64,000 bases of DNA from Nevskia sp. (GTDB lineage: Bacteria; Pseudomonadota; Gammaproteobacteria; Nevskiales; Nevskiaceae): assembly GCF_021732705.1 (NCBI RefSeq), contig NZ_JAKFUM010000001.1, forward strand, positions 1 to 64,000, written 5' to 3'. The position numbers were made by a program, and so were the translations under genes. Positions 1 through 64,000 of the stretch are shown here, one piece after another. Each line of letters starts with the position of its first letter. Position 1 is the stretch's first letter. The notes under the pieces were generated by a model, which ran no database searches, was not told the origin of the DNA, and was given only the letters and a program-made list of their open reading frames with translations.

Positions 1-71
1 ATCTTCACCGCCCGGCGGCGCCGCTCGTTGAGCGCCTCCACCGGCAGCGTTCGAGAGTCGATTTTGTCCAT
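1..71 (-). CDS. IS630-type transposase, N-terminal fragment running off the left edge
   Basis: The minus-strand ATG at 71 opens a frame that reads MDKIDSRTLPVEALNERRRR followed by AVK, and continues past position 1. The pattern MDKID-R-L-x-x-EALNERRRRAV is typical of the start of IS630-family transposases, just before their helix-turn-helix region. Only 23 residues are visible, so the catalytic DDE domain and the integrity of the gene cannot be judged. The family call rests on remembered resemblance of this short N-terminus. Confidence 0.55.
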   Translation of the reverse strand, partial: MDKIDSRTLPVEALNERRRRAVK

Positions 72-126
72 GCAAACTCCGACTCTACGCGGCACCATCA
101 GTTCAATATTTCAATGCCGGCTCAAT
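1..126 (-). mobile_element. IS630-family insertion sequence, partial (one end only)
   Basis: The left edge of the window holds the transposase-start end of an insertion sequence, identified from the first 23 codons of its transposase. Its outer end is placed near a TA dinucleotide at 126-127, because the adjacent glycosyltransferase reading frame loses family similarity there and stops at 111. IS630 elements insert at TA and duplicate it. The exact terminal inverted repeat cannot be proved without the other end, which lies outside the window. The element has truncated the glycosyltransferase gene. Confidence 0.6.
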
Positions 127-707
127 AACATTTTTGCAGCAACGATTTGGTCTTCTGCAAAAAAAACATCCTCCGGAAAACTGCCAATATTGTGAAGAGT
201 ACTGCTTCGATATGCAGCAAAGCTATCCGATGCAAACGTGGCTTTTGAACCAAGTCGCTTGCAATCTGTCAGCCTTACTGAGTCGCTACGCTCCGAATAA
301 TTAAATAAACGCGCATGAGCCTCGATCGCATTAGCTTCAAGTCTTGGTAATTGGCGTCCATATGCCATCCCAACCATCGGGTCATCGAATGCGCGGATGA
401 TTGCAGCAAAGCTATTCGTATCTGCCGGTATAGCGTCTTGCGTCAAAAAAATTAGCAATTCGCGGTCTGAGAGTAGCTTTGCAGCGAAACGACGCGTGCT
501 GCCATGGTTAAACGACGATTGAGGAATCACTACAACTTCAGCGCCAAACTTCCGATAGAGCGCAACCGTTTCATCGCTCGATGTGGAATCGACGACTAGC
601 ACTTGGCGAGGTTGTACCCCTGTTAGTTTCAAGCCGGTGATTTGCCGTGGGGCCCATGCAGCTGCGTTGTAGGTCAGGATGACGATGGATACATTGTCGG
701 GTATCAT
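111..707 (-). pseudogene. Family 2 glycosyltransferase truncated by an IS element
   Basis: The N-terminal part of a GT-A fold glycosyltransferase of the rhamnosyltransferase-like group. It has VSIVILTYN at residues 6-14 (nucleotide-sugar binding strand), VDSTSSDET near 40 and LTQDA near 88, which occupies the place of the metal-binding acidic motif. The frame ends after FAEDQIVAAKMLLSRH, exactly where family members continue with about 80-110 more residues. The break coincides with the flanking IS630 end, so the protein is probably non-functional. It is the last gene of the polysaccharide operon and would have added a sugar to the lipid-linked intermediate started by the phosphoglycosyl transferase encoded at 1616-2383. 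Confidence 0.75.
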
Positions 708-748
708 TGCTCGTATTGATAATTAAATACTTATTATATCGCCGCGAT

Positions 749-1558
749 TTATGGACATGACGGCGAATTGGGTCGCTGGATATTTCGGATGTGATTCAGG
801 TTGGGCATAGGTAAGATGCGAATTGGGTAGAGAGGTATATGTTTGCTTAATGATCGGTCCGCAGTTCTACGAGGTTTCCGAATGAACTCTCGGTGATGGG
901 GCTGCTTTTGCATGTTTGTCAGGTTCAATTCGCTGTTGCATTGCCGAGTAGCTTGGGAATACGCTGTCTTCGGTTTCAAACTGGAAGTTAGCCGCTTGAT
1001 CGCCAATCTTGAGTACGAGGTTTCTACGGCGCCCTTTATGCTGGCGGCTTTCTCGATAAGGTCGGCGAGGGCAAATCGTGTGCTTTGGCCTGGCTCGATG
1101 TGATTGAACGGCCGGGCAATGTTGATCTGCATGCCTTCCGTTCGGTGCCAGTAGCTGCACAAGGTTTCTGCGGCAATCTTGCTGAGGGCGTAAGGATTGT
1201 TCGGCTTGACGGCGGATTGTTCGGTTTCAGGTAGCTCGGATGCATCGAGCGATCGATAGACATCTGCACTGCTGACAAGCAGGAATCGGCCGCTGAACCC
1301 AGCTTCCAGCAAGATCTGCGTGCCGATGAAGTTTGATTCGTACGTGGTGATCGGGTCCTTGAATGCCTCGGGCACAAAGCTCTGTGCGTCGAGGTGGATG
1401 ACAGCCGTTGGCCTGAGCCGCTGAACGGCTTCTCGAACGGCTTCACGGTCCAGCAGGTTGATCGCTTGACCCGCAGCATCGACCAGCCCATGCGCCGGGC
1501 TGCCGTCCATGATGTAGGTTCCACCAAAGCCGAGATGGCCGGAGACCAGCGGAGTCAT
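749..1558 (-). pseudogene. Decayed NAD(P)-dependent sugar dehydratase/reductase (GDP-mannose pathway type)
   Basis: The first ~180 residues are an extended short-chain dehydrogenase of the kind that makes deoxysugars (Rmd/Gmd-like), with the catalytic YALSK and a Rossmann start. Several normally conserved positions look wrong: HLDAQS where the family has H-A-A-Q, DVYRSL for DVYG, and NHIEPGQ for NHIGPGQ. The stretch before GFSGRF looks shortened. After residue ~182 (near 1010) the frame loses similarity. The continuation NLVLKIGD lies in another frame (867-1160), and then similarity ends. I read this as a gene in decay between the phosphoglycosyl transferase and the IS-truncated glycosyltransferase. 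Which sugar it acted on cannot be told. Confidence 0.7.
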
Positions 1559-1615
1559 CGCGAATGGTTGATCGATCAGGCGGCGAATCCCGCACGAGAC
1601 GGGATGTTAGCGCGA

Positions 1616-2383
1616 TTAGTACGCTCCGCTGCCCTTTAGCACGACGCGGACCGTTTTGGCGATGATGCTGAGATTCAGCATCAGGCTGCGGTTCTTCGAA
1701 TAATAGGCGTCAAGGATCACGCGCCGCTCGTAACTGGAATCACTGCGGCCGGAGACCTGCCACAGTCCGGTCAGGCCCGGGCGCTGAGCGAAGTAATGCT
1801 TGGCAAAGCGGCCGTACTTGGTGATCTCGAACGGCTCGATCGGGCGCGGCCCGACCAGGCTCATCTCACCCTTGAGGATGTTCAGCAGCTGCGGCAGTTC
1901 GTCGAGGCTGGTCTTGCGCAGGAAGCGGCCAATCGGCGTGACTCTCGGGTCGTTCTTGAGCTTGAAGTCACGCTCCCATTCGGCGCGGAGGTCGGGGTTC
2001 TCGTCCAGCAGCTTCTGCAGCACGTCTGGCGCGTTGTTCACCATCGTGCGGAACTTGTAGACCTTGAATGGCTTGCCACCGCGGCCAATGCGGGTCTGGC
2101 TGAAGAAGACCGGCCCGTCGGTGGCCAGCAGTACCGCGGAAGCCACCACGAACACCGGCGAGAAAACGGCGCCGAGCGCAACGGCAAACGCGATATCGAG
2201 CGTGCGATTCGTCAATTCGCTGACGTTTGGCGGTGTATCCGTCGTTTTCGAATGGTCCGATACCAGCCGCAGCGTTGATTCCTGAACACGCAGGCTCGCC
2301 GGCATTGGCATGCGCGAGGCGATCGAGGCAGCTTGGGTCTTGATGGTCATCCGTGAGCGATCAATTTTGGGGAGTGAGGACAT
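1616..2383 (-). CDS. ExoY/WcaJ-like polyprenyl-phosphate phosphoglycosyl transferase
   Basis: Transfers a sugar-1-phosphate from a UDP-sugar to undecaprenyl phosphate, the first step of repeat-unit assembly for an exopolysaccharide or O-antigen. The 255-residue length fits the short ExoY-like class without the four-helix WbaP/WcaJ N-terminus. Residues 1-68 are polar. A hydrophobic re-entrant segment (about 72-97) precedes FKVYKFRTM, DELPQLLNIL, LVGPRP and RPGLTGLWQVSGR, the signature blocks of monotopic bacterial sugar transferases. It is third in the minus-strand operon after the decarboxylase and galE genes. The sugar transferred cannot be read from sequence. Confidence 0.9.
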   Translation of the reverse strand: MSSLPKIDRSRMTIKTQAASIASRMPMPASLRVQESTLRLVSDHSKTTDTPPNVSELTNRTLDIAFAVALGAVFSPVFVVASAVLLATDGPVFFSQTRIGRGGKPFKVYKFRTMVNNAPDVLQKLLDENPDLRAEWERDFKLKNDPRVTPIGRFLRKTSLDELPQLLNILKGEMSLVGPRPIEPFEITKYGRFAKHYFAQRPGLTGLWQVSGRSDSSYERRVILDAYYSKNRSLMLNLSIIAKTVRVVLKGSGAY

Positions 2384-2561
2384 TTTCGATATTCAACAAG
2401 GTCTTGGTGACCAAGCTGTGACGAACGGGCTTTGAGAGGCGTCATTCGACAGCGGCGTTGACGGTGGTTTTGCCGCGAATGATCCCTGCGCAGCACGCAC
2501 GAATATCGTGCTGCTGCTGCGGTAGGCCGCATCTCTTCGCGCGGTCAGGATCATGTTGGCT

Positions 2562-3569
2562 TCACGCACCATCATGCTTGACTGGAGAGCGATTTCTGTG
2601 CCACGTCCACGCCGTTCTCATGATGTCTTCGAGGCCAATGTGCTGTGGTTCCCATCCCAGGGTCTCGCGGGCAGCGGAAGAGTCCGCCACCAGATGGGAA
2701 GGGTCGCCCGGACGACGGTCCGTCAACTCGTGTCTGACAGCAGTGCCGGTGATTCTTTCGGCAGTTTTCAGGACTTCGCGCACTGAAAATCCGGCGCCGT
2801 TGCCCAGGTTGAATGCATGCGCACCACGGTGCAGGCGCAGGAAGCGAAGGCCCAGCAGGTGCGCCATGCACAAATCGTTGACGTGAACATAGTCCCGGAC
2901 GCAGGTGCCATCAGGCGTTTCGTAGTCATCGCCGAAGATCTTGAGTGGCACCGGATCGCCCAGAATCGACTGGAACACCTTCGGAATCAGGTGAGTCTCG
3001 GGCTCGTGGGCTTCGCCAATCACGGCGGATGGATCGGCTCCGGCGGCGTTGAAATACCGGAATGCCATCGACGGCATGCCATAGGCCGCCCAGTAGTCCT
3101 GCAGCGCCTGTTCGACGGCGAGCTTCGAGCGCCCGTAGGCATTGATCGGGTCTTTCGGGTGCGCCTCGTTGATGCGCTCAGACCGCGGCACACCGAAGAT
3201 GGCGGCGGTGGACGAAAAGATCAGCGGGCAACCGGGGATCCGCCGAACCTGCTCGAACAGGTTGAGCGAGGCCGACACATTGTTCTGGTAGTACAGCGCC
3301 GGGTGGGAAACGGACTCCGAAACGATCGACTTGGCGGCGAAGTGCAGCACGCCTTCCGGCTGCACGTCGGCAAACACGCGGCTCAGGAAGGCGGAGTCGC
3401 CGATATCCCCTTCATACAGCTGCCCCCAGCGCACGGCTTCCTTGTGCCCGGTCGACAGGTTGTCGACCACGGCGACGTGGTAGCCATGTTCGGAAAGGAG
3501 CTTGCACATGTGCGAGCCGATGTAGCCGGCACCGCCACAGACCAGCAAGCGTGTAGGTTGCGTCGTCAT
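2562..3569 (-). CDS. galE: UDP-glucose 4-epimerase
   Basis: Interconverts UDP-glucose and UDP-galactose with bound NAD. The 335-residue protein has the Rossmann motif GGAGYIGSHM at residues 12-21, VDNLSTGH (NAD ribose-binding region), the catalytic SSTAAIFG serine region and YGRSK (YxxxK). The C-terminal NLGNGAGFSVREV is a family signature. It starts 15 bp after the decarboxylase stop, so the two are probably co-transcribed to supply nucleotide sugars to the same surface polysaccharide. About 180 bp with no recognisable gene separate it from the downstream phosphoglycosyl transferase. Confidence 0.93.
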   Translation of the reverse strand: MTTQPTRLLVCGGAGYIGSHMCKLLSEHGYHVAVVDNLSTGHKEAVRWGQLYEGDIGDSAFLSRVFADVQPEGVLHFAAKSIVSESVSHPALYYQNNVSASLNLFEQVRRIPGCPLIFSSTAAIFGVPRSERINEAHPKDPINAYGRSKLAVEQALQDYWAAYGMPSMAFRYFNAAGADPSAVIGEAHEPETHLIPKVFQSILGDPVPLKIFGDDYETPDGTCVRDYVHVNDLCMAHLLGLRFLRLHRGAHAFNLGNGAGFSVREVLKTAERITGTAVRHELTDRRPGDPSHLVADSSAARETLGWEPQHIGLEDIMRTAWTWHRNRSPVKHDGA

Positions 3570-3584
3570 CCCTGAGTCGCAGGT

Positions 3585-4568
3585 TTATTCGGGGATATGC
3601 CGCGGCTGCTCGCGAACCATCCGTTCGAAATACGGAATGGCGCGCGCGAGGCCTTCGCGGAGTTGGATGCGGGGTTCCCAGCCCAGTTCGGCACGGGCCA
3701 GCGAGATGTCGGGCTTGCGCTGCTTGGGGTCGTCTGGCGGCATCGGCAGGAATTCGAGCTTGGACGACGAATTCGTCAGTTCGATGACAAGCGTGGCCAG
3801 TTCGCGAATCGTGAACTCGTTCGGGTTGCCGATGTTGATCGGGCCGGTCACGGTATCGGGCGTGTTCATCAGGCGCATCAGGCCGTCGACGAGGTCATCG
3901 ACGAAGCAGAACGAGCGCGTCTGCTGGCCTTCGCCGTAGATCGTGATCGGACGGCCGAGCAGGGCCTGCATGATGAAGTTCGAGACCACGCGCCCGTCGT
4001 TCGGGTGCATGTTCGGACCGTAGGTGTTGAAGATGCGGGCGACCTTGATCTCGACCTTGTGCTGCCGGTAGTAGTCGAAGAACAGCGTTTCGGCGCAGCG
4101 CTTGCCTTCGTCGTAGCACGACCGGTAGCCGATCGGATTGACGTGGCCCCAGTAGTCTTCGCGCTGCGGGTGGACTTCCGGATCGCCATAGACTTCGCTG
4201 GTGGACGCCTGCAGGACCTTGCACTTCAGGCGCTTGGCGAGCCCCAGCATGTTGATCGCGCCATGAACGCTGGTCTTGGTGGTCTGGACCGGATCGAACT
4301 GGTAGTGCACCGGGCTGGCCGGGCAGGCGAGGTTGTAGATCTGATCGACCTCGACGAACAGCGGCATGGTGACGTCGTGCCGAAGCAGTTCGAAACGCGG
4401 GTGCGACAGCATCGGCGCGAGGTTTTCCCGCGTGCCGGTGTAGAAGTTGTCAACGCACAGCACTTCCTGACCTTCGGCCAGAAGGCGGGCACAGAGGTGC
4501 GAGCCGATGAAGCCCGCGCCGCCGGTGACCAGGACCCGTTGTGGTCCGAATTCTCGCTTGGTTCCCAT
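3585..4568 (-). CDS. UDP-glucuronate decarboxylase (UDP-xylose synthase)
   Basis: Decarboxylates UDP-glucuronate to UDP-xylose in the cytoplasm. The 327 residues include [10 protein letters not shown] (residues 16-25), [37 protein letters not shown] with the catalytic YxxxK, and [20 protein letters not shown], all diagnostic of the UXS branch rather than dTDP-glucose dehydratases. It is the first gene of the minus-strand polysaccharide operon, so UDP-xylose or a derivative is probably one building block. The ATG at 4568 has AGGA directly before it. No alternative start fits upstream. Confidence 0.92.
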
Positions 4569-5123
4569 TCCTGAAAATTGACTTTGTCTTCAATTGACGC
4601 TGAACGATGTTCAGCCGACCCGGGACGTGTTCCCGAGCGCCTATATAAGTAGTGACCTGAGCGGTGGCCTGCCTTGGTGCTGATCGGCGGTCACTTGAGC
4701 ATTCATCGGCTTGCAGGAGGGCCGATGGCTGAGTTCACGGTTGTGGTGCTGACGGTTCAACTCGTGGGTTGCAAATCTGACGCCAGTTCCCGAAATCCTT
4801 GTCTGTGGTGGCTGAATTGAACCTGAACGTCCGGTTGAACACAGGACGGCATCCGTCTCTTTCCTTGATCTGGCTCATCGTTCGACGGACCGGCTTGAGT
4901 CCCCAAAATCGATCACGGGCTCGCACCATTTCGGAATTTTATTCCAAAGCAGTGCAAAGCAGCCGTTTCCAGGCGCAGTTCCAATAAACGATAGCCCAAA
5001 CAAGCGCTTGACGGGAGAATTTGACCCGTTTTCACGCCGCTGACGTCAGGTTTAGTGAGACATGGCGCACATTTACTGTGCTTTGTCCGATTAGGCCCGG
5101 TATTTCGCAAGAAATTGCCGGTA
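4569..5123. other. Intergenic region, promoter area of the polysaccharide operon
   Basis: 555 bp lie between the decarboxylase start and the stop of the upstream ABC1 kinase gene, both on the minus strand. No convincing gene is present. The stretch is richer in A+T than its flanks and holds a TATATAAG element near 4642-4649 and a perfect palindrome at 4599-4615. It most likely contains the promoter and leader of the polysaccharide operon. No clear intrinsic terminator for the upstream kinase gene was seen. Confidence 0.6.
4599..4615. promoter_or_regulatory. Perfect 7-3-7 palindrome upstream of the UDP-xylose synthase gene
   Basis: GCTGAAC-GAT-GTTCAGC is an exact inverted repeat. It sits 31 bp upstream of the decarboxylase start codon, between that gene and the A+T-rich TATATA element. 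Position and symmetry suit an operator for a dimeric regulator, or a hairpin in the leader RNA. The regulator is unknown. Confidence 0.35.
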
Positions 5124-6413
5124 TCAGCCGAGATCGATGCCGTGGACCGCGACCAACTGGATGACCGGCACGCGCGAGCCGAGGGCGCGCAGCGTCCAGT
5201 ACAGGCCGCTGAGTGCCCGCAGCACGAACAGCAGGTCCGATACCGGCTTGAATTTGAACGACAAACCGAGGTTGCGCTTGATCGCGCCGCGAATGTCCTC
5301 GATGAAGCGCGGATCGGCAAAATCGAAATGCTCGTCCTGCGACAGCCGACCGAGAATCAGATGTCCCAGCTCGGCGTAGCACTCGGTCAGTTGTGCCGCA
5401 GTGACGCCTTCGCTGATGCCGCCAAGGGAAACCAGCTCGCCGTGCACGCCTTGCCAGTCGCCGCGCTGGGCGGCGTTCAGCAGATCGACGACGCGCGACG
5501 CAACTTCGGGCGTCAAACGTTTGACGCAGCCGAAGTCGTAGACGACGACATCGCCGCTGTCGCGGAACGCGAAGTTGCCGGGATGCGGATCGGCATGCAC
5601 GGCATGGGCGACGAACATTTCGTGCAGTACCCACCGGCACAGCGCGATGCCGATCTGGTCGCGCAGCGGCTGCGGCCAGTCGCGTGCGGCTTCCAACGTG
5701 TCTCCGGTTTCCTCGCTGAGCACCAGGATGCCGTCCGCGCACAGGGCGACGACGGGCTTCGGGTAGACGATGCCGGGCAGGGCGGCGTGGCGGCGGAGGT
5801 ATTGCAGGTGGCCCAGTTCCGCGGCGTAGTCGGTTTCCTCGCGGAACCGGGCGCGAACCTCGTCCATCACCTGATCGATCGAATCGCCGTCGACCGGCAG
5901 CAGCTTCGACAGGCCAATGATCCGGCGAAGCTGCTGGACATCCGAATCCACCGCTTCGTCAACGCCCGGATACCGCACCTTGATCACGACCGGTGCGCCA
6001 TTGCTGAGCACGGCGCGGTGCACCTGCCCGATGCTGGCCGCGGCGATGGCGTCCGGTTCGACCGACCGGATGCGCTTGCGCTGCGCCGGCGTCCATTGCG
6101 CCTGCAGCAGCGGTTCGATCTCGTCGAACGGCAAGGGCTCGACCGAGCGCTGCAGGCGTCGCAGCTGCTCGCCGAGGGCCGGCGGCAGCACGTCCGCGTA
6201 CTGCGAGGCGAGCTGCCCCATCTTCATTGCCGCGCCGCGGAGCTCGCCCAGTGTTTTGGCCCAGTCTTCTCCGACATCGGCCCAGTACTGCGCGGTGCGC
6301 TGCACACGGTCACCGCCGGGCAGCTTGTTCAGCACCGAACGGCCGAGCGTGCGAATGCCGGCGCCGAGGATCTTGCCGGTGCGGCCGCCGCTGCCGCGGG
6401 TCTTGATCGCCAT
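5124..6413 (-). CDS. ABC1/UbiB-family atypical kinase
   Basis: A 429-residue member of the ABC1/ADCK/UbiB protein-kinase-like ATPase family, whose best-known members support ubiquinone biosynthesis and lipid homeostasis. Family hallmarks are all present: KMGQL (the KxGQ motif) near residue 65, the alanine-rich AAASIGQVHRA loop near 128-138, VVIKVRYPG with the ATP lysine, the ExD-like EETDYAAELGHL, HADPHPGNF (catalytic) and VVYDFGCVK (metal-binding DFG). Unlike E. coli UbiB, no C-terminal transmembrane pair is obvious and ubiE/ubiJ are not adjacent. It may therefore be a paralogue rather than the dedicated UbiB. A second ABC1 gene lies at 23279-24679. Confidence 0.85.
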   Translation of the reverse strand: MAIKTRGSGGRTGKILGAGIRTLGRSVLNKLPGGDRVQRTAQYWADVGEDWAKTLGELRGAAMKMGQLASQYADVLPPALGEQLRRLQRSVEPLPFDEIEPLLQAQWTPAQRKRIRSVEPDAIAAASIGQVHRAVLSNGAPVVIKVRYPGVDEAVDSDVQQLRRIIGLSKLLPVDGDSIDQVMDEVRARFREETDYAAELGHLQYLRRHAALPGIVYPKPVVALCADGILVLSEETGDTLEAARDWPQPLRDQIGIALCRWVLHEMFVAHAVHADPHPGNFAFRDSGDVVVYDFGCVKRLTPEVASRVVDLLNAAQRGDWQGVHGELVSLGGISEGVTAAQLTECYAELGHLILGRLSQDEHFDFADPRFIEDIRGAIKRNLGLSFKFKPVSDLLFVLRALSGLYWTLRALGSRVPVIQLVAVHGIDLG

Positions 6414-6876
6414 CGCGCGGCTCAGTGCCGGTGTCGCGCGGCGAAGCGATCAGGCGAGTGTCGGCGTCGATCGAGCCCGAGCGGGCGGCGGAGCATGCTG
6501 CGATTGAAGAAGGCCATGGCGGCAGATCGGAAAGGTGGTGCGTTCTTATACCGCGTTCGCCACCGGTTTCGGCCTCGGTTTGCGGCGACGGCTGCGGGCC
6601 CGGCGCCGTCATCGCAATGGAACCTGCTGCCGGCGGCATCGTCGAAACGAGCGACCGTGCGCTGCCAGCCGTGCCCGGGCTCGGCTGCGCGCCGGCATTC
6701 GCTGGACTTGGCGCCAGCCGCGGGGCCGGATCGGGCACCGAACGTCGCGCCGCTCGGGTGTCTCGGGCGGGTGCGGCGCCGGCTTCATCGGCCCGCGCGC
6801 ATGGCCCAAAGCCGCCTGCCGAGGGCATCTGGATTGGCGTATGATCAGGAATCGTTCTCATTAACACCCGAACCCC
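6414..6876. other. Divergent intergenic region between ABC1 kinase and feoA
   Basis: 463 bp between two divergently transcribed genes. Open frames cross it, but they are compositionally biased Pro/Ala/Arg frames without family resemblance or a ribosome-binding site. It should hold both promoters. The feo-proximal side contains TATGAT at 6840-6845 and a possible Fur box (see that entry). Confidence 0.5.
6840..6862 (+). promoter_or_regulatory. Possible -10 element and Fur box of feoAB
   Basis: TATGAT at 6840-6845 resembles a sigma70 -10 element. The adjoining stretch 6843-6862 reads, on the minus strand, AATGAGAACGATTCCTGATC. Its first thirteen bases closely follow the Fur half AATGAGAATGATT, while the second half is poor. 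A site 15-35 bp upstream of feoA fits repression by Fe(II)-Fur. The call is made by eye and the -35 element is not obvious. Confidence 0.4.
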
Positions 6877-7122
6877 GTGGACCAGCGGCTGCGCGACTTG
6901 AGCTTGCGAACCGAAGCGATCGTTGATCGCGTGGAAGACCTGCAGTCGCCCGATCCGATTGCTGCACGCCTGCGCGATCTGGGCTTCGTGGCCGGCGAAG
7001 TGGTGCAGGTGGTGGCCACCGGGCCGATCGGCGGCGATCCGCTGGTGGTGCTGGTGGGCTACACGCGCTTCGCGCTGCGCCGGGCCGAAGCGGCGCGGGT
7101 CTTCGTGCGGGCTGCCGCATGA
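6877..7122 (+). CDS. feoA: Ferrous iron transport protein A
   Basis: An 81-residue SH3-like cytoplasmic protein that assists FeoB. The pattern ARLRDLGFVAGEVVQV followed by GPIGGDPLVV and FALRRAEAARV matches the FeoA fold (R-L-x-x-L-G-F-x-x-G, then G-D-P). Translation appears to start at GTG 6877, since no ATG in frame lies upstream. Its stop overlaps the feoB start (ATGA), implying translational coupling. Slightly longer than many FeoA proteins (~75 residues) because of the N-terminal extension. Confidence 0.88.
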   Translation: MDQRLRDLSLRTEAIVDRVEDLQSPDPIAARLRDLGFVAGEVVQVVATGPIGGDPLVVLVGYTRFALRRAEAARVFVRAAA

Positions 7123-8951
7123 GCGCGGCCGTGCTGAACGTCGCCCTCGTCGGCAATCCGAACTGCGGCAAGACCGCGCTGTTCAATCGCCTGACCGGCA
7201 GCCGTCAGAAGGTGGCGAACTATGCCGGCGTGACCGTCGAGCGCAAGGCCGGCGACATCCGCACCGCATCGGGCCGGCTGATGCGGCTGCTCGATCTGCC
7301 GGGCGCCTATTCGCTGAGCGCCACCAGCCCGGACGAGGCGATCACCCGCGATGTCTGCCTCGGCCGCATGGCCGGCGAACAGCGGCCGGACCTGCTCGTC
7401 TGCGTTGCCGACGCCACGAACCTGCGTCTGCACCTGCGCTTCGTGCTCGAAGTGCGGGCGCTGGGGCTGCCGATGATTCTGGCGCTGAACATGTGCGATG
7501 CCGCCGCGCGGCGCGGCATCGTGATCGATCGCGCGAAGCTCGAAGCGGCACTCGGCGTACCGGTAGTCGAAACCGTGGCGGTGCGGGCCGATGGCGTCGG
7601 CACGCTGCTGTCGCAGATCGATGGCGCGCTGCCGCCGCCGCCGTCCAAGCGTCCGGCCGGCGATCTGCATGCCGAAGTGCGTCGCCTGATCGCCGATGCG
7701 GTGTCGATGCCGCGGCGCACGGCGGTGATCGACGATGCGCTCGACCGCTGGGCGCTGCATCCGGTGTTCGGGCTGGCGATCCTGTCGGTCGTCATGTTCC
7801 TGATTTTCCAGGCCGTGTTCACCTGGGCGGCGCCGCTGCAGGATGGCATCGACACGCTGATCAACGGCTCCGCCGACTGGCTGCGCACGGTGCTGCCGGA
7901 CAACACGCTGCGCAGCCTGCTGGTCGAAGGCGTCCTGGTCGGCACAGGCAGCGTCATCGTGTTCCTGCCTCAGATCCTGCTGCTGTTCCTGTTCATCCTG
8001 ATTCTTGAGGAATCCGGTTACCTGCCGCGCGCAGCATTCCTGCTGGACCGGCTGATGGTCGGCGCCGGGCTGACCGGGCGCTCGTTCATTCCGCTGCTGT
8101 CGAGCTTCGCCTGCGCCGTGCCCGGCATCATGGCCGCGCGCACGATCCAGGACCCGCGCGACCGGCTGGCGACGATCCTCGTGGCGCCGCTGATGACCTG
8201 CTCGGCGCGGCTGCCGGTCTATGCACTGCTGATCGGCGCGTTCATTCCGCAGCAGACCGTCGCCGGCATCTTCAACCTGCAGGGGCTGGTGCTGTTCGCG
8301 CTGTATGTCGCCGGCATCGTTTCGGCACTGGCCGTGGCCTACACGATGAAGCTGATCCGGCGCGACACGATCGAGCACGCGCTGCTGCTGGAACTGCCGT
8401 CGTACCGCGTGCCGCACGTGCAGGACGTGCTGATCGGCCTGTGGGAGCGCGCCAGCATCTTCCTGAAGCGCGTCGGCGGCATCATCCTGACGCTGACCGT
8501 GCTGCTGTGGTTCCTGTCGACCTACCCGGTGGCGCCGGTCGGATTCGCCGGGCCGGCCATCGACTACAGCTTCGCCGGGCGCATCGGTCACGCGATGGAA
8601 GCGGTATTCGCGCCGATCGGCTTCAACTGGCAGATCTGCATTGCGCTGGTGCCGGGGCTTGCGGCGCGCGAGGTCGCGGTGAGCTCGCTGGCCACGGTCT
8701 ACGCGCTGTCGGCCGCCGCCGACGATGCCGCCGGCCAGCTGCTGCCGCTGATCGCCGCGCAGTGGTCGCTGGCGACCGCGCTGAGCCTGATCGTCTGGTA
8801 CGTGTTCGCGCCGCAGTGCGTGTCGACCCTCGCGGTGATCCGGCGTGAAACCGGCTCGTGGAAGATCGTGGCGATTGCCGCCGGCTACCTGTTCGCGCTG
8901 GCTTACGGCGCGTCGTTCATCACCTTCCGCATTGCGAGCGCGCTGTCATGA
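7119..8951 (+). CDS. feoB: Ferrous iron transporter B
   Basis: The inner-membrane Fe(II) permease with an N-terminal G domain, 610 residues. G1 is GNPNCGKTALFN (residues 12-23), G3 is DLPGAYSL and G4 is NMCD, followed by a helical spacer and a membrane domain. Two gating regions are visible: GYLPRAAFLLDRLM with SSFACAVPGIMAARTI, and LVPGLAAREVAVSSLATVY. It is shorter than E. coli FeoB (773 residues), mainly in the C-terminal part, which is usual for this compact class. It overlaps feoA upstream and a small Cys-rich membrane protein gene downstream by ATGA junctions. Confidence 0.95.
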   Translation: MSAAVLNVALVGNPNCGKTALFNRLTGSRQKVANYAGVTVERKAGDIRTASGRLMRLLDLPGAYSLSATSPDEAITRDVCLGRMAGEQRPDLLVCVADATNLRLHLRFVLEVRALGLPMILALNMCDAAARRGIVIDRAKLEAALGVPVVETVAVRADGVGTLLSQIDGALPPPPSKRPAGDLHAEVRRLIADAVSMPRRTAVIDDALDRWALHPVFGLAILSVVMFLIFQAVFTWAAPLQDGIDTLINGSADWLRTVLPDNTLRSLLVEGVLVGTGSVIVFLPQILLLFLFILILEESGYLPRAAFLLDRLMVGAGLTGRSFIPLLSSFACAVPGIMAARTIQDPRDRLATILVAPLMTCSARLPVYALLIGAFIPQQTVAGIFNLQGLVLFALYVAGIVSALAVAYTMKLIRRDTIEHALLLELPSYRVPHVQDVLIGLWERASIFLKRVGGIILTLTVLLWFLSTYPVAPVGFAGPAIDYSFAGRIGHAMEAVFAPIGFNWQICIALVPGLAAREVAVSSLATVYALSAAADDAAGQLLPLIAAQWSLATALSLIVWYVFAPQCVSTLAVIRRETGSWKIVAIAAGYLFALAYGASFITFRIASALS

Positions 8952-9211
8952 CGCTCGACAGCATCCTCGCGGATCTCGTCGTCGCCGCCATCGTGCTCGC
9001 CTGCCTGTGGCGGGCAATCCGCGAACTGACACCGGCGCTGTACCGGCGCATCGCGTCGACAGTTCGACGTCTGGCTGGAATGCCGCTTGCAGAGAAGCCG
9101 ACAGTGGCCGCGGGCTGCGATTCGGGCTGCGGGCCGTGCACCGGCTGCAGCCGATCCCAGGCCGCCTCCGCCGACGAGCAGCCCCTGAGCTTCCAGCCGC
9201 CAAAGCGCTGA
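8948..9211 (+). CDS. Small Cys-rich membrane protein of the feo operon
   Basis: An 87-residue protein whose ATG overlaps the feoB stop. Residues 8-22 form one hydrophobic helix (LVVAAIVLACLW), then a basic amphipathic stretch, then the cluster CDSGCGPCTGC at about residues 57-67. The layout recalls FeoB-associated small proteins (one membrane helix plus a cytoplasmic Cys motif) and DUF6587-like proteins placed after feoB. It could replace FeoC as a cofactor-binding accessory, possibly by binding Fe or an Fe-S cluster. This role is inference from position and cysteines. The start at 8948 was chosen because it is the only coupled ATG. Confidence 0.7.
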   Translation: MTLDSILADLVVAAIVLACLWRAIRELTPALYRRIASTVRRLAGMPLAEKPTVAAGCDSGCGPCTGCSRSQAASADEQPLSFQPPKR

Positions 9212-9776
9212 CGCGGGGCCGTCCTGCTGGCCGCGCAGGGCGGCGACGGGCGAGTCGCCTGCCGCGGCCGGCCACAGTGAGTGTGCCCGCTTCATCACGG
9301 ACGAGAGACCTTGCCGGTCATCGAATAGGATATCCTTGCCTTGCGTCATGGGACCCTCCTGTAATTGGTTTTTTCAATCCGCAAGGCCGAGCGTTGCTTT
9401 TTACGTGACGTTTTTTCGATATTCCTGCTCGAAAAACCACAAAAAATCGACGTTTCACCTTCGGTTCCAGGCATGGGATCGTCAGGTGAACCGGGCATTT
9501 TTCCCATGGATTGCTGTCGAAGTGCAGTGAGCGCAGGGCAGGCGCGAAATTTCTTACCGGTTCATGAATTCTGGCTTGCGGAATGTCGGACGGTTCTGTT
9601 TTCATCTTTCCGCACCCTACGCCACCGCCGGTCCGCCGCCTCTTGAGGATCGTCGGTTGAAATCAATGCCCTGCGCGCAAGCGGGCAGACTGCAAGCCGC
9701 CCTGAATGACCAAGCGACCGGATCGGCCGTGGTCCGGAGTTCTCGAAGGGTTTGACGAAATGGAAGTGCTGAAAAA
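9212..9776. other. Intergenic region with A+T-rich island
   Basis: 565 bp between the feo operon and the next glycosyltransferase gene. An A+T-rich segment (about 9360-9470) contains the inverted repeat TTTTTCGA (9412-9419) and TCGAAAAA (9429-9436). On the minus strand a good ribosome-binding site AGGAGG, five bases before ATG 9349, opens a frame of 148 codons that runs into the Cys-rich gene. I do not recognise its product and treat it only as a possibility (see findings). Confidence 0.5.
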
Positions 9777-11003
9777 GTGAAGACTGGATGGCAACTGCAG
9801 ACCGATCCCGGTCCCTCGATTCCGGCGCCGCCGGACGTCGGGTACCCGAAGACCGTTCCGCCGCCGGCTCCCGTCGTCGCCCGCCGGGCCGATCCGTGGA
9901 GTCGTTCGAACGGGCCTGTCGTCAGCGTGGTGATTCCGAATCGCAACCGCTGTGCGCTGACCATGCGCGCGATCATGTCCGTGCTGCGCCAGCCGCATCA
10001 GGCGCTCGACATCATCGTGGTCGATGACGCCTCGACCGAAGATCTGACGCCGCTGACCGAGTTCCTCGTCGGCAAGCCGGTGCGCCTGATTCGCAACCCC
10101 AAGCGCATGGGCGCTGCCGAGTCCCGCAACATCGGCGTCGACGCGGCCGTGGGCCAGTACGTGGCCTTTCTCGACTCCGACGACTACTGGCTGTCGTACA
10201 AGGTCGCTCGCCAGCTGGCCCTGCTGCACGGCATGGCCCAGCCGGGGATCATCGCGGGCGGCCTCGCGTTCTCGAAGAAGGATCGCGTGTTCCTGCGCCA
10301 CTATCCGGTGCTGGAGCCGGGGGAACCGCTGCAGGATTACCTGTATCTGCGTGGCGGCGTGCTTCAGACCAGCACCTTCATGATGCCGATCGACATCGCC
10401 CGCAACCATCGCTTCGACAGCACGCTGTCGGTGCACCAGGACACCGACTTCGTGCTGCGCGCAGCCGACGCCGGCATTCCGGTGTACTTCGATCCGACCT
10501 TGGTCGCGATCGCCGATTCCAACACCTCGCGCGAACGCATCACCACCAGTCCGAACAGCCTGCCGGCTTCGCTCGAGTGGTTCCGACGGACGTCGCGGGT
10601 CTGGAAGGAATCGACCCGCCGTGCCTTCCTGCGTCACGACTACGCGGCACGCTGCGCTCGCGCGGGTCGACGCGGCCTCGGACTGCGCTATTACTTCGCG
10701 GGTGCGATCGAGGCGAACTGGTCGCTGCGCGCCGAGATCGAGACCTTGCTGACGCTGACCTTCGGCATGGCGCTGGTGGAACGCATCCGGACACGGCTGG
10801 CTCCGCTGCGCGCGTTCTTCGCGGGTCGAAATTTCGGTGCGCCGACGGAGTTCGAAAGCTTTCACGCCGATACCGACCAGGCGCAGCGGATGGTCGTCGT
10901 CTCGCGCGCGGCCCGATCGCTGCTCGTCGATCCGGCGTCGACCGGCGCACGCTCGGAAGCGCCGGCCACCGTCGCCGGCGCGACCGCTGCCGGCTCGCGC
11001 TGA
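9777..11003 (+). CDS. Family 2 glycosyltransferase
   Basis: A cytoplasmic GT-A glycosyltransferase of 408 residues. The conserved opening VSVVIPNRNR lies at about residues 49-58, VDDAST near 82 and the metal-binding LDSDDYW near 130-136. HQDTDFVLRAADAG near 220 matches the usual ED-like catalytic region. Residues 1-45 are Pro-rich and not part of the domain, and the last ~40 residues are Ala-rich. The start is GTG 9777, with no in-frame ATG nearby. The gene stands alone and is followed by a terminator, so its acceptor and pathway are unknown. A surface glycan or glycolipid is likely. Confidence 0.85.
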   Translation: MKTGWQLQTDPGPSIPAPPDVGYPKTVPPPAPVVARRADPWSRSNGPVVSVVIPNRNRCALTMRAIMSVLRQPHQALDIIVVDDASTEDLTPLTEFLVGKPVRLIRNPKRMGAAESRNIGVDAAVGQYVAFLDSDDYWLSYKVARQLALLHGMAQPGIIAGGLAFSKKDRVFLRHYPVLEPGEPLQDYLYLRGGVLQTSTFMMPIDIARNHRFDSTLSVHQDTDFVLRAADAGIPVYFDPTLVAIADSNTSRERITTSPNSLPASLEWFRRTSRVWKESTRRAFLRHDYAARCARAGRRGLGLRYYFAGAIEANWSLRAEIETLLTLTFGMALVERIRTRLAPLRAFFAGRNFGAPTEFESFHADTDQAQRMVVVSRAARSLLVDPASTGARSEAPATVAGATAAGSR

Positions 11004-11057
11004 GAAAGCTGCGGTACCGGCGGGCCCACGGTGCTGTCGGCTCGTATCGAGCGCAAC

Positions 11058-11089
11058 AAAAAAAGCCCTTGTTTCCAAGGGCTTTTTTT
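11058..11089 (+). terminator. Bidirectional intrinsic terminator
   Basis: The hairpin AGCCCTTG-TTTC-CAAGGGCT is flanked by seven A on the left and seven T on the right. It therefore ends the plus-strand glycosyltransferase transcript and also the minus-strand tRNA transcript, which converge on it. Confidence 0.9.
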
Positions 11090-11114
11090 GTGTTGTCCAG
11101 CGAATCGAATCGAG

Positions 11115-11191
11115 TGGTGGCTAGAGGCGGGATCGAACCGCCGACCTCAGCATTATGAGTGCCGCGCTCTAACCATCTGAGCTACCTAGCC
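11115..11191 (-). tRNA. tRNA-Met (CAU), elongator
   Basis: Read on the minus strand this folds into a complete cloverleaf. The acceptor stem GGCTAGG pairs with TCTAGCC (one G-U), the anticodon loop is CTCATAA giving anticodon CAU, the T-arm loop is TTCGATC and the encoded 3' end is CCA. The sequence follows bacterial elongator tRNA-Met (GGCTA..TAGCTCAG..GGTTAGAGC) rather than initiator tRNA. A CAU anticodon could in principle be lysidine-modified tRNA-Ile, but the acceptor stem fits Met. A promoter lies just upstream and a terminator 26 bp downstream, so it is a single-gene unit. Confidence 0.93.
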
Positions 11192-11204
11192 ACGCGAGGC
11201 GCGG

Positions 11205-11233
11205 ATTGTAGGGGGTTCGGACGCGCGGGACAA
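11205..11233 (-). promoter_or_regulatory. Sigma70 promoter of the tRNA-Met gene
   Basis: On the minus strand TTGTCC (11233-11228) and TACAAT (11210-11205) are separated by exactly 17 bp. The -10 box ends 13 bp before the mature tRNA 5' end, as expected for a tRNA transcription unit. Confidence 0.75.
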
Positions 11234-11563
11234 CGATTTTTCAGAGGCTTGGGATGAAATCTTCGCGTGGCGCGAATGCCGGCGCCGGCGAGAGCGAATT
11301 CTTCGAGGTTCGGAGGACGGTTCTTGCGAACCCGACCTCCGAACCCCGTTGAACCCGGCTTCCAGGCCGGTGCTGACCGCGTGCCGATGGCGATCCTTCG
11401 CGTGCAGTCAGCGACATCCCTGACGTGCTGCAGATTACCGCGTCAAAATTCCGGCACCACCGTGTCCGGATGAACGGCATTCATGAACGGTTGGTCGGGA
11501 TGTCGATCAAACGGCCAGACGTCTGGCGACGCATGGCGGCCGCGATCGGGGATCGGCAGCTGT
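11234..11563. other. Intergenic stretch with no recognisable feature
   Basis: About 330 bp between the tRNA promoter and the rhodanese stop codon. Short frames on both strands lack ribosome-binding sites and family resemblance. I saw no strong hairpin or promoter. Confidence 0.5.
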
Positions 11564-11932
11564 TCAGGCCAGCGGCATGAGGTCCTTCAAGGTGCGCCAG
11601 CCGCCGTCGACCGACCAGACCTGCGTGTAGCCCATCTTCTGCAGGTTGTCGGCCGCGAGGGCCGAGCGGAAGCCGCCGCCGCAGTACAGGTACAGCGGCT
11701 CGGCCTTGTCCGGATGTCGCGCTTCGATGTCGCGCTCGATCACGCCCTTGCCCAGCCATTCCGCACCCTTCACGTGGCCCGCGGCGTATTCGCTTTCCTC
11801 GCGCACGTCGATCAGTTTGGCGGCCGGATTCGCGGCCAGGGTCGCAGCGAGATCGCGGGCATGCACTTCGCGGATGCGGGTCTTGGCGTCGTCGACGAGG
11901 GCCAGAAAGGCAGGGGGATGCGATGCGGCCAT
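11564..11932 (-). CDS. Single-domain rhodanese-like sulfurtransferase
   Basis: A 122-residue rhodanese domain. The catalytic cysteine is in YCGGGFRSA near residue 84, and LIDVREESEYAAGHVKGA near 40-57 is the family signature that precedes it. The six-residue active-site loop CGGGFR is the size expected for sulfur-carrying (rather than phosphatase) rhodaneses. No signal peptide is present, so it acts in the cytoplasm. It is divergent from the SDR/TonB operon with 64 bp between starts. The physiological sulfur acceptor is unknown. Confidence 0.85.
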   Translation of the reverse strand: MAASHPPAFLALVDDAKTRIREVHARDLAATLAANPAAKLIDVREESEYAAGHVKGAEWLGKGVIERDIEARHPDKAEPLYLYCGGGFRSALAADNLQKMGYTQVWSVDGGWRTLKDLMPLA

Positions 11933-11996
11933 CGAGGGGGCTCCAGACTTGTGCGGGGATGTCGGGTTAGATTACCGACCCGTAGCCGCAAGGCCA

Positions 11997-12806
11997 ATGA
12001 ACATTCAGGGAACGCACGTCCGCACGATGAGCCAGCCAGCAATCTTCATTACCGGTGCTGCTGCCGGGATCGGTCGCGCCACGGCCGAGCTGTACGCCGC
12101 CCGCGGCTGGTTCGTCGGCCTGTATGACCTGGCCGGGTCGGCGGTCGAAGGGCTGCGGCAGAAGTTCGGCGCCTCGCAGGCGATCGCCGAACAGCTCGAC
12201 GTGACCGATCCCGCCGCGGTCGAAGCGGCGCTGCTGCGCTTCTGGAACAAGACCGGCCGGCTCGATGTGATGTTCAACTGCGCCGGCATCCTCACCACTG
12301 GCGATTTCGCCGACATTCCGCTGGCCCGCCACCACCTGCTGGTCGACGTGAACCTGAAGGGCGTGATCAACGGCGCCCATGCCGCGTTTCCGTTCCTGAA
12401 GCAGACCCGCGGCTCGTGCCTGATCAACATGGCCTCGGCGTCGGCGATCCACGGCACGCCGGCATTCGCGACGTATGGTGCGACCAAGTTCGCGGTCAAG
12501 GGTCTGACCGAGGCGCTGAGCATCGAGTGGGCGCAGCATCGCATCCGGGTGATGGACCTGATGCCGCTGTTCGTCGCCACGCCGATGGTGAACAACGTGG
12601 CCGCGCCGCCGAAGAGCATCGGCCGGCTGGGCGTGAATCTCACGGCCGAGGACGTGGCGCTGGCCGTGTGGAAAGCCGCGAACTGGCGGCTGTGGCCGCG
12701 GGTCCACTGGTATCCGGGCGCTCAGACCAAGGGACTGGCGTGGTCGAACAAGCTGCTGCCGGCGGTGCTCAATCGCTACTCGACGAAAGTCGTCACGGGA
12801 TATTGA
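11997..12806 (+). CDS. Short-chain dehydrogenase/reductase
   Basis: A classical SDR oxidoreductase. TGAAAGIG is the cofactor-binding motif, NCAGIL is the usual N-A-G strand, and SASAIHGTPAFATYGATK carries the catalytic Ser and YxxxK. Two in-frame ATG codons are possible: 11997, with AAGG upstream, and 12027, which starts ten residues later directly before the Rossmann strand. I give the first. The stop overlaps the DUF3450 start (TGATG), so it is the lead gene of the TonB-system operon. Whether it is functionally linked to that system is unknown. Its substrate cannot be inferred. Confidence 0.8.
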   Translation: MNIQGTHVRTMSQPAIFITGAAAGIGRATAELYAARGWFVGLYDLAGSAVEGLRQKFGASQAIAEQLDVTDPAAVEAALLRFWNKTGRLDVMFNCAGILTTGDFADIPLARHHLLVDVNLKGVINGAHAAFPFLKQTRGSCLINMASASAIHGTPAFATYGATKFAVKGLTEALSIEWAQHRIRVMDLMPLFVATPMVNNVAAPPKSIGRLGVNLTAEDVALAVWKAANWRLWPRVHWYPGAQTKGLAWSNKLLPAVLNRYSTKVVTGY

Positions 12807-13597
12807 TGAACAGAACTCTTGCAGGCGCCGTCATCGTCGCATCGCTGGCCGCGGGCGCGGTCGCCGTCGGACTGGCCTATGCACAGGGCGGATCGCCGGC
12901 GGTGGACGCGACGGTGCAGGCCAATCAGGCGGCGCGGGCGGCGCAGTCTCGGATCGATGCGCTCGATGACCAGACGCGCAACATGCTGGAACGCTACCGC
13001 GCGGCGATCTGGCAGACGCAGCAGCTCAAGGTCTACGCCGAGCAGGTCGAACCGCCGCTCGCGACGCAGGAAGCCGAGCGCGCCGCGCTTGCCGCACAGG
13101 CGCGCGACCTCGCGACGAACACCCGCGACCTGACGCCGCTGCTGCTGAAGATGATCGGGAGCCTCGAGAAGTTCGTCGCGCTGGATCTGCCGTTCCTGCA
13201 GCAGGAGCGGCGCGAGCGCATCGAAGGCCTGAAGCGGCTGATGACCGATCCTTCCGCGACACAGGCCGAGAAGTACCGGCGCGTGGTCGAGGCGTATCGC
13301 ATCGAGGGCGACTACGGCCGCGTGTTCGGGGCCGAGCGCATGGAACTGACCGAAGGCGGCGGCAAGAAGGTGATCGACGTGCTGAGAGTCGGTCGGACCG
13401 CGCTCTACGGGCTGACGCTCGACGGCCGCGAAGCGCTTTACTGGGACCCGGCGAAGAAAGCCTGGCTCGGTCTGGCGGCCGAACACCGCGGCGAACTGCG
13501 CGAAGCGCTTCGCATTGCCCGCGAGACCGCCGCGCCGCTCGTGGTCAAGCTGCCGGTGCCGCCGCCAGTCGTCGCTGCCGCGAAGGAGGCGAAATGA
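12806..13597 (+). CDS. DUF3450 periplasmic protein of the TonB2-type operon
   Basis: 263 residues. A signal peptide covers about residues 1-23 (GAVIVASLAAGAVAVGLAYA). A long helical region (30-110) rich in Gln, Ala, Arg and Glu follows and is probably a coiled coil. The C-terminal half contains LRVGRTALYGLTLDGREALYWDP, the typical DUF3450 block. Genes of this family regularly precede TtpC-type ExbB genes in second TonB systems of Gammaproteobacteria. Its mechanical role is not established. Translationally coupled on both sides (TGATG before, ATGA after). Confidence 0.82.
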   Translation: MNRTLAGAVIVASLAAGAVAVGLAYAQGGSPAVDATVQANQAARAAQSRIDALDDQTRNMLERYRAAIWQTQQLKVYAEQVEPPLATQEAERAALAAQARDLATNTRDLTPLLLKMIGSLEKFVALDLPFLQQERRERIEGLKRLMTDPSATQAEKYRRVVEAYRIEGDYGRVFGAERMELTEGGGKKVIDVLRVGRTALYGLTLDGREALYWDPAKKAWLGLAAEHRGELREALRIARETAAPLVVKLPVPPPVVAAAKEAK

Positions 13598-14976
13598 ACG
13601 CCCTGCGCCGCATTCGCAGGCTGTGCGCCGGCGCGCTGCTGATCGCGATGACGTTCGCGTCGGCCCATGCGCAAGCGCCGCAGGCCGGCATCGACGACCT
13701 GCTGAAGCAGATCCGCGAGTCCAGCGCGCAGAACGCCAAGATCAATCAGGACCGCGAAACGCGCTTCCTGCGCAACAAGGCCGACCAACAGGTGCAGTTG
13801 GCGCAGGCGGAAGCCGAACTGCGGGTCGCCGAAGCCAAGGCGGCGGCGATCCGTGCGCGTTACGAGTCCAGCCAGAAGGCAATCACCGATTTCAAGGCGC
13901 AGCTGACCACGCAGTCCGGCGATCTTGGGCAGGTCTACGCCGCCGTGCGCGAAGCGGCGACGCAGTTCCGCGCCGCGGCGGCCGATTCCTACATCACCGC
14001 GCAGTATCCGGAACGCCTGAAGCTGCTCGATGCGCTGGCCGATCCGAATCGCCTGCCGAGCAATCAGCAGCTCGAAGACTTCTGGTATGTGCTGCAGCAG
14101 GAGATGAGCGAGAACGGCAAGGTCGTGCGCTTTTCGGCCGAGGTCTCGGCGGCCGATGGCACGACCCAGCAGCGGCCGGTGGTGCGGGTCGGCGCGTTCA
14201 CCGCGGTATCGGACGGCGACTACCTGACGGTGCAGCCGGGCGGCCGGCTGTCGACGCCGCCACGCAGCGATCTGTCGAGCGGCCCGGCCCAGTCGCTGCA
14301 GGACGCCAAGCCGGGCGATGACTGGGTCACCGTCGCGATCGACCCGACGCGCGGCAATCTGCTGCGGCTGGCCTCGCTGCGGCCGGATTTCCTCGAGCGC
14401 ATCCATCAGGGCGGGGAAGTCGGCTACGTCATCATCGCGCTCGGCATCGCCGGTCTGGCGCTGGCGCTGTACCAGCTCTGGTATCTCGCGATCGTCGGCG
14501 GCCGGATGAACCGCCAGCTGGGGGCGATCGAGCAGCCCGCCAGCGACAACCCGCTGGGCCGCGTGCTCGCCTGCCTGAAGGACGACGGCCGCGATCACGA
14601 CCCGGAAGTGCTCGAAACCCGTGTTTCCGAAGCGGTGCTGCGCGAACTGCCACGGATCGAGCGCTTCCAGAGCTTCCTGAGCATGGTGGTCGCGGCCGGG
14701 CCGCTGCTCGGCCTCGTCGGCACCGTCACCGGCATGATCATCACCTTCCAGGTCATCACCGAAGTCGGGGCGGGCGATCCGAAAGTGATGGCGGGCGGCA
14801 TCTCGCAGGCGATGATCGCGACCGTGCTCGGTCTGGTCATCGCGATCCCGATCCTGTTCATCAACAGCGTGCTCGGCGCGCGGTCGCGGGTGCTGGTGCA
14901 GATCCTCGACGAGCAGGCCGCCGGCCTGCTGGCGCGGCGGCTGGAAGCGCGCCACCAGCGGATGACGTCGACGTGA
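13594..14976 (+). CDS. TtpC-like large MotA/TolQ/ExbB proton-channel protein
   Basis: 460 residues. The signal peptide is about residues 1-26 (cleavage after AHA). A periplasmic coiled-coil-rich domain spans roughly 30-270. Three membrane helices follow, near 280-300, 360-385 and 400-425, the last two in the conserved ExbB/TolQ block (LGLVGTVTGMIITF, GISQAMIATVLGLVIAIP). The long N-terminal domain distinguishes TtpC from ordinary ExbB. In vibrios TtpC is required for TonB2 function. It should form the proton-driven stator with the small ExbB and ExbD encoded next, and it overlaps both neighbours by four bases. Confidence 0.88.
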   Translation: MNALRRIRRLCAGALLIAMTFASAHAQAPQAGIDDLLKQIRESSAQNAKINQDRETRFLRNKADQQVQLAQAEAELRVAEAKAAAIRARYESSQKAITDFKAQLTTQSGDLGQVYAAVREAATQFRAAAADSYITAQYPERLKLLDALADPNRLPSNQQLEDFWYVLQQEMSENGKVVRFSAEVSAADGTTQQRPVVRVGAFTAVSDGDYLTVQPGGRLSTPPRSDLSSGPAQSLQDAKPGDDWVTVAIDPTRGNLLRLASLRPDFLERIHQGGEVGYVIIALGIAGLALALYQLWYLAIVGGRMNRQLGAIEQPASDNPLGRVLACLKDDGRDHDPEVLETRVSEAVLRELPRIERFQSFLSMVVAAGPLLGLVGTVTGMIITFQVITEVGAGDPKVMAGGISQAMIATVLGLVIAIPILFINSVLGARSRVLVQILDEQAAGLLARRLEARHQRMTST

Positions 14977-15524
14977 TCGACGGGCTGCTGGTGCTGATCG
15001 GCGCGGCGCTCGATCTGCCGCGCGATTCGTTCGAGGATTTCCTGCGCCTCGGTGGCTGGGTGGTGCAGGTGATCCTGGTCGCGGCACTCGCGATGTGGAC
15101 CCTGATCCTGGAGCGCTACTGGTACCTTCGCCGCATCCACCCGGTGCGGCTCGAAGCGCGCAAGGCCGAATGGAGCGGGCGCCACGATCGCCGCTCGTGG
15201 ACCGCGCACCGCATTCGCGATCAGCTGCTGTCCGAGCTCAAGGTCGGCATGACCGCGACCCTGCCGCTGATTCGGGTGATGGTGCCGCTGGCGCCGTTGC
15301 TGGGCCTGCTCGGCACCGTCGCCGGGATGCTCGAAGTGTTCGATGCGATGACCGCGGCGGGTCAGGCCGATGTCCGCGCGATGGCCTACGGCGTGTCGCA
15401 TGCGATGGTCGCGACGCTCGCCGGGCTCGTCGTCAGCCTGCTTGGCCTGTTCTTCTCGGTGCGATTGACGGCGCGGGTGCGCTGGGAATCGGACCGCCTG
15501 CCGGACCGTTTCGTGACCGAATGA
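14973..15524 (+). CDS. exbB: ExbB-type biopolymer transport protein (small)
   Basis: A 183-residue inner-membrane stator subunit. Its first helix is at about residues 28-45 and is followed by LERYWYLRRI. The second and third helices lie in LAPLLGLLGTVAGMLEVF and SHAMVATLAGLVVSLLGLFF, the proton-channel signature. Start at GTG 14973, overlapping the stop of the TtpC-like gene. It works with ExbD to convert proton motive force into TonB movement. Having both a TtpC and a short ExbB is the hallmark of the TonB2 arrangement. Confidence 0.9.
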   Translation: MIDGLLVLIGAALDLPRDSFEDFLRLGGWVVQVILVAALAMWTLILERYWYLRRIHPVRLEARKAEWSGRHDRRSWTAHRIRDQLLSELKVGMTATLPLIRVMVPLAPLLGLLGTVAGMLEVFDAMTAAGQADVRAMAYGVSHAMVATLAGLVVSLLGLFFSVRLTARVRWESDRLPDRFVTE

Positions 15525-15546
15525 GCACGCCCGTGGAGTCATCGTC

Positions 15547-15969
15547 ATGAAAGTGCGCCGCCACAGCCAGGCCCGCGAGGAAACCCACATCGACCTCGCA
15601 CCGATGCTGGATTTCTTTCTCAACCTGCTGATTTTCTTCATCATCAGCGCGGCATTCGTCAGCGAATCCGGACTCAAGATCAACCGTCCGAACGCGCAGA
15701 CCGCGGTCAAGCTCGACAACTCGGCGATCTTCGTCGGCATTTCCGCCAGCGGCGAGATCTTCGTCGACCGCGGCCGGGTCGATATCCGCCTGCTGCGCGC
15801 CACGCTCGAACGGCTGCGCGCGCAGAAGCCGAAATCGCCGGTCGTGATCCAGGCCGACCGCGATGCCCGCGCCGGTCTCGTGGTCGAAGCGATGGATCAG
15901 GCGCGGCTCGCGGGCGCGCCGGATGTCGCGATTTCCGCAGCCCCGTCGTCGGCCGGCGGCACGCCCTGA
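15547..15969 (+). CDS. exbD: ExbD-type biopolymer transport protein
   Basis: 140 residues with a short cytoplasmic N-terminus, one membrane helix at about residues 21-42 and a periplasmic domain. HIDLAPMLDFFLNLLIFF contains the conserved aspartate in the helix that carries protons in ExbD/TolR proteins. The periplasmic part (LDNSAIFVGISASGEIFVD and PVVIQADRDARAGLVVEAMD) has the ExbD fold signature. It lies 22 bp after exbB and one base before tonB. Confidence 0.92.
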   Translation: MKVRRHSQAREETHIDLAPMLDFFLNLLIFFIISAAFVSESGLKINRPNAQTAVKLDNSAIFVGISASGEIFVDRGRVDIRLLRATLERLRAQKPKSPVVIQADRDARAGLVVEAMDQARLAGAPDVAISAAPSSAGGTP

Positions 15970-15970
15970 C

Positions 15971-16738
15971 ATGAGCACGGCCGCCGTCCCGCGCGATCCG
16001 AAAGCGGGCAGCCCGATGCGCTGGCTGCTGCTGCCGCCGCTGGCGGCGCTGATCGTGCTGCTGATGGTGCTGGTGATGCGCTGGATGATCGTGTCGCCGC
16101 ATGTCGAACTGCCGGAAGGCGAGGCGATACAAGCCGCGCAGATCATCAAGGCCGAGGCGCCGAAGCCGACGCCGCCGGATCAGGACGCCGCGAAGCTGCC
16201 GGACCTCGCCCCGCCGCCGCCCCCGGATGCGCCGCCATCGCTGGCACGGCCGAACCTGCCGGCGATCGCGACCTCGTCGATCCCGATCACCGCGCCGACG
16301 GTAGCCGTCGCCAACATCGGCGTCGGCGATGTCAACCTCGGCGAAGGCATGGGGCTGGGCCGCTCCGGCGTGTTTGGCGGCTTCGCCGGCGGCGGCGGCA
16401 ACGGCAATGGCAACGGCGGCGGAGGGGGCGGTGGCGGGCGCGGCAATGGCGCATTCGCCGGTCGCGAGCTGGTGCCGCTGTCGACCGCGCGCCCGCAGAT
16501 GCCGCCGTGGGCCTGCAAGCAGAAGATCCGGGGCTGGGTCGAGGTGGTGTTCGTTGTCACCACCGCCGGCAAGGTCGAGAACGTCCGCATCGTCGATGCC
16601 CAGCCGCGCGGTGTGTACGAGGCGGCCGCGATCGAAAGCGTCGGCAACTGGATCTATCCGAAAGGCGGCAAGTTGGCGGAAGTGAAGCAGCGCGTCGAGA
16701 TGGACCCCGCCGATTGCGCCTACAACTACAACCAGTGA
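15971..16738 (+). CDS. tonB: TonB-family energy transducer
   Basis: 255 residues. One N-terminal membrane anchor lies at about 16-37. A Pro-rich periplasmic stretch (PPPPPDAPPSLARP) precedes a Gly/Asn-rich linker at about 130-160 that contains runs of glycine. The C-terminal TonB domain is about 175-250, with GWVEVVFVVTTAGKVENVRI followed by AAIESVGNWIYPKGGK. The protein couples the ExbB/ExbD motor to outer-membrane TonB-dependent receptors. Two cysteines (PPWACKQK and PADCAYNY) flank the C-terminal domain and could form a disulfide. Its stop overlaps the next start (TGATG). Confidence 0.88.
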   Translation: MSTAAVPRDPKAGSPMRWLLLPPLAALIVLLMVLVMRWMIVSPHVELPEGEAIQAAQIIKAEAPKPTPPDQDAAKLPDLAPPPPPDAPPSLARPNLPAIATSSIPITAPTVAVANIGVGDVNLGEGMGLGRSGVFGGFAGGGGNGNGNGGGGGGGGRGNGAFAGRELVPLSTARPQMPPWACKQKIRGWVEVVFVVTTAGKVENVRIVDAQPRGVYEAAAIESVGNWIYPKGGKLAEVKQRVEMDPADCAYNYNQ

Positions 16739-17988
16739 TGCCGCTCGCCCGCCTTGCGCCGCTGCTGGCGTTCACCTTGCTGCTGCCGTCGCTCGCGCAG
16801 GCCGCCGGTGATGCGGCGCATGACGTGGTGCTGATCGAGACGCTGGCGATCGGCCTCGGTTTCGCGTTCATCGGCGGCTTCATCGCGTTCCGGCTCGGTC
16901 TGCCGCCGCTGCTCGGGTATCTGATGGCCGGCATCGCCGTCGGGCCGTTCACGCCGGGGCTGATCGTCGATGCCACGCTGGCGCCGCAGCTCGCCGAGAT
17001 CGGCGTGATCCTGCTGATGTTCGGCGTCGGCCTGCATTTCTCGATTCGCGACCTGATGTCCGTGCGCCGCATCGCGGTACCCGGCGCGATCGCGCAGATC
17101 ACGGTCGCGACCCTGCTCGGCATGGGGCTGGCCGAGTTCTGGGGCTGGTCGCTCGGCGCCGGCATCGTGTTCGGGCTGGCGCTGTCGGTGGCCAGCACCG
17201 TGGTGCTGCTGCGGGCGCTGGAAGCGCGCGGCACCCTGCATTCGGACGATGGCCGCATCGCGGTCGGCTGGCTGATCGTCGAGGATCTGGTGATGGTGCT
17301 GGCGCTGGTGCTGCTGCCGGCACTCGCGGCACCGCTGCGCGGAGAAGCGCTCGATGTGCCGGCGCTGCTGCGCTCGCTGGCGCTGACCCTGGCGATGATC
17401 ATGCTGTTCGTCGTGCTGATGCTGGTGGTCGGCAAGCGCGTGTTTCCGTGGCTGCTGGCGCGGGTCGAGCAGAGCGGCTCGGCCGAGCTGTTCACGCTGG
17501 CGGCCGTCACCTTGTCGCTGGGCGTGGCATTCGTCTCGGCGGAAGCGTTTGGCGTCAGCTTCGCGCTCGGGGCGTTCTTCGCCGGCATCGTCGTCAACGA
17601 ATCGGACCTGAGCCATCGCGCGGCGGACGAACTGCGGCCGTTCCAGGATGCGTTCGCGGCGCTGTTCTTCGTTTCGGTCGGCATGCTGGTCGATCCGGCG
17701 ATCGTGCTCGACGCGCCGCTGTCGCTGCTGGCGGTGGTCGGCGTGATCATCATCGGGAAATCGCTGGCGGCGTATGCGATCGTCCGTGCGCTGGGTTGGC
17801 CGAACGGCACGGCGCTGAACGTCTCGGCGGCGCTGGCGCAGATCGGCGAGTTCAGCTTCATTCTCGTCGGGCTCGGGCTGACGCTCGGGCTGCTGCCGGC
17901 GCAGGCGCAGGGGCTGGTCGTGGCGGGCGCGGTGCTGTCGATCGCGCTGAATCCGCTCGTGCTGAAGTTCACGGCGCGTTTCCGGTGA
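16738..17988 (+). CDS. CPA2-family monovalent cation:proton antiporter without RCK domain
   Basis: 416 residues. A hydrophobic signal-like start is followed by about twelve membrane helices of the Kef/CPA2 exchanger fold. Family blocks visible are RLGLPPLLGYLMAGIAVGPF, EIGVILLMFGVGLHFS, the ion-binding region GWLIVEDLVM, and FALGAFFAGIVVNESDL. The usual cytosolic TrkA-N/RCK regulatory domain of KefB/YbaL (~150 residues) is absent. The gene sits inside the TonB operon, overlapping tonB by TGATG and the TPR-DUF1329 gene by GTGA. A link between cation/proton exchange and the TonB motor is possible but only suggested by position. Confidence 0.85.
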   Translation: MPLARLAPLLAFTLLLPSLAQAAGDAAHDVVLIETLAIGLGFAFIGGFIAFRLGLPPLLGYLMAGIAVGPFTPGLIVDATLAPQLAEIGVILLMFGVGLHFSIRDLMSVRRIAVPGAIAQITVATLLGMGLAEFWGWSLGAGIVFGLALSVASTVVLLRALEARGTLHSDDGRIAVGWLIVEDLVMVLALVLLPALAAPLRGEALDVPALLRSLALTLAMIMLFVVLMLVVGKRVFPWLLARVEQSGSAELFTLAAVTLSLGVAFVSAEAFGVSFALGAFFAGIVVNESDLSHRAADELRPFQDAFAALFFVSVGMLVDPAIVLDAPLSLLAVVGVIIIGKSLAAYAIVRALGWPNGTALNVSAALAQIGEFSFILVGLGLTLGLLPAQAQGLVVAGAVLSIALNPLVLKFTARFR

Positions 17989-20600
17989 AGCGTTCGTCGC
18001 CGAAGTGGCTGCGCGCCGGCGCCGTGCTGGCGCTGGTGCTGTCGGCGGGACTGCGGGCCGATCAGTACAAGAGCGAGGCGCGCGTGCCGGACGGCAGCGC
18101 CACGCAGTCTCAGGACCTGAACACGCAGCTCAAGAACACGACCGATCCCTACGCCAAGGCGCTGTTGCTGCGCGAACTCGCGGGGCAGGCGGCGAGCCGC
18201 AAGGATCTCGATCTGGCCGCGAAGTATCTGGAAGAAGCGATCGCCACCGGCGCGCTGTCCGGCCCGGCGGCGGACCAGATGAAGGCCACCCTCGGCAAGC
18301 TGCGCGTCGGCAGTGGCGATCCGGTCAGCGTGCTGAAGAACATCGAGCCGCTGTACAAGGCCGGCAAGGCGCTGCCGCCGGAACAGTTGGTGGCGCTCGG
18401 CGCCGCCTATCTGCAGCAGAAGCGCTACCGCGAGGCCGTCGGCCCGCTGCAGAAGGGTGTCGCGGCGAAGCCGGTATCCGATATCTCGTGGCGGCGCGCG
18501 CTGTACGCCGCATATGTCGGCGCCGGGCAGGAGCGCGAGGCGGCGCAGGTGCTCGAAACCGTCGTCCGCGATCAGCCGAGTGCCAAGGACGACTGGTTCC
18601 GATTGTCCGCGCTGTATCTGAAAGCCGGTGACTCGGTGCGGGCGCAGGCGGCGATGGAAGTCGCAAGCCGTCTCGGCTACATCACCAATGAGGAGCAGCG
18701 GCTGCAGCTGATCGGCCTGACCGCGCAGATCGGTGCGCCGTTCGCGGCCGGCTCGCTGCTGAAGGCCTGGATCGACGGCAAGCAGGTGTCGCGCAGCGCC
18801 ACGAACCTGCGCACGCAGGCGGGCCTGTGGATCGCCGCACGCGAATCGGCGCTGGCGATCACCGCGCTGAACGAGGCGCTGCGGGCCGCACCGTCGTCCG
18901 ACCTGTATCTGCAGCTCGGTCAGCTGCATCTGGATCGCGAGGAGTATCCGCAGGCGATTGCCGCGCTTCAGCAGGCGATCGCGACCGGTGCGAAATCCGG
19001 CCCGGCGCTGATGACCCTCGGCGTGGCCCTGTACCAGCAGGCGGATGTCGATGGTGCGGCGAAGGCGTTCCGCGCTGCCGCCGAGTATCCGCAAAGCCGC
19101 AAGCTGGCCGAGCAGTGGGTCAAGTACCTCGATTCCGGCCGCGCCCGCGAACAGGCGATCGCGGCACTCGCGAACCGCCGTGCGCGTGGCGACGACGGTG
19201 CCACGCAGCTTGCGACCGGCCTGCTCGGCGGGCCGGTCAGCGTGCAGGATGTCGAGATCGCGTCGTCGTCCACGTCATCGAGCGGCACGCCCGATGCGCC
19301 GGACGCCGTGGCACCGGGTGCCGCCAGCGGCAGCGCTGGTCTGACGCCGGTCGGTGCCGAACAGGGCAGCAATGCCGCGGGCACGATTCCGCCGTGGACC
19401 GGCGGGCTGACACGTTCGCAATGGCCCGCCACCTACAAGCCGGGCCAGCGGCTGGCTGATCCGTTTCCGGGCGACAAGCCCCTGTTCACGATCACCGCGG
19501 CCAATCTCGCGCAATACGGCGGCAAGTTGTCCGACGGCCATCGCGCGCTGTTCGCGAAGTATCCGGACTACACGATGCCGGTCTACGCCACGCGCCGCAG
19601 TGTCGCGTTCCCGCAGGCGATCTACGACGCGACCAAGGCCAACAATGGCCGCGCTAAGACACTGGCCGCGGATTCGCTCGAAGGCGCGGCACTCGGCTTT
19701 CCGTTCCCGCAGCCGAAGACCGGTGTCGAGGTTCTGTGGAACCACCGCGTGCGCTATCGCGGCGACAGCGCCGTGCTGCAGTACCGGCAGGCGGTGGTGG
19801 CGCCGGACGGCGATATCCGCAGCCTCGGCAATGTCATGTTCCGCGTGCTGTTCCGCTACGCCAGCCTGAAGAACCCGGCTGAGATCGAACGCGAGAACAT
19901 CCTCCTGTACGGCACGTTCAGTGCCTCGAAGGTCGGCGGCAGCCCGGAATTCGTTGCGCTGTTCCACGAAACCGCGAATTCGCTGAAGCAGGCGCGCGGC
20001 ATCTGGGTGCTGCTGACCAAGGTCGGCAAGATGTTCCGCGTGCCGCCGATCGGCTACGACCAGCCGTTTCCGGAGACTGACGCGATCCAGTTCATCGACA
20101 TGGTCGACATGTACAACGGCCTGTTCGATCGCTACGTCTGGAAGCTCGTCGGCAAGCGCGAGCTCTACGTCCCGTACAACAGCTACCGCCTGAGCGACGG
20201 CCGCTACAAGAATGCCGACCTGCTGACCCGCGGCCACTTCAACCAAAGCGGCACGCGCTACGAGCTGCACCGGGTCTGGGTGGTCGAGGCGAGCCTGCGG
20301 CCCGGCAACAATCACAGCTTCGGCAAGCGCGTGTTCTATGTCGACGAAGACAGCTGGAACGTCGTGCTGGTCGAGAACTACGATCCGAAAGGCACGCTGT
20401 GGCGCTTCCAGGAAGGCCACCTGCTGCCGCTGTACGACGTGCAGGCCGCGTACGCCGTCCCAAGCCTGACCTACGACCTCAAGGCCGGCAGCTACTTCGC
20501 CGAGCGCCTGTTCTCGGAATCGCCGCCGATCCAGTACGGGGTCAAGATGAGCGATCAGGAATTCCTGCCAGCGGTGGTGAAGAACACGTACAGCCGTTGA
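17985..20600 (+). CDS. TPR protein fused to a DUF1329 domain
   Basis: 871 residues from GTG 17985. A signal peptide covers about 1-25 (ending GLRA). Tetratricopeptide-like helical repeats occupy about 30-420 (for example LVALGAAYLQQKRYREAVGP and LYLQLGQLHLDREEYPQAIA). A Ser/Ala/Pro-rich linker spans about 425-450. A full DUF1329 domain then runs from about 451 to the end: LTPVGAEQGSNAAGTIPPWT, PFPGDKPLFTITAANL, ALGFPFPQPKTGVEVLWNHR, NHSFGKRVFYVDEDSWNVVL. In related TonB2 clusters the last gene encodes a TPR-only protein, and DUF1329 is normally a separate exported protein near DUF1302. The frame is uninterrupted through the linker. Periplasmic or outer-membrane location is inferred from the signal peptide. 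Confidence 0.88.
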   Translation: MKRSSPKWLRAGAVLALVLSAGLRADQYKSEARVPDGSATQSQDLNTQLKNTTDPYAKALLLRELAGQAASRKDLDLAAKYLEEAIATGALSGPAADQMKATLGKLRVGSGDPVSVLKNIEPLYKAGKALPPEQLVALGAAYLQQKRYREAVGPLQKGVAAKPVSDISWRRALYAAYVGAGQEREAAQVLETVVRDQPSAKDDWFRLSALYLKAGDSVRAQAAMEVASRLGYITNEEQRLQLIGLTAQIGAPFAAGSLLKAWIDGKQVSRSATNLRTQAGLWIAARESALAITALNEALRAAPSSDLYLQLGQLHLDREEYPQAIAALQQAIATGAKSGPALMTLGVALYQQADVDGAAKAFRAAAEYPQSRKLAEQWVKYLDSGRAREQAIAALANRRARGDDGATQLATGLLGGPVSVQDVEIASSSTSSSGTPDAPDAVAPGAASGSAGLTPVGAEQGSNAAGTIPPWTGGLTRSQWPATYKPGQRLADPFPGDKPLFTITAANLAQYGGKLSDGHRALFAKYPDYTMPVYATRRSVAFPQAIYDATKANNGRAKTLAADSLEGAALGFPFPQPKTGVEVLWNHRVRYRGDSAVLQYRQAVVAPDGDIRSLGNVMFRVLFRYASLKNPAEIERENILLYGTFSASKVGGSPEFVALFHETANSLKQARGIWVLLTKVGKMFRVPPIGYDQPFPETDAIQFIDMVDMYNGLFDRYVWKLVGKRELYVPYNSYRLSDGRYKNADLLTRGHFNQSGTRYELHRVWVVEASLRPGNNHSFGKRVFYVDEDSWNVVLVENYDPKGTLWRFQEGHLLPLYDVQAAYAVPSLTYDLKAGSYFAERLFSESPPIQYGVKMSDQEFLPAVVKNTYSR

Positions 20601-21219
20601 GCGGCTGTGATGCCGGCACAGCTTCGTGTCCGGATGACGTTCGGCTGCGGACGACAACCGCGTGGTTCGACGCGGCCCAGCACTGTGGCCCGGTTGCCAG
20701 CGGCTGCAGAAAGGCGGCAGTTCTCAGAATCCCATTGAGTCGATCGTGGCGATCGCTCGAAGCCGCTTGACCGATCAGGCGGTCTGCATACCGTTTGTCA
20801 CGCTTTGACAATATCGGCTTCCGCGCCGCTCCAGCCATGGCGCTGCAGCGTTGTCGAGAAAAATCGAAATGCTTTGCTTCCAGCGCGCGCGATGCAGATT
20901 GCTTGAATGCATCGAGCGCTTTTCCGTACGCGTGACGATGCAGCACCAGCGTTTCGAAAAAAAGCGTCAATCGTTTTGACGATAAGTCAAGCGATCTTCA
21001 TCGATGAGTATGAAATAATTCTGCTTAGGTTTAGTTAACAACATGTTTTTATTAATAAAATTAATGTGAGATTCAGATCACATTTGGGCTGTCGATTGAG
21101 CGTTGGTGTTGTTGAAAGCCCGTAGCATCCCGGCAAGTCAAGAGTGATGCACGCTTTTCAAAAAAGCAGCACGTTGGCCATACAACTCTTATGAATTGCT
21201 TCAGGGCCAGGGGCTTAAG
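20601..21219. other. Intergenic region, A+T-rich on its right side
   Basis: About 620 bp without a gene. Right after the stop, ACAGCCG and CGGCTGT (20590-20608) could form a weak hairpin, but no T tract follows. From about 20960 the composition becomes distinctly A+T-rich, holding the inverted repeat CGTCAA/TTGACG near 20967-20983 and a CRP-like site at 21065-21082. This probably is the promoter region of the following membrane-protein gene. Confidence 0.5.
21065..21082. promoter_or_regulatory. Possible CRP/Vfr-type site with 8-bp spacer
   Basis: TGTGA and TCACA are both perfect half-sites but are separated by 8 bp rather than the canonical 6. The arrangement lies in A+T-rich DNA 138 bp before the downstream start. 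Eight-base spacers are known to bind CRP more weakly, so this is only a candidate. Confidence 0.3.
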
Positions 21220-22725
21220 GTGCAGACACGTGACGCGGAAAGACAGGTCATCGCTTGGAGCTTGGCCATCATCACCGTGCTTGTTGCGACGGTGGTCTGG
21301 CGAACCGATGGGGCCTTCGGTTATTCGCTTGACGACCCGTATATTCATCTGGCCTTGGCAAAAAATATCTGGCTGGGTCACTACGGAATAAATTCTGGCG
21401 AGATGGCTGCGCCTTCGTCGTCGATCATCTGGCCATTGCTGCTCGCGCCATTTGCAGGCACGTCCTTCGGACAGTTCGCGCCGCTGCTGATCAACGCGGC
21501 ATGCCTCGTCGGTACGGCTGTCTTGTTGTTGAGGTTTCTTGTCATCCACATGTCGCCGAGGCCGGCGGTCTTGTTGACGCTCGCATCAGTGTTCAGCTTG
21601 AACCTGTTTGGCGTGGTGTTCACGGGAATGGAGCACAACCTCCAGGTCCTGCTGGTTGCAATCATCGCGGTGACACTGGGTGGTGTCAGCCTCCCGCGAT
21701 ACTGGTTGTTCATCGCGCTGTGTCTGTTGCCGATGGTACGGTACGAAGGTCTCGCCATCAGCGTCCCGGTGTTGATCTGGCGCGCAACGGCGGGTGAGGC
21801 CAAGTCCGCGGCAATCGCGGCTGCCGCGTTGATTGCCGGCATCATCGGCTTCTCCGAGTTCCTGTACGTCAACGATCTCGGCGCCCTGCCATCATCAGTG
21901 CTGGCAAAACAGCAGACACTGTCGCTCGATGGATTTGGCCGAATTCGATCATTGCTGATGACATTGCGCGACAATCTGAGTGCCATGCGCACTTATGCAG
22001 TGCTTGTCGCCTTGGTTTTCTTCGCCGGGTTCTTCAGGAAGGGGCTGTCTCCGCTGATAGTCATCCTGACAGTCAGCAGTACCTTGGTGTTCACGCTTGG
22101 ACACAATGGCTGGTTCGGACGCTACGAGCTTTACTTCCTGCTGTTCTGTCTGATCATCGCCGCTGCCATTGGATTCCCGCTTCTGAACAAGTCGCGGATG
22201 GATCGCGCAGCGCCGGTCATTGCCATGGTGCTGCTGGTGGTCAACATCGAGCTGTGGCCGGTGACGTTCGCGACCCCGGAGGCAGCGCGGAACATCCGAT
22301 TCCAGCAGCATCAGCTCGGCGTCATCGCGAGCCAGTTTCTCAAGGAGCCCATCGCCGTGAACGACCTGGGCTGGGTCGCGTACACCAGCCACGACTATGT
22401 CCTTGATCTGGTCGGGCTTGCGTCCCGAGAAGCGCTGCTCGCACAGCAGAGCGACAAAAGCGGGGCCTGGGTCGAAGCAATCATGGAGCGCAAGCACGTC
22501 GAGTTTGCATTCGTCTATCCCGGTTGGTTCCCGAACCGACCGCATAACTGGATCAGAGTGGGTGATCTCGTCTATCGAGGACCGAAAGTGACGATTTCCG
22601 AAGACCGGGTTGGCCTGTTTGCGACTTCACCTGCCGCTGCGCAACGATTGAAAGTGGCTCTCGACGCATTCCAGAAAAGTGCGGAAGATTCACCTTCGAG
22701 AATCGAGTTCGCGGAAGGGTACTGA
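21220..22725 (+). CDS. Polytopic membrane protein resembling GT-C glycosyltransferases
   Basis: About 501 residues with roughly ten hydrophobic segments between residues 15 and 360 and a soluble C-terminal part. The first extracytoplasmic loop carries SLDDPYIHLALAKN, matching the D-D/E-x-Y-I-H type motif of lipid-linked GT-C glycosyltransferases. YVLDLVGLAS and a C-terminal AFVYPGWF region recur in this loosely related group. The start is uncertain: GTG 21220 has AGGGG eight bases upstream, while TTG 21196 is further 5' in the same frame. It likely transfers a sugar from a polyprenyl carrier on the periplasmic face. Donor and acceptor are unknown. Confidence 0.55.
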   Translation: MQTRDAERQVIAWSLAIITVLVATVVWRTDGAFGYSLDDPYIHLALAKNIWLGHYGINSGEMAAPSSSIIWPLLLAPFAGTSFGQFAPLLINAACLVGTAVLLLRFLVIHMSPRPAVLLTLASVFSLNLFGVVFTGMEHNLQVLLVAIIAVTLGGVSLPRYWLFIALCLLPMVRYEGLAISVPVLIWRATAGEAKSAAIAAAALIAGIIGFSEFLYVNDLGALPSSVLAKQQTLSLDGFGRIRSLLMTLRDNLSAMRTYAVLVALVFFAGFFRKGLSPLIVILTVSSTLVFTLGHNGWFGRYELYFLLFCLIIAAAIGFPLLNKSRMDRAAPVIAMVLLVVNIELWPVTFATPEAARNIRFQQHQLGVIASQFLKEPIAVNDLGWVAYTSHDYVLDLVGLASREALLAQQSDKSGAWVEAIMERKHVEFAFVYPGWFPNRPHNWIRVGDLVYRGPKVTISEDRVGLFATSPAAAQRLKVALDAFQKSAEDSPSRIEFAEGY

Positions 22726-23278
22726 CTGACGGCCTGCGCGCAGGAAGGCACGAGGCGAATCGCGTCGAGCGATGGCGTGGCTTCAATACTTCGGGAACGA
22801 GGCGGGTCAGCTTTCTGACGTCGACGATGGAGAAGCGTCGCATGGCTTCCAACGCGCAAGCCGAGACCGTTTGAAGCTTCAGAAAATGATCGAGTCGCGA
22901 TACTGGGCAAACTGCGGTGATGGCCATGCAAGGACCGCTTGGAAATCATGGCGAGTTTTTGCCGGAATGTTGAGCAGGGGTTGGCTGAGCACAATGCTGA
23001 CCTTCAGCGCCTCGGTGGCAGCCGGATCAAGGATCAGTGGGCCAATTGAAGGCGGAGCCGATCGTCGCCGTCGGTGAGCGCACGGATGAGCGAGCGATGG
23101 GTCCCGGAATCGGGTGCGATGTGGCGCCGCAAGCGGGCTCGCGGTGGCCCGGAGCGGCCCGGAGTGGCTCGAAACTGCCCGGATGTCGGCGCGGATCGCC
23201 CCGGCAGGCTGCGGTGTGCTGCCCGTTCAGCCCTGCCGGTTAGAATGCGCGACCATTCTTGGGGCATCCCACGCGTCC
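22726..23278. other. Intergenic region with no recognisable gene
   Basis: About 550 bp between the membrane-protein gene and the second ABC1 gene. Composition changes to very G+C-rich repeats of CGGAG/CCCGGA near 23150-23190. TTAGAAT at 23240-23246 could be the -10 element for the downstream operon. No terminator with a T tract was seen. Confidence 0.45.
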
Positions 23279-24679
23279 ATGGATTCCGATCATCCGAAGA
23301 AGCCGAGTCTGTCATCGCTGAAGACGCGGCCGCTGGAACGCAACATCGCATTGACCAAGCTCGGGTTCGGGGCCGGCACGAAGATCGTGGCCCACTCGAT
23401 CATGAACATCTTCCGGGGCGAGGTCGAAAGGACCGACGCCAACCGCGAGTTCTACCGCAAGCAGGCGCAGGTGCTGGCCGACGAACTGGGCCAGCTCAAA
23501 GGCAGCGTGATGAAGGCCGGGCAGATGATGTCGCTGTTCGGCCAGTACTTCCTGCCCGAGGAGGCGGTGGACGTGCTCGCCAGCCTGCAGGACGACACGC
23601 CGCCGGTGGACTGGCGCGTGGTGGCGCCGGCGCTCGAAGCAGGGATCGGCCGCAAGCGCATGCTGGAACTGGAGATCGACCCGGAGCCGATCGCCGCGGC
23701 CAGCCTTGGGCAGGCGCATCGCGCCCGGCGCAAGTCCGATGGTCTGGAACTGGTGGTCAAGATCCAGTACCCGGGCGTTGCCGCGTCAATCGACAGCGAC
23801 ATCCGCACCCTGTCGCGGCTGCTGATGATGACCCGGCTGGCGCCGAAGGAAATCGACCTCGAACCGACCTTCGCCGAAGTCCGCGACATGCTCAAGCGCG
23901 AGGTCGACTATCTCGCCGAGGCCGATTTCACCGAAGACTTCGGTCGCCGCCTGGCCGACGATCGCCGTTTCGTCGTGCCGCGCGTGCTGCGCGACTACTC
24001 GTCGGCCGCGGTGCTGACCACGACCTACGAGACCGGCGTTTCGGTACGCGACGCCAGCGTGCATGACCTGCCGCTGGCGCGGCGCAACCGGATCGGCCAC
24101 GCGTTCATGGACCTGTTCCTGCGCGAATTCTTCGACTGGGGGCTGGTGCAGAGCGATCCCAACTTCGGTAACTACCGCTTCCGGCTCGGCGACAAGGCCG
24201 AGGACGACCGCATCGTGCTGCTCGATTTCGGCGCCACGCGAGAATTCGAGCGCGACTTCATCGATGCCTACGGCCACCTCGTGGCGGGCGCGACACTCGG
24301 CGACCGGGCGCGGGCACTGCGCGGCGCGATCGACATCGGCCTGATGCAGCAGGCGTTTCCGGACAACGTCAAGAACGACTTCGTCGATCTGTGCGAGCTG
24401 ATCACCGAGCCGTTCCGCACCGCCGACGATCCGCGCACGCCGCCGGAACTGCGCAATGCCCGGAGCGAGTACCGCTGGGGCCAGAGCCGGCTGCCGATGC
24501 GCGTCGCGAACCTCGGGGCGCGCAATGCGCTGTCCCGCTACTTCCGCGTGCCGCCGCGCGAAATCGTGTTCCTGCATCGCCGGCTGGCCGGTGTCTTCAT
24601 CATGCTGGCGACACTGGATTGCGAACTGAACGCCCGGGCCGCGCTGTTTCGCGCGCTGGGACTGCAGGAACCCGCGTGA
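23279..24679 (+). CDS. ABC1/UbiB-family atypical kinase (second paralogue)
   Basis: 466 residues from ATG 23279. ABC1 motifs are complete: VMKAGQMMSLFGQ (KxGQ) near 85, IAAASLGQAHRARR near 138-150, VVKIQYPG with the ATP-binding lysine, EVDYLAEADF, QSDPNFGNYRF for the catalytic loop and VLLDFGATREF for the metal site. The catalytic loop has Q-S-D-P-N-F rather than the more common H-x-D-P-H-P, as in a separate ABC1 subfamily. It is followed at 58 bp by DUF2505 and DUF2970 genes, a group consistent with lipid or quinone handling at the inner membrane, though no substrate is known. Confidence 0.85.
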   Translation: MDSDHPKKPSLSSLKTRPLERNIALTKLGFGAGTKIVAHSIMNIFRGEVERTDANREFYRKQAQVLADELGQLKGSVMKAGQMMSLFGQYFLPEEAVDVLASLQDDTPPVDWRVVAPALEAGIGRKRMLELEIDPEPIAAASLGQAHRARRKSDGLELVVKIQYPGVAASIDSDIRTLSRLLMMTRLAPKEIDLEPTFAEVRDMLKREVDYLAEADFTEDFGRRLADDRRFVVPRVLRDYSSAAVLTTTYETGVSVRDASVHDLPLARRNRIGHAFMDLFLREFFDWGLVQSDPNFGNYRFRLGDKAEDDRIVLLDFGATREFERDFIDAYGHLVAGATLGDRARALRGAIDIGLMQQAFPDNVKNDFVDLCELITEPFRTADDPRTPPELRNARSEYRWGQSRLPMRVANLGARNALSRYFRVPPREIVFLHRRLAGVFIMLATLDCELNARAALFRALGLQEPA

Positions 24680-24737
24680 CCCGGCGCGGATCCGCGCCGG
24701 TCACAGCACCCACCCGAACGAACCAAGAGAACCGACA

Positions 24738-25232
24738 ATGAAATTCGACGAACAGCACCGCCTCGACAAGCCGGCCGCCGCGGTCCTGAAGATGTACAGC
24801 GACCGCGCCTACTTCGAGAAGAAGTACGCGACGCTCGCCGGCGTCAAGGACTTCGAGATTCTGGAGTGCGAGACGAAGGGCACGACCTTCCGCATCAAGC
24901 ACCGCTCGCAGCAGCGCTCGGACAATGCCGCGCTGCCGGATTTCGCGAAGAAGTTCCTCGGCGAGTACAACCACATCACCCAGCAGGACACCTGGAATAC
25001 GGCGACCGGCGTCGGCCGGCTCGACATCGAGATCAAGGGCGTGCCGCTGAAGATTTCGGCCGACATGAAGGTGACGGGCGACAAGACCGCGACCAACACC
25101 TTCACCTGGAATGTGGTCTGCAACATTCCGCTGCTGGGCGGGAAGCTGGAAAAGCTCATCGCCGAAGACATCAAGGGCAAGTCGGCGGCCGATGTCGTGC
25201 TGACCAATCAGTTGCTGAAGGACTACGCGTGA
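24738..25232 (+). CDS. DUF2505 family protein (START/SRPBCC-like)
   Basis: A 164-residue soluble protein without signal peptide. The opening KFDEQHRLDKPAAAVLKMYS followed by YFEKKYATLAGVKDFEILE, and the end LLGGKLEKLIAEDIKG, match the DUF2505 pattern, a presumed helix-grip fold for binding hydrophobic ligands. It sits between an ABC1 kinase and a DUF2970 membrane protein and overlaps the latter by four bases. Ligand and role are unknown. Confidence 0.8.
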   Translation: MKFDEQHRLDKPAAAVLKMYSDRAYFEKKYATLAGVKDFEILECETKGTTFRIKHRSQQRSDNAALPDFAKKFLGEYNHITQQDTWNTATGVGRLDIEIKGVPLKISADMKVTGDKTATNTFTWNVVCNIPLLGGKLEKLIAEDIKGKSAADVVLTNQLLKDYA

Positions 25233-25477
25233 GCGAGTCGCCGAAGAACGACCCGCCGGCGGCAGCGCCGCCACCGGTCAAGCCGCCGAGCCTGCTGGAC
25301 ACCGTTTTCAGCGTGCTGGCCTCGTTCTTCGGCGTGCAGAGCCGCGAGAATCGCGTGCGCGACTTCTCGTCCGGCAAGCCGATGGTGTTCATCGCCGTGG
25401 CGATCGTGCTGACCGTGGTCTTCGTGCTGACCCTGGTGCTGATCGTCAAGCTGATGCTGCGCAACGCCGGCGTCTGA
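25229..25477 (+). CDS. DUF2970 small membrane protein
   Basis: 82 residues from GTG 25229. A Pro-rich N-terminus (AAAPPPVKPPS) precedes the family block SVLASFFGVQSRENRVRDFS and one membrane helix at about residues 53-75 (MVFIAVAIVLTVVFVLTLVL). Family members are short single-helix proteins of unknown function in Proteobacteria. Translation is coupled to the DUF2505 gene through the GTGA overlap. Confidence 0.8.
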   Translation: MSESPKNDPPAAAPPPVKPPSLLDTVFSVLASFFGVQSRENRVRDFSSGKPMVFIAVAIVLTVVFVLTLVLIVKLMLRNAGV

Positions 25478-25512
25478 CGTTCCTCGACGCCGGCGCCGCA
25501 AGGGCGCTGGTG

Positions 25513-26832
25513 TCAGCCCTTGATCTTCGCGCGCCACTCCGCGGCCTTGGCGCGCACGGCGGCTTCATCGAGGGTCATCAGGCGCTGGTCGCGCAGCAGC
25601 GCACGGCCAGCGACGTAGACATCGGTCACCTGATCGCGGCCCACCGCGTAGGCGAGGGTCGAAATCACGTCGTAGACCGGCGTGGTCGAGACATGCGCGA
25701 GGTTCACCGCGATGAAGTCGGCCGACTTGCCGGCCACCAGCGAGCCGATCTCGGCATCGAGCCCCAGCGCCTTGGCGCCATTCAGCGTCGCCAGCCGCAG
25801 GGCCGTGGCTGCCGGCACGGCACGCGGATCGCCGGACACGCCTTTCGCGAGAATCGCGGCAGTGCGCAGTTCCGAGAACATGTCGAGATCATTGTTGCTG
25901 GCCGCGCCATCGGTGCCGACCATGACGTTGGCGCCCGCGGCGATGAGTTTGGCGATCGGTGCCATGCCGCTGGCGAGCTTCAGGTTCGATTCCGGGCAAT
26001 GCGCGATCGACACACCGAGCCGGCCGCAATCGGCGATCTCGTCATCGGTCAGCTGCGTCATGTGCACGGCGATGAAGTCCGGGCCCAGCAGATCGAGCGC
26101 CTTGAGTCGGTCCCACGGCCGGCGTGCGTCCGGCGAGGCCAGCGCCTGATTCACTTCGTCCGCCGTCTCGTGCACGTGCATGTGGATCGGCAGGCCGAGC
26201 TCGTTCGCCAGTTCGCGGATCTTCAGCAGCGGGCCGTCGGACACGGTGTAAGGCGCGTGCGGCGCGAATGCGGCGCGCAGCAGCGGCTGACGGCGGATGG
26301 CGTTCTCGTAGACGTCCAGACCCTTGCGCAGATAGTCCTCGGCGTCGCTCGCCCAGGCGGTCGGGAAGTCGATCACCAGCAAGCCGATCATCGCGCGCAG
26401 GCCGACGGCAGCGGCGACTTCGGCGGTGGCGTCCGGGAAGAAGTACATGTCGTTGAAGCAGGTGGTGCCGCCGCGAATCATCTCGGCGGCCGCCAGGCGC
26501 ACGCCGTCGACACAGTAGGCGCGACTGACATGCTGGCCTTCCGCGGGCCAGATGTGGTTGTTCAGCCAGTCCATCAGCGGCAGGTCGTCGGCGATGCCGC
26601 GCATCAGCGCCATCGCCGAGTGGGTGTGGCCGTTGACCATGCCCGGCATCACGGCGTGCTCGGGCAGGGTCACGACGTCGCGCGCGGCGTAGGTCTGGCG
26701 TGCGAAATCGGCCGGCAGCACGTCGACGATGCGGCCGGCATCCACGGCCAGCGCGTGGTCTTCGAGCACCAGACCATCGGGCTCGATCGGGATCAGCCAG
26801 CGCGGGAAAACGAGCAGATCGATGGTTTGCAT
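25513..26832 (-). CDS. mtaD: 5-methylthioadenosine/S-adenosylhomocysteine deaminase
   Basis: A 439-residue metal-dependent amidohydrolase (TRZ/ATZ/MtaD branch). Metal ligands appear in MVNGHTHSAM (HxH near residue 70), HMHVHETADE, VHMTQL and GTDGAASNNDLDM. HCPESNLKLASG is typical of MTA/SAH deaminases. It converts methylthioadenosine to methylthioinosine. I chose ATG 26832, which puts the beta-strand IDLLVFPRW at the start. A longer frame upstream is low in family resemblance. It is divergent from mtnA with 110 bp between starts, placing the two salvage enzymes under one regulatory region. Confidence 0.88.
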   Translation of the reverse strand: MQTIDLLVFPRWLIPIEPDGLVLEDHALAVDAGRIVDVLPADFARQTYAARDVVTLPEHAVMPGMVNGHTHSAMALMRGIADDLPLMDWLNNHIWPAEGQHVSRAYCVDGVRLAAAEMIRGGTTCFNDMYFFPDATAEVAAAVGLRAMIGLLVIDFPTAWASDAEDYLRKGLDVYENAIRRQPLLRAAFAPHAPYTVSDGPLLKIRELANELGLPIHMHVHETADEVNQALASPDARRPWDRLKALDLLGPDFIAVHMTQLTDDEIADCGRLGVSIAHCPESNLKLASGMAPIAKLIAAGANVMVGTDGAASNNDLDMFSELRTAAILAKGVSGDPRAVPAATALRLATLNGAKALGLDAEIGSLVAGKSADFIAVNLAHVSTTPVYDVISTLAYAVGRDQVTDVYVAGRALLRDQRLMTLDEAAVRAKAAEWRAKIKG

Positions 26833-26942
26833 GGAAAGCCTGTCCTGGGAGCCGCCGCGTGCGCGCGGGCTCTGATTGTCAACGGGGAGACCGTCACGAT
26901 GGCGACGGTAGAATGAGGTCATTGAACCCCGGGAAACCCTGA

Positions 26943-27971
26943 ATGACAAGCAAAGCCAGCGCCGTGCCATCGACTTCCGCCGTGCAGGCGATCCAGTGGC
27001 AGGACGGCGTGCTGCGGCTGCTCGATCAGCGCGTGCTGCCGCTCGAAACGCGTTTCATCGACTGCACCACGGCGGAAGCGACGGCGGCCGCGATCCACGA
27101 CATGGTGGTGCGTGGCGCGCCGGCCATCGGCATCGCGGCAGCGTTCGGCCTGGTGGTGGCGGTGCGGGCGAATGCGGCCTCGTTCGATGCAGCCGAAGCC
27201 GTGCTGGCGGCCTCGCGTCCGACCGCGATCAATCTGCATTGGGCGCTGCAGCGGATGCGCGGCGTCTGGGCCAGGACGCCGACGGCTGAGCGGCTTGAAG
27301 CCGAAGCGATCGCGATCTTCAACGAGGATCTGGCGCAGAACCTGCGGATGGCGGCGCTGGGCGCTGATCTCATCGCCCCCGGCTCGCGCGTGCTGACCCA
27401 CTGCAACACCGGCGCGCTGGCCACCGGCGGTCACGGCACCGCGCTCGGCGTGATTCGCACGGCGTGGGCGCAGGGCAAGCTGGCGCAGGTCTACAACACC
27501 GAAACCCGCCCGTGGCTGCAGGGCGCGCGGCTGACCGCGTGGGAGCTGATGCAGGAAGGCATTCCCGGCAAGCTCATCGCCGACGGCGCGGCCGCGCACC
27601 TGATGAGCGTCGAGAAGATCGACTGGGTGATCGTCGGCGCCGACCGCATCACCGCCAATGGCGATACCGCGAACAAGATCGGCACCCATGCGCTGGCCGT
27701 GATCGCGCGGCATTTCGGCGCGAAGTTCATGGTCGTCGCGCCGAGTGGCACCTTCGATCTGAGTCTGGCCAGCGGTGATCGGATTCCGATCGAGGAACGC
27801 ACCGCCAAGGAACTGACCGAGTTCCGCGGGCAGTCCGTCGCGCCGCTCGGCATGCAGGCGTTCAACCCGGTGTTCGACGTGACGCCGGCGGCGCTGATCG
27901 ACGCCATCGTCTGCGAGCGCGGCGTGATCGTGCAGCCGACGACCGCCGCCGTGGCCGCCGTGCTGCGCTGA
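26943..27971 (+). CDS. mtnA: S-methyl-5-thioribose-1-phosphate isomerase
   Basis: 342 residues. Converts 5-methylthioribose 1-phosphate to methylthioribulose 1-phosphate in methionine salvage. The catalytic cysteine is in [20 protein letters not shown] near residue 158 and the catalytic aspartate in [19 protein letters not shown] near 238. [15 protein letters not shown] is the N-terminal signature. It shares high similarity with eIF2B-like proteins, but the Cys/Asp pair marks the isomerase. A phosphorylase to supply its substrate (for methylthioinosine or methylthioadenosine) is not in the window. Confidence 0.93.
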
Positions 27972-27978
27972 GACCGCG

Positions 27979-28506
27979 ATGATCCACCAGCTCGAAAACC
28001 GCGTGCCGATGCTCAAGGAAGGCGTCTGGGTCGCGGACAACGCGACCGTCATCGGCTCGGTCGTGCTCGAGGCGCACAGCAGCGTCTGGTTCAACTGCGT
28101 GCTGCGTGGCGACAACGACGTGATCACCGTTGGCGAGAACACCAACGTGCAGGACGGCTCGATCCTGCATACGGACGCCGGCATCAAGCTCACGATCGGA
28201 CGTGACTGCACCATCGGCCATCAGGTGATGCTGCATGGCTGCGAGATCGGCGACAACACGCTGATCGGCATCCAGAGCATCGTGCTGAACGGCGCGCGGA
28301 TCGGCCGCAATTCGATCGTCGGCGCCGGCAGTCTGGTGCCGGAAGGCCGCGAATATCCGGACGGTGTCCTGATCCTCGGCAGTCCGGCCGTGGTCAAGCG
28401 CGAACTGAAGCCGGCCGAGTACGCGCTGATGACCTACGGCGCCAAGCATTACGTGCAGAACGCGCAGCGCTATCGCACGCAACTGCGGCCGCTGGGCGCG
28501 TCGTGA
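27979..28506 (+). CDS. Gamma-class carbonic anhydrase-like protein
   Basis: A 175-residue left-handed beta-helix protein with hexapeptide repeats (GVWVADNATVIGSVVLEAHS and onward). The three zinc histidines of the family are in ILHTDAG and IGHQVMLHGC. Fits the YrdA/PaaY/CaiE group, whose true reaction is often unproved. It lies 7 bp after mtnA and overlaps the DUF1460 gene by GTGA. Confidence 0.88.
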   Translation: MIHQLENRVPMLKEGVWVADNATVIGSVVLEAHSSVWFNCVLRGDNDVITVGENTNVQDGSILHTDAGIKLTIGRDCTIGHQVMLHGCEIGDNTLIGIQSIVLNGARIGRNSIVGAGSLVPEGREYPDGVLILGSPAVVKRELKPAEYALMTYGAKHYVQNAQRYRTQLRPLGAS

Positions 28507-29432
28507 GCGCAGCCACCCGCGCGATGGCCGCCGGCTGGCGCTGGTGGCGGTCGGCCTGGGTCGTGCTGCCGCTGGCGGCGGCTGGCTTCGCGATGGCGGC
28601 GGGACCGGTGCCGGACGCCGCCGCGGCGGCCGCGTTCGAGCCGATCGCGGCGCGGGCAGCGGCGGCGAAAGCGGCGAGCTGGCCGGCGCTGCTGCAGCAG
28701 ATCGCGACCGACCCGGCGCTGCTCGGCGCGCCGTACGAGGCGGCACCGCTCGATCGCGGCAGCCGCGAAGCCGACGAGCCGCTGCGCGCGAGCCTTGATG
28801 GTTTCGACTGCGTGACCTATGTCGAAACCGTGCTGGCGCTGGCGCGGACCGTGGCACGCGGCCCGGCCACCGCCACGGCATATGCGGCGGAACTGGCGGC
28901 GCTGCGCTACCGCGATGGCGAGCCCGGCTTCTGCGCCCGCTACCACTACTTCAGTGACTGGGCCGAAACCCGGCAGTCCGCCGCCGTGCTCGACGAGGTC
29001 ACGGTCAGCGTCGCCGGAGATCCCGCCAACCTGGCCAATCTGGGCCTGACCCACGGCTTCGACTACCTGAGCCGCCACGCCTCGGCGACGCCCGCACTGG
29101 CGCAGTCTCCGGCCCGGCTGGCCTGCGTGCGCGAACAGGAGCGGGCGCTGTCGGCGCGCGATGACGGCACGCCGTACATCCGCAGCACCAGCCTGCCGAA
29201 AATCGCGCGCGCGTTGCAGTCCGGCGATCTGATCGCCTGGGTCGCCGATGTGCCGGGGCTGGACGTGATCCATGTCGGCATCGTCGTCACGCGGCCCAAC
29301 GGCCGGCTGGAACTGGCGCAGGCGTCGAAGCGCGCGGGGCAAGTCGTGGTGACGCCGGACCTGCTGCGCTACGCGGCAAGCCTCAAGCAGCAGCGCGGCG
29401 TGCGCATCTTCCGGCCGCGCGATCCGCGCTGA
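28503..29432 (+). CDS. DUF1460 NlpC/P60-like amidase
   Basis: 309 residues from GTG 28503. N-terminal hydrophobic segment (about 16-36) is a probable signal peptide or anchor. The catalytic cysteine is in SLDGFDCVTYVETVLAL near residue 102 and the histidine in GLDVIHVGIVV near 258, the arrangement of the DUF1460 (N-acetylmuramoyl-L-alanine amidase-like) family. LTHGFDYLSRH lies between. It should cleave peptidoglycan fragments in the periplasm. The gene is the last of the mtnA group and converges on two thioesterase genes. Confidence 0.82.
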   Translation: MSAATRAMAAGWRWWRSAWVVLPLAAAGFAMAAGPVPDAAAAAAFEPIAARAAAAKAASWPALLQQIATDPALLGAPYEAAPLDRGSREADEPLRASLDGFDCVTYVETVLALARTVARGPATATAYAAELAALRYRDGEPGFCARYHYFSDWAETRQSAAVLDEVTVSVAGDPANLANLGLTHGFDYLSRHASATPALAQSPARLACVREQERALSARDDGTPYIRSTSLPKIARALQSGDLIAWVADVPGLDVIHVGIVVTRPNGRLELAQASKRAGQVVVTPDLLRYAASLKQQRGVRIFRPRDPR

Positions 29433-29457
29433 CGGTGTCCGGCTCCGGCCGCAAGCG

Positions 29458-29892
29458 TCACTCGACCAGCAGGAACTGCACCGTCGCCACCGCTGCCGGC
29501 CGGGTCGACGTGCCCTGTCGCGCTTCGACCCGGACGTTGGCGTAGCGACGGCTGCGTGAGACGACGGTCGCCGTCGCGACAGTGTCGAGCATGCCGGCAC
29601 CGGCGAGGTATTCGATGGTCTGGCTGAACATCCGCGGCGGCTTGCGGGCGGCCGTCACCCGGATCAGTTCGGCGGTCGCGGCGATCTGCAGCAGCGAGGC
29701 CAGCGCGCCGCCGTGCAGCGCCGGCACCTTCGGGTTGCCGACGATGTGCGGCGCGTACGGCAGGCAGACCGTCAGCCGGTCATCGACCATCGAGACCCGG
29801 ATGCCGAGCGTCCGCACGAATGGCACGGCATCGAGAATCTGCTGCACCTCGCCGGCGTCCGGACGGCCGCTGCGCTCGCTGATGCCGCTCAT
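29458..29892 (-). CDS. PaaI-like hotdog thioesterase
   Basis: 144 residues with one hotdog fold. VPALHGGALASLLQIAATAEL is the HGG-type helix that carries the active-site residue in acyl-CoA thioesterases. The C-terminal ATVVSRSRRYANVRVEARQG strand is typical. It overlaps the upstream thioesterase gene by ATGA and probably acts with it, either as a heteromer or on related substrates. Substrate unknown. Confidence 0.8.
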   Translation of the reverse strand: MSGISERSGRPDAGEVQQILDAVPFVRTLGIRVSMVDDRLTVCLPYAPHIVGNPKVPALHGGALASLLQIAATAELIRVTAARKPPRMFSQTIEYLAGAGMLDTVATATVVSRSRRYANVRVEARQGTSTRPAAVATVQFLLVE

Positions 29893-30362
29893 GAGGCGAC
29901 TCCGGGTGTCGAATCGGGCCCTGTCGCCCGCGGCGGAAACGTCGCGAAGCTGGCCGTGGCGATGGCGATCGGCCGCGCCGGATCGCCGTCATGCGCGACG
30001 CCCCGCACGATCGACAGATGCTCGTTCAGCGAGATGCTGTCGGCTTCGATGGTGACGCCGAGCCCGGCGCCGGGGGCGCGCAGGAAATCCAGCCGCAGGT
30101 CGAGCGTGGCGGTGCGCCGGAAGTGGTGCCAGATGGTCAGCGCGACCGAGCCGCAGACGGCGTCGATCGCCGTGGTGATCGGCCCCTCGGCCATCGCGTT
30201 GGTGTCGGCGTCGCCAACGAGGCCGGCGCTGAACGGCAGTTCCGCCACCAGCCGACCGGGGGATGCGCCGACCACGCGCAGCCCGAGGAATTCGTTGAAC
30301 GGAATCTGGGTGATGAACCGCTGCTGCAGCTCTTCCAGCGTGAACGGCTTGGCTTCGCTCAT
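29889..30362 (-). CDS. Hotdog-fold thioesterase (PaaI superfamily)
   Basis: 157 residues. The helix AMAEGPITTAIDAVCGSVAL occupies the place of the HGG motif but lacks the His-Gly-Gly itself, so the catalytic residue may differ from its partner. LDLRLDFLRAPGAGLGVTI and VRGVAHDGDPARPIAIATAS are standard hotdog strands. Adjacent hotdog pairs in which one subunit is degenerate are common in double-hotdog-like heteromers, which is a possible reading here. Confidence 0.78.
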   Translation of the reverse strand: MSEAKPFTLEELQQRFITQIPFNEFLGLRVVGASPGRLVAELPFSAGLVGDADTNAMAEGPITTAIDAVCGSVALTIWHHFRRTATLDLRLDFLRAPGAGLGVTIEADSISLNEHLSIVRGVAHDGDPARPIAIATASFATFPPRATGPDSTPGVAS

Positions 30363-30403
30363 CAGGTCAGATCAATGGAGGTGAGATACACATTCATCCG
30401 GCG

Positions 30404-31312
30404 CTACTGGGCCGCCTTGGCGCCACCGAGCGCGGCGACGAGATCGGCGATCAGCAGGCTCAGTTCGCCGGTCATCAGCGTGAAGTCGACGTCGAAGGCG
30501 TCGGCGTCGTTCTTCTTGCCGCCGGCGGCGTCGTCCTCGCTGACATCGAGGAAGCGCACGCGCTTGACCACGAGCTTGTCGGTCAGCACCAGGCTCAGGC
30601 GCTCGCGCCACGACAGGCCGACGCGGGTGACGATCTTGCCGCCGCCGATCAGGCTCTTCAGTTCGGGGCCGTCGAGGCCGTGGCGGACGTAGCGCACGGT
30701 CGACTTGGTCGGGTTGTCGGCCAGCAGTTCGCAGTCGTCCTGCACCAGGAACATCGGCGGGTTGCTGCCGGTGGCGAGCCACGCGGTCATCGCGGCGCTC
30801 GGTGCGTCGCGGGTGTCCAGCGGCACGGCCGGCAGGTCGCCGAGATCGGCGCGCAGCACGGTGCCCAAGTCTTCGGCGAGCTTCGGCGACGAGGTGTCGA
30901 CGATGAAATAGCCGTGCTCGAAGTCCAGCCACGCCCGCACCGTGCGGCTGCGGATGAAGGCGCGCGGCCGCAGTTCGTCGATCACCAGATCCTTCAGGTC
31001 GCGAAGCTGCTTGCGGCCGGGCGCAAACCCTTGCTGCTGTTCGAGTTCCGCCGCCTTCTGCTTCAGCACCTGATTGATCACCGAGCCCGGCAGCATGCGC
31101 TGCTCGATGCCGAGCGCGATCAGCAACTGCTTGCCCTGCGAATACACCAGCGAGGCGCCCGGCGACGGCGCGACCCAGCCCTGACTCTGCATGCTGGCGC
31201 TGTTGACCGGCAGCAGCGGGTGCTTGGCCAGCGCTTCCTCGACCTGCGCGGCCGTCATCGTCCAGCCGGGCGCAAGCGAATAGATCTGAAGATTCTTGAA
31301 CCAGGTCGACAT
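30404..31312 (-). CDS. rdgC: Recombination-associated protein RdgC
   Basis: 302 residues from ATG 31312 (MSTWFKNLQIYSLAPGW is the conserved beginning). RdgC forms a ring dimer around DNA and modulates RecA. The blocks QGWVAPSPGA, LPGSVINQVLKQKAAELEQQ, KQLRDLKDLVIDELRPRAF and DCELLADNPTKSTVRYVRHG identify the family. It is divergent from the mla operon with about 170 bp between starts. Confidence 0.93.
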   Translation of the reverse strand: MSTWFKNLQIYSLAPGWTMTAAQVEEALAKHPLLPVNSASMQSQGWVAPSPGASLVYSQGKQLLIALGIEQRMLPGSVINQVLKQKAAELEQQQGFAPGRKQLRDLKDLVIDELRPRAFIRSRTVRAWLDFEHGYFIVDTSSPKLAEDLGTVLRADLGDLPAVPLDTRDAPSAAMTAWLATGSNPPMFLVQDDCELLADNPTKSTVRYVRHGLDGPELKSLIGGGKIVTRVGLSWRERLSLVLTDKLVVKRVRFLDVSEDDAAGGKKNDADAFDVDFTLMTGELSLLIADLVAALGGAKAAQ

Positions 31313-31482
31313 CGGAGCGGGAGGGGACGGCGGGAAGGGCCGCGAAGGGTAGCGCACCCGCCGCGCAGGGAACCAGCGCCGGTCGCGCGAATGGCTCTCC
31401 CATCCGGGTGAGGGATTTGCGCGAAGCCGAGCCTTGCCCGGAAACTAGTGGCCGACCCGATCCATCGCCCCGCCGTCGCCCG

Positions 31483-32271
31483 ATGCGCAAGCTCGCTGAA
31501 AATTTCGGACGCGACATCGAAGCGGGTCTGACCGAACTCGGACAGGCCGCGGTGCTGCTGGTCGAATCCCTGAACTGGACCATCACCGGCGCCGCGCGCC
31601 AGCAGCCGGTGCGCGTCGGCGCGGTGCTGGCGCAGGCGATGGAAATGGGCATCCGCGCGCTGCCGATCGTCACCGTGCTGAGTCTGGCGATCGGCGCGAT
31701 GGTGGCGATCCAGGGCATCTATTCGCTGCGCATCTTCGGGGCCGAAAGCAAGGTCACGCTCGGTGTGGCGCTGTCGGTCACCCGCGAGTTCGCGCCGCTG
31801 ATCACCGGCGTGCTGGTGGCCGGGCGCAGCGGGTCGGCGCTGGCCGCGCGGCTCGGCACGATGAAGATCAATCAGGAAATCGACGCGCTGACGGTCATGG
31901 GCATCAACCCGGTGCGCTTTCTCGTGGCGCCGGCGCTGCTGGCGATGCTGCTGATGCTGCCGCTGCTGACCTGGTTCGCCGATGTCGTCGGCCTGTTCGG
32001 GGCCGGCCTGTACGTGACCAGCACGCTCGGCATCAGCTTCCAGGCCTATCTGGCCGATCTGCAGGCTTCGCTGAAGGTGGCGGATCTGGTGCACGGCCTC
32101 GGCAAGAGCGCGATCTTTGCGGTGCTGATCACGACGGTCGGCGTCAACAACGGTCTCGGCGTCACCGGCGGCGCCGATGGCATCGGCCGCGTGACGACGC
32201 GGGCCGTGGTGCAGGGCATTTCGGCCATCGTCATCACCGACATGCTGTTCGCGTGGCTGGTATTGCTATGA
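31483..32271 (+). CDS. mlaE: MlaE-type phospholipid ABC transporter permease
   Basis: A 262-residue inner-membrane permease. The central block TREFAPLITGVLVAGRSGSA with LGTMKINQEIDALTVMGINP is the MlaE signature (the coupling-helix region that contacts the ATPase). ATG 31483 was taken because the upstream in-frame region is Pro/Arg-rich and not conserved. It works with MlaF (ATPase) and MlaD (MCE protein) to move phospholipids between outer and inner membranes. Overlaps mlaF by ATGA. Confidence 0.9.
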   Translation: MRKLAENFGRDIEAGLTELGQAAVLLVESLNWTITGAARQQPVRVGAVLAQAMEMGIRALPIVTVLSLAIGAMVAIQGIYSLRIFGAESKVTLGVALSVTREFAPLITGVLVAGRSGSALAARLGTMKINQEIDALTVMGINPVRFLVAPALLAMLLMLPLLTWFADVVGLFGAGLYVTSTLGISFQAYLADLQASLKVADLVHGLGKSAIFAVLITTVGVNNGLGVTGGADGIGRVTTRAVVQGISAIVITDMLFAWLVLL

Positions 32272-33086
32272 CCGGCGCCGTTCCTGCCAGCATCGAGGTC
32301 GACAAGCTGTACGCCCACTATGGCGAGCGGCCGGTGCTGCGCGACATCAACTTCCGCGTCGAGCCGGGCGAGGTGATGGTGATCATGGGGGGCTCCGGTT
32401 CCGGCAAGAGCACCCTGCTGCGCCATCTGCTCGGGCTGCAGGCGCCGACCTCCGGCACGATCAGGGTGCTCGGGGTCGATATCGTGCGCGGCAAGAAGCG
32501 CGAGATGCTGGAGATGCGCCGCAAGATCGGCGTGGCGTTCCAGAGCGGGGCGCTGTTCTCGTCGATGACGGTCGGCGAGAACATCATGCTGCCGCTGCGC
32601 GAGCACGCGAAGCTCGATGCCGCGACGATGCGGATCATGATGCGGCTGAAGCTCGATTTCGTGAACCTGCCGGGCTCCGAGGACCTGATGCCGGCCGAGT
32701 TGTCCGGCGGCATGATCAAGCGCGCGGCGCTGGCCCGCGCGATCATCATGGACCCGAAGCTGGTGTTCCTCGACGAGCCGAGCGCGGGCCTCGATCCGGT
32801 GGTCGCGGCCGGTCTCGACGAACTGATCCTCGAACTGAAGGCGACCGGGGTCAGCCTCGTCGTCGTCACGCACGAACTGGACAGCGCGTTCCGGATCGCC
32901 GACCGCATCACGGTGCTGGATCGTGGCGACATCCTGATCAGCGATACCGTCGCCGCAGTCCGCGCCAGCCCGAACGAGCGGGTGCAGGCGCTGCTGACGC
33001 GGCGCGTCGAGCACACGAACCACAATCCCGACGAGTTCCTGCGCACCCTGACCCGCGCCGGACGAGACGACGACCGCGAGCCCTGA
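32268..33086 (+). CDS. mlaF: MlaF-type ABC transporter ATPase
   Basis: 272 residues. Walker A is GGSGSGKST (near 46-54), the signature is ELSGGMIKRAALARA, Walker B is LVFLDEPSAGLDP and the switch histidine is in VVTHELDS. ELSGGM rather than LSGGQ is typical of the MlaF/Ttg2A branch. It energises the MlaE permease. No separate STAS protein (MlaB) gene is present here. Confidence 0.92.
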   Translation: MTGAVPASIEVDKLYAHYGERPVLRDINFRVEPGEVMVIMGGSGSGKSTLLRHLLGLQAPTSGTIRVLGVDIVRGKKREMLEMRRKIGVAFQSGALFSSMTVGENIMLPLREHAKLDAATMRIMMRLKLDFVNLPGSEDLMPAELSGGMIKRAALARAIIMDPKLVFLDEPSAGLDPVVAAGLDELILELKATGVSLVVVTHELDSAFRIADRITVLDRGDILISDTVAAVRASPNERVQALLTRRVEHTNHNPDEFLRTLTRAGRDDDREP

Positions 33087-33089
33087 GCC

Positions 33090-34049
33090 ATGACCTCTTC
33101 CCGACTCAACTTCGCCGTGATCGGCGGCTTCGTGCTGCTGGCGCTGGTCAGCCTGATCGTGTCGCTGGCAGTGCTCGCCGGCCGCACCGGCGCCACCGAC
33201 GGCTACAGCACCGTCTACCCCAACGTCAGCGGTCTCAAGTACGGCAGCCAGGTCTTCTACGAGGGCTTTCCGGTTGGGCAGGTCGTTGAAATCGAACCGA
33301 TCACCGACGACGCGCGGGTGAAGTTCCGGGTACGGCTGGCGATCACCCGCGGCTGGAAGATTCCGGAGGATTCGATCGCCAGCACCGCCGCGGCCGGCCT
33401 GCTGGCGCCGCAGACGGTGACCATCGCGGCCGGCTCCAGCGCCACGATGCTGAAGCCCGGCGCGGAAATCCTCGCCGGCAAGAGCCGCGACCTGTTTTCC
33501 ACCGTCGCCGGCGCCGCCGGCAATGTCGACCGCCTGACCAACGAAGGCCTGCTGCCGCTGTTCGGCAATCTCGACAAGCAGGTGACGACGGTCGGTGGCC
33601 TGCTGAACGACGACGTGCGCAAGCTCGTGGCCAACGCCAACGTCGTCGCCGAGGCCGCCGCGAAGACCGTGCCGCCGCTGCTGAACGATGCCCGGACCAT
33701 CAGCGCCTCGCTGAGCAAGGTCAGCCAGCAGCTCGATGGCGCGGTATCGCCGCAGCGGCTGGCGGCGATCGACCACATCATCGTCAACGCCGACAAGGCC
33801 GTGGCCAGCCTCGCCAAGAGCAGTGCCGCGCTCGAGGCGCTGAGCGGCGACAGCGGCGAGGACCTGCGCATCGCCGTGCGCGAGCTGCGCCTGACCAGTG
33901 AAAGCCTCGCGCGGCATTCGGACGCGATCACCCAGAATCTCGATTCCGCCGCGCACAACCTCAAGGATCTGAGCCGCCAGCTGCGGCAGAACCCGGCGCT
34001 GCTGCTTCGCGGCAGCGGCATCGATCCGGATGCGGAGGCGGGCCGATGA
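33090..34049 (+). CDS. mlaD: MCE-domain substrate-binding protein MlaD-like
   Basis: 319 residues. An N-terminal membrane anchor (about 9-31) is followed by the MCE domain (about 40-120, with VSGLKYGSQVFYEGFPVGQV). A long helical, coiled-coil-prone tail of ~180 residues comes after it. The tail is longer than in E. coli MlaD and resembles the single-MCE proteins that are paired with a DUF330/PqiC-type lipoprotein, as here. It forms a hexameric periplasmic ring carrying lipids from the permease. Confidence 0.87.
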   Translation: MTSSRLNFAVIGGFVLLALVSLIVSLAVLAGRTGATDGYSTVYPNVSGLKYGSQVFYEGFPVGQVVEIEPITDDARVKFRVRLAITRGWKIPEDSIASTAAAGLLAPQTVTIAAGSSATMLKPGAEILAGKSRDLFSTVAGAAGNVDRLTNEGLLPLFGNLDKQVTTVGGLLNDDVRKLVANANVVAEAAAKTVPPLLNDARTISASLSKVSQQLDGAVSPQRLAAIDHIIVNADKAVASLAKSSAALEALSGDSGEDLRIAVRELRLTSESLARHSDAITQNLDSAAHNLKDLSRQLRQNPALLLRGSGIDPDAEAGR

Positions 34050-34852
34050 GCCGCGTTGGCAAGCTGATGATGTCGTGGCTCTGCGTGGGTTCATCGTCAT
34101 TCCCGCGCAGGCGGGAATCCATGCCCGACACTCGCGTGGTCGCCCGGCCGCTGGATTCCCTGCGTGGGAATGATGGTGGGAAGGGCGTGGCGACGAGGCC
34201 CCGTGCGCCGCGCGCGCCAGCCGTCGCGGCTGTGTTGGTCGCCGTTTTGGCCACCGCCGGGTGTGCCTCCAAGCCCCCGGAAGCCGAACGCTTCTATCGG
34301 CCGACGATCGCCGCGCCCGAGGCGCGCGCGAAGCCGGCGGCGCGGCTGCTGGTGGAGCCGTTCGAAGCGCGCGGCATTTACAGCGACCGCGCGCTGGTCA
34401 TCCGGGACGCCGGCGGCGCGTATCGGCAGGCGATCGGCCGCAGCTGGGTCGAGCCGCCGTCGCTGCTGCTCGGCACGGCGCTGGTCGATTGCCTGCGCGC
34501 GGCCTATGGCGCGGATGCCGCGTTCCTGCCGCAGGCACGGGTCGATGCCGATGTGACGATCCGCTCGACGCTCAAGCGCTTCGAGCGCGTAAAGGGCGAG
34601 GGTGCTTCCGGCGACACGGCGCTTCTGATGGTCGATTTCGTCGTCACCGCGCGCGGCGGCGCTTTGCTGGGCACGCTCGAATTTTCGGACAGCACGCCGG
34701 TGGCCAGCGGTTCGGCCGAGTACGTCGCCGCGCAGTCGCAGCTGCTCACGCGCGCAAGCGTCGCGCTGCTCGCGCTGCTGGATCGTCGTCTGCCGGAGGT
34801 GAGGTCTGTCGTGAAGCCTGACGTGCAGCCTGGCGCTCCGAATCCCCGCTGA
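34046..34852 (+). CDS. ABC-type transport auxiliary lipoprotein (PqiC/DUF330-like) with repeat inserted near its start
   Basis: 268 residues from ATG 34046. The mature part (from about residue 72, CASKPPEAERFY) matches outer-membrane auxiliary lipoproteins of MCE transporters, with PAARLLVEPFEARGIYSDRA and ALVIRDAGGAYRQ typical. The hydrophobic signal and lipobox (LATAGC) lie unusually far from the start. The preceding residues 18-45 are encoded by a dispersed inverted repeat (34096-34175). The working start may instead be GTG 34187, which has GGGAAGG just before it and gives a normal-sized signal peptide. If only the ATG were used, export would depend on an internal signal. Confidence 0.8.
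   Translation: MSRVGKLMMSWLCVGSSSFPRRRESMPDTRVVARPLDSLRGNDGGKGVATRPRAPRAPAVAAVLVAVLATAGCASKPPEAERFYRPTIAAPEARAKPAARLLVEPFEARGIYSDRALVIRDAGGAYRQAIGRSWVEPPSLLLGTALVDCLRAAYGADAAFLPQARVDADVTIRSTLKRFERVKGEGASGDTALLMVDFVVTARGGALLGTLEFSDSTPVASGSAEYVAAQSQLLTRASVALLALLDRRLPEVRSVVKPDVQPGAPNPR
34096..34175. repeat. Dispersed REP-like inverted repeat inside a lipoprotein gene
   Basis: Two partly mirrored arms are visible: GTCATTCCCGCGCAGGCGGG and AATCCA on the left, then TGGATTCCC (34152-34160) and GTGGGAATGATGG on the right. In protein this reads SFPRRRES...DSLRGNDG, a well-known translation of a repeat scattered through many proteobacterial genomes. Here it keeps the reading frame open. Its length and position show it entered between the original start codon and the lipoprotein signal sequence. 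Confidence 0.75.
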
Positions 34853-34855
34853 CCC

Positions 34856-35455
34856 TTGGCCCGTCGCGATCAGATCGGCCTGTTTCCGGACCTGCCGCCG
34901 CCGCCGAAACCCGGCGGGCGGCGCGCGCGCTATTTCTTCGCGCTGTGGCCGGATGACACGGTGCGGCGGCGGCTGGCATCCGCCGCGGCGCAGCTGCCCA
35001 TCGGCGAAGGCCCGGCGGCGTACCGGATCAAGCCGGATCGCCTGCACCTGACCTTGGCCTGGCTCGGCGAGTTGAGCCGCGCACAGGTCGAGGCGGCGAA
35101 GCTGGCGGCGGAAGACGTGCGCGGCCGGCAGTTCCTGCTCAGGCTCGACCGGCTCGATCACTTCGCGCAGGCCGGCGTGCTGTGGATCGGCCCGTCGAGC
35201 CTGCCGCCGGAACTGGCGCGGCTGAAGGCGGAGCTGGACCGCGAACTGCTGCGCTACGGCCTGCCGGTGGCCGAAGAGCCGTTCGTGCCGCATGTCAGCT
35301 GTCAGCGCAATGTCCGTGCGCCGGTCGTGGCGGCCCGGCCGTCGGTGTACTGGCCGGCGCTGGAATTCGTGCTGCTGCGCTCGGCGCGCAGCGCCAGTGG
35401 GCGGGCGGACGGCTACCGCGTGGTCAAGCGCTGGCCGCTGGGCGACACCGGCTGA
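34856..35455 (+). CDS. thpR: RNA 2',3'-cyclic phosphodiesterase (2H family)
   Basis: 199 residues from TTG 34856. The two catalytic motifs of 2H phosphoesterases are HLTL in DRLHLTLAWLG (near residue 62) and HVSC in FVPHVSCQRN (near 145). The second motif has Ser in place of the usual Thr, a tolerated variant. The residues RARYFFALWPDD form the family N-terminus. The family opens 2',3'-cyclic phosphates or ligates tRNA halves in vitro. Its natural role is unclear. It lies four bases after the lipoprotein gene. Confidence 0.85.
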   Translation: MARRDQIGLFPDLPPPPKPGGRRARYFFALWPDDTVRRRLASAAAQLPIGEGPAAYRIKPDRLHLTLAWLGELSRAQVEAAKLAAEDVRGRQFLLRLDRLDHFAQAGVLWIGPSSLPPELARLKAELDRELLRYGLPVAEEPFVPHVSCQRNVRAPVVAARPSVYWPALEFVLLRSARSASGRADGYRVVKRWPLGDTG

Positions 35456-35458
35456 GGA

Positions 35459-36820
35459 TCAGGGCGTTGCCGCGTTGCGGCGCTCGATGACCTCGAGCAC
35501 ACCGTCGAACGCCCAGCGCAGCGCCCAGGCTTTCTGGTCCCAGGGCTTGCGCTGCTCGGCATTGCGCGAGCCTTCGCGCAGCGCGGCACGGGTGGCGCTG
35601 CAGGCACTGACCTTGCGGTCGATGCCGTCGACCGCGCCTTCGTAGATTCGGTAGCAGGCTTCGATGCTGCCGTCGTTGTACAGCGGCGAGCCAATGTCGA
35701 TCGCCGATTCGATCTCGTCCTTGATCGTCGCCAGATCGTCGTCGCTGCAGTCATCGAGCAGCGACAGCGCATGGCGCGGCTGGCGCGGGTCCGTCGCGGC
35801 GGGCTTGGCGGGCGTGGCGGCGGCATTGCGGCGCTGGATCAGCTCGATCAGGCCGTCGAAGGCGTCGCGCATCGCCCAGGCCTTGCCGTCCCAGTCTTCG
35901 AGCTGATCGGCCTTGCCGACACCATCGAGCAGCGCACGCTTCGGGCCCGGGCAGGCCTTGATCCGCTTGTCGGCGTCGAGCGCTGCGGCCGCGTAGATCC
36001 GGTAGCAGGCCTCGATGTTGCCCTTGTTGTAGAGCGGCGCGCCGGTACGGATGGCACGGTCGATCAGGTTGAGCACGGCCTTTTGTTCCGGCTCGGCGCA
36101 ATCGTCGAGCAGGCTGTCGGCGTGCTTCGGCACCTCGCGTCCGGACGCGCCCCAGCCGACGAATTCCGCCAGCGCCACGCCCTGTTCGTTCGCGAGCAGC
36201 GGCTTCAGCACGTCGATCGGCACGGCGAAATTGAGGTTCTGGCCGCCGTTGACCACGAGCGTGGAGATGCCGATGACTTCGCCGGCATCGTTGAACAGCG
36301 GGCCGCCGGACGATCCGGGCGAGATCGGCGCGGAAATCTGCAGATAGACCTGCTTGCGCTGCTCCAGCGTGCGGATGGCGCTGACCAGACCATCGGACAC
36401 GGTGTTGCCGAAGCCCAGCGGGTGGCCGATCGCCACGACATGCTGGCCCGGCTTCGCGGCGGCCGACTGGCCCAGCGGCAGCGGCTTCAGCGCGAGATCG
36501 GCCACGCGCAGCAGCGCCAGATCGTGGCTCGCGTCGTAGGCCAGCACCTCGACCTTGCCGCGGCTGGTGCCGTCGGCGGTGACGATGGTGGCTTCCTTCG
36601 CGCCGCGCACGACGTGGGCGTTGGTGACGATGCGCCCGCCGTCGGCCACGGCAAACCCGGTACCGACGCCATTCGCGACCTTGATCTGCACGATCGACGG
36701 GATCGCGATCTCGGCGATCTGCGCCGGGGACAGAACGTTGGCGGCAGCAACGGGCGGCGGCGGCAGCGACAGGCCAGCGGCAATCACGGCAGCGAGCAGG
36801 ATTTTCGTCATCCGGGACAT
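35459..36820 (-). CDS. Exported trypsin-like (S1C) serine protease with two C-terminal Cys repeats
   Basis: 453 residues from ATG 36820. A signal peptide is about 1-26 (ending PVAAA). The protease domain is about 30-225: His in VTNAHVV, Asp in SHDLALLRV and Ser in SPGSSGGPLFN. No PDZ domain follows. Instead two ~100-residue repeats (about 232-335 and 347-450) share LLDDC, IxxGxPLYNxGxIEACYRIY, a third Cys and WAMRDAFDG/WALRWAFDG. The repeats probably bind a partner or recognise substrate, but this is inference. The gene is convergent with thpR, with only three bases between stops. Confidence 0.85.
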   Translation of the reverse strand: MSRMTKILLAAVIAAGLSLPPPPVAAANVLSPAQIAEIAIPSIVQIKVANGVGTGFAVADGGRIVTNAHVVRGAKEATIVTADGTSRGKVEVLAYDASHDLALLRVADLALKPLPLGQSAAAKPGQHVVAIGHPLGFGNTVSDGLVSAIRTLEQRKQVYLQISAPISPGSSGGPLFNDAGEVIGISTLVVNGGQNLNFAVPIDVLKPLLANEQGVALAEFVGWGASGREVPKHADSLLDDCAEPEQKAVLNLIDRAIRTGAPLYNKGNIEACYRIYAAAALDADKRIKACPGPKRALLDGVGKADQLEDWDGKAWAMRDAFDGLIELIQRRNAAATPAKPAATDPRQPRHALSLLDDCSDDDLATIKDEIESAIDIGSPLYNDGSIEACYRIYEGAVDGIDRKVSACSATRAALREGSRNAEQRKPWDQKAWALRWAFDGVLEVIERRNAATP

Positions 36821-36900
36821 CTCGATCGACAGGCGGACAGTGAGCGCTAGAGTGCCACGACGCCGCGCCGCCTCGCGGTGTTGCGAACGGCTCCCCCGTC

Positions 36901-36950
36901 GCTCGGAGGCGCTCGGATGCACTCGGATGCACTCGGATGCGCTCGGGGCT
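36901..36950. repeat. Five tandem 10-bp units
   Basis: Five adjoining decamers follow the pattern (G/A)CTCGGATGC. The middle three (36911-36940) differ only in their first base, while the first and last units are degenerate. The array lies 81-130 bp upstream of the protease start in the divergent intergenic region. It could vary in copy number, but no function is evident. Confidence 0.75.
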
Positions 36951-37085
36951 CGAGCGGCCGGCACGGCCTTGCTCGGTGTCAAGCGGTAGCCTGCGGTGGC
37001 CGTGAAACACTCACGCCGCGTCGAACACACGCACCGCGCGGTGTTCGTGCTGGACCTTCCCGGTCGCCCTCGAACCCGGTGCCCC

Positions 37086-38505
37086 ATGCTCATGACCCGC
37101 ATCCTTCGCTACCGCGGCCCGGTGTTCGCTGTCGCGATCGCCTCGACCTTCGCACTCGCCAGCCCGGCGGGCCTCGCCGCCATCGGCACGCCGCTGGGTC
37201 CGGAGTTTCGAGTGCCGAGCCGTCCCTCCGAGGACGGCTTTCCGTTTGAGAGCCACGTGGCGGTGGTCGCGGACGGCCGTCAGGTGGTCACGTGGTCGGC
37301 CCTGTCGCGCAATGACGTCGGCGGTGGTCGCAGCTACAACATCTTCGGCCGGGTCTTCGCGGCCGACGGCACGCCGCTCGGCGCCGAGTTCAAGGTCAAT
37401 GATCGCGACGCGAACGCCGAAGGCTCGCCGAAAGTGGTCACCGCGCCCGATGGCGGCTTCACCGTCGCCTGGATCGACAACGGCCCCGGCTTCCGGAACC
37501 GGAGCATCCAGGCGCGCCGGTTCGCACCGGACGGCGCGCCGCGCGGCCTTCAGTTCCCGGTCAGTGCGGCGGCATCTCCCGATGCGGTGCTGAGTTCGCT
37601 GAGCCTCGCCAGCAATCGCGGTGGCGCCATCGTGGTTGGTCTGGGAAAGCGCCATCTTCTCGGGGCTTCCCAATGACGCGGCCCGTTCGTGGACCACGTC
37701 GTTTCACGCCCGGCAGATCGATTCGAGCGGCCGCGTCGGCCCGACGGAGAGGATCGTCGGCGGGCGCACGGGCTTCGACCTGCAACCCATCCCGGTGGTC
37801 GCGACCCCGGCCTTGTCGACCGGCTCGGCAGGCCCTGCGGTCGCGATGGACGATGCCGGCGATTTCGTCGTCGCCTGGGCCGGCAGCACGTCGGCGGGCG
37901 TGATCGGCGGCTTGTACGGGGCGATTCCGGGCACGGGTGCCACGGTGCGATCGGTCCTGTTCCGGCGCGTGACCGCGGCGGGCCGTGCCGATCCATTGCC
38001 GACGGTGGTCGAACGCGTGGTGTTGCCGGACCGTTACGACCGGGCGGGCGAAGTCGCGAACGACGTGCAGCCCGCCGTGGCGATGGAACCGGATGGCGAT
38101 TTCGCGATCGCCTATCGCAGCGGCGAGGCGCCGCAGGCGCTGGTGGCCCGTCGCTATTCGGCGCTTGGTCGCCCGCTTGGCGACGCGCTGCCGGTCAGCC
38201 CGTTCGGCCGTTCGATCGGGCTGGCTCTGACCGCGACCGGCCAGATGACGGTGACCTGGGACGGGCAGAGCCCGCAGACGCCGGCAGACGGCATCGATGT
38301 CTTCGCGCGCGTCTTCGGAGCCGACGACGCGCCGTTGACCGCGGCCCTCCGGGTCAACGCCACGGTGGCAGGCGAGCAGTCCGCGCCGAGCCTCGCGGTC
38401 GATGCCAGCGGCGACTTCACCGTCACCTGGACCACGATCATCCCCAGCGGCTCGCCCGGCCTGTTCATGCCGGACGTGCTCGCCCGGCGCTACCGAGGCC
38501 ACTGA
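37086..38505 (+). pseudogene. Secreted repeat protein interrupted by a frameshift
   Basis: A signal peptide (about residues 1-32) begins at ATG 37086. The frame carries repeats of the type AAD-G-PLG-EF-VND and G-F-VAWID. It stops at 37676 with a non-homologous tail, while the next frame (37621-38505) continues the same repeat pattern (AMDDAGDFVVAWAG, VARRYSALGRPLG, AVDASGDFTVTWTT). Removing one base near 37636 would restore GGAIVVVWES and one protein of about 470 residues. It may be a real lesion or a sequencing error. The repeats resemble beta-propeller-like modules common in secreted proteins of unknown function. Confidence 0.75.
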
Positions 38506-38675
38506 CGCGCGACCGCGCGGGGGCAGCGCGCGGGCCATGCGCCGCCGTTTCGCAAGCCGGGATTGACCGTCGGCAATCGACGGCGCGGGCTCCGGGGGCA
38601 CTGGCATACTCGCGCCATCAGGCGGCACCGCGTGGCCCTTTGCGGCTGCGCAAGACCGCGACCGAGGAGACAGCC

Positions 38676-41600
38676 ATGAAGGCCCCACAAGAATCGGGCC
38701 TCGACCGCGCGCAGGAAGACCTGCTGGCGCGACTCGATGCCGTTGTATCGCAGCATGAGGCAAGCAACACCGCGGCGGACGCCGCCTTCCGCAGCTTCCT
38801 TCGCCGGTACTACGAGACCGCCGCGACGGAATCGCTGACCCAGCGCGATGACGCGGCGCTCGTTGCCACCGCCCGCCAGCACTGGCTGCTGGCGCAGCAG
38901 CGCAGCGCCGAGCAGTTCTGCCTGCGAATCACGCCGCCGGCTCCGGGCAGCGCGCTGGCGACGCTTGAAACCGTCGTCGCCGACCAGCCGTTCCTGGTCG
39001 ATTCGCTGAGCCTCGCGATTCGTGCGGCCGGGGCTTCGATCGACTGGAGCGTGCATCCCGTGCTGCGCCTGGCGCGACGGCCGGACGGCACGCTCGTCGG
39101 ACTCGCCGAGCGCGACGATGAGCCCGGTTCGGCGGTCGAATCCTTGATTCATCTGGAGTTCGAGGCCCTGCCGTCGGCCGAGGCCTACGCCCGGCTCGAA
39201 GCCGATTGCCGCACCGTGCTGGCCGACGTCAAGCGGGTGGTCGACGACTATCCGGCGGCGCTGGCGCGGGTGCGCAATCTGATCGACAGCCTGCAGACCG
39301 TGCCCGCTGGCGCGAATGCCGCGGACTTCGACGAGGCGCGCGCGTTTCTCGACTACCTGCACGACCACCATTTCACGTTCTTCGGCGTCATCGAAAGCCT
39401 GGCCGAGCGCAGCGACGATGGCCGCACGCGGTTCCGGACCGACGACGCCTCCGGCCTCGGATTGTTGCGCGTCGGCAGCGACTGGGCGGCGCAGGAACTG
39501 ATCGCGCCGGTGGCCGAACTCGACAAGTACGCGGATTCGACCCGCGTCGTCGTCGTCACCAAGGCCAACCTGCGCTCGACCATCCACCGCGCCGAACTGC
39601 TCGACGCGGTCTCCGTGAAGCGCTTCGGGCCGGACGGCCAGCTGGCCGGCACCGTGCGGCTGATCGGTCTGTTCTCGTCCGAGGTCTACATCGACCGGCC
39701 GCGCCACATCCCGCTGATCCGGCGCAAGGCCGAGTACGTCATGACGCGCTCGCGGCTCGCCGAGAACTCGCACTCCGGCAAGAACCTGCGCGACATCCTG
39801 CACACGCTGCCGCGCGACGAGCTGTTCCAGTCGAACGAGGAAGAGCTGTTCCGGCTGTGCATGGGCATCCGCAGCCTGCGGGATCGCCACGGCCTGCGCC
39901 TGTTCATGCGTCGCGACCGCTACGGCCGCTTCTACTCGTTCCTGGTCTATCTGCCGCGCGAGCGCTACTCGCGCGAACTGCGCGACGAGGTCGGCAGCAC
40001 GCTGCTGACCCTGTGCGGCGGCACGTCGCTCGATCGCACCGTCGAATTCCTGCGTGGCGACCTGACCCGCGTGCAGTTCATCGTCCGTACCGCACCGGGC
40101 ACCCAGCTGAGCCTGACCGCCGGCGAGATCGAACGCGTGCTGTTCGTCGCGACGCGCACCTGGCGCGATCAGTTGCGCGACCTGCTGCGCGACGACGCGA
40201 CCCGCGCTGCGCGCTTCGCCGATGCCTTCCCGCTGTCGTATGCCGAAGTCGCGAGTCCGGCGGAAGCGGCGGCCGATGTCGCCGATCTGGCGGGCCTGAG
40301 TGCCGATCAGCCGCTGGCGGCGCGGCTCATCGTCAGCGCACCGGAGCAGGGTCCGGCCCGGGCCGTCGGCCTGAAGCTGTTCGCCCACGGCACGCCGGTG
40401 GCCCTGTCCGACGTGCTGCCGACGCTCGAGAACTTCGGCCTGCGCGTCACCCGTCAGGATCCGGCCGAGGTCCGTCCGCGCGATGGCGGCAGCCTGTGGG
40501 TGCAGCAGTTCGATGTCAGCCATGCCGGATGCCCGCTGCTGCCGGACGCGCAGCGCGAGTACTTCGAGGCGGCGTTTCTCGCGGTCTGGCGCGGCGAGGT
40601 CGAGAACGACGGTCTGAACCGCCTGGTGCTGGGCGCCGGCCTGTCGTCGCGTCAGGTGACGATGCTGCGCGCGCTGTGCAAATACCTGCTGCAGACCGGC
40701 CTGCCGTACAGCCAGCCGTACATCGAAACGCTGCTCGGCGAGCATGCCGACATCGCCCGCCTGCTGGTACAGGCGTTCGAGACGCGCTTCGATCCGCTGC
40801 TTGACGCGCCGGTGCGCGCGGCAGCGGCGGCCCGGGTCGGGCAGGCGCTCGACGCCGCGCTCGATCAGGTCGCGAGTCTCGATGCCGACCGCGTGCTGCG
40901 CGCGTTCGTCTCGGTGATTCGCGCCGCCCTGCGCACCAATGCCTGGCAGCGCGAAGCCGATGGCACGGTCAAGAACCGCCTCAGCCTGAAGCTCGATCCG
41001 TCGAAGATTCCGGAACTGCCGCTGCCGCGTCCGATGTTCGAGATCTGGGTCTACTCGCCGGACGTCGAAGGCGTGCACTTGCGCGGCGGCCGGGTTGCCC
41101 GCGGCGGTCTGCGCTGGTCCGATCGCCGGCAGGACTTCCGCACCGAAGTGCTCGGCCTGATGAAGGCGCAGCAGGTCAAGAACACGGTGATCGTGCCGGT
41201 CGGCGCGAAAGGCGGCTTCGTGGTCAAGAAGCCGGTCGACAGCAGCAATCGCGAAGCCTGGATGGCGCAGGGCGTGGCCTGCTACAAGACCTTCCTGCGC
41301 GGCCTGCTCGACCTGACCGACAACCGCATCGGTACCGAGATCGTGCCGCCGGCCCACACCGTGCGCTACGACGAAGACGATGCCTATCTCGTCGTCGCCG
41401 CCGACAAGGGCACGGCGACGTTTTCCGACTACGCCAACGGCATCTCGGCCGAGTACGGCTTCTGGCTCGGCGATGCATTCGCCAGCGGCGGCAGCGCCGG
41501 CTACGACCACAAGAAGATGGGCATCACCGCGCGCGGCGCCTGGGAATCGGTCAAGCGCCATTTCCGCGAGATCGAGCGCGCCGGCGCGCCGGGCATCGAC

Positions 41601-43517
41601 ATCCAGACCGAGCCGTTCACCGCCGTCGGCATCGGCGACATGAGCGGCGATGTCTTCGGCAACGGCATGCTGCTGTCGCCGACGATGCGCCTGCTGGCCG
41701 CGTTCGATCACCGCCACATCTTCCTCGATCCGAATCCGGATCCGGCTGCGAGTCTCGCCGAGCGTCAGCGGCTGTTCGCGCTGCCGCGCTCGTCGTGGCA
41801 GGACTACGACGCCACACTGATCTCTCCTGGCGGCGGCGTGTTTCCGCGCTCGGCCAAGACGATCGTGCTGTCGCCGGAAGTGCGGGCCGCGCTCGACATC
41901 CACGCCGAGGCGCTGACGCCGAACGCGCTGATGAAGGCGATCCTGACCGCGCCGGTCGATCTGCTGTGGAACGGCGGCATCGGCACCTACGTCAAGGCCA
42001 GCTACCAGAACAACGCCGAAGTCGGCGACCGCGCCAACGATGCGATCCGCGTCAGCGGCCGCGAACTGCGCTGCAAGGTGATCGGCGAGGGCGGCAACCT
42101 CGGCTGCACCCAGGCCGGGCGCATCGAGTACGCCCAGATCGGGGCCGGCGGGGCTGGCGGCCGAATCAACACCGATGCCATCGACAACTCGGCCGGCGTG
42201 CACACGTCCGACCGCGAGGTGAACATCAAGATCGCGCTGAGCGAGCTGACCACCGCCGGCGAGCTGAGCCGCGAGCAGCGCGACCCGCTGCTGGCCGCGA
42301 TGACCGACGACATCGCCCGTTTCGTGCTGCGCGACAACTACGTGCAGTCGCAGGCGATCAGCCTGCTGCATCAGAACGCGCCAGCCCGGCTCGACGACCA
42401 CGGCGAGCTGATGCGGATGCTCGAACGCGAAGGCCTGCTGAACCGCGCGCTCGAAGGCCTGCCGGACGAGGACGAGATCAAGCGTCGCCGCACGCTCGGT
42501 GCCGGCCTGACCCGGCCGGAGTTGGCGGTGCTGATCGCTTACTCGAAGATCTCGCTGTACGACGCGATCCTGGCCTCGACCGTGCCGGACGATCCGTTCT
42601 TCGTGCGCGACCTGCTGGCGAACTTTCCGCCGCTGCTGGTCGCGCGCTACCGCGACCTGCTGAGCCGGCATCGGCTGAAGCGCGAGATCATCGCGACGAT
42701 CCTGTCGAACGCGCTGGTCAACCGCATGGGCGCCGGCTTCGCGCAACTGTGGGCGGACGATCACGGCCTGACCCGCGCCGAAGTGCTGAAGGCCTACGCG
42801 ACGGCGCACCAGATCATCGATGGCGATGCCTGGTGGCAGGCGATCGAGGCGCTCGACAATCAGGCGCCGGCGGCGCTGCAGCTCAGGCTGATGAATCTGC
42901 CGATCGGCCTGCTGAAGCATTTCACCGGCTGGTTGGCCGGCTCGCGCTGGGCGGCGCAGCCGGTGCAGGCGGCCGTCGAGCGCTTCACCGCGCCGCTGGC
43001 CGAGCTGATGACCCTGCTGCCGGGCCTGCTGCCGCCGGCTTACCGCGACGACTGGGACCGCGCCGAAGCCGCGATGCAGGCCGATGGCGTGCCGGCGGCG
43101 TTGTCGCAGCGGCTCGCCAACTCCCGCGTGCTCGGCGGCGCGCTGGACATCAGCGAACTGGCCGAGGCCGCCGGCTGCGGTCTGGCGCAGACGGCGGCGG
43201 TCTATTTCCGCATCGGCGAGCGGTTCCGGCTGCTGTGGCTGTTCGCGGCCATCAACGATCTGCCGACGACCGGCAAGTGGCAGTCGCTGTCGAGAGTCAA
43301 TCTGCGTGACGACGCCTGGCACATTCATCGACAGATGACGGCGGCCGCGCTGGCATTTCCGGGCGCCGATCCCGATGTCCGCATCGACGGCTGGATCGCT
43401 TCGCGTGAACGCGCTGTCAACGTCGCGCAGGGACGCCTCGCGGAACTGCAGGCCGCCGGCACGCGCGACTTCGCCGGCCTTGCCGTCGCCATCCGGGAGA
43501 TAGGCAATTTGATCTAG
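38676..43517 (+). CDS. gdhB: NAD-dependent glutamate dehydrogenase, large (GDH180) class
   Basis: 1,613 residues. Deaminates glutamate to 2-oxoglutarate with NAD. The length and domain order match the ~180-kDa class: an N-terminal regulatory half (ACT-like segments within about 90-700), then the catalytic core with RVARGGLRWSDRRQDFRTEV and MKAQQVKNTVIVPVGAKGGF (about 808-850). Next comes VGIGDMSGDVFGNGMLLSPT (about 985-1005) for NAD binding, GEGGNLGCTQAGRIEYA (about 1138) and a long helical C-terminal region. GAGACAG precedes ATG 38676 as ribosome-binding site. The gene stands alone and feeds amino-acid carbon into the TCA cycle. Confidence 0.95.
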   Translation: MKAPQESGLDRAQEDLLARLDAVVSQHEASNTAADAAFRSFLRRYYETAATESLTQRDDAALVATARQHWLLAQQRSAEQFCLRITPPAPGSALATLETVVADQPFLVDSLSLAIRAAGASIDWSVHPVLRLARRPDGTLVGLAERDDEPGSAVESLIHLEFEALPSAEAYARLEADCRTVLADVKRVVDDYPAALARVRNLIDSLQTVPAGANAADFDEARAFLDYLHDHHFTFFGVIESLAERSDDGRTRFRTDDASGLGLLRVGSDWAAQELIAPVAELDKYADSTRVVVVTKANLRSTIHRAELLDAVSVKRFGPDGQLAGTVRLIGLFSSEVYIDRPRHIPLIRRKAEYVMTRSRLAENSHSGKNLRDILHTLPRDELFQSNEEELFRLCMGIRSLRDRHGLRLFMRRDRYGRFYSFLVYLPRERYSRELRDEVGSTLLTLCGGTSLDRTVEFLRGDLTRVQFIVRTAPGTQLSLTAGEIERVLFVATRTWRDQLRDLLRDDATRAARFADAFPLSYAEVASPAEAAADVADLAGLSADQPLAARLIVSAPEQGPARAVGLKLFAHGTPVALSDVLPTLENFGLRVTRQDPAEVRPRDGGSLWVQQFDVSHAGCPLLPDAQREYFEAAFLAVWRGEVENDGLNRLVLGAGLSSRQVTMLRALCKYLLQTGLPYSQPYIETLLGEHADIARLLVQAFETRFDPLLDAPVRAAAAARVGQALDAALDQVASLDADRVLRAFVSVIRAALRTNAWQREADGTVKNRLSLKLDPSKIPELPLPRPMFEIWVYSPDVEGVHLRGGRVARGGLRWSDRRQDFRTEVLGLMKAQQVKNTVIVPVGAKGGFVVKKPVDSSNREAWMAQGVACYKTFLRGLLDLTDNRIGTEIVPPAHTVRYDEDDAYLVVAADKGTATFSDYANGISAEYGFWLGDAFASGGSAGYDHKKMGITARGAWESVKRHFREIERAGAPGIDIQTEPFTAVGIGDMSGDVFGNGMLLSPTMRLLAAFDHRHIFLDPNPDPAASLAERQRLFALPRSSWQDYDATLISPGGGVFPRSAKTIVLSPEVRAALDIHAEALTPNALMKAILTAPVDLLWNGGIGTYVKASYQNNAEVGDRANDAIRVSGRELRCKVIGEGGNLGCTQAGRIEYAQIGAGGAGGRINTDAIDNSAGVHTSDREVNIKIALSELTTAGELSREQRDPLLAAMTDDIARFVLRDNYVQSQAISLLHQNAPARLDDHGELMRMLEREGLLNRALEGLPDEDEIKRRRTLGAGLTRPELAVLIAYSKISLYDAILASTVPDDPFFVRDLLANFPPLLVARYRDLLSRHRLKREIIATILSNALVNRMGAGFAQLWADDHGLTRAEVLKAYATAHQIIDGDAWWQAIEALDNQAPAALQLRLMNLPIGLLKHFTGWLAGSRWAAQPVQAAVERFTAPLAELMTLLPGLLPPAYRDDWDRAEAAMQADGVPAALSQRLANSRVLGGALDISELAEAAGCGLAQTAAVYFRIGERFRLLWLFAAINDLPTTGKWQSLSRVNLRDDAWHIHRQMTAAALAFPGADPDVRIDGWIASRERAVNVAQGRLAELQAAGTRDFAGLAVAIREIGNLI

Positions 43518-43671
43518 GGACGGCCTGAGGCATCTCAATGACGCCTCGTTCAGTGAACACCCAGACTCCGATCTTGTTTACACGTCCGGTCGATGGTCGA
43601 GCCCGGACGCCACCCTTGCGTCATCGCTGGCGGCCGCCATTCGTGGCTGCCGGCGAACTTGGAGATGACTG

Positions 43672-45756
43672 ATGATCAAGCCGATCGCTGCTGCGGCAGC
43701 CCTGTTTGCCGTGGCGGGCAGTGCCGCTGCTGCGTTGCCGAATTTCGATGTCGCACTGGCCTCGTCGGCCGGTTCGGCGCCTGCTTTCCAGTGGGCCACG
43801 AAGGGCAGCGCGCCTGCCGCCGTCGGCGCGCTGACGCCACGCCTGCTGGCCGTTGCCCGCGCGCGCGATTTCGCCAGCCGCAGCGGTGCTGCGCTGGGCC
43901 TGACGTCGACTGCCGTCGATGCCGCGGCCGTGCGCGATGTGCACGACACCGGCCGGGGCGGCGTCATCGTCCGCCTGCAGCAGCAGGTTGGCGGCTACGA
44001 GGTGTTCAACCGTCAGGTCAACGTGCTGATGAGTCGCGATGGCGAGCATCTGGCAACGTCCGGCACGTTCTCGGACGCCGCCGCCGGCACGCCGCGCTTC
44101 AACCTCGGCGCGGCCCAGGCGATTTCCGCCGCCTACCGCAACATCGGCGCTGCCGTGCTGCCGTCGGCGCTGAGCCTGCTGGCGACGGCCGATGGCTATT
44201 CGACGTTCAGCCGTCCGGGTGCGCTCGGCAATCTCGCGTTCACCCGCGAACCGCGTGCGAAGTCCGTGCTGTTCCCGCTGGCGGATCGTCTGGTTGCCGC
44301 GTACTACGTCGAAGTGATGGCGGCGCAGGCCGATGGCGAGCGCGCCGACTACGGCATGGTGATTTCGGCCGAGAACGGCAGCGTGCTGTTCCGCAAGAGC
44401 CTGATCGAAGAGCAGGCCTACACCTATCGCGTGTTTGCCGACAACACCGGCATTCGCCAGCCGTACGACGCTCCGCTGGGCAACGGCTATGCGCCGTTCA
44501 CCGGTGCCACGTTCCAGACGGTGGCGCCGCGCGTCAGCGGCGTGGCCAATCTGGTCACGCTGACCGCCGGCCCGATCTCGACCAACGATCCGTGGCTGCC
44601 GGCCGGTGCGACGACCACGACCGGCAACAACGTCGACGCCTATCTCGACTCCGGCCTGTTCCTCGGCCTGCCGGGCACGGCGGCACTGGCCGACGGTTTC
44701 CGCGCCAACAGCGGCGACCTGCGCACTTCGCTGACCTCGGCCAACACCTTCGACTACCCGATCGCCGCCGACCAGAATCCGGCCGCGACAGCACCGCGCA
44801 ATGCCGCCGTCGTCAACCTGTTCTACGTCAACAACTGGCTGCACGACTTCTTCTACGACCACGGTTTCGATGAAGCGGCCGGCAACGCCCAGCAGAACAA
44901 CTACGGCCGCGGCGGCGCCGGCAACGACCGCATCCTCGCCGAAGGGCAGGACGCTTCGGGCCGCAACAACGCCAACATGTCGACCCCGGCCGACGGCGGC
45001 CAGCCGCGCATGCAGATGTATCTGTTCGACGGCATCAACGGCGTCGATCTCGACGGCACGCTGGACAACCAGATCATCACACACGAGTTCTTCCACTACG
45101 TCTCGAACCGTCTGGTCGGCAACGCCAGCGGCCTGAGCAACCAGCAGGGTCGTGGCATGGGTGAAGGCTGGAGCGACTTCGCGGCGCTGCTGCTGACCGT
45201 GCGTCCCGAAGACCTGAACGCGCCGGGCAATGCCAACTACAGCGGCCCGTATCCGCTGGCGTACTACTCGACGCCGAACTTCAGCGCCGCGTACCAGTAC
45301 TTCGGCATCCGTCGCCAGCCGTACTCGCGCAGCTTCGCGTTCAACTCGCTGACGTTCCGCCACATCCAGAACGGCACGCCGCTGCCGACCACCGCACCGG
45401 TTGCCTTCGGTGCCAACGGCGCCAACAACGCCGAGGTTCACAACACGGGTGAAATCTGGTCGAACATGCTGTTCGAGTGCTACACGAACCTGCTGAACAG
45501 CGGCCGTTACAGCTTCACCGACGCCCGCGGCCGGATGACCGACTATCTCATCGGCGGTCTGAAGATGACGCCGAACGCGCCGACCATCCTGCAGGCGCGC
45601 GATGCGCTGCTGGCGGCGGCGATGGCCGGTTCGGAAGCGGACTACCGCGATTGCGCGGCGGGCTTTGCCAAGCGCGGTGCCGGCATCGGTGCCGTGGGCC
45701 CGGGCAGCAACAGCACGACCAATGTCGGCGTGACCGAAAGCTACGTCGCACCTTGA
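43672..45756 (+). CDS. Secreted M36 (fungalysin-type) metallopeptidase, short paralogue
   Basis: 694 residues. A signal peptide covers about 1-21 (ending SAAA). A propeptide (about 22-250) is followed by the catalytic domain: HEFFHYVSNRLVG near 470 is the HExxH zinc motif, and GMGEGWSDFAAL supplies the third ligand about 30 residues later. VHNTGEIWSNMLFECY is conserved in M36. It ends shortly after the peptidase domain with no sorting tail, so it is probably released. It is a tandem paralogue of the gene at 46109-50215 and lacks the PA-like insertion present there. Confidence 0.9.
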   Translation: MIKPIAAAAALFAVAGSAAAALPNFDVALASSAGSAPAFQWATKGSAPAAVGALTPRLLAVARARDFASRSGAALGLTSTAVDAAAVRDVHDTGRGGVIVRLQQQVGGYEVFNRQVNVLMSRDGEHLATSGTFSDAAAGTPRFNLGAAQAISAAYRNIGAAVLPSALSLLATADGYSTFSRPGALGNLAFTREPRAKSVLFPLADRLVAAYYVEVMAAQADGERADYGMVISAENGSVLFRKSLIEEQAYTYRVFADNTGIRQPYDAPLGNGYAPFTGATFQTVAPRVSGVANLVTLTAGPISTNDPWLPAGATTTTGNNVDAYLDSGLFLGLPGTAALADGFRANSGDLRTSLTSANTFDYPIAADQNPAATAPRNAAVVNLFYVNNWLHDFFYDHGFDEAAGNAQQNNYGRGGAGNDRILAEGQDASGRNNANMSTPADGGQPRMQMYLFDGINGVDLDGTLDNQIITHEFFHYVSNRLVGNASGLSNQQGRGMGEGWSDFAALLLTVRPEDLNAPGNANYSGPYPLAYYSTPNFSAAYQYFGIRRQPYSRSFAFNSLTFRHIQNGTPLPTTAPVAFGANGANNAEVHNTGEIWSNMLFECYTNLLNSGRYSFTDARGRMTDYLIGGLKMTPNAPTILQARDALLAAAMAGSEADYRDCAAGFAKRGAGIGAVGPGSNSTTNVGVTESYVAP

Positions 45757-46108
45757 TTGCAGGCGGATTTCTCGCCTGACAGATGACCGGTGGGCCACGG
45801 GGCGGCAACGCGGCGTGGCGCCACCGTCGTGGAGGGGCGCAGTCATGATCGACTGCGGCCTTTCCGTCGAATCCCGCAGTGCCGGCATGCCGGTGCTGCG
45901 GGATTTGTGATTTATGGCGTCTATTTCAAAGGCGGCTCGCTTTTTGCTGCTCCCGAACATCTTTTCGATGGGCACGAACAACCGGTTTCACGAAACCGTC
46001 GTCTCGTCGTAATCTGCTGACATTCCATTCAACTCGGTCGCGACGGAACGCTCCGGAATCACTCCGACGGTGTCTCGCGATCTCCATGACGTTCCACGGG
46101 GTTTCGTG
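45757..46108. other. Intergenic region between M36 paralogues with two hairpins
   Basis: 352 bp. CGCAGTC/GACTGCG with a six-base loop at 45838-45857 and a long arm pair ATCCCGCAGTGCCGGC / GCCGGTGCTGCGGGAT at 45871-45904 could end the first transcript, although only a weak T run (TTTGTGATTT) follows. The right half is A+T-richer and probably holds the promoter for the second paralogue. Confidence 0.5.
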
Positions 46109-49100
46109 ATGAACAAGCTGATGACGGCTGCGGCCGCGTTCTGTGTCGGTCTGGGCGCGGCGTCTGCCGGCCAGACGGTCGAGCGGCCCAATATCAATGC
46201 CGCGCTGCGGCCGGCGGCCAAGGGGGCAATTCCCGCCAAGGTCGCGCGCGAGCGCAGCTACGCGGCGCAGATCGTCGGCAAGCCCGCGAGCCGCTATGGC
46301 TATCGCTCGCAGCACGATGACGGTCTCGGTGCCACCACGTTCCTGTGGAGCAGCGAAGGCAAGACGCCGATCGCCGTCGGCGCACTGACACCGAAAGCAC
46401 TGGCCGAAGCCCGCGCCCGCGGCTATCTCGCACGGCAGGCCGGCGCGCTGAAGCTGTCGCGGCCGATGATCGACAGCGCCCGCGTGTTCGACGTGCACGA
46501 CACCGGCCGTGGCGCGCAGATCGTCCGCCTGCGCCAGCAGGTGGCGGGGTACGAAGTGTTCCAGCGCGATCTCAGCGTGATGCTCGATCGCAACGGTGCG
46601 CTGGTGGCGACTTCCGGCTACTTCGCGCCGGACAGCTTCGCCGCCGATGGTCTGGCACCGAGATTCACGCTGACCGCCGCGCAGGCCATCGCCGGCGCCT
46701 TCGCCGATTTCGGTGGCACGGCCGCGGCCGGTGCGTTCACTGTCCGCCGCAGCGCGGCCGGCTACGACTGGTATTCGCGTCCGGCAACCGCCGCTGGCGC
46801 CATGGGCCTGTCGCGCGACCCGCGCGTGAAGCCGGTGCTGTTCCCGATGCCGGACCGGCTGGTGCCGGGCTGGTACGTCGAACTGGTCGGCGGGCGCAAC
46901 GGGGCCGGCGATCGCGGCGAAGCCTTCGTCATGTCGGCCGAAGACGGCAGCCTGCTGTTCCGCAGCAACCTGATCGCCAACGAGACCTACAGCTACCGCG
47001 TGTTCGCCGATGCCGACGGCATCCGGCAGCCGTTCGACGCGCCGATCGGCAATGACTACGCGCCGTTCACCGGCGCCAATCCGAATGTGGTGCGCCCGCG
47101 CGTCAGCGCCACGACCAATCTGGTGACGCTGGACAGCGGTCCGATCTCCACGGGCGATCCGTGGCTGCCAGCCGGTGCCACGACGACCACCGGCAACAAT
47201 GTCGACGCCTATCTCGACACCGGCCTGATCCTCGGCGCCAACAACACGGCGATCGTCACTGACGGCTTCCAGCCGAATTCCGGCGACCTGCGCGTGGGCC
47301 TGAGCGCCGCGAACACGTTTGACTACGCGATCACCGCCGACAGCGATCCGCAGGATCTGACGGTGCGGAAGGCGTCGATCGTCAATCTGTTCTACATCAA
47401 CAACTGGCTGCACGACCTGTTCTACGACCGCGGCTTCAACGAAGCGGCCGGCAATGCACAGACCAGCAATCTTGGCCGCGGTGGTGTCGAAGGCGATCCG
47501 ATCCTGGCCGAAGGTCAGGACGCGTCCGGTCGCAACAACGCGAACATGCTGACGCCGGCCGATGGCGGCTCGCCGCGCATGCAAATGTACCTGTTCGATG
47601 GCTCGATCGCCGGCGAAGTCGCCGTCACCGATCCGTCGACCGGCTTCAGCCCGTTCGTGTTCACCACGGCGAGCTTCGGGCCGTCCTCGTTCGACATCAC
47701 CGGCACCGTGGCTGTCGCCAACGAGGGTCAGGGCGTGTCGTCGACCGACGGCTGCGGCGCCGCGCCGGCGCTGCCGGTGACCGGCACCACGCTGCCGGCC
47801 AACCCGGACTTCAACCTGCGCGGCCGCATCGCGTTCATCGACCGCGGCAACTGCTCGTTCACGACCAAGGCCCAGTTCGCCGGCGCCAGCGGCGCGCTGG
47901 CGATGGTCGTGGTGCAGAACACCGACGACAACCCGATCACCATGGGCAACGCCGATGTGCCGCAGCTGCCGGTCAACATCCCGATCTCGACCGACAACCT
48001 GTACCGCACGCCGTCGGTGATGATCCGCCGTGACGATGCGGCCCGCGTGCGCGATCTGATCACGGCCGGCACGCCGGTGACGATGCACGTGCAGCGCCTG
48101 CCGACGCGCGACTTCGACGGCACGCTCGACAACCAGATCATCGCCCACGAATTCTTCCACTACGTGTCGAACCGTCTGGTCGGCAATGGCAGTGGCCTGA
48201 GCAACACGCAGGGTCGTGGCATGGGCGAGGGCTGGAGCGACTTCGCCGCGCTGCTGCTGACGGTGCGCCCGGAAGATCTCGGCGTGCCGGGCAACGGCAG
48301 CTTCGGCGGCATCTACCCGCTGGCCTACTACGCCACGCCGGCGTTCAACGCGGCGTACCAGTACTTCGGCATCCGTCGCCAGCCGTACTCGCGCAATCCG
48401 AATGTGTTCTCGCTGACCTTCCAGCACATCCAGGACGGCACGCCGCTGCCGACCACGGCCCCGTCCGCGTTCGGTCAGGACGGCGCGACCAACTCCGAGG
48501 TGCACAACACCGGCGAGGTCTGGGCCAACATGCTGTTCGAGTGCTACACCAACATCCTCGACAGCGGCCGCTACAGCTTCGTCGACGCCCGCCGCGTGAT
48601 GAGCGACTACCTCATCGCCGGCCTGAAGATGACGCCGAACGCGCCGACCATCCTCGAAGCCCGTGACGGCGTGCTCGCTGCCGCCCTCGCGGCGAATCGC
48701 GATGACTTCATGGCCTGCGCCCGCGGCTTCGCCAAGCGTGGCGCCGGTGTCGATGCCGTGGCACCGCCGCGCAATTCCACCGACAACGTCGGCGTCACCG
48801 AAAGCGACGTCGCGCTGATCTCGACCCTGACACTGACCGCCGCACAGATGTCGGTCGATGCCACGACCGACTGCGATGCCGACGGCGTGCTCGACGGCGG
48901 CGAAAGCGCGACGCTGCGTCTGACCATCCGCAATGACGGCACCTATCAGGATCGCGGCCCGATCCTGGCGCGCGTGACCTCGAGCCTTCCGGGCGTGACA
49001 TTCGCGAACGATGGAGCAATCAGCTTCCCGGCAACGGCGGTCGGCGACAGCAACACGGCGACCATCGGCGTCAGTCTGGCGGCCGGTGCGCCGACCGGTG

Positions 49101-50215
49101 CCGAGCTGCCGATCGCGCTCGTGTTCGATCCGGTGTCCGACGGCGATGCCGCGGTCCGCCAGCCGCCGATGCAGGCGACCTCGCTGTTCGTCAACTTCGA
49201 CCTGTCGCGCAACCAGCGCACCATCGACGACCTCGAGCAGGCCGGTGCCTCCGGCTTCGACTGGACCCAGACCGGTTCGGGCGGCAGCTATCGCTTCGGC
49301 AGCCTGTCGGCAGCACCGACCAGCGGCCGCGTCTGGCAGGGCAATGATCCGGCGACGATCAGCGACTTCTCGCTGGTCACGCCGCTGTTCACGGTTCCGG
49401 CCGGCGGCTCGGTGCAGTGGAGCTTCGACCACTACTACGCGTTCGAACCGTCGACGACGACCGGCCTGCTGCCGAGCCAGCGCGTGACCCGCGGCAACGA
49501 CGGCGGCGTGCTCGAAGTGTCGGTCGATGGCGGCGGCTACGTCGATGCGCTCACCTTCGGCGGCCAGATCACGCAGGGCGGCGGCTACAACGGCCAGTTG
49601 CTGGCGCTGGATCCGGCCGGCAGCCGTCGCGGCTTCGTCGGCACCAACAACGCGCTGGAAACCGTGATCGTCGATTTCGGCACGCGCCTCGCGGGCCGCA
49701 GCGTCCGGCTGCGCTTCCGCACGGCGACCAATGCCAGCGTCGGCGGTGCCGGCTGGGCGATCGACCGCATCTCGATCACCGGCGCTTCGGCACCGGTGTT
49801 CAGCACGGTGGTCGCCGAAAACGGCGTCTGCGTCGGTGGCGGAACCACGACCGGCGGCACCACCGGCGGCACGACCACCGGCGGGACCACCGGAGGCGGC
49901 ACGACCACGGGCGGAACCACGACGGGCGGCACGACGACCGGCGGGACCACCACGGGTGGCAGCGGCGGCGGCGGTTCGACGGGTGGCACGACGGGTGGCA
50001 CGACCGGCGGCGGCAGCACCGGCAGCTCGACGGGTGGTTCGACGGGTGGTTCGACCGGGGGCTCGACCGGCAGCACGACCGGCGGTGCCACGACCGGAAC
50101 CACCGGCGTGCCGATTGGCGGCGGCGGTGGTGGTGGTTCGGCCGGCTTCGGCCTGCTGCTGCTGGCCTTCGCGGGCATGGCGCGGCGCGTGCGCCGGTCG
50201 ACGCGCGCGGCCTGA
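46109..50215 (+). CDS. M36 metallopeptidase with PA insertion and GlyGly-CTERM tail
   Basis: 1,368 residues. A signal peptide (about 1-20) and propeptide are followed by the M36 domain with HEFFHYVSNRLVG near 680 and GMGEGWSDFAAL after it. A protease-associated (PA) domain of about 165 residues interrupts the catalytic domain just before the zinc motif (about 500-667, including LRGRIAFIDRGNCSFTTKAQ). After the peptidase come an Ig-like segment (about 910-1030) and a jelly-roll-like segment (about 1035-1235). A Thr/Gly/Ser repeat linker (about 1245-1335) leads to GGGGGGSAGFGLLLLAFAGM plus basic residues, the GlyGly-CTERM signal processed by rhombosortase. Surface attachment is expected. An intrinsic terminator follows. 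Confidence 0.9.
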   Translation: MNKLMTAAAAFCVGLGAASAGQTVERPNINAALRPAAKGAIPAKVARERSYAAQIVGKPASRYGYRSQHDDGLGATTFLWSSEGKTPIAVGALTPKALAEARARGYLARQAGALKLSRPMIDSARVFDVHDTGRGAQIVRLRQQVAGYEVFQRDLSVMLDRNGALVATSGYFAPDSFAADGLAPRFTLTAAQAIAGAFADFGGTAAAGAFTVRRSAAGYDWYSRPATAAGAMGLSRDPRVKPVLFPMPDRLVPGWYVELVGGRNGAGDRGEAFVMSAEDGSLLFRSNLIANETYSYRVFADADGIRQPFDAPIGNDYAPFTGANPNVVRPRVSATTNLVTLDSGPISTGDPWLPAGATTTTGNNVDAYLDTGLILGANNTAIVTDGFQPNSGDLRVGLSAANTFDYAITADSDPQDLTVRKASIVNLFYINNWLHDLFYDRGFNEAAGNAQTSNLGRGGVEGDPILAEGQDASGRNNANMLTPADGGSPRMQMYLFDGSIAGEVAVTDPSTGFSPFVFTTASFGPSSFDITGTVAVANEGQGVSSTDGCGAAPALPVTGTTLPANPDFNLRGRIAFIDRGNCSFTTKAQFAGASGALAMVVVQNTDDNPITMGNADVPQLPVNIPISTDNLYRTPSVMIRRDDAARVRDLITAGTPVTMHVQRLPTRDFDGTLDNQIIAHEFFHYVSNRLVGNGSGLSNTQGRGMGEGWSDFAALLLTVRPEDLGVPGNGSFGGIYPLAYYATPAFNAAYQYFGIRRQPYSRNPNVFSLTFQHIQDGTPLPTTAPSAFGQDGATNSEVHNTGEVWANMLFECYTNILDSGRYSFVDARRVMSDYLIAGLKMTPNAPTILEARDGVLAAALAANRDDFMACARGFAKRGAGVDAVAPPRNSTDNVGVTESDVALISTLTLTAAQMSVDATTDCDADGVLDGGESATLRLTIRNDGTYQDRGPILARVTSSLPGVTFANDGAISFPATAVGDSNTATIGVSLAAGAPTGAELPIALVFDPVSDGDAAVRQPPMQATSLFVNFDLSRNQRTIDDLEQAGASGFDWTQTGSGGSYRFGSLSAAPTSGRVWQGNDPATISDFSLVTPLFTVPAGGSVQWSFDHYYAFEPSTTTGLLPSQRVTRGNDGGVLEVSVDGGGYVDALTFGGQITQGGGYNGQLLALDPAGSRRGFVGTNNALETVIVDFGTRLAGRSVRLRFRTATNASVGGAGWAIDRISITGASAPVFSTVVAENGVCVGGGTTTGGTTGGTTTGGTTGGGTTTGGTTTGGTTTGGTTTGGSGGGGSTGGTTGGTTGGGSTGSSTGGSTGGSTGGSTGSTTGGATTGTTGVPIGGGGGGGSAGFGLLLLAFAGMARRVRRSTRAA
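49845..50110 (+). repeat. Low-complexity Gly/Thr/Ser-coding repeat
   Basis: An irregular tandem array of 9-15 bp units (ACG/ACC-GGC-GGC and TCG-ACG-GGT-GGT types) encodes TGGTTGG and STGGSTGG runs. It forms the flexible linker between the ectodomain and the C-terminal sorting signal of the M36 peptidase. Such arrays are prone to length change by slippage. Confidence 0.85.
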
Positions 50216-50253
50216 CGCGCGCGGAGGCACGCACGGCGGCAGCGCCTGACCAA

Positions 50254-50281
50254 CCCCTCGCCTTCGGGCGAGGGGTTTTTT
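50254..50281 (+). terminator. Intrinsic terminator after the long M36 gene
   Basis: CCCCTCGCC-TTCG-GGCGAGGGG is a perfect nine-base-pair stem with a UUCG tetraloop, followed by six T. It lies 39 bp after the stop codon. Confidence 0.92.
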
Positions 50282-50358
50282 CTTGGCGGAAGGGGTGAGC
50301 CGAGTGATCGACTGCGCGATGACGCGTCCGCCGGCACGAGCGGCGCCGGCGCGACGCG

Positions 50359-51498
50359 TCAGGCCTTGTGCGCCTGCGCGAGGTATTCCTGCGACTGCAT
50401 TTCCTGCAGTCGGGACTGGGTGCGGGCGAATTCGAACTTGAGCCGGCTGCCGACGTACAGCTCGGATGGCGGCACCGCGGCCCCGATCAGCAGCTTGACG
50501 CCGCGGTCGTAGAACTCGTCGACCAGGGTCATGAAGCGGCGCGCGGCATCGTCGCGATCCGAGGCCATCTGCGGGACGTTGCTCAACACCACGGTGTGAT
50601 TCTGACGGCCGAGCTCGATGTAGTCGGCGGCCGAACGCGGGCCTTCACAGAGCTCGGCGAACTCGAACCAGACCGCGCCTTCCGCGGCCTTGCGCGCACT
50701 CAGCACCCGGTCGTTCAGGCGAACCTCGGCCGGGCTGCGGCTGCCGAACGGCGCCAGCGCGTCGAAATGCTTCATCAGTCGCGCGTCGGCCGCGGCATCG
50801 CTCGGGTGCAGGTACAGCTCGGCATCCTGCAGGGTCCGCAGGCGGTAGTCGGTGCCGCCGTCGACATTGATGACGGTGACATTCTTCTTCAGCACTTCGA
50901 TCGCCGGCAGGAAGTTCTGGCGCTGCAGGCCGTCCTTGTACAGCCCGTCGGGCGGCACGTTGCTGGTGGCGACGAGGGTGACATTGCGCTTGAACAGCGC
51001 TTCGAACAGGCGGCCGAGGATCATCGCGTCGGCGATGTCGGCAACGAAGAACTCGTCGAAGCACAGCACGCGGGTCTGCTCGGCGATCTCCTCGGCCACC
51101 TTCAGCAGCGGGTCCGATTCGTCCGGAAAGCGGTTGCGGCGCGCGTGCACGTCGAGCATGAAGCGATGGAAGTGCGTACGGCGCTTGCGCGTGAACGGCA
51201 GCGCATCGAAGAACGCGTCCATCAGGTAGGTCTTGCCGCGACCGACGCCACCCCACAGGTACAGGCCCGGCACGCGGGTCCAGGTCAGGCGGCTGGAGCC
51301 GAAGCGCCGGCGCGGCGGATTCTCGATCAGCTCGTCATAGACCCGCTGCAGCGCGTCGACGGCATGCGCCTGCGCCGGGTCCGAGACGAATCCGGGGCGC
51401 AGCAGATCGGCCGCGTAGCGCTGGCGCGGCGGCGGCGCCAGCTCCACCGGAGCGGGTGGCAGGCTCATGCGCGGATGATCGTCCTGAGGGCGGGCCAT
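50359..51498 (-). CDS. zapE: AFG1/ZapE-family ATPase
   Basis: 379 residues. Walker A is GLYLWGGVGRGKTYLMD near 78-93, Walker B is RVLCFDEFFVADI near 143-155, and VTLVATSNVPPDGLYKDGLQ is the sensor region diagnostic of AFG1/ZapE. ZapE associates with the Z-ring and its homologues act in protein quality control. Two starts are possible: ATG 51498, or ATG 51468 ten residues later. It lies four bases after the plsC-like gene stop in the opposite order of transcription, so each is probably expressed separately or as a short operon from the plsC side. Confidence 0.9.
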   Translation of the reverse strand: MARPQDDHPRMSLPPAPVELAPPPRQRYAADLLRPGFVSDPAQAHAVDALQRVYDELIENPPRRRFGSSRLTWTRVPGLYLWGGVGRGKTYLMDAFFDALPFTRKRRTHFHRFMLDVHARRNRFPDESDPLLKVAEEIAEQTRVLCFDEFFVADIADAMILGRLFEALFKRNVTLVATSNVPPDGLYKDGLQRQNFLPAIEVLKKNVTVINVDGGTDYRLRTLQDAELYLHPSDAAADARLMKHFDALAPFGSRSPAEVRLNDRVLSARKAAEGAVWFEFAELCEGPRSAADYIELGRQNHTVVLSNVPQMASDRDDAARRFMTLVDEFYDRGVKLLIGAAVPPSELYVGSRLKFEFARTQSRLQEMQSQEYLAQAHKA

Positions 51499-51502
51499 GG
51501 CG

Positions 51503-52255
51503 TCATGCGCGCTCGTGGATCGCCGGCGGCACGGACGTGCCGTCGCCCTCGCCGCAGTGCGCGAGGATCACCGCGCGGCTGACCGCGCTGAGGGTGTCCG
51601 CCGCGGCGCGGCTTTCGTCGCTGGCGCGCAGCGGCTCGAAGAATCGGATCACGACCGGCGACCAGGTGAACAGCCTCCGACCTTCACCGAGCAGGCGGCG
51701 GGTGCCGGTCAGCACGGCCGGCACCACCGGCACCCCGGCGCGTGCGGCGATCAGGAACGCGCCGGACTGGAACGGCAGCAGCAGCGGTGCGGCACGGAAG
51801 GTGCCCTCGGGAAAGATCGCGAACGACTCGCCGGCCTTGATCCGGTCGATCAGTTCCTTGGTCGCCTTCGCGGCCTCGCGGGTCGATCCGCGGTTGACGA
51901 AGCAGACACCCATCCGCCGCAGCACTAGCCCGATGTACGGCCACTCGCCGGCGCCATGCTGGACCAGGAAGGTGAAGCGCGCGGGCAGGGCGGCGGTCAG
52001 CAGAATGCCGTCGAGATAGCTCGCGTGGTTGCAGATGACGACCACCGGTTCGGCCGGCAACTGCTCGCGGCCGCGCACGCGGAACGGGATGGCACTCAGC
52101 AGCAGCCAGGCACGTACGGCCGTGCGGCCGATCGCGCGACGCATCGGCAGCGTCGGGGCAACGATCAGCAGCGGACAGAACAGCATCAGTACGACGACGA
52201 CGAAAATGGCCGCCGCATAGGCACCGTGCAACTTGCGGAGGAGGGTCGTGAGCAT
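51503..52255 (-). CDS. 1-acyl-sn-glycerol-3-phosphate acyltransferase (PlsC-like)
   Basis: 250 residues from ATG 52255. An N-terminal membrane region lies at about 12-35. The catalytic HX4D motif is in CNHASYLDG near 76-83, FPEGTFR near 147 is the glycerophosphate-binding motif, and VPVVPAVLTGTRRLL follows. It acylates lysophosphatidic acid or a related lipid at the inner membrane. The gene directly precedes zapE on the same strand (four-base gap) and is divergent from xerD. Confidence 0.85.
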   Translation of the reverse strand: MLTTLLRKLHGAYAAAIFVVVVLMLFCPLLIVAPTLPMRRAIGRTAVRAWLLLSAIPFRVRGREQLPAEPVVVICNHASYLDGILLTAALPARFTFLVQHGAGEWPYIGLVLRRMGVCFVNRGSTREAAKATKELIDRIKAGESFAIFPEGTFRAAPLLLPFQSGAFLIAARAGVPVVPAVLTGTRRLLGEGRRLFTWSPVVIRFFEPLRASDESRAAADTLSAVSRAVILAHCGEGDGTSVPPAIHERA

Positions 52256-52291
52256 GCGTGGATTCGGTCGCGAGCCGCCTATTATAGGGGG

Positions 52292-53272
52292 ATGGTCACG
52301 TCGCCCCTGTCTCCGCCGCCTGCATCCCTGAAGACGGCGCTGCATCGCGACGACGCGGCCGGCATCGAGCGCTTCTGTGATCAGTTGTGGCTGGAGCAGG
52401 GGCTGTCGAAGAACACGCTTGCCTCGTACCGCTCCGATCTGAGCCTGCTGGCGCGCTGGCTGCGGACTGCCGGCGCGGCACTCGACAGCGCCGGCAGCGG
52501 CGATCTGAAGGCCTACCTCGCGCATCGCTACCAGCAGGCGCAGGTCCGCAGCGGCGACATCGAGCCCGGCAAGCGCTTCGGCGCGACTTCGCAGGCGCGC
52601 TTCATCACCGTCTGCCGGCGCTATTACGGCTGGCTGCTGCGCGACCGCATCCGCAGCGACGATCCGAGCAGCCATCTGGAGATGCCGCGCCTCGGCCGGC
52701 GCCTGCCGAAGACACTCGGCGGCGGCGATGTCGACAAGCTGCTGGCGGCACCGGATGCCGGGCAGACGCTGGGCCTGCGCGATCGGGCCATGCTGGAGCT
52801 GCTGTATGCGTCCGGCCTGCGCGTCAGCGAGCTGATCCGGCTGCGGCGCGACGAGATCAACCTCGAACACGGTGTGGTGCGTCTGATCGGCAAGGGCAAC
52901 AAGGAACGTCTGGTGCCCACCGGCGAACTTGCGCTGGATGCGGTGCGTGACTGGCTGCGCCACGGCCGTCCGATGCTGGCGACGGCCGATTCCGCCGACT
53001 GGGTCTTTCCGACGGCGCAGGGCGGCCCGATGACGCGGCAGAACTTCTGGATGCTGATCAAGCGCTATGCGTTGCAGGCCGGCATTTCCGCGCCGCTGTC
53101 GCCGCACACCTTGCGCCATGCGTTCGCGACCCACCTGCTGGAAAACGGTGCCGACCTGCGCGTGGTGCAGACGCTGCTCGGGCACTCCGACCTGTCGACG
53201 ACGCAGATCTACACCCACGTCGCCAAGGCGCGGCTGAAGGCGCTGCACGCCACCCATCATCCAAGGGGGTGA
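52292..53272 (+). CDS. xerD: Site-specific tyrosine recombinase XerD
   Basis: 326 residues. The SAM-like N-terminal domain (FCDQLWLEQGLSKNTLASYR) and the catalytic domain are complete: Arg in ASGLRVSELIRL, Lys in GKGNKERLVP, HTLRHAFATHLL (HxxR), His in LLGHSDLSTT and the nucleophile Tyr in QIYTHV. Together with XerC it resolves chromosome dimers at dif. A TATTAT element lies 17-22 bp before the start. XerC versus XerD was decided from the GASxQARFITVCRRYYGWLLR-like block, which resembles XerD. Confidence 0.88.
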   Translation: MVTSPLSPPPASLKTALHRDDAAGIERFCDQLWLEQGLSKNTLASYRSDLSLLARWLRTAGAALDSAGSGDLKAYLAHRYQQAQVRSGDIEPGKRFGATSQARFITVCRRYYGWLLRDRIRSDDPSSHLEMPRLGRRLPKTLGGGDVDKLLAAPDAGQTLGLRDRAMLELLYASGLRVSELIRLRRDEINLEHGVVRLIGKGNKERLVPTGELALDAVRDWLRHGRPMLATADSADWVFPTAQGGPMTRQNFWMLIKRYALQAGISAPLSPHTLRHAFATHLLENGADLRVVQTLLGHSDLSTTQIYTHVAKARLKALHATHHPRG

Positions 53273-53421
53273 GGAGAATGCGAGCACGGCTCGCATTCTC
53301 CGAACGCCCGGCCACGGATGGCCGGGCCGGTGTCAGCGCAACATCGGTGCCATGTCGACAGGGATGGCGCGGACCGCTGCGTCGAGCAGCACCTCGCGCG
53401 GCACGACCGCAACACGCGGGT

Positions 53422-53784
53422 TCAGGGACGCCAGACCTGCTCCGACTGCGGGTCGTAGACGGCGAGCCCGAGCGCCAACGCAGTGTCGCGGATGAACGGC
53501 ACGGCGGTCGCGACCTTGGCCGGCACCACGGTCAGGATCGCCACGTCGTGCATCAGGTTGTCGAGCAGCGGGCCGTCGGCCCAGATGCTGTTCTCGAGCT
53601 GGTCTTCGCGCAGCGTGCTGATGCACGGATGGCGCGTGGTCAGCTGGTCGACGAGCTTCAGCAGCAGCGGATGCGGCGGCTGGCCATGCTGCTCGAATGC
53701 TTCGGAGCGGGCGTCGAAATCGCCCCAGACATCGGCATCGTCGGCCGGTACCGGCAGCACACTGATCATCAGCAGATGGCTCAT
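53422..53784 (-). CDS. Conserved-looking hypothetical protein downstream of cysH
   Basis: 120 residues from ATG 53784, 31 bp after the cysH stop on the same strand. It has no signal peptide or membrane helix. Visible features are an acidic start (PADDADVWGDFDARSEAF), a single Cys in TTRHPCISTLRED, and FIRDTALALGLAVYDPQSEQ near the end. Composition and codon use match its neighbours. I do not recognise a family. The position suggests co-transcription with cysH. Confidence 0.6.
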   Translation of the reverse strand: MSHLLMISVLPVPADDADVWGDFDARSEAFEQHGQPPHPLLLKLVDQLTTRHPCISTLREDQLENSIWADGPLLDNLMHDVAILTVVPAKVATAVPFIRDTALALGLAVYDPQSEQVWRP

Positions 53785-53815
53785 CGTGCGTGTCGCCGGC
53801 GGCCGTCGGGAGAGC

Positions 53816-54559
53816 TCAGAGATGCAGGCCGCATTCGGTCTTCGGCTTGCCCAGCCAGCGCCCGCTGCGGCCTTCACCGGCGACCGTGCAGTGGGTGCAG
53901 CCGATCGACGAATAGCCGCGCGCCACCATCGGGTGGAACGGCAGCTGGTGCTCGGCGATGTAGGCATCGCGCTCGGCGCGGGTGACGTCGATCATCGGAT
54001 TGAACTTCAGCACGCCGCGGCGCAGCTCGAACACCGGCAGGCCGGCGCGGTGGTCGGTCTGCCAGTGCATCAGGCTTGACATCCACACCTTGTAGTTCGG
54101 CTTGATCGCCTCAAGCGGCTCGACCTTGTTGATCGAGCAGCAGAAATCCGGGTCCTTCTCGTAGGTCTTGTCGTCGATCGTGAACTGGTGCTTCCAGTCC
54201 TCGGCGCGCACGTCCTCGACCGTCAGCTTGAACAGGTCGATCAGGTACTGGCGGTACTGCACCGTTTCCGGGAAGTGGTAGCCGGTGTCGATGAAGTGGA
54301 TGGTCTGGTCCGGCTTGATCGTCGAGACGATGTGCAGGAAGTACGCGGAGGTTGCCGCGAACGACGAGGTCACCAATACCTGCGAAGGTGCGAAATCCTC
54401 GTAAAGCTGCTTGAGACGCGCCTCGAAGTTCAGCGGCAAGTAGCGGGCATTCAAAGCCTCGACGTCGGCTTCGGACGGGCCTGTACCGAGCGGGGCAGTC
54501 ACCGGAGCATCAGGAGCGGCGGTGACAGGTGCTGGCGTCGCGTCATACACGGTATTCAT
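53816..54559 (-). CDS. cysH: Assimilatory adenylyl-sulfate/phosphoadenylyl-sulfate reductase
   Basis: 247 residues. Reduces activated sulfate to sulfite in cysteine biosynthesis. SSFAATSAYFLH is the PP-loop-like nucleotide site, DTGYHFPET follows, and KTECGLHL at the C-terminus carries the catalytic cysteine. Four additional cysteines in DFCCSINKVEPL and SIGCTHCTV are the ligands of a [4Fe-4S] cluster, which marks the APS-reductase branch rather than the cluster-free PAPS reductase of E. coli. An Ala/Pro-rich N-terminal extension of about 30 residues is not conserved. Confidence 0.92.
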   Translation of the reverse strand: MNTVYDATPAPVTAAPDAPVTAPLGTGPSEADVEALNARYLPLNFEARLKQLYEDFAPSQVLVTSSFAATSAYFLHIVSTIKPDQTIHFIDTGYHFPETVQYRQYLIDLFKLTVEDVRAEDWKHQFTIDDKTYEKDPDFCCSINKVEPLEAIKPNYKVWMSSLMHWQTDHRAGLPVFELRRGVLKFNPMIDVTRAERDAYIAEHQLPFHPMVARGYSSIGCTHCTVAGEGRSGRWLGKPKTECGLHL

Positions 54560-54622
54560 CCTTCTTGGGGCTACCCCTTTGACTGGACGCGAATTCTAGG
54601 GACGCCCCACTGGCGCAACAAT

Positions 54623-54640
54623 CGATAGCAGGTCCTATCG
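54623..54640. promoter_or_regulatory. Inverted repeat upstream of cysH
   Basis: CGATAG and CTATCG flank a six-base centre, 64 bp before the cysH start, in an A+T-rich stretch that also has TTGTAATAAC. It could be an operator or a leader hairpin. The spacing does not match OxyR (ATAG-N7-CTAT) exactly. Confidence 0.3.
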
Positions 54641-54756
54641 AGGAATTGTAATAACGATATACCCGAATCTTTGTTGCCAAATGCAACGCTTGCGGAGTGT
54701 TTCAGGATTGTCAGGTGCCGACGCGCGGCTGCCCGCGCGTCGGCACTCGGCGTGCT

Positions 54757-55362
54757 TCAGCGAGAGGCGGTCGCCGACGGCGTTGCCGCCGCGGCCGAGC
54801 CCGGCTTCGCCAGTTCGGTCTTGATCGCATCGACCAGCTTGTCGCTGGTCGGCGTCACGCTGCTCGGGTAGTGCGCGAGGATCTTGCCGTCGCGGCCGAT
54901 CAAATACTTGTTGAAGTTCCATTCCGGCGCCTTCTTGGTGGCCGCCTTCAGGTCCTTGTAGAACGGATTGGCATCGGCCCCATCAACCCGGGTCTTGCTG
55001 AACATCGGGAAGGTCACGCCGTAGTTCGCGGTGCAGAACTTGGCGATGCTTTCGTCGTCCGGCTTTTCCTGGTTGAACTGATCGCTCGGGAAGCCGAGCA
55101 CGACCAGACCCTGATCCTTGTAGGTCTTGTACAGCTTCTCGATGCCTTCGAACTGCGGCGTGTAGCCACAGTGGCTGGCGGTGTTGACCACGAGGATGAC
55201 CTTGCCGCCATAGGTCTTGCACAGGTTCTCGGTGCCGCCGAGCAGACGCTTCTCGTCGTGGTTCAGCGGGCTGGTGGCGCAGTCCAGCGCCGAGGCAGGC
55301 GTCGACAGCGCGGCGCCCAGCAGGGCCGAGGCGAACAGCAGGGTACGAGTGGCGTGGCGCAT
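54757..55362 (-). CDS. Exported glutathione peroxidase-like thiol peroxidase
   Basis: 201 residues from ATG 55362. A signal peptide covers about 1-26 (LLFASALLGAALSTPASA). The catalytic cysteine is in NTASHCGYTPQFEG, Gln in GFPSDQFNQEKP and Trp in EWNFNKYLIG, the GPx triad. FPMFSKTRVDG is a further family block. A second Cys (IAKFCTANYG) is in the position of the resolving cysteine of thioredoxin-type GPx. It should detoxify peroxides in the periplasm. The C-terminal Ala/Ser-rich tail is not conserved. Confidence 0.9.
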   Translation of the reverse strand: MRHATRTLLFASALLGAALSTPASALDCATSPLNHDEKRLLGGTENLCKTYGGKVILVVNTASHCGYTPQFEGIEKLYKTYKDQGLVVLGFPSDQFNQEKPDDESIAKFCTANYGVTFPMFSKTRVDGADANPFYKDLKAATKKAPEWNFNKYLIGRDGKILAHYPSSVTPTSDKLVDAIKTELAKPGSAAAATPSATASR

Positions 55363-55554
55363 GACGAGAGTCTCCAGAGCTTGAACGAATACAATGCCGC
55401 GACGGGTGTGAGGTGGCCGGAATCGGTCCCGACGGCGCGGCGCACGTCCCGGTGGTCCGGGCGGCGAATGCCAACATCCTAGTCGCTCTTTCGCCGTCGC
55501 GGCTATTGCCATCGCGCGGATCGACGCCCTTTTCCTGAATCTCCACGAGTCCGC

Positions 55555-56199
55555 ATGTCCGATTCCCTGTCGCAGCTCATTGTTCCCGCGCCGATCTGGC
55601 GTCGTTTCGCGGCATCGATCTACGACGGCCTGCTGCTGCTGGGCCTGTGGATGGTGACGCTGCTGCTGAGCCTGCCTCTGAACCGTCTGCTGGCACAGCC
55701 GCCGGGCGGGCCGCTGTCGCGGGCGCTGCTGTTCGTCGTCGGCCTCGGCTTCTTTGCCTGGTTCTGGACGCGTGGCGGGCAGACGCTGGGCATGCGGGCG
55801 TGGCGGCTGCAGGTGCGGCGTGAGCTGGGCGGTTCGTTGCGCCTGCCGATTGCCGCCGTGCGCTACACCGCGATGCTGATCTTCTGGGGCCTGGTGCTGA
55901 CCCCGATTGCCGCGCGCCTGATCGGCCGGTCGGCATCGTTGTCCGAGCGCCTGCCGCATGCCGGCGCTGCGGCGACCGTCGCCGGCATCGTCGTGGTGCT
56001 GTCATTGATCGCGGCCCGGCTCGACGGCCGTCGACGACTGCCGCATGACTGGATCGCCGGCAGCGAAGTGGTGCATCTGCCGATGAATCCGTTTCCGGCG
56101 GAAAAGCCGGTTCGCGTGGCCAATCGCGAGCGCGTTTCCGATCAACCTGGCGATGCGCCCGAACCGGAATCACGGCGCCGCGGCAAGCGCCGGAAGTGA
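55555..56199 (+). CDS. RDD family membrane protein
   Basis: 214 residues. Three to four membrane helices lie between about 18 and 160. The family name motif region is RRFAASIYDGLLLLGLWMVT (here R..YD), with FFAWFWTRGGQTLGMRAWRL as the second hallmark. The C-terminal ~50 residues are polar and basic. RDD proteins commonly sit beside lptFG and pepA in related genomes, as here. Function unknown. Confidence 0.85.
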   Translation: MSDSLSQLIVPAPIWRRFAASIYDGLLLLGLWMVTLLLSLPLNRLLAQPPGGPLSRALLFVVGLGFFAWFWTRGGQTLGMRAWRLQVRRELGGSLRLPIAAVRYTAMLIFWGLVLTPIAARLIGRSASLSERLPHAGAAATVAGIVVVLSLIAARLDGRRRLPHDWIAGSEVVHLPMNPFPAEKPVRVANRERVSDQPGDAPEPESRRRGKRRK

Positions 56200-56252
56200 T
56201 CGTGGCGCCCGGCACGTCGTGCCGACGGTGCCTTGTTTCGGCCATCGCCAAT

Positions 56253-56279
56253 AAAAAACGCCGCTTCAGGCGAGCGGCG
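56253..56279 (-). terminator. Intrinsic terminator of candidate sRNA B
   Basis: On the minus strand the stem CGCCGC/GCGGCG (56279-56259) is followed by six T (56258-56253). The T tract is on the minus-strand side only, so it does not serve the convergent RDD gene. Confidence 0.85.
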
Positions 56280-56360
56280 CAATGATGGTTGGAGTCGGTG
56301 CCGGAGGGATGTTCCGGTCGTTCTGCACGAGGCTACCCAGGGGATAGGTTGGCTTCGTGA
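56253..56360 (-). ncRNA. Candidate small RNA B with C-rich hairpin loops
   Basis: An independent minus-strand transcription unit of about 106 nt. TTGACC and TATAAC lie just upstream and an intrinsic terminator ends it. The 5' hairpin (56326-56359) pairs CACGA with TCGTG and exposes TATCCCCT. A second hairpin (56301-56317) pairs CCGGA with TCCGG around the loop ACATCCC. A single-stranded stretch then leads to the terminator. No protein frame is plausible. Exposed C-runs can pair with Shine-Dalgarno sequences, as in the Xanthomonas sRNA sX13, which this resembles in design. Homology is not demonstrated. Confidence 0.65.
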
Positions 56361-56364
56361 CAGC

Positions 56365-56394
56365 GTTATAGATTTCGCCGATTGCTCAGGTCAA
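56365..56394 (-). promoter_or_regulatory. Sigma70 promoter of candidate sRNA B
   Basis: TTGACC at 56394-56389 and TATAAC at 56370-56365 are 18 bp apart (17 bp if CTATAA is taken). Each matches the consensus in five of six positions. The expected start is near 56358-56361. Confidence 0.7.
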
Positions 56395-56483
56395 GAGCGC
56401 CGTGGCCGTTCGCGGCCGGCTGCGTTGGCTCGTGGCCGGCGAGGGCAGGTTGTGATCGAACGCGCGATCAAAGCGTTTCGGTC

Positions 56484-56510
56484 AAAAAAAATGCCGCCTG
56501 AGCAGGCGGC
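56484..56510 (-). terminator. Intrinsic terminator of candidate sRNA A
   Basis: On the minus strand GCCGCCTG/CAGGCGGC (56510-56493) is followed by an A and eight T (to 56484). It could also stop read-through from lptG. Confidence 0.9.
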
Positions 56511-56608
56511 AAGGAATACATCATCGGAGACACACGCCGGATTCGGGGGAAATCCGGCCAATCAGTACGGCGCCGCGATTGAAAGCTTGGGGATGTGCGT
56601 CGCGTCGT
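56484..56608 (-). ncRNA. Candidate small RNA A with C-rich hairpin loops
   Basis: A second minus-strand unit of about 125 nt immediately upstream of candidate B. A near-consensus promoter (TTGACG-17-TATAAA) predicts a start near 56608. The 5' part (56577-56607) pairs CGCGA with TCGCG and exposes ACATCCCCAAG. A perfect eight-pair hairpin (56536-56558, GCCGGATT/AATCCGGC) has the loop TCCCCCG. A strong terminator ends it. The order of elements and the CATCCC motif are shared with candidate B, suggesting duplication. No protein frame fits. Confidence 0.7.
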
Positions 56609-56643
56609 GTGATCTTTATAAAGATCGTGTGATTATCCGTCAA
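56605..56643 (-). promoter_or_regulatory. Sigma70 promoter of candidate sRNA A with palindrome and direct repeats
   Basis: TTGACG (56643-56638) and TATAAA (56620-56615) are separated by exactly 17 bp. The -10 box lies inside a perfect 16-bp palindrome GATCTTTATAAAGATC (56611-56626). The 9-mer TCGTGTGAT occurs at 56605-56613 and again at 56625-56633, exactly 20 bp apart (two helical turns), a layout used by tandem-binding regulators. Confidence 0.7.
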
Positions 56644-56785
56644 GCGAGTCGCGAAACCGGGACGACGAACGGTACAGTCGTTCATCGAAACGCGCACTGC
56701 CGCAGCAGGTTCGTCCGCGGTCTCGGCAGCGACGAAACAATGTGTATCTGACCCCGATTGTTGCCTCGGGCGAAGGGGAGATTGA

Positions 56786-57844
56786 TCAGCGCGAGGCGCG
56801 CAGACGCCAGACCGCGATGATTGCCAGCGTCGCGGTGGGCAGACCGGCCGCGAGCGGTGCCGGCCACTGGTACAGGTCGCCGACGCTGACCGAGACCTTG
56901 TTCAGCACGTAGAACACGATGCCGACCATGACGCCGGCGAGCAGCCGCTGGCCGGCGCCGGCATCGCGCATCGTGCCGATCACGAACGGCACGGCGAACA
57001 GCATCATCACCATGATCGTCAGCGGCTCGACCAGCTTGCGCCACAGCCAGATCCGGTACTTGGTGGCGTCGAGCTTGTTGTCGTCGAGATAGCGCACGAG
57101 GTTGTACAGGCCGCGCACCGACAACACGTCGCCTTCGAGGATGAACAGCTTCAGCACGTTCGGCGTGATCGAACCGGTGATCTCGATCTGGTCCAGCGCG
57201 ACGACCTTGGTGCCTTCGTCATGGAATTCGGTGCGCTTGATGCCGGTCATCAGCCAGTGGTCGCCGACATAGCGGGCATCCTCGACCGTCGATACCTGCA
57301 CCAGCCGCCCATCCGGCCCGGTGCGGAACACGGTGACATCCTTCGCGTGGTCTTCGGCGATCAGCTGGCGGATGCGCAGCACATTGTCGGCATCGCGCAG
57401 CCACAGCGAGCGGTCCAGCGCATTGCGCACGCCGCGGGCATCGTCGCGCAGCGCGTTGGCCAGCCGTTCGCCGCTCGGCCCGAGCCAGTCGCCGAGGACG
57501 TAGCCGAAGCCGCCGAGCAGCGCGCCAGCCACCAGCGTCGCGCCGCCGATCCGCAGCATCGACACGCCGGACGCGCGCATCGCCGTCAGTTCGCTGCTGC
57601 GCGCCAGCGCGCCGATGCCGAGCAGCGCGCCGAGCAGCGCCACGATCGGCATCAGGATGTACAGGCTCGACGGCACCATCAGCAGGCTGTACTCAAGCAC
57701 CTGCAGCACGCCGTACTGACCCTTGCCGGTCTCGCCGATGTCGGAGATGAACACGACCAGCGTGTAGATCGTCACCAGCGCCAGCGCCACCAGCCCGGTC
57801 AGCGCCAGCACCGTGCCGATGATGTAGCGATCGAGCCGGTTCAT
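56786..57844 (-). CDS. lptG: LPS export ABC transporter permease LptG
   Basis: 352 residues from ATG 57844. Three N-terminal and three C-terminal membrane helices flank a periplasmic beta-jellyroll of about 180 residues. MNRLDRYIIGTVLALTGLVA, then ALARSSELTAMRASGVSMLR (coupling helix contacting LptB), are LptG-like. TLYxxIG-like DIGETGKGQY near the start and FVIGTMRDAGAGQRLLAGV near the C-terminus agree. It overlaps lptF by ATGA and extracts LPS from the inner membrane with LptB and LptF. Confidence 0.9.
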   Translation of the reverse strand: MNRLDRYIIGTVLALTGLVALALVTIYTLVVFISDIGETGKGQYGVLQVLEYSLLMVPSSLYILMPIVALLGALLGIGALARSSELTAMRASGVSMLRIGGATLVAGALLGGFGYVLGDWLGPSGERLANALRDDARGVRNALDRSLWLRDADNVLRIRQLIAEDHAKDVTVFRTGPDGRLVQVSTVEDARYVGDHWLMTGIKRTEFHDEGTKVVALDQIEITGSITPNVLKLFILEGDVLSVRGLYNLVRYLDDNKLDATKYRIWLWRKLVEPLTIMVMMLFAVPFVIGTMRDAGAGQRLLAGVMVGIVFYVLNKVSVSVGDLYQWPAPLAAGLPTATLAIIAVWRLRASR

Positions 57845-58914
57845 GCCACGCCCTGCTGGCGACGGCGGATCATCCACAGCGCCGCCGCGAGCACCAGCGC
57901 ATGCGCCCACCACAGGCCGACGCCAGCCGGAATCTGGCCCTTGCCGATCCAGGCCTGACCGACGCCGAGCAGGTTGGCGTAGACCAGATAGACCAGGATC
58001 CCGAACACGATCTTGCTGTAGCGGCCCTGTCGCGGCTTCAGGTGCGACAGCGGCACCGCCAGCAGCGCCAGGATCAGCACCGACACCGGGGCGGCGATGC
58101 GGAAGTGCAGCTCGGCCTGATCCTGACGGTCGGCGCTGCCCCAGAGATTCGATGTCGGTGTCAGCTTGCGCTGGTTGTTGACGTAGCTGAACGGCGGCGG
58201 GGACACCCGCAGGCTCAGGCTGCGGAACTGCACCTGATCGTAGTTCGACGTGCCCGGCGTGCCGAAGTAGCGATAGCCCTGATCGAGCGTGATCACGCGC
58301 TCGCCGGTCGCCGGATCGATCACCTGCGTGCCGTGGTCGGAGACGACGACACTGGCGCCGGTCGATTCCTCGATCTGCGCGAACACGCGGCCGAGCTGGC
58401 TGCCGTCAGCGCTGATCGAGTCGGTGTAGAACACCGCCCGACCGCCGGACACGGTCTTGAACTGGCCGGCCTCGAACGGCGTGAACTGGATCAGGCGCTT
58501 CGCGTCCTTGACCAGAAAATCGGCCTGCCTGCCGGCCCACGGGCCGATCGAGAAGCTCAGCGCCGCGGTCAGCGCGGTCAGCGCCACGGCCAGCCCGAGA
58601 AACGGCCGATACAGCCGGCCCAGGCCGGAGCCGCCGGCGGTCATAGCGGCGATCTCGTTGTCGCTGTAGAGCCGTCCCAGCGACAGCATGATGCCGAGCA
58701 GCAGCGACACCGGGATCAGGATCACCAGATAGCGCAGGCTCGACAGCAGCGCGACGTTCAGCAGCAGCTCGCGCGGCAGCTCGCCCTTGGCGGCAACCCC
58801 GAGCACGCTCGCGAAACGGGTCGCGATCATGATCGAAAGCAGGATGAAAGTGACCGCGGCCCACGACGCCAGCACCTCGCGCAGCAGGTAGCGATCCAGG
58901 ATCTGTCGATTCAC
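57841..58914 (-). CDS. lptF: LPS export ABC transporter permease LptF
   Basis: 357 residues. ILDRYLLREVLASWAAVTFI is the conserved LptF start. The coupling segment GRLYSDNEIAAMTAGGSGLG and the C-terminal VPLSHLKPRQGRYSKIVFGI identify LptF as distinct from LptG. The periplasmic domain lies at about 125-270. It is first in the lptF-lptG pair and divergent from pepA, the usual arrangement in Gammaproteobacteria. Confidence 0.92.
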   Translation of the reverse strand: MNRQILDRYLLREVLASWAAVTFILLSIMIATRFASVLGVAAKGELPRELLLNVALLSSLRYLVILIPVSLLLGIMLSLGRLYSDNEIAAMTAGGSGLGRLYRPFLGLAVALTALTAALSFSIGPWAGRQADFLVKDAKRLIQFTPFEAGQFKTVSGGRAVFYTDSISADGSQLGRVFAQIEESTGASVVVSDHGTQVIDPATGERVITLDQGYRYFGTPGTSNYDQVQFRSLSLRVSPPPFSYVNNQRKLTPTSNLWGSADRQDQAELHFRIAAPVSVLILALLAVPLSHLKPRQGRYSKIVFGILVYLVYANLLGVGQAWIGKGQIPAGVGLWWAHALVLAAALWMIRRRQQGVA

Positions 58915-59337
58915 GGGCAGGGAGTGAGGTGGGTATTCCGGTTAATCGCCCGGCAGGTTCGGCCATCCGGCAGCCCCGCGCGTTGCAGGCCGTCAGTGTG
59001 AAGGATTCTGGCGAGCGCTTGCATTCGACGTTGACGGCACTGGCCACCGGCATTGGATGAAGGACGTCGTCCCTGGCCGCGGTGGGCCTGACTAGTTGTC
59101 AAGGAACTGAGTCACATTCGATCACAGGCTAAAATGCTGGAAAGCTTTCAAGAATTCATTAGAATTCAGTGCTAGCAAGGCGTTTCGGCAAAAGCAGCGT
59201 ATAAATCGAACTTGTCGGGCTTGAACCCAGTGCCATCTGCACGGGATAACCGATAAAAGCTACCGGCGCACACCCGAATTTCCAGCCGTGAATCATGGCT
59301 TGCACCAGAATCGATCATCAAAGACCTTAAAACCGAC
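58915..59337. other. Divergent intergenic region between lptF and pepA
   Basis: 423 bp. The left two thirds are G+C-rich without features. From about 59095 the sequence turns A+T-rich, with TAAAAT at 59131-59136 and GAATTC repeats near 59153-59168, probably the pepA promoter. No gene or terminator was recognised. Confidence 0.5.
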
Positions 59338-60852
59338 ATGGAATATTTCGTAAAAAGCGGCAACCCGGAAAAGCAGCGTGTTGCCTGCGTCGTCGTCGGT
59401 GTTTTCGACCGCAGAAATCCTACCGAGGCGGCTGAAACCATCGACAAGGCCAGCGACGGCCTGGTCGGTAGCATCATGCGGCGCGGCGACATGGACGGCA
59501 AGCTCGGCCGATCGCTGATCCTGCACAACGTTCCGGGCGTGTTCTGCGACCGCGTGCTGCTGATGGGGCTGGGCAAGGAACGCGATTTCGATGAAGCGGC
59601 TTTCCGCAAGGTCAATGCCGCGGCCGCGCGCGCGCTGCGCAATACCGGCGCCATCGACGCCGTCAGCTATCTGTCGCATCTGCCGGTCAAGGGCCGCGAT
59701 TTCCAGTGGAACGTGCTGCAGGCGGCCCTGGCGACCGAAGCCGAGTTCTACCGCTTCGACGAGATGAAGGGCGAGAAGTCGCGCGAGGAAATCGTGCCGC
59801 CGAAGCTGGAGCGGCTGACCTTCGACGTGCCGCGCCGCAGCGACCTGCCGGCCGGCGAGAAGGGCCTGCAGGAAGCGCAGGCGATCGCCAAGGGCGTGGC
59901 GCTGACCAAGCGTCTGGCCAACCTGCCGGGCAACATCTGCACGCCGACGTTCCTCGCCCAGTCGGCGATCGATCTCGGCAAGAAGTACGGTTTCACCACG
60001 AAGATTCTCGAAGAATCGGACATGGAAACGCTCGGCATGGGCGCGCTGCTGTCGGTGTCGAAGGGCAGCCGCCAGCCGGCCAAGCTGATCGTCATGGAAT
60101 ACCTGCGCGGCACGCCGGGCGAGGCGCCGATCGCTCTGGTCGGCAAGGGCCTGACCTTCGACGCCGGCGGCATCTCGATCAAGCCGGCCGCGAAGATGGA
60201 CGAGATGAAGTTCGACATGTGCGGCGGCGCCAGCGTCATCGGCGCGTTCACCGCGATGGCCGAGCTGCAGTTGCCGATCAATGTCGTCGGCGTCATCGCC
60301 GCCAGCGAGAACCTCCCGGATGGCGCGGCCAGCAAGCCGGGCGACATCGTCACCAGCATGGCCGGCATCACCATCGAGGTGCTGAACACCGATGCCGAAG
60401 GCCGGCTGATCCTGTGCGACGCGCTGACCTACACCGAGCGCACCTACGAGCCGCGCCTGTGCATCGACATGGCGACCCTGACCGGCGCCTGCGTCGTCGC
60501 GCTCGGCTCGCATGCCTCGGGGCTGTTCTCGAACCAGTCCGGGCTGGCGCGGCAGCTGCTGGCGGCCGGCGAGCACATCGGCGATCGGGCGTGGGAACTG
60601 CCGATGTGGAACGAGTACGACGGCCAGATCAAGAGCGAATTCGCGGATATCGCGAACATCGCGACGGTTGGCGCGGGCGAGGCCGGGGCGATCATCGGCG
60701 CGATCTTCCTGCACCGGTTCACCAAGAAGATGAAGTGGGCGCATCTCGACATCGCCGGCACCGCCTGGCACGGCAAGACCGCCACCGGACGTCCGGTGCC
60801 GCTGCTGACGCAGTTCCTGATCAATCAGGTGGCCAAGCGCGGCGACGACTGA
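59338..60852 (+). CDS. pepA: Leucyl aminopeptidase (cytosol aminopeptidase, M17)
   Basis: 504 residues. Metal and catalytic residues are in VGKGLTFDAGGISIKP (Lys, Asp), MCGGASVIG, PGDIVTSMAGITIEVLNTDA followed by EGRLILCDAL (NTDAEGRL signature), and the C-terminal WAHLDIAGTAWHG. It removes N-terminal residues from peptides in the cytoplasm. PepA also binds DNA in Xer recombination at plasmid sites in E. coli. ATG 59338 has no clear Shine-Dalgarno sequence. Divergent from lptFG. Confidence 0.95.
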   Translation: MEYFVKSGNPEKQRVACVVVGVFDRRNPTEAAETIDKASDGLVGSIMRRGDMDGKLGRSLILHNVPGVFCDRVLLMGLGKERDFDEAAFRKVNAAAARALRNTGAIDAVSYLSHLPVKGRDFQWNVLQAALATEAEFYRFDEMKGEKSREEIVPPKLERLTFDVPRRSDLPAGEKGLQEAQAIAKGVALTKRLANLPGNICTPTFLAQSAIDLGKKYGFTTKILEESDMETLGMGALLSVSKGSRQPAKLIVMEYLRGTPGEAPIALVGKGLTFDAGGISIKPAAKMDEMKFDMCGGASVIGAFTAMAELQLPINVVGVIAASENLPDGAASKPGDIVTSMAGITIEVLNTDAEGRLILCDALTYTERTYEPRLCIDMATLTGACVVALGSHASGLFSNQSGLARQLLAAGEHIGDRAWELPMWNEYDGQIKSEFADIANIATVGAGEAGAIIGAIFLHRFTKKMKWAHLDIAGTAWHGKTATGRPVPLLTQFLINQVAKRGDD

Positions 60853-61194
60853 TCGCCGCGGTCTGCGGCCCCCTTCGCCGTCTGCGGCCACGCGCCGCCA
60901 TTCGCCGCCCGTCGATGCACTCGCCGGGCGGCGAATCGTTTCCGGCGTTGCCACGCTGACGGCGCGCTGCGCCTCCCATTCCCGTCGCGACGGGCAGAGC
61001 GATGGATGTCCGACTGCGATCGTCAACGACGCTCGACAGGCGGCGGCGCCCGGGCTGTCAATCGGCTTTGTCAAACCAGTGGCCGGAACAGCTACGACAG
61101 GGCAATATTCCGCCATTCGCACGCATGGGTTGTCACTTTGCCGGTGACAACGTGCCGCTGCGGACCATTTTCCTGACTCCCGCTTCGTGATCCG
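60853..61194. other. Intergenic region upstream of the GlxA-type gene
   Basis: 342 bp, G+C-rich at first and moderately A+T-rich near 61095-61160. The only clear structure is the inverted repeat at 61129-61151. No gene was recognised. Confidence 0.5.
61129..61151. promoter_or_regulatory. Perfect 8-7-8 inverted repeat, possible operator
   Basis: GTTGTCAC and GTGACAAC flank seven bases, 44-66 bp upstream of the start of the GlxA-type regulator gene. No T tract follows, so it is more likely an operator than a terminator. Autoregulation of the adjacent AraC-type gene is one possibility. Confidence 0.4.
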
Positions 61195-62201
61195 ATGAAA
61201 TCGCTCCGCATCGTCATTCTTGGCTTCGAAAACGCGCTGCCGTCCGGCATCAGCGGCTATGTCGACCTGTTCGTGCTCGCCGGCATGGCGTTCCGGCGCA
61301 GCCCGATGTCGGCGTCGCTGCCGTCGTTCGAGATCATTGTCGCGACCCCGAACGGCCAGCCGTTCAGTGACGGCCACGGCCGCAAGGTCAAGCCGGACAG
61401 GGCTTGCGAGGACATCGACCACGCCGACGCCGTGCTGATCGCCGGCTTCTTCCCGAACGAGCGCGCATGCCGCCGGACGACGAAGCTTTCGCCGGCGTGG
61501 CCGGCTGGCTGCGCGATCGCCATGCCGGTGGCGCGATGATCTGCGGCTCCTGCTGCGGGCCGTTCGTGATCGGTGTGGCCGGGCTGCTCGATGGCCGCCG
61601 CTGCACCACGACCTGGTGGCTGCACGACGAGATGCGGCGCCGCTTCCCGCGGGCCGACGCCGCCTGGGGGGCCTCGATGATCGAGGATGGCCGCATCGTC
61701 ACCGCCGGCGGCCCGCTGTCGTGGGCCGACCTGTCGCTGCACGTGATCCGCACGCTGGTCGGGCCGGATGCGGCCCGGCTGGCGGCCGATTTCGCGGTGA
61801 TCGACACCACGCCGATGTCGCAGTCGGTCTACGTGCCGCCGGCCCACCTCGCGGCCAGCGATCCGTTCCTGGTCACCGCCGAGCAGGCCGTGCGCTCGGC
61901 GCGCGGGGCCTCGCTGAGCGCTGCCCAGCTGGCCAAGAAGCTGTCGACCTCCGAGCGCACCCTGCATCGGCGCCTGACCCGGGCGACCGGCGAGGCGCCG
62001 CGCGCGTTCATCGAGCGCATCCGCTTCGAGACGGCGCGCACCTTGCTCGACACGGCGCCGAACGCGATCAAGCAGATCGCGCTGGAATCCGGCTATCGCG
62101 ATGAAGGCAGCTTCCGGCGCGCGTTCCGTCGACATGCCGGGATGACGCCAAGCGCGTACCGCGAATGGTCCAGCCAGCGCCGCGGCACGGCCAAGGCCTG
62201 A
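61195..62201 (+). pseudogene. GlxA-like AraC-family regulator with a frameshift
   Basis: The first frame (61195-61539) encodes a DJ-1/PfpI-like domain start (RIVILGFENALPSGISGYVD, ADAVLIAGFF). It shifts to a non-homologous tail after NERA near 61467. The second frame (61404-62201) continues the domain (MPPDDEAFAGVAGWLRDRH, ICGSCCGPFVIG) and carries the AraC DNA-binding domain: SLSAAQLAKKLSTSERTLHR and IALESGYRDEGSFRRAFRRH. A single-base loss near 61465-61472 would explain it. Together they would make a ~335-residue GlxA-type regulator. It may be truly inactive or a sequencing error. Confidence 0.8.
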
Positions 62202-62222
62202 GCCGAGGCAAGGCCGGGCGCG

Positions 62223-63311
62223 ATGGCCGCGCTGCGCAAGATCGTCCATGTCGACATGGACGCGTTCTACGCTTCGGTCGAGCAGCGCGATGATCCGAGC
62301 CTGCGCGGCCGGCCGGTGGTGGTGGCCTGGAAGGGCGCGCGCTCCGTCGTCTGCGCCGCCTCGTACGAGGCACGGACCTTCGGCATCCGCTCGGCGATGC
62401 CGGCGCTGCGCGCCGAGCGCCTGTGTCCAGACGCCGTGTTCGTGCCTCCGGATTTCGTCCGCTACCGCGCGGTCTCGCGGGCCACGCGCGAGATCTTCGC
62501 CCGGCACACGGCGCTGATCGAGCCGCTGTCGCTCGACGAGGCCTATCTCGACGTCACCGAGAACCTCAGCGGCAGCCCGAGCGCGACGGCCGTGGCAAGC
62601 GCGATTCGCGACGCGATCCGCAACGAGCTGAACCTGACCGCGTCGGCCGGCATCGCACCGAACAAGTTCCTGGCCAAGATCGCGTCCGACTGGCGCAAGC
62701 CGGACGGCCAGTTCGTGGTCCGGCCGGAACAGGTCGATGCCTTCCTCGCGCCGCTGCCGGTCGCGAAGATTCCCGGCGTCGGCAAGGTCATGAACGGCAA
62801 GCTCGCGGAACTCGGTGTGGTCACCGTGGCCGACCTGCGGGCGCTGGAACTGCCGGCGCTCGAGGCACGCTTCGGCCGCTATGGCCGGCGCCTGTTCGAA
62901 CTGGCGCGCGGCATCGACGATCATCCGGTGGTGCCCGACCGGCCGGTGATGTCGGTCTCCGCCGAAGACACGTTCCGCGACGACGTGCTGCTGGCCGATA
63001 CCGAACCGATGATCCGCAGCCTCGCCGAAAAGACCTGGGCGGCGTCGATGAAGACGCCGCGCATCGCCCGCACCGTGGTGCTGAAGCTCAAGACCCGCGA
63101 GTTCCGCATCCTGACCCGCAGCCACACGCCGGCCCGGCCGCCGGCCAGCGTCGCGGAGCTGACCGAGATCGCGCTGAGCCTGCGCGATCGGGTGACGGAC
63201 GACCCGGCGACGCGCTACCGGCTGGTCGGCGTCGGCCTGTCGAACTTCGACGAGTCCGCGTCCGGCGTTGCCAGCCCGGTACAGCCCGACCTGTTCGTCG
63301 GCGCGACCTGA
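62223..63311 (+). CDS. dinB: DNA polymerase IV (Y family)
   Basis: 362 residues. Catalytic carboxylates lie in HVDMDAFYASVEQRD (near 9-23) and LSLDEAYLDVT (near 101-111). The steric-gate and finger residues are in VVAWKGARSVVCAASYEART, and helix-hairpin-helix regions at IPGVGKVMNGKLAELGVVTV. The C-terminus QPDLF resembles a beta-clamp-binding motif (QxxLF), as expected for Pol IV. It performs error-prone translesion synthesis. No LexA box was evident in the 21 bp upstream. Confidence 0.93.
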   Translation: MAALRKIVHVDMDAFYASVEQRDDPSLRGRPVVVAWKGARSVVCAASYEARTFGIRSAMPALRAERLCPDAVFVPPDFVRYRAVSRATREIFARHTALIEPLSLDEAYLDVTENLSGSPSATAVASAIRDAIRNELNLTASAGIAPNKFLAKIASDWRKPDGQFVVRPEQVDAFLAPLPVAKIPGVGKVMNGKLAELGVVTVADLRALELPALEARFGRYGRRLFELARGIDDHPVVPDRPVMSVSAEDTFRDDVLLADTEPMIRSLAEKTWAASMKTPRIARTVVLKLKTREFRILTRSHTPARPPASVAELTEIALSLRDRVTDDPATRYRLVGVGLSNFDESASGVASPVQPDLFVGAT

Positions 63312-63474
63312 CAGTCGACACGCTGCCGCCGGAACGGCCGCGAATTCGGCGGCGGGGCCGCAGCAAAAGCATCAATCCTGCGGTCATACTGCGGGCTGAC
63401 CCCTGTCGCGACGCCCCGCCTGCCGATGCCGGCGCGCGGCATTGCCATCGCCTATCGAATCTCATCCGCCGCCC

Positions 63475-64000
63475 ATGAAAAACCGTCGTCTGCTGCCGGT
63501 CGTCACCAGTCTGCTGATCGCGGCCAGCGTGCCGCTGGCCCATGCCGAAGCGCTGGACCCTGCCAATCCGCTGGCCCGCCCGAGCACGCTGCCGCTGCAA
63601 TATCCACCGTTCGACCAGATTCGCAACGAGCATTTCCAGCCGGCGATCGAAGCCGGCATGGCCGAACAGCTGGTCGAGATCGACGCGATCACGGCGAACC
63701 CGGACGCGCCGAGCTTCGGCAACACGGTGCTGGCGCTGGAGCAGTCCGGCGATCTGTTCGAACGTGCGCTGACCGTGTTCTCGAACCTGAACGCGACCAA
63801 CACCAACCCGGAGATGCAGAAGATCCAGCAGGCGATCGCGCCGAAGCTGGCCGCGCATCGAGACGCCATCTTCCTGAATCCCAAGCTGTTCGCGCGGGTG
63901 AAGGCGGTGGCCGAGTCGCCGGCGGCGAAAGTGCTCGATGGCGAATCGGCGCAGCTTCTGGCGCGCACGCTGGCGCAGTTCACGCGCGCCGGCGCCGGGC
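63475..64000 (+). CDS. M3-family peptidyl-dipeptidase (Dcp-like), N-terminal part
   Basis: The first 175 residues of a gene running off the right edge. A signal peptide is about 1-24 (LLPVVTSLLIAASVPLAHA). NPLARPSTLPLQYPPFDQIR followed by EHFQPAIEAGMAEQLVEIDA and TVLALEQSGDLFERALTVFS is typical of the helical N-terminal domain of Dcp/oligopeptidase A metallopeptidases. The zinc motif HEFGH lies beyond the window. The signal peptide suggests a periplasmic enzyme that trims dipeptides from peptide C-termini. Confidence 0.85.
   Translation, partial: MKNRRLLPVVTSLLIAASVPLAHAEALDPANPLARPSTLPLQYPPFDQIRNEHFQPAIEAGMAEQLVEIDAITANPDAPSFGNTVLALEQSGDLFERALTVFSNLNATNTNPEMQKIQQAIAPKLAAHRDAIFLNPKLFARVKAVAESPAAKVLDGESAQLLARTLAQFTRAGAG

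Follow-up and report, generated by a model that had tools for sequence, protein, structure and literature searches.

The 64 kb window, the whole stretch of Nevskia DNA analysed here, raises the question of what is encoded between lptG and a convergent gene for an RDD-family membrane protein. A preliminary description had placed two tandem small-RNA (sRNA) units in this gap, with C-runs in their hairpin loops and a design resembling that of sX13 from Xanthomonas. The reading that we favour, with modest confidence, is that of two adjacent genes for C-loop antisense sRNAs, each with its own sigma70-type promoter and terminator, the second probably being a diverged copy of the first.

Promoters and terminators in the lptG-RDD gap

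Two minus-strand units were confirmed between lptG and the convergent RDD gene of the 64 kb window. Their elements and neighbours are the following:

56786..57844, minus strand: lptG, upstream neighbour on the same strand as the units (PF03739, 236.7 bits)
56638..56643, minus strand: unit 1 -35 hexamer TTGACG, from our own promoter scan; TTGACG is also seen by eye in the homologue of genome G016 (L130)
56615..56620, minus strand: unit 1 -10 hexamer TATAAA, after a 17-base spacer; predicted +1 at 56608
56484..56608, minus strand: unit 1 predicted sRNA, about 125 nt (46.4 bits, E 1.6e-11, with covariance model R1 in the window search; fold z -2.41)
56492..56511, minus strand: unit 1 intrinsic terminator, a stem followed by 8 T, from the terminator scan
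56389..56394, minus strand: unit 2 -35 hexamer TTGACC, from our own promoter scan
56365..56370, minus strand: unit 2 -10 hexamer TATAAC, after an 18-base spacer; predicted +1 at 56358
56253..56358, minus strand: unit 2 predicted sRNA, about 106 nt and probably derived from unit 1 by tandem duplication and divergence (24.6 bits with covariance model R2)
56258..56280, minus strand: unit 2 intrinsic terminator, a stem followed by 6 T, from the terminator scan
55555..56199, plus strand: RDD-family membrane protein gene, convergent neighbour (PF06271, 57.9 bits)

The scans thus agree with the preliminary description on the places and strand of both units, their promoter hexamers and spacers and their own terminators. 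The proposed lengths of 105-125 nt also stand, as the terminators end 125 nt (unit 1) and 106 nt (unit 2) past the predicted starts. In both cases transcription is predicted to begin at the A of ACGA, seven bases downstream of the -10 hexamer.

Our promoter scan covered both strands of the whole window and required a match to 10 or more of the 12 consensus bases with a spacer of 16-19; it returned only two sigma70 sites, which are precisely the two unit promoters. A stock promoter scanner reported no promoter in the region because it requires a T at the last -10 position. Our terminator scan of the window found both units and two other places (near 11.06-11.09 kb and 50.28 kb). When the 586-base lptG-RDD gap was shuffled, two or more such promoters appeared in 1 of 1000 shuffles, and as many terminator positions as observed in 0 of 1000. 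Therefore, the double promoter-terminator layout is unlikely to be due to chance. The sigma70-type promoters suggest a steady expression of the units.

Regarding proteins, the longest open reading frame across the region (56233-56751, plus strand, 172 codons) gave no Pfam match at E 0.01, in line with the earlier statement that no protein gene explains the region. A short-ORF reading was dropped, as this crossing frame lacks a Pfam match and no open frame common with G016 was seen by eye. As a separate observation, GGGGTCAGATACA lies just after lptG (window 56743-56755, minus strand) as the sole window copy within 1 mismatch, and it recurs in the same gap of five of the six close genus-mates checked (L013, L014, L015, L017 and L018; not exactly in L016).

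Exposed C-runs, fold and the likeness of the two units

The following segments were located within the units:

56589..56592, minus strand: unit 1 first exposed C-run CCCC, unpaired probability 0.99-1.00
56545..56549, minus strand: unit 1 second exposed C-run CCCCC, in a hairpin loop, unpaired probability 0.83-1.00; CCCCC also occurs in the G016 homologue
56515..56529, minus strand: unit 1 conserved linker CTCCGATGATGTATT, of which CTCCGATGA and TGTATT are kept in the G016 homologue
56340..56343, minus strand: unit 2 first exposed C-run CCCC, unpaired probability 0.95-1.00
56306..56308, minus strand: unit 2 second exposed C-run CCC, unpaired probability 0.99-1.00

The C-runs described earlier were accordingly found in place and predicted to be unpaired (0.83-1.00 per base). 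They are open in the predicted ensembles and, by prediction, would be single-stranded, as in C-loop antisense sRNAs. The terminator loops of both units are predicted to carry no C-run. The CTCC of the unit 1 linker is predicted to be partly paired (0.03-0.95 per base), and the CTCC linker is intact in unit 2. Runs of at least four C are no more numerous than in dinucleotide shuffles, since 19% (unit 1) and 86% (unit 2) of these reached the observed number; the support for the C-runs comes from their predicted unpaired state and their retention in the G016 homologue, and not from run count. Units 1 and 2 and the G016 unit have in common ACGA at the predicted +1 and two C-runs.

In the case of unit 1, 2 of 200 shuffles folded equally well. 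The fold of unit 2 varies with the chosen start: z was -1.13 from 56357 (26/200 shuffles as good), -1.45 from the predicted start at 56358 (15/200) and -2.57 from 56359 (2/200). The G016 unit folds with z -4.0. A 5' hairpin is predicted in the G016 unit and in unit 2; unit 1 forms it weakly and has another fold as its predicted optimum.

Two covariance models were used for sequence comparisons: R1 was made from the G016 homologue alone, and R2 from unit 1 and the G016 homologue, with unit 2 left out. R2 recovered unit 2 with an E of 6e-5 over 34 kb, the next match having 13.8 bits. When units 1 and 2 were aligned from the -35 hexamer to just before the terminator, the score was reached by 2/2000 shuffles, and by 37/2000 for the core without promoter. 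Local alignments were not significant (808/2000 shuffles for the core, 135/2000 with the promoter), the score of unit 2 against the G016 core was reached by 214/2000, and with R1 two spurious matches in L066 (18.3 and 21.1 bits) outscored unit 2 (15.9). Altogether, unit 2 is probably a diverged tandem duplicate of unit 1, a conclusion that we hold with reserve. The earlier remark that the units have little primary sequence in common outside the loops was too strong in view of the -35-to-terminator alignment.

A homologue in a second Nevskia species and the history of the locus

One other species, Nevskia sp. MAG D1_Bin_22 (G016), carries a homologue of unit 1 in the corresponding place. The score of their alignment was reached by 0/2000 shuffles, and on their sequences the two are judged homologous. 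The conservation that the preliminary description had proposed to seek by comparison is thus present in so far as a second species has kept unit 1 as a whole unit. Because MAFFT misaligned the units, the alignment was made through R1. In this two-row alignment 96.3% of cells were paired, as opposed to 27-57% when slid. Moreover, 5 of 29 pairs were changed on both sides and kept (0 or 1 in slid controls), a result reached by 21/500 shuffles; with two sequences only and an alignment fitted to the structure, this test is insufficient to prove structure.

LptG-like matches were obtained in 17 of 18 genus genomes and 57 of 58 family genomes. The DNA after lptG was readable in 15 of the 18 genus genomes (G009 and G011 have contig ends there, and G010 has no lptG match), and a unit follows lptG in only two of these 15, namely the window genome with two units and G016 with one. 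At 14 further family loci, 520 bases after lptG were read and no unit was present in any; at 20 more family lptG loci R2 found nothing at E 0.1, in a search by model and not by eye. The pattern of unit 1 and G016 matched exactly one stretch in genome_contigs, that of G016, a search from which the window's own record is possibly excluded. Over 85 genomes of the order, R1 gave 11 that pass E 0.01, with two convincing carriers (the window genome and G016); the other nine places looked like terminators or coding sequence when read. A wide occurrence in Nevskiales, as a covariance search might have revealed, is therefore not borne out. Among 369 class genomes, searched with stricter filters and including few genomes from this order, R2 at E 1e-5 matched only the window's own genome. 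DNA similarity searches gave, besides the units, short matches only for the 398-base region in 61 genomes, and short matches among the matches listed for the G016 unit in 58 genomes.

Several candidates from these searches were inspected and rejected. Four short DNA matches (G009, a second site in G016, G000 C4 and G022) were fetched and found non-homologous by eye. At E up to 1, R1 gave matches in 39 of the 58 family genomes; 15 of these loci were read by eye and were all terminators or apparent coding sequence, and the same was true of five R2 loci and L124, with no further homologue among them. L103, with 22.5 bits for R2 and a C5 loop before a terminator, was left as chance. A phage-borne unit was sought with a 16-base pattern in viral contigs, and the matches listed were taken as chance. 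As a side observation, two successive terminator-like hairpins were observed at L103:1380-1600 (G002:C5 near 429806) and in L086, one preceded by CTCCGATG and the other by a C5 loop, possibly a further C-loop sRNA. L103 lies between TonB-receptor-like and nikR-like genes, as named from their translations.

A tree of LptG (19 rows) placed the window genome and G016 in one eight-row clade with support of 100/100. Within it, a grouping with 99/96 support joins G016 to G005 and G014, both without the unit. Five close relatives with a readable gap have no unit (G002, G005, G013, G014 and G015), which implies that it is dispensable. One gain with later losses, or a transfer, fits this pattern best; two independent gains at one spot agree poorly with the sequence likeness of unit 1 and the G016 unit.

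Proposed function and relation to known C-loop sRNAs

With promoters, terminators, a second-species homologue and a probable duplication read from the sequence, we infer transcription, accessibility in the cell, targets and direction of regulation as follows. Each unit would be transcribed from its own sigma70-type promoter and stopped at its own terminator. The resulting RNA would comprise the ACGA start, two C-runs in single-stranded loops, the CTCC-bearing linker and the terminator hairpin. The C-runs, and perhaps the CTCC linker too, would pair antisense with G-rich stretches located at ribosome-binding sites or close to them, and this pairing would lower the translation of several mRNAs. 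Having two copies could serve dosage or let the RNAs reach somewhat different sets of targets. The analogy with sX13 makes base-pairing between the loops and G-rich start-proximal sites the most likely action. According to the available text of PMC3771888, this C-loop sRNA is a repressor of mRNAs whose G-rich motifs lie close to the start codon, and both its own C-loops and these motifs are required for repression. Repression by sX13 through its loops does not depend on Hfq.

A second C-loop RNA of the window genome bears on this reading. It is sX13-like and lies downstream of polA (L251:3016-3125; G000:C22:35782-35891), with ACUCCC, CACUCCCU, UCCCCCA and UUCCCCCG in its loops. A model, R3, was built from sixteen polA-downstream loci of the order (polA loci studied: L252-L281), and in its alignment 17 of 24 pairs have changes on both sides that are kept in at least one sequence. 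R3 matches 39 of 40 related genomes of the order at E 0.001, 10 of the 40 having given rows to the model, and the best match adjoins the polA match on the same contig and strand in 38 of these 39 (in G009 it is at a contig end). Tandem arrays of four copies (G003, G007, G041 and G044) or six copies (G047) occur at this locus. The four polA loci that were scanned contain copies scoring up to 39.3 bits against the sX13 family (cut-off 50). These matches lie beyond Xanthomonadaceae, to which the available text of PMC3771888 calls sX13 exclusive, and suggest a wider sX13 family than described. We also observed that polA copies (L264:1137-1228 and others) match anti-hemB (RF02837, Burkholderia) at up to 48.8 bits, with a cut-off of 49.5, a hint that a single broader family of C-loop sRNAs may exist. 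Upstream of 23 of 24 polA copies we found GAAC, 15-19 bases and TCNNA (strictly GAACT-TCTGA in 11 of 24); in shuffled windows the loose form turned up in a mean of 0.5 of 24 and never in more than 3. We take this motif to be a sigmaE-type promoter. ErsA of Pseudomonas also lies by polA. This sRNA is AlgU-dependent, according to the available text of PMC5819304.

The lptG units could be displaced members of this sX13/ErsA-like family. The CCGG-C5-CCGG hairpin of unit 1 resembles a hairpin of the polA copies, R3 gives unit 1 21.4 bits (E 8e-6 in the window, the next match having 5.3), and among Rfam families unit 1 comes closest to anti-hemB (20.5 bits, with a cut-off of 49.5), which the polA copies also approach. 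However, these 21.4 bits are genome background, as a site on G000:C4 reaches 22.3 and the polA copy 112; unit 2 and the G016 homologue have no R3 match at E 10, and the lptG units differ from the polA copies in promoter type, C-loop number and terminator loop. We consider such a displacement very unlikely.

Somewhat less improbable, but still unlikely, is that both units are 3'-UTR elements, where the first hairpin-terminator ends the lptF-lptG operon and the short RNA is a processed 3' end of lptG. The units lie on the same strand as lptG, and from the lptG stop (56786) to unit 1 the scan showed no further terminator on the minus strand. Against this stand the two near-consensus promoters inside the gap, the retention of that of unit 1 in G016 as TTGACG-17-TATCTT (9/12 by eye), and a second unit that follows the first terminator; such an element is also missing after lptG in 13 of the 15 readable genus genomes, so the operon does not need it. 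The idea that the two units are unrelated, or that unit 2 is a copy in decay which has lost its function, is a minority view to which we give a little more weight. It draws on the core comparison (37/2000), the non-significant local alignments and the z of only -1.45 from the predicted start, yet the 10/12 promoter, terminator, C-runs and CTCC linker of unit 2 are all intact, and R2 detects it at 24.6 bits. Our preferred reading remains that of two C-loop antisense sRNA genes.

More speculatively, and in our estimate improbably, the sX13-type polA gene and the lptG pair of one Nevskia clade may form two C-loop sRNA sets with overlapping G-rich targets. If true, one ribosome-binding-site code would be read under two signals, from a stress-type (sigmaE-like) polA promoter versus housekeeping lptG promoters. 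For Nevskia, the lptG pair would represent an additional C-loop sRNA, young and probably duplicated. Together with the polA arrays, it would make the order well suited to testing how C-loop sRNAs multiply, relocate and divide up their targets.

As for known systems, C-rich loops or motifs also meet G-rich mRNA sites in the multicopy LhrC of Listeria and CcsR of Rhodobacter, in other hosts and at other loci. The same can be said of RNAIII and HPnc5490, which are compared here by description (available text of PMC3771888). The adjacent, related Neisseria sRNAs NgncR_162/163 resemble the lptG units in being a pair and, by the available text of PMC9973317, obstruct ribosome-binding sites by pairing; they are 78% identical, have three stem-loops and are well studied, and they too were likened to the units by description. 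A literature search found, among the papers listed and judged by title and abstract start, none on Nevskia sRNAs.

With sX13 (RF02232) the lptG units share a short structured form with C-runs in hairpin loops. The likeness to sX13 proposed in the preliminary description concerns this design only. The sX13 gene is found downstream of polA, and its RNA forms three stem-loops that carry 4C, 4C and 5C (available text of PMC3771888), whereas the units lie between lptG and the RDD gene, on contig C10 and not on C22 with the polA match, and are predicted to have two C-run loops and a terminator loop without a C-run. The Rfam model of sX13 gave no match at E up to 10 over 56200-56780, nor at E up to 1 in the G016 locus L066. 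The polA-locus family likewise shares C-rich loops and, in relatives, tandem copies with the units, but in each of the 16 aligned copies the terminator loop carries a C-run, as do two inner hairpin loops, and 23 of 24 copies have the sigmaE-like promoter instead of a sigma70-type one. As a whole, the lptG units look like a young and rare addition, made in one lineage, to an already known kind of regulator.
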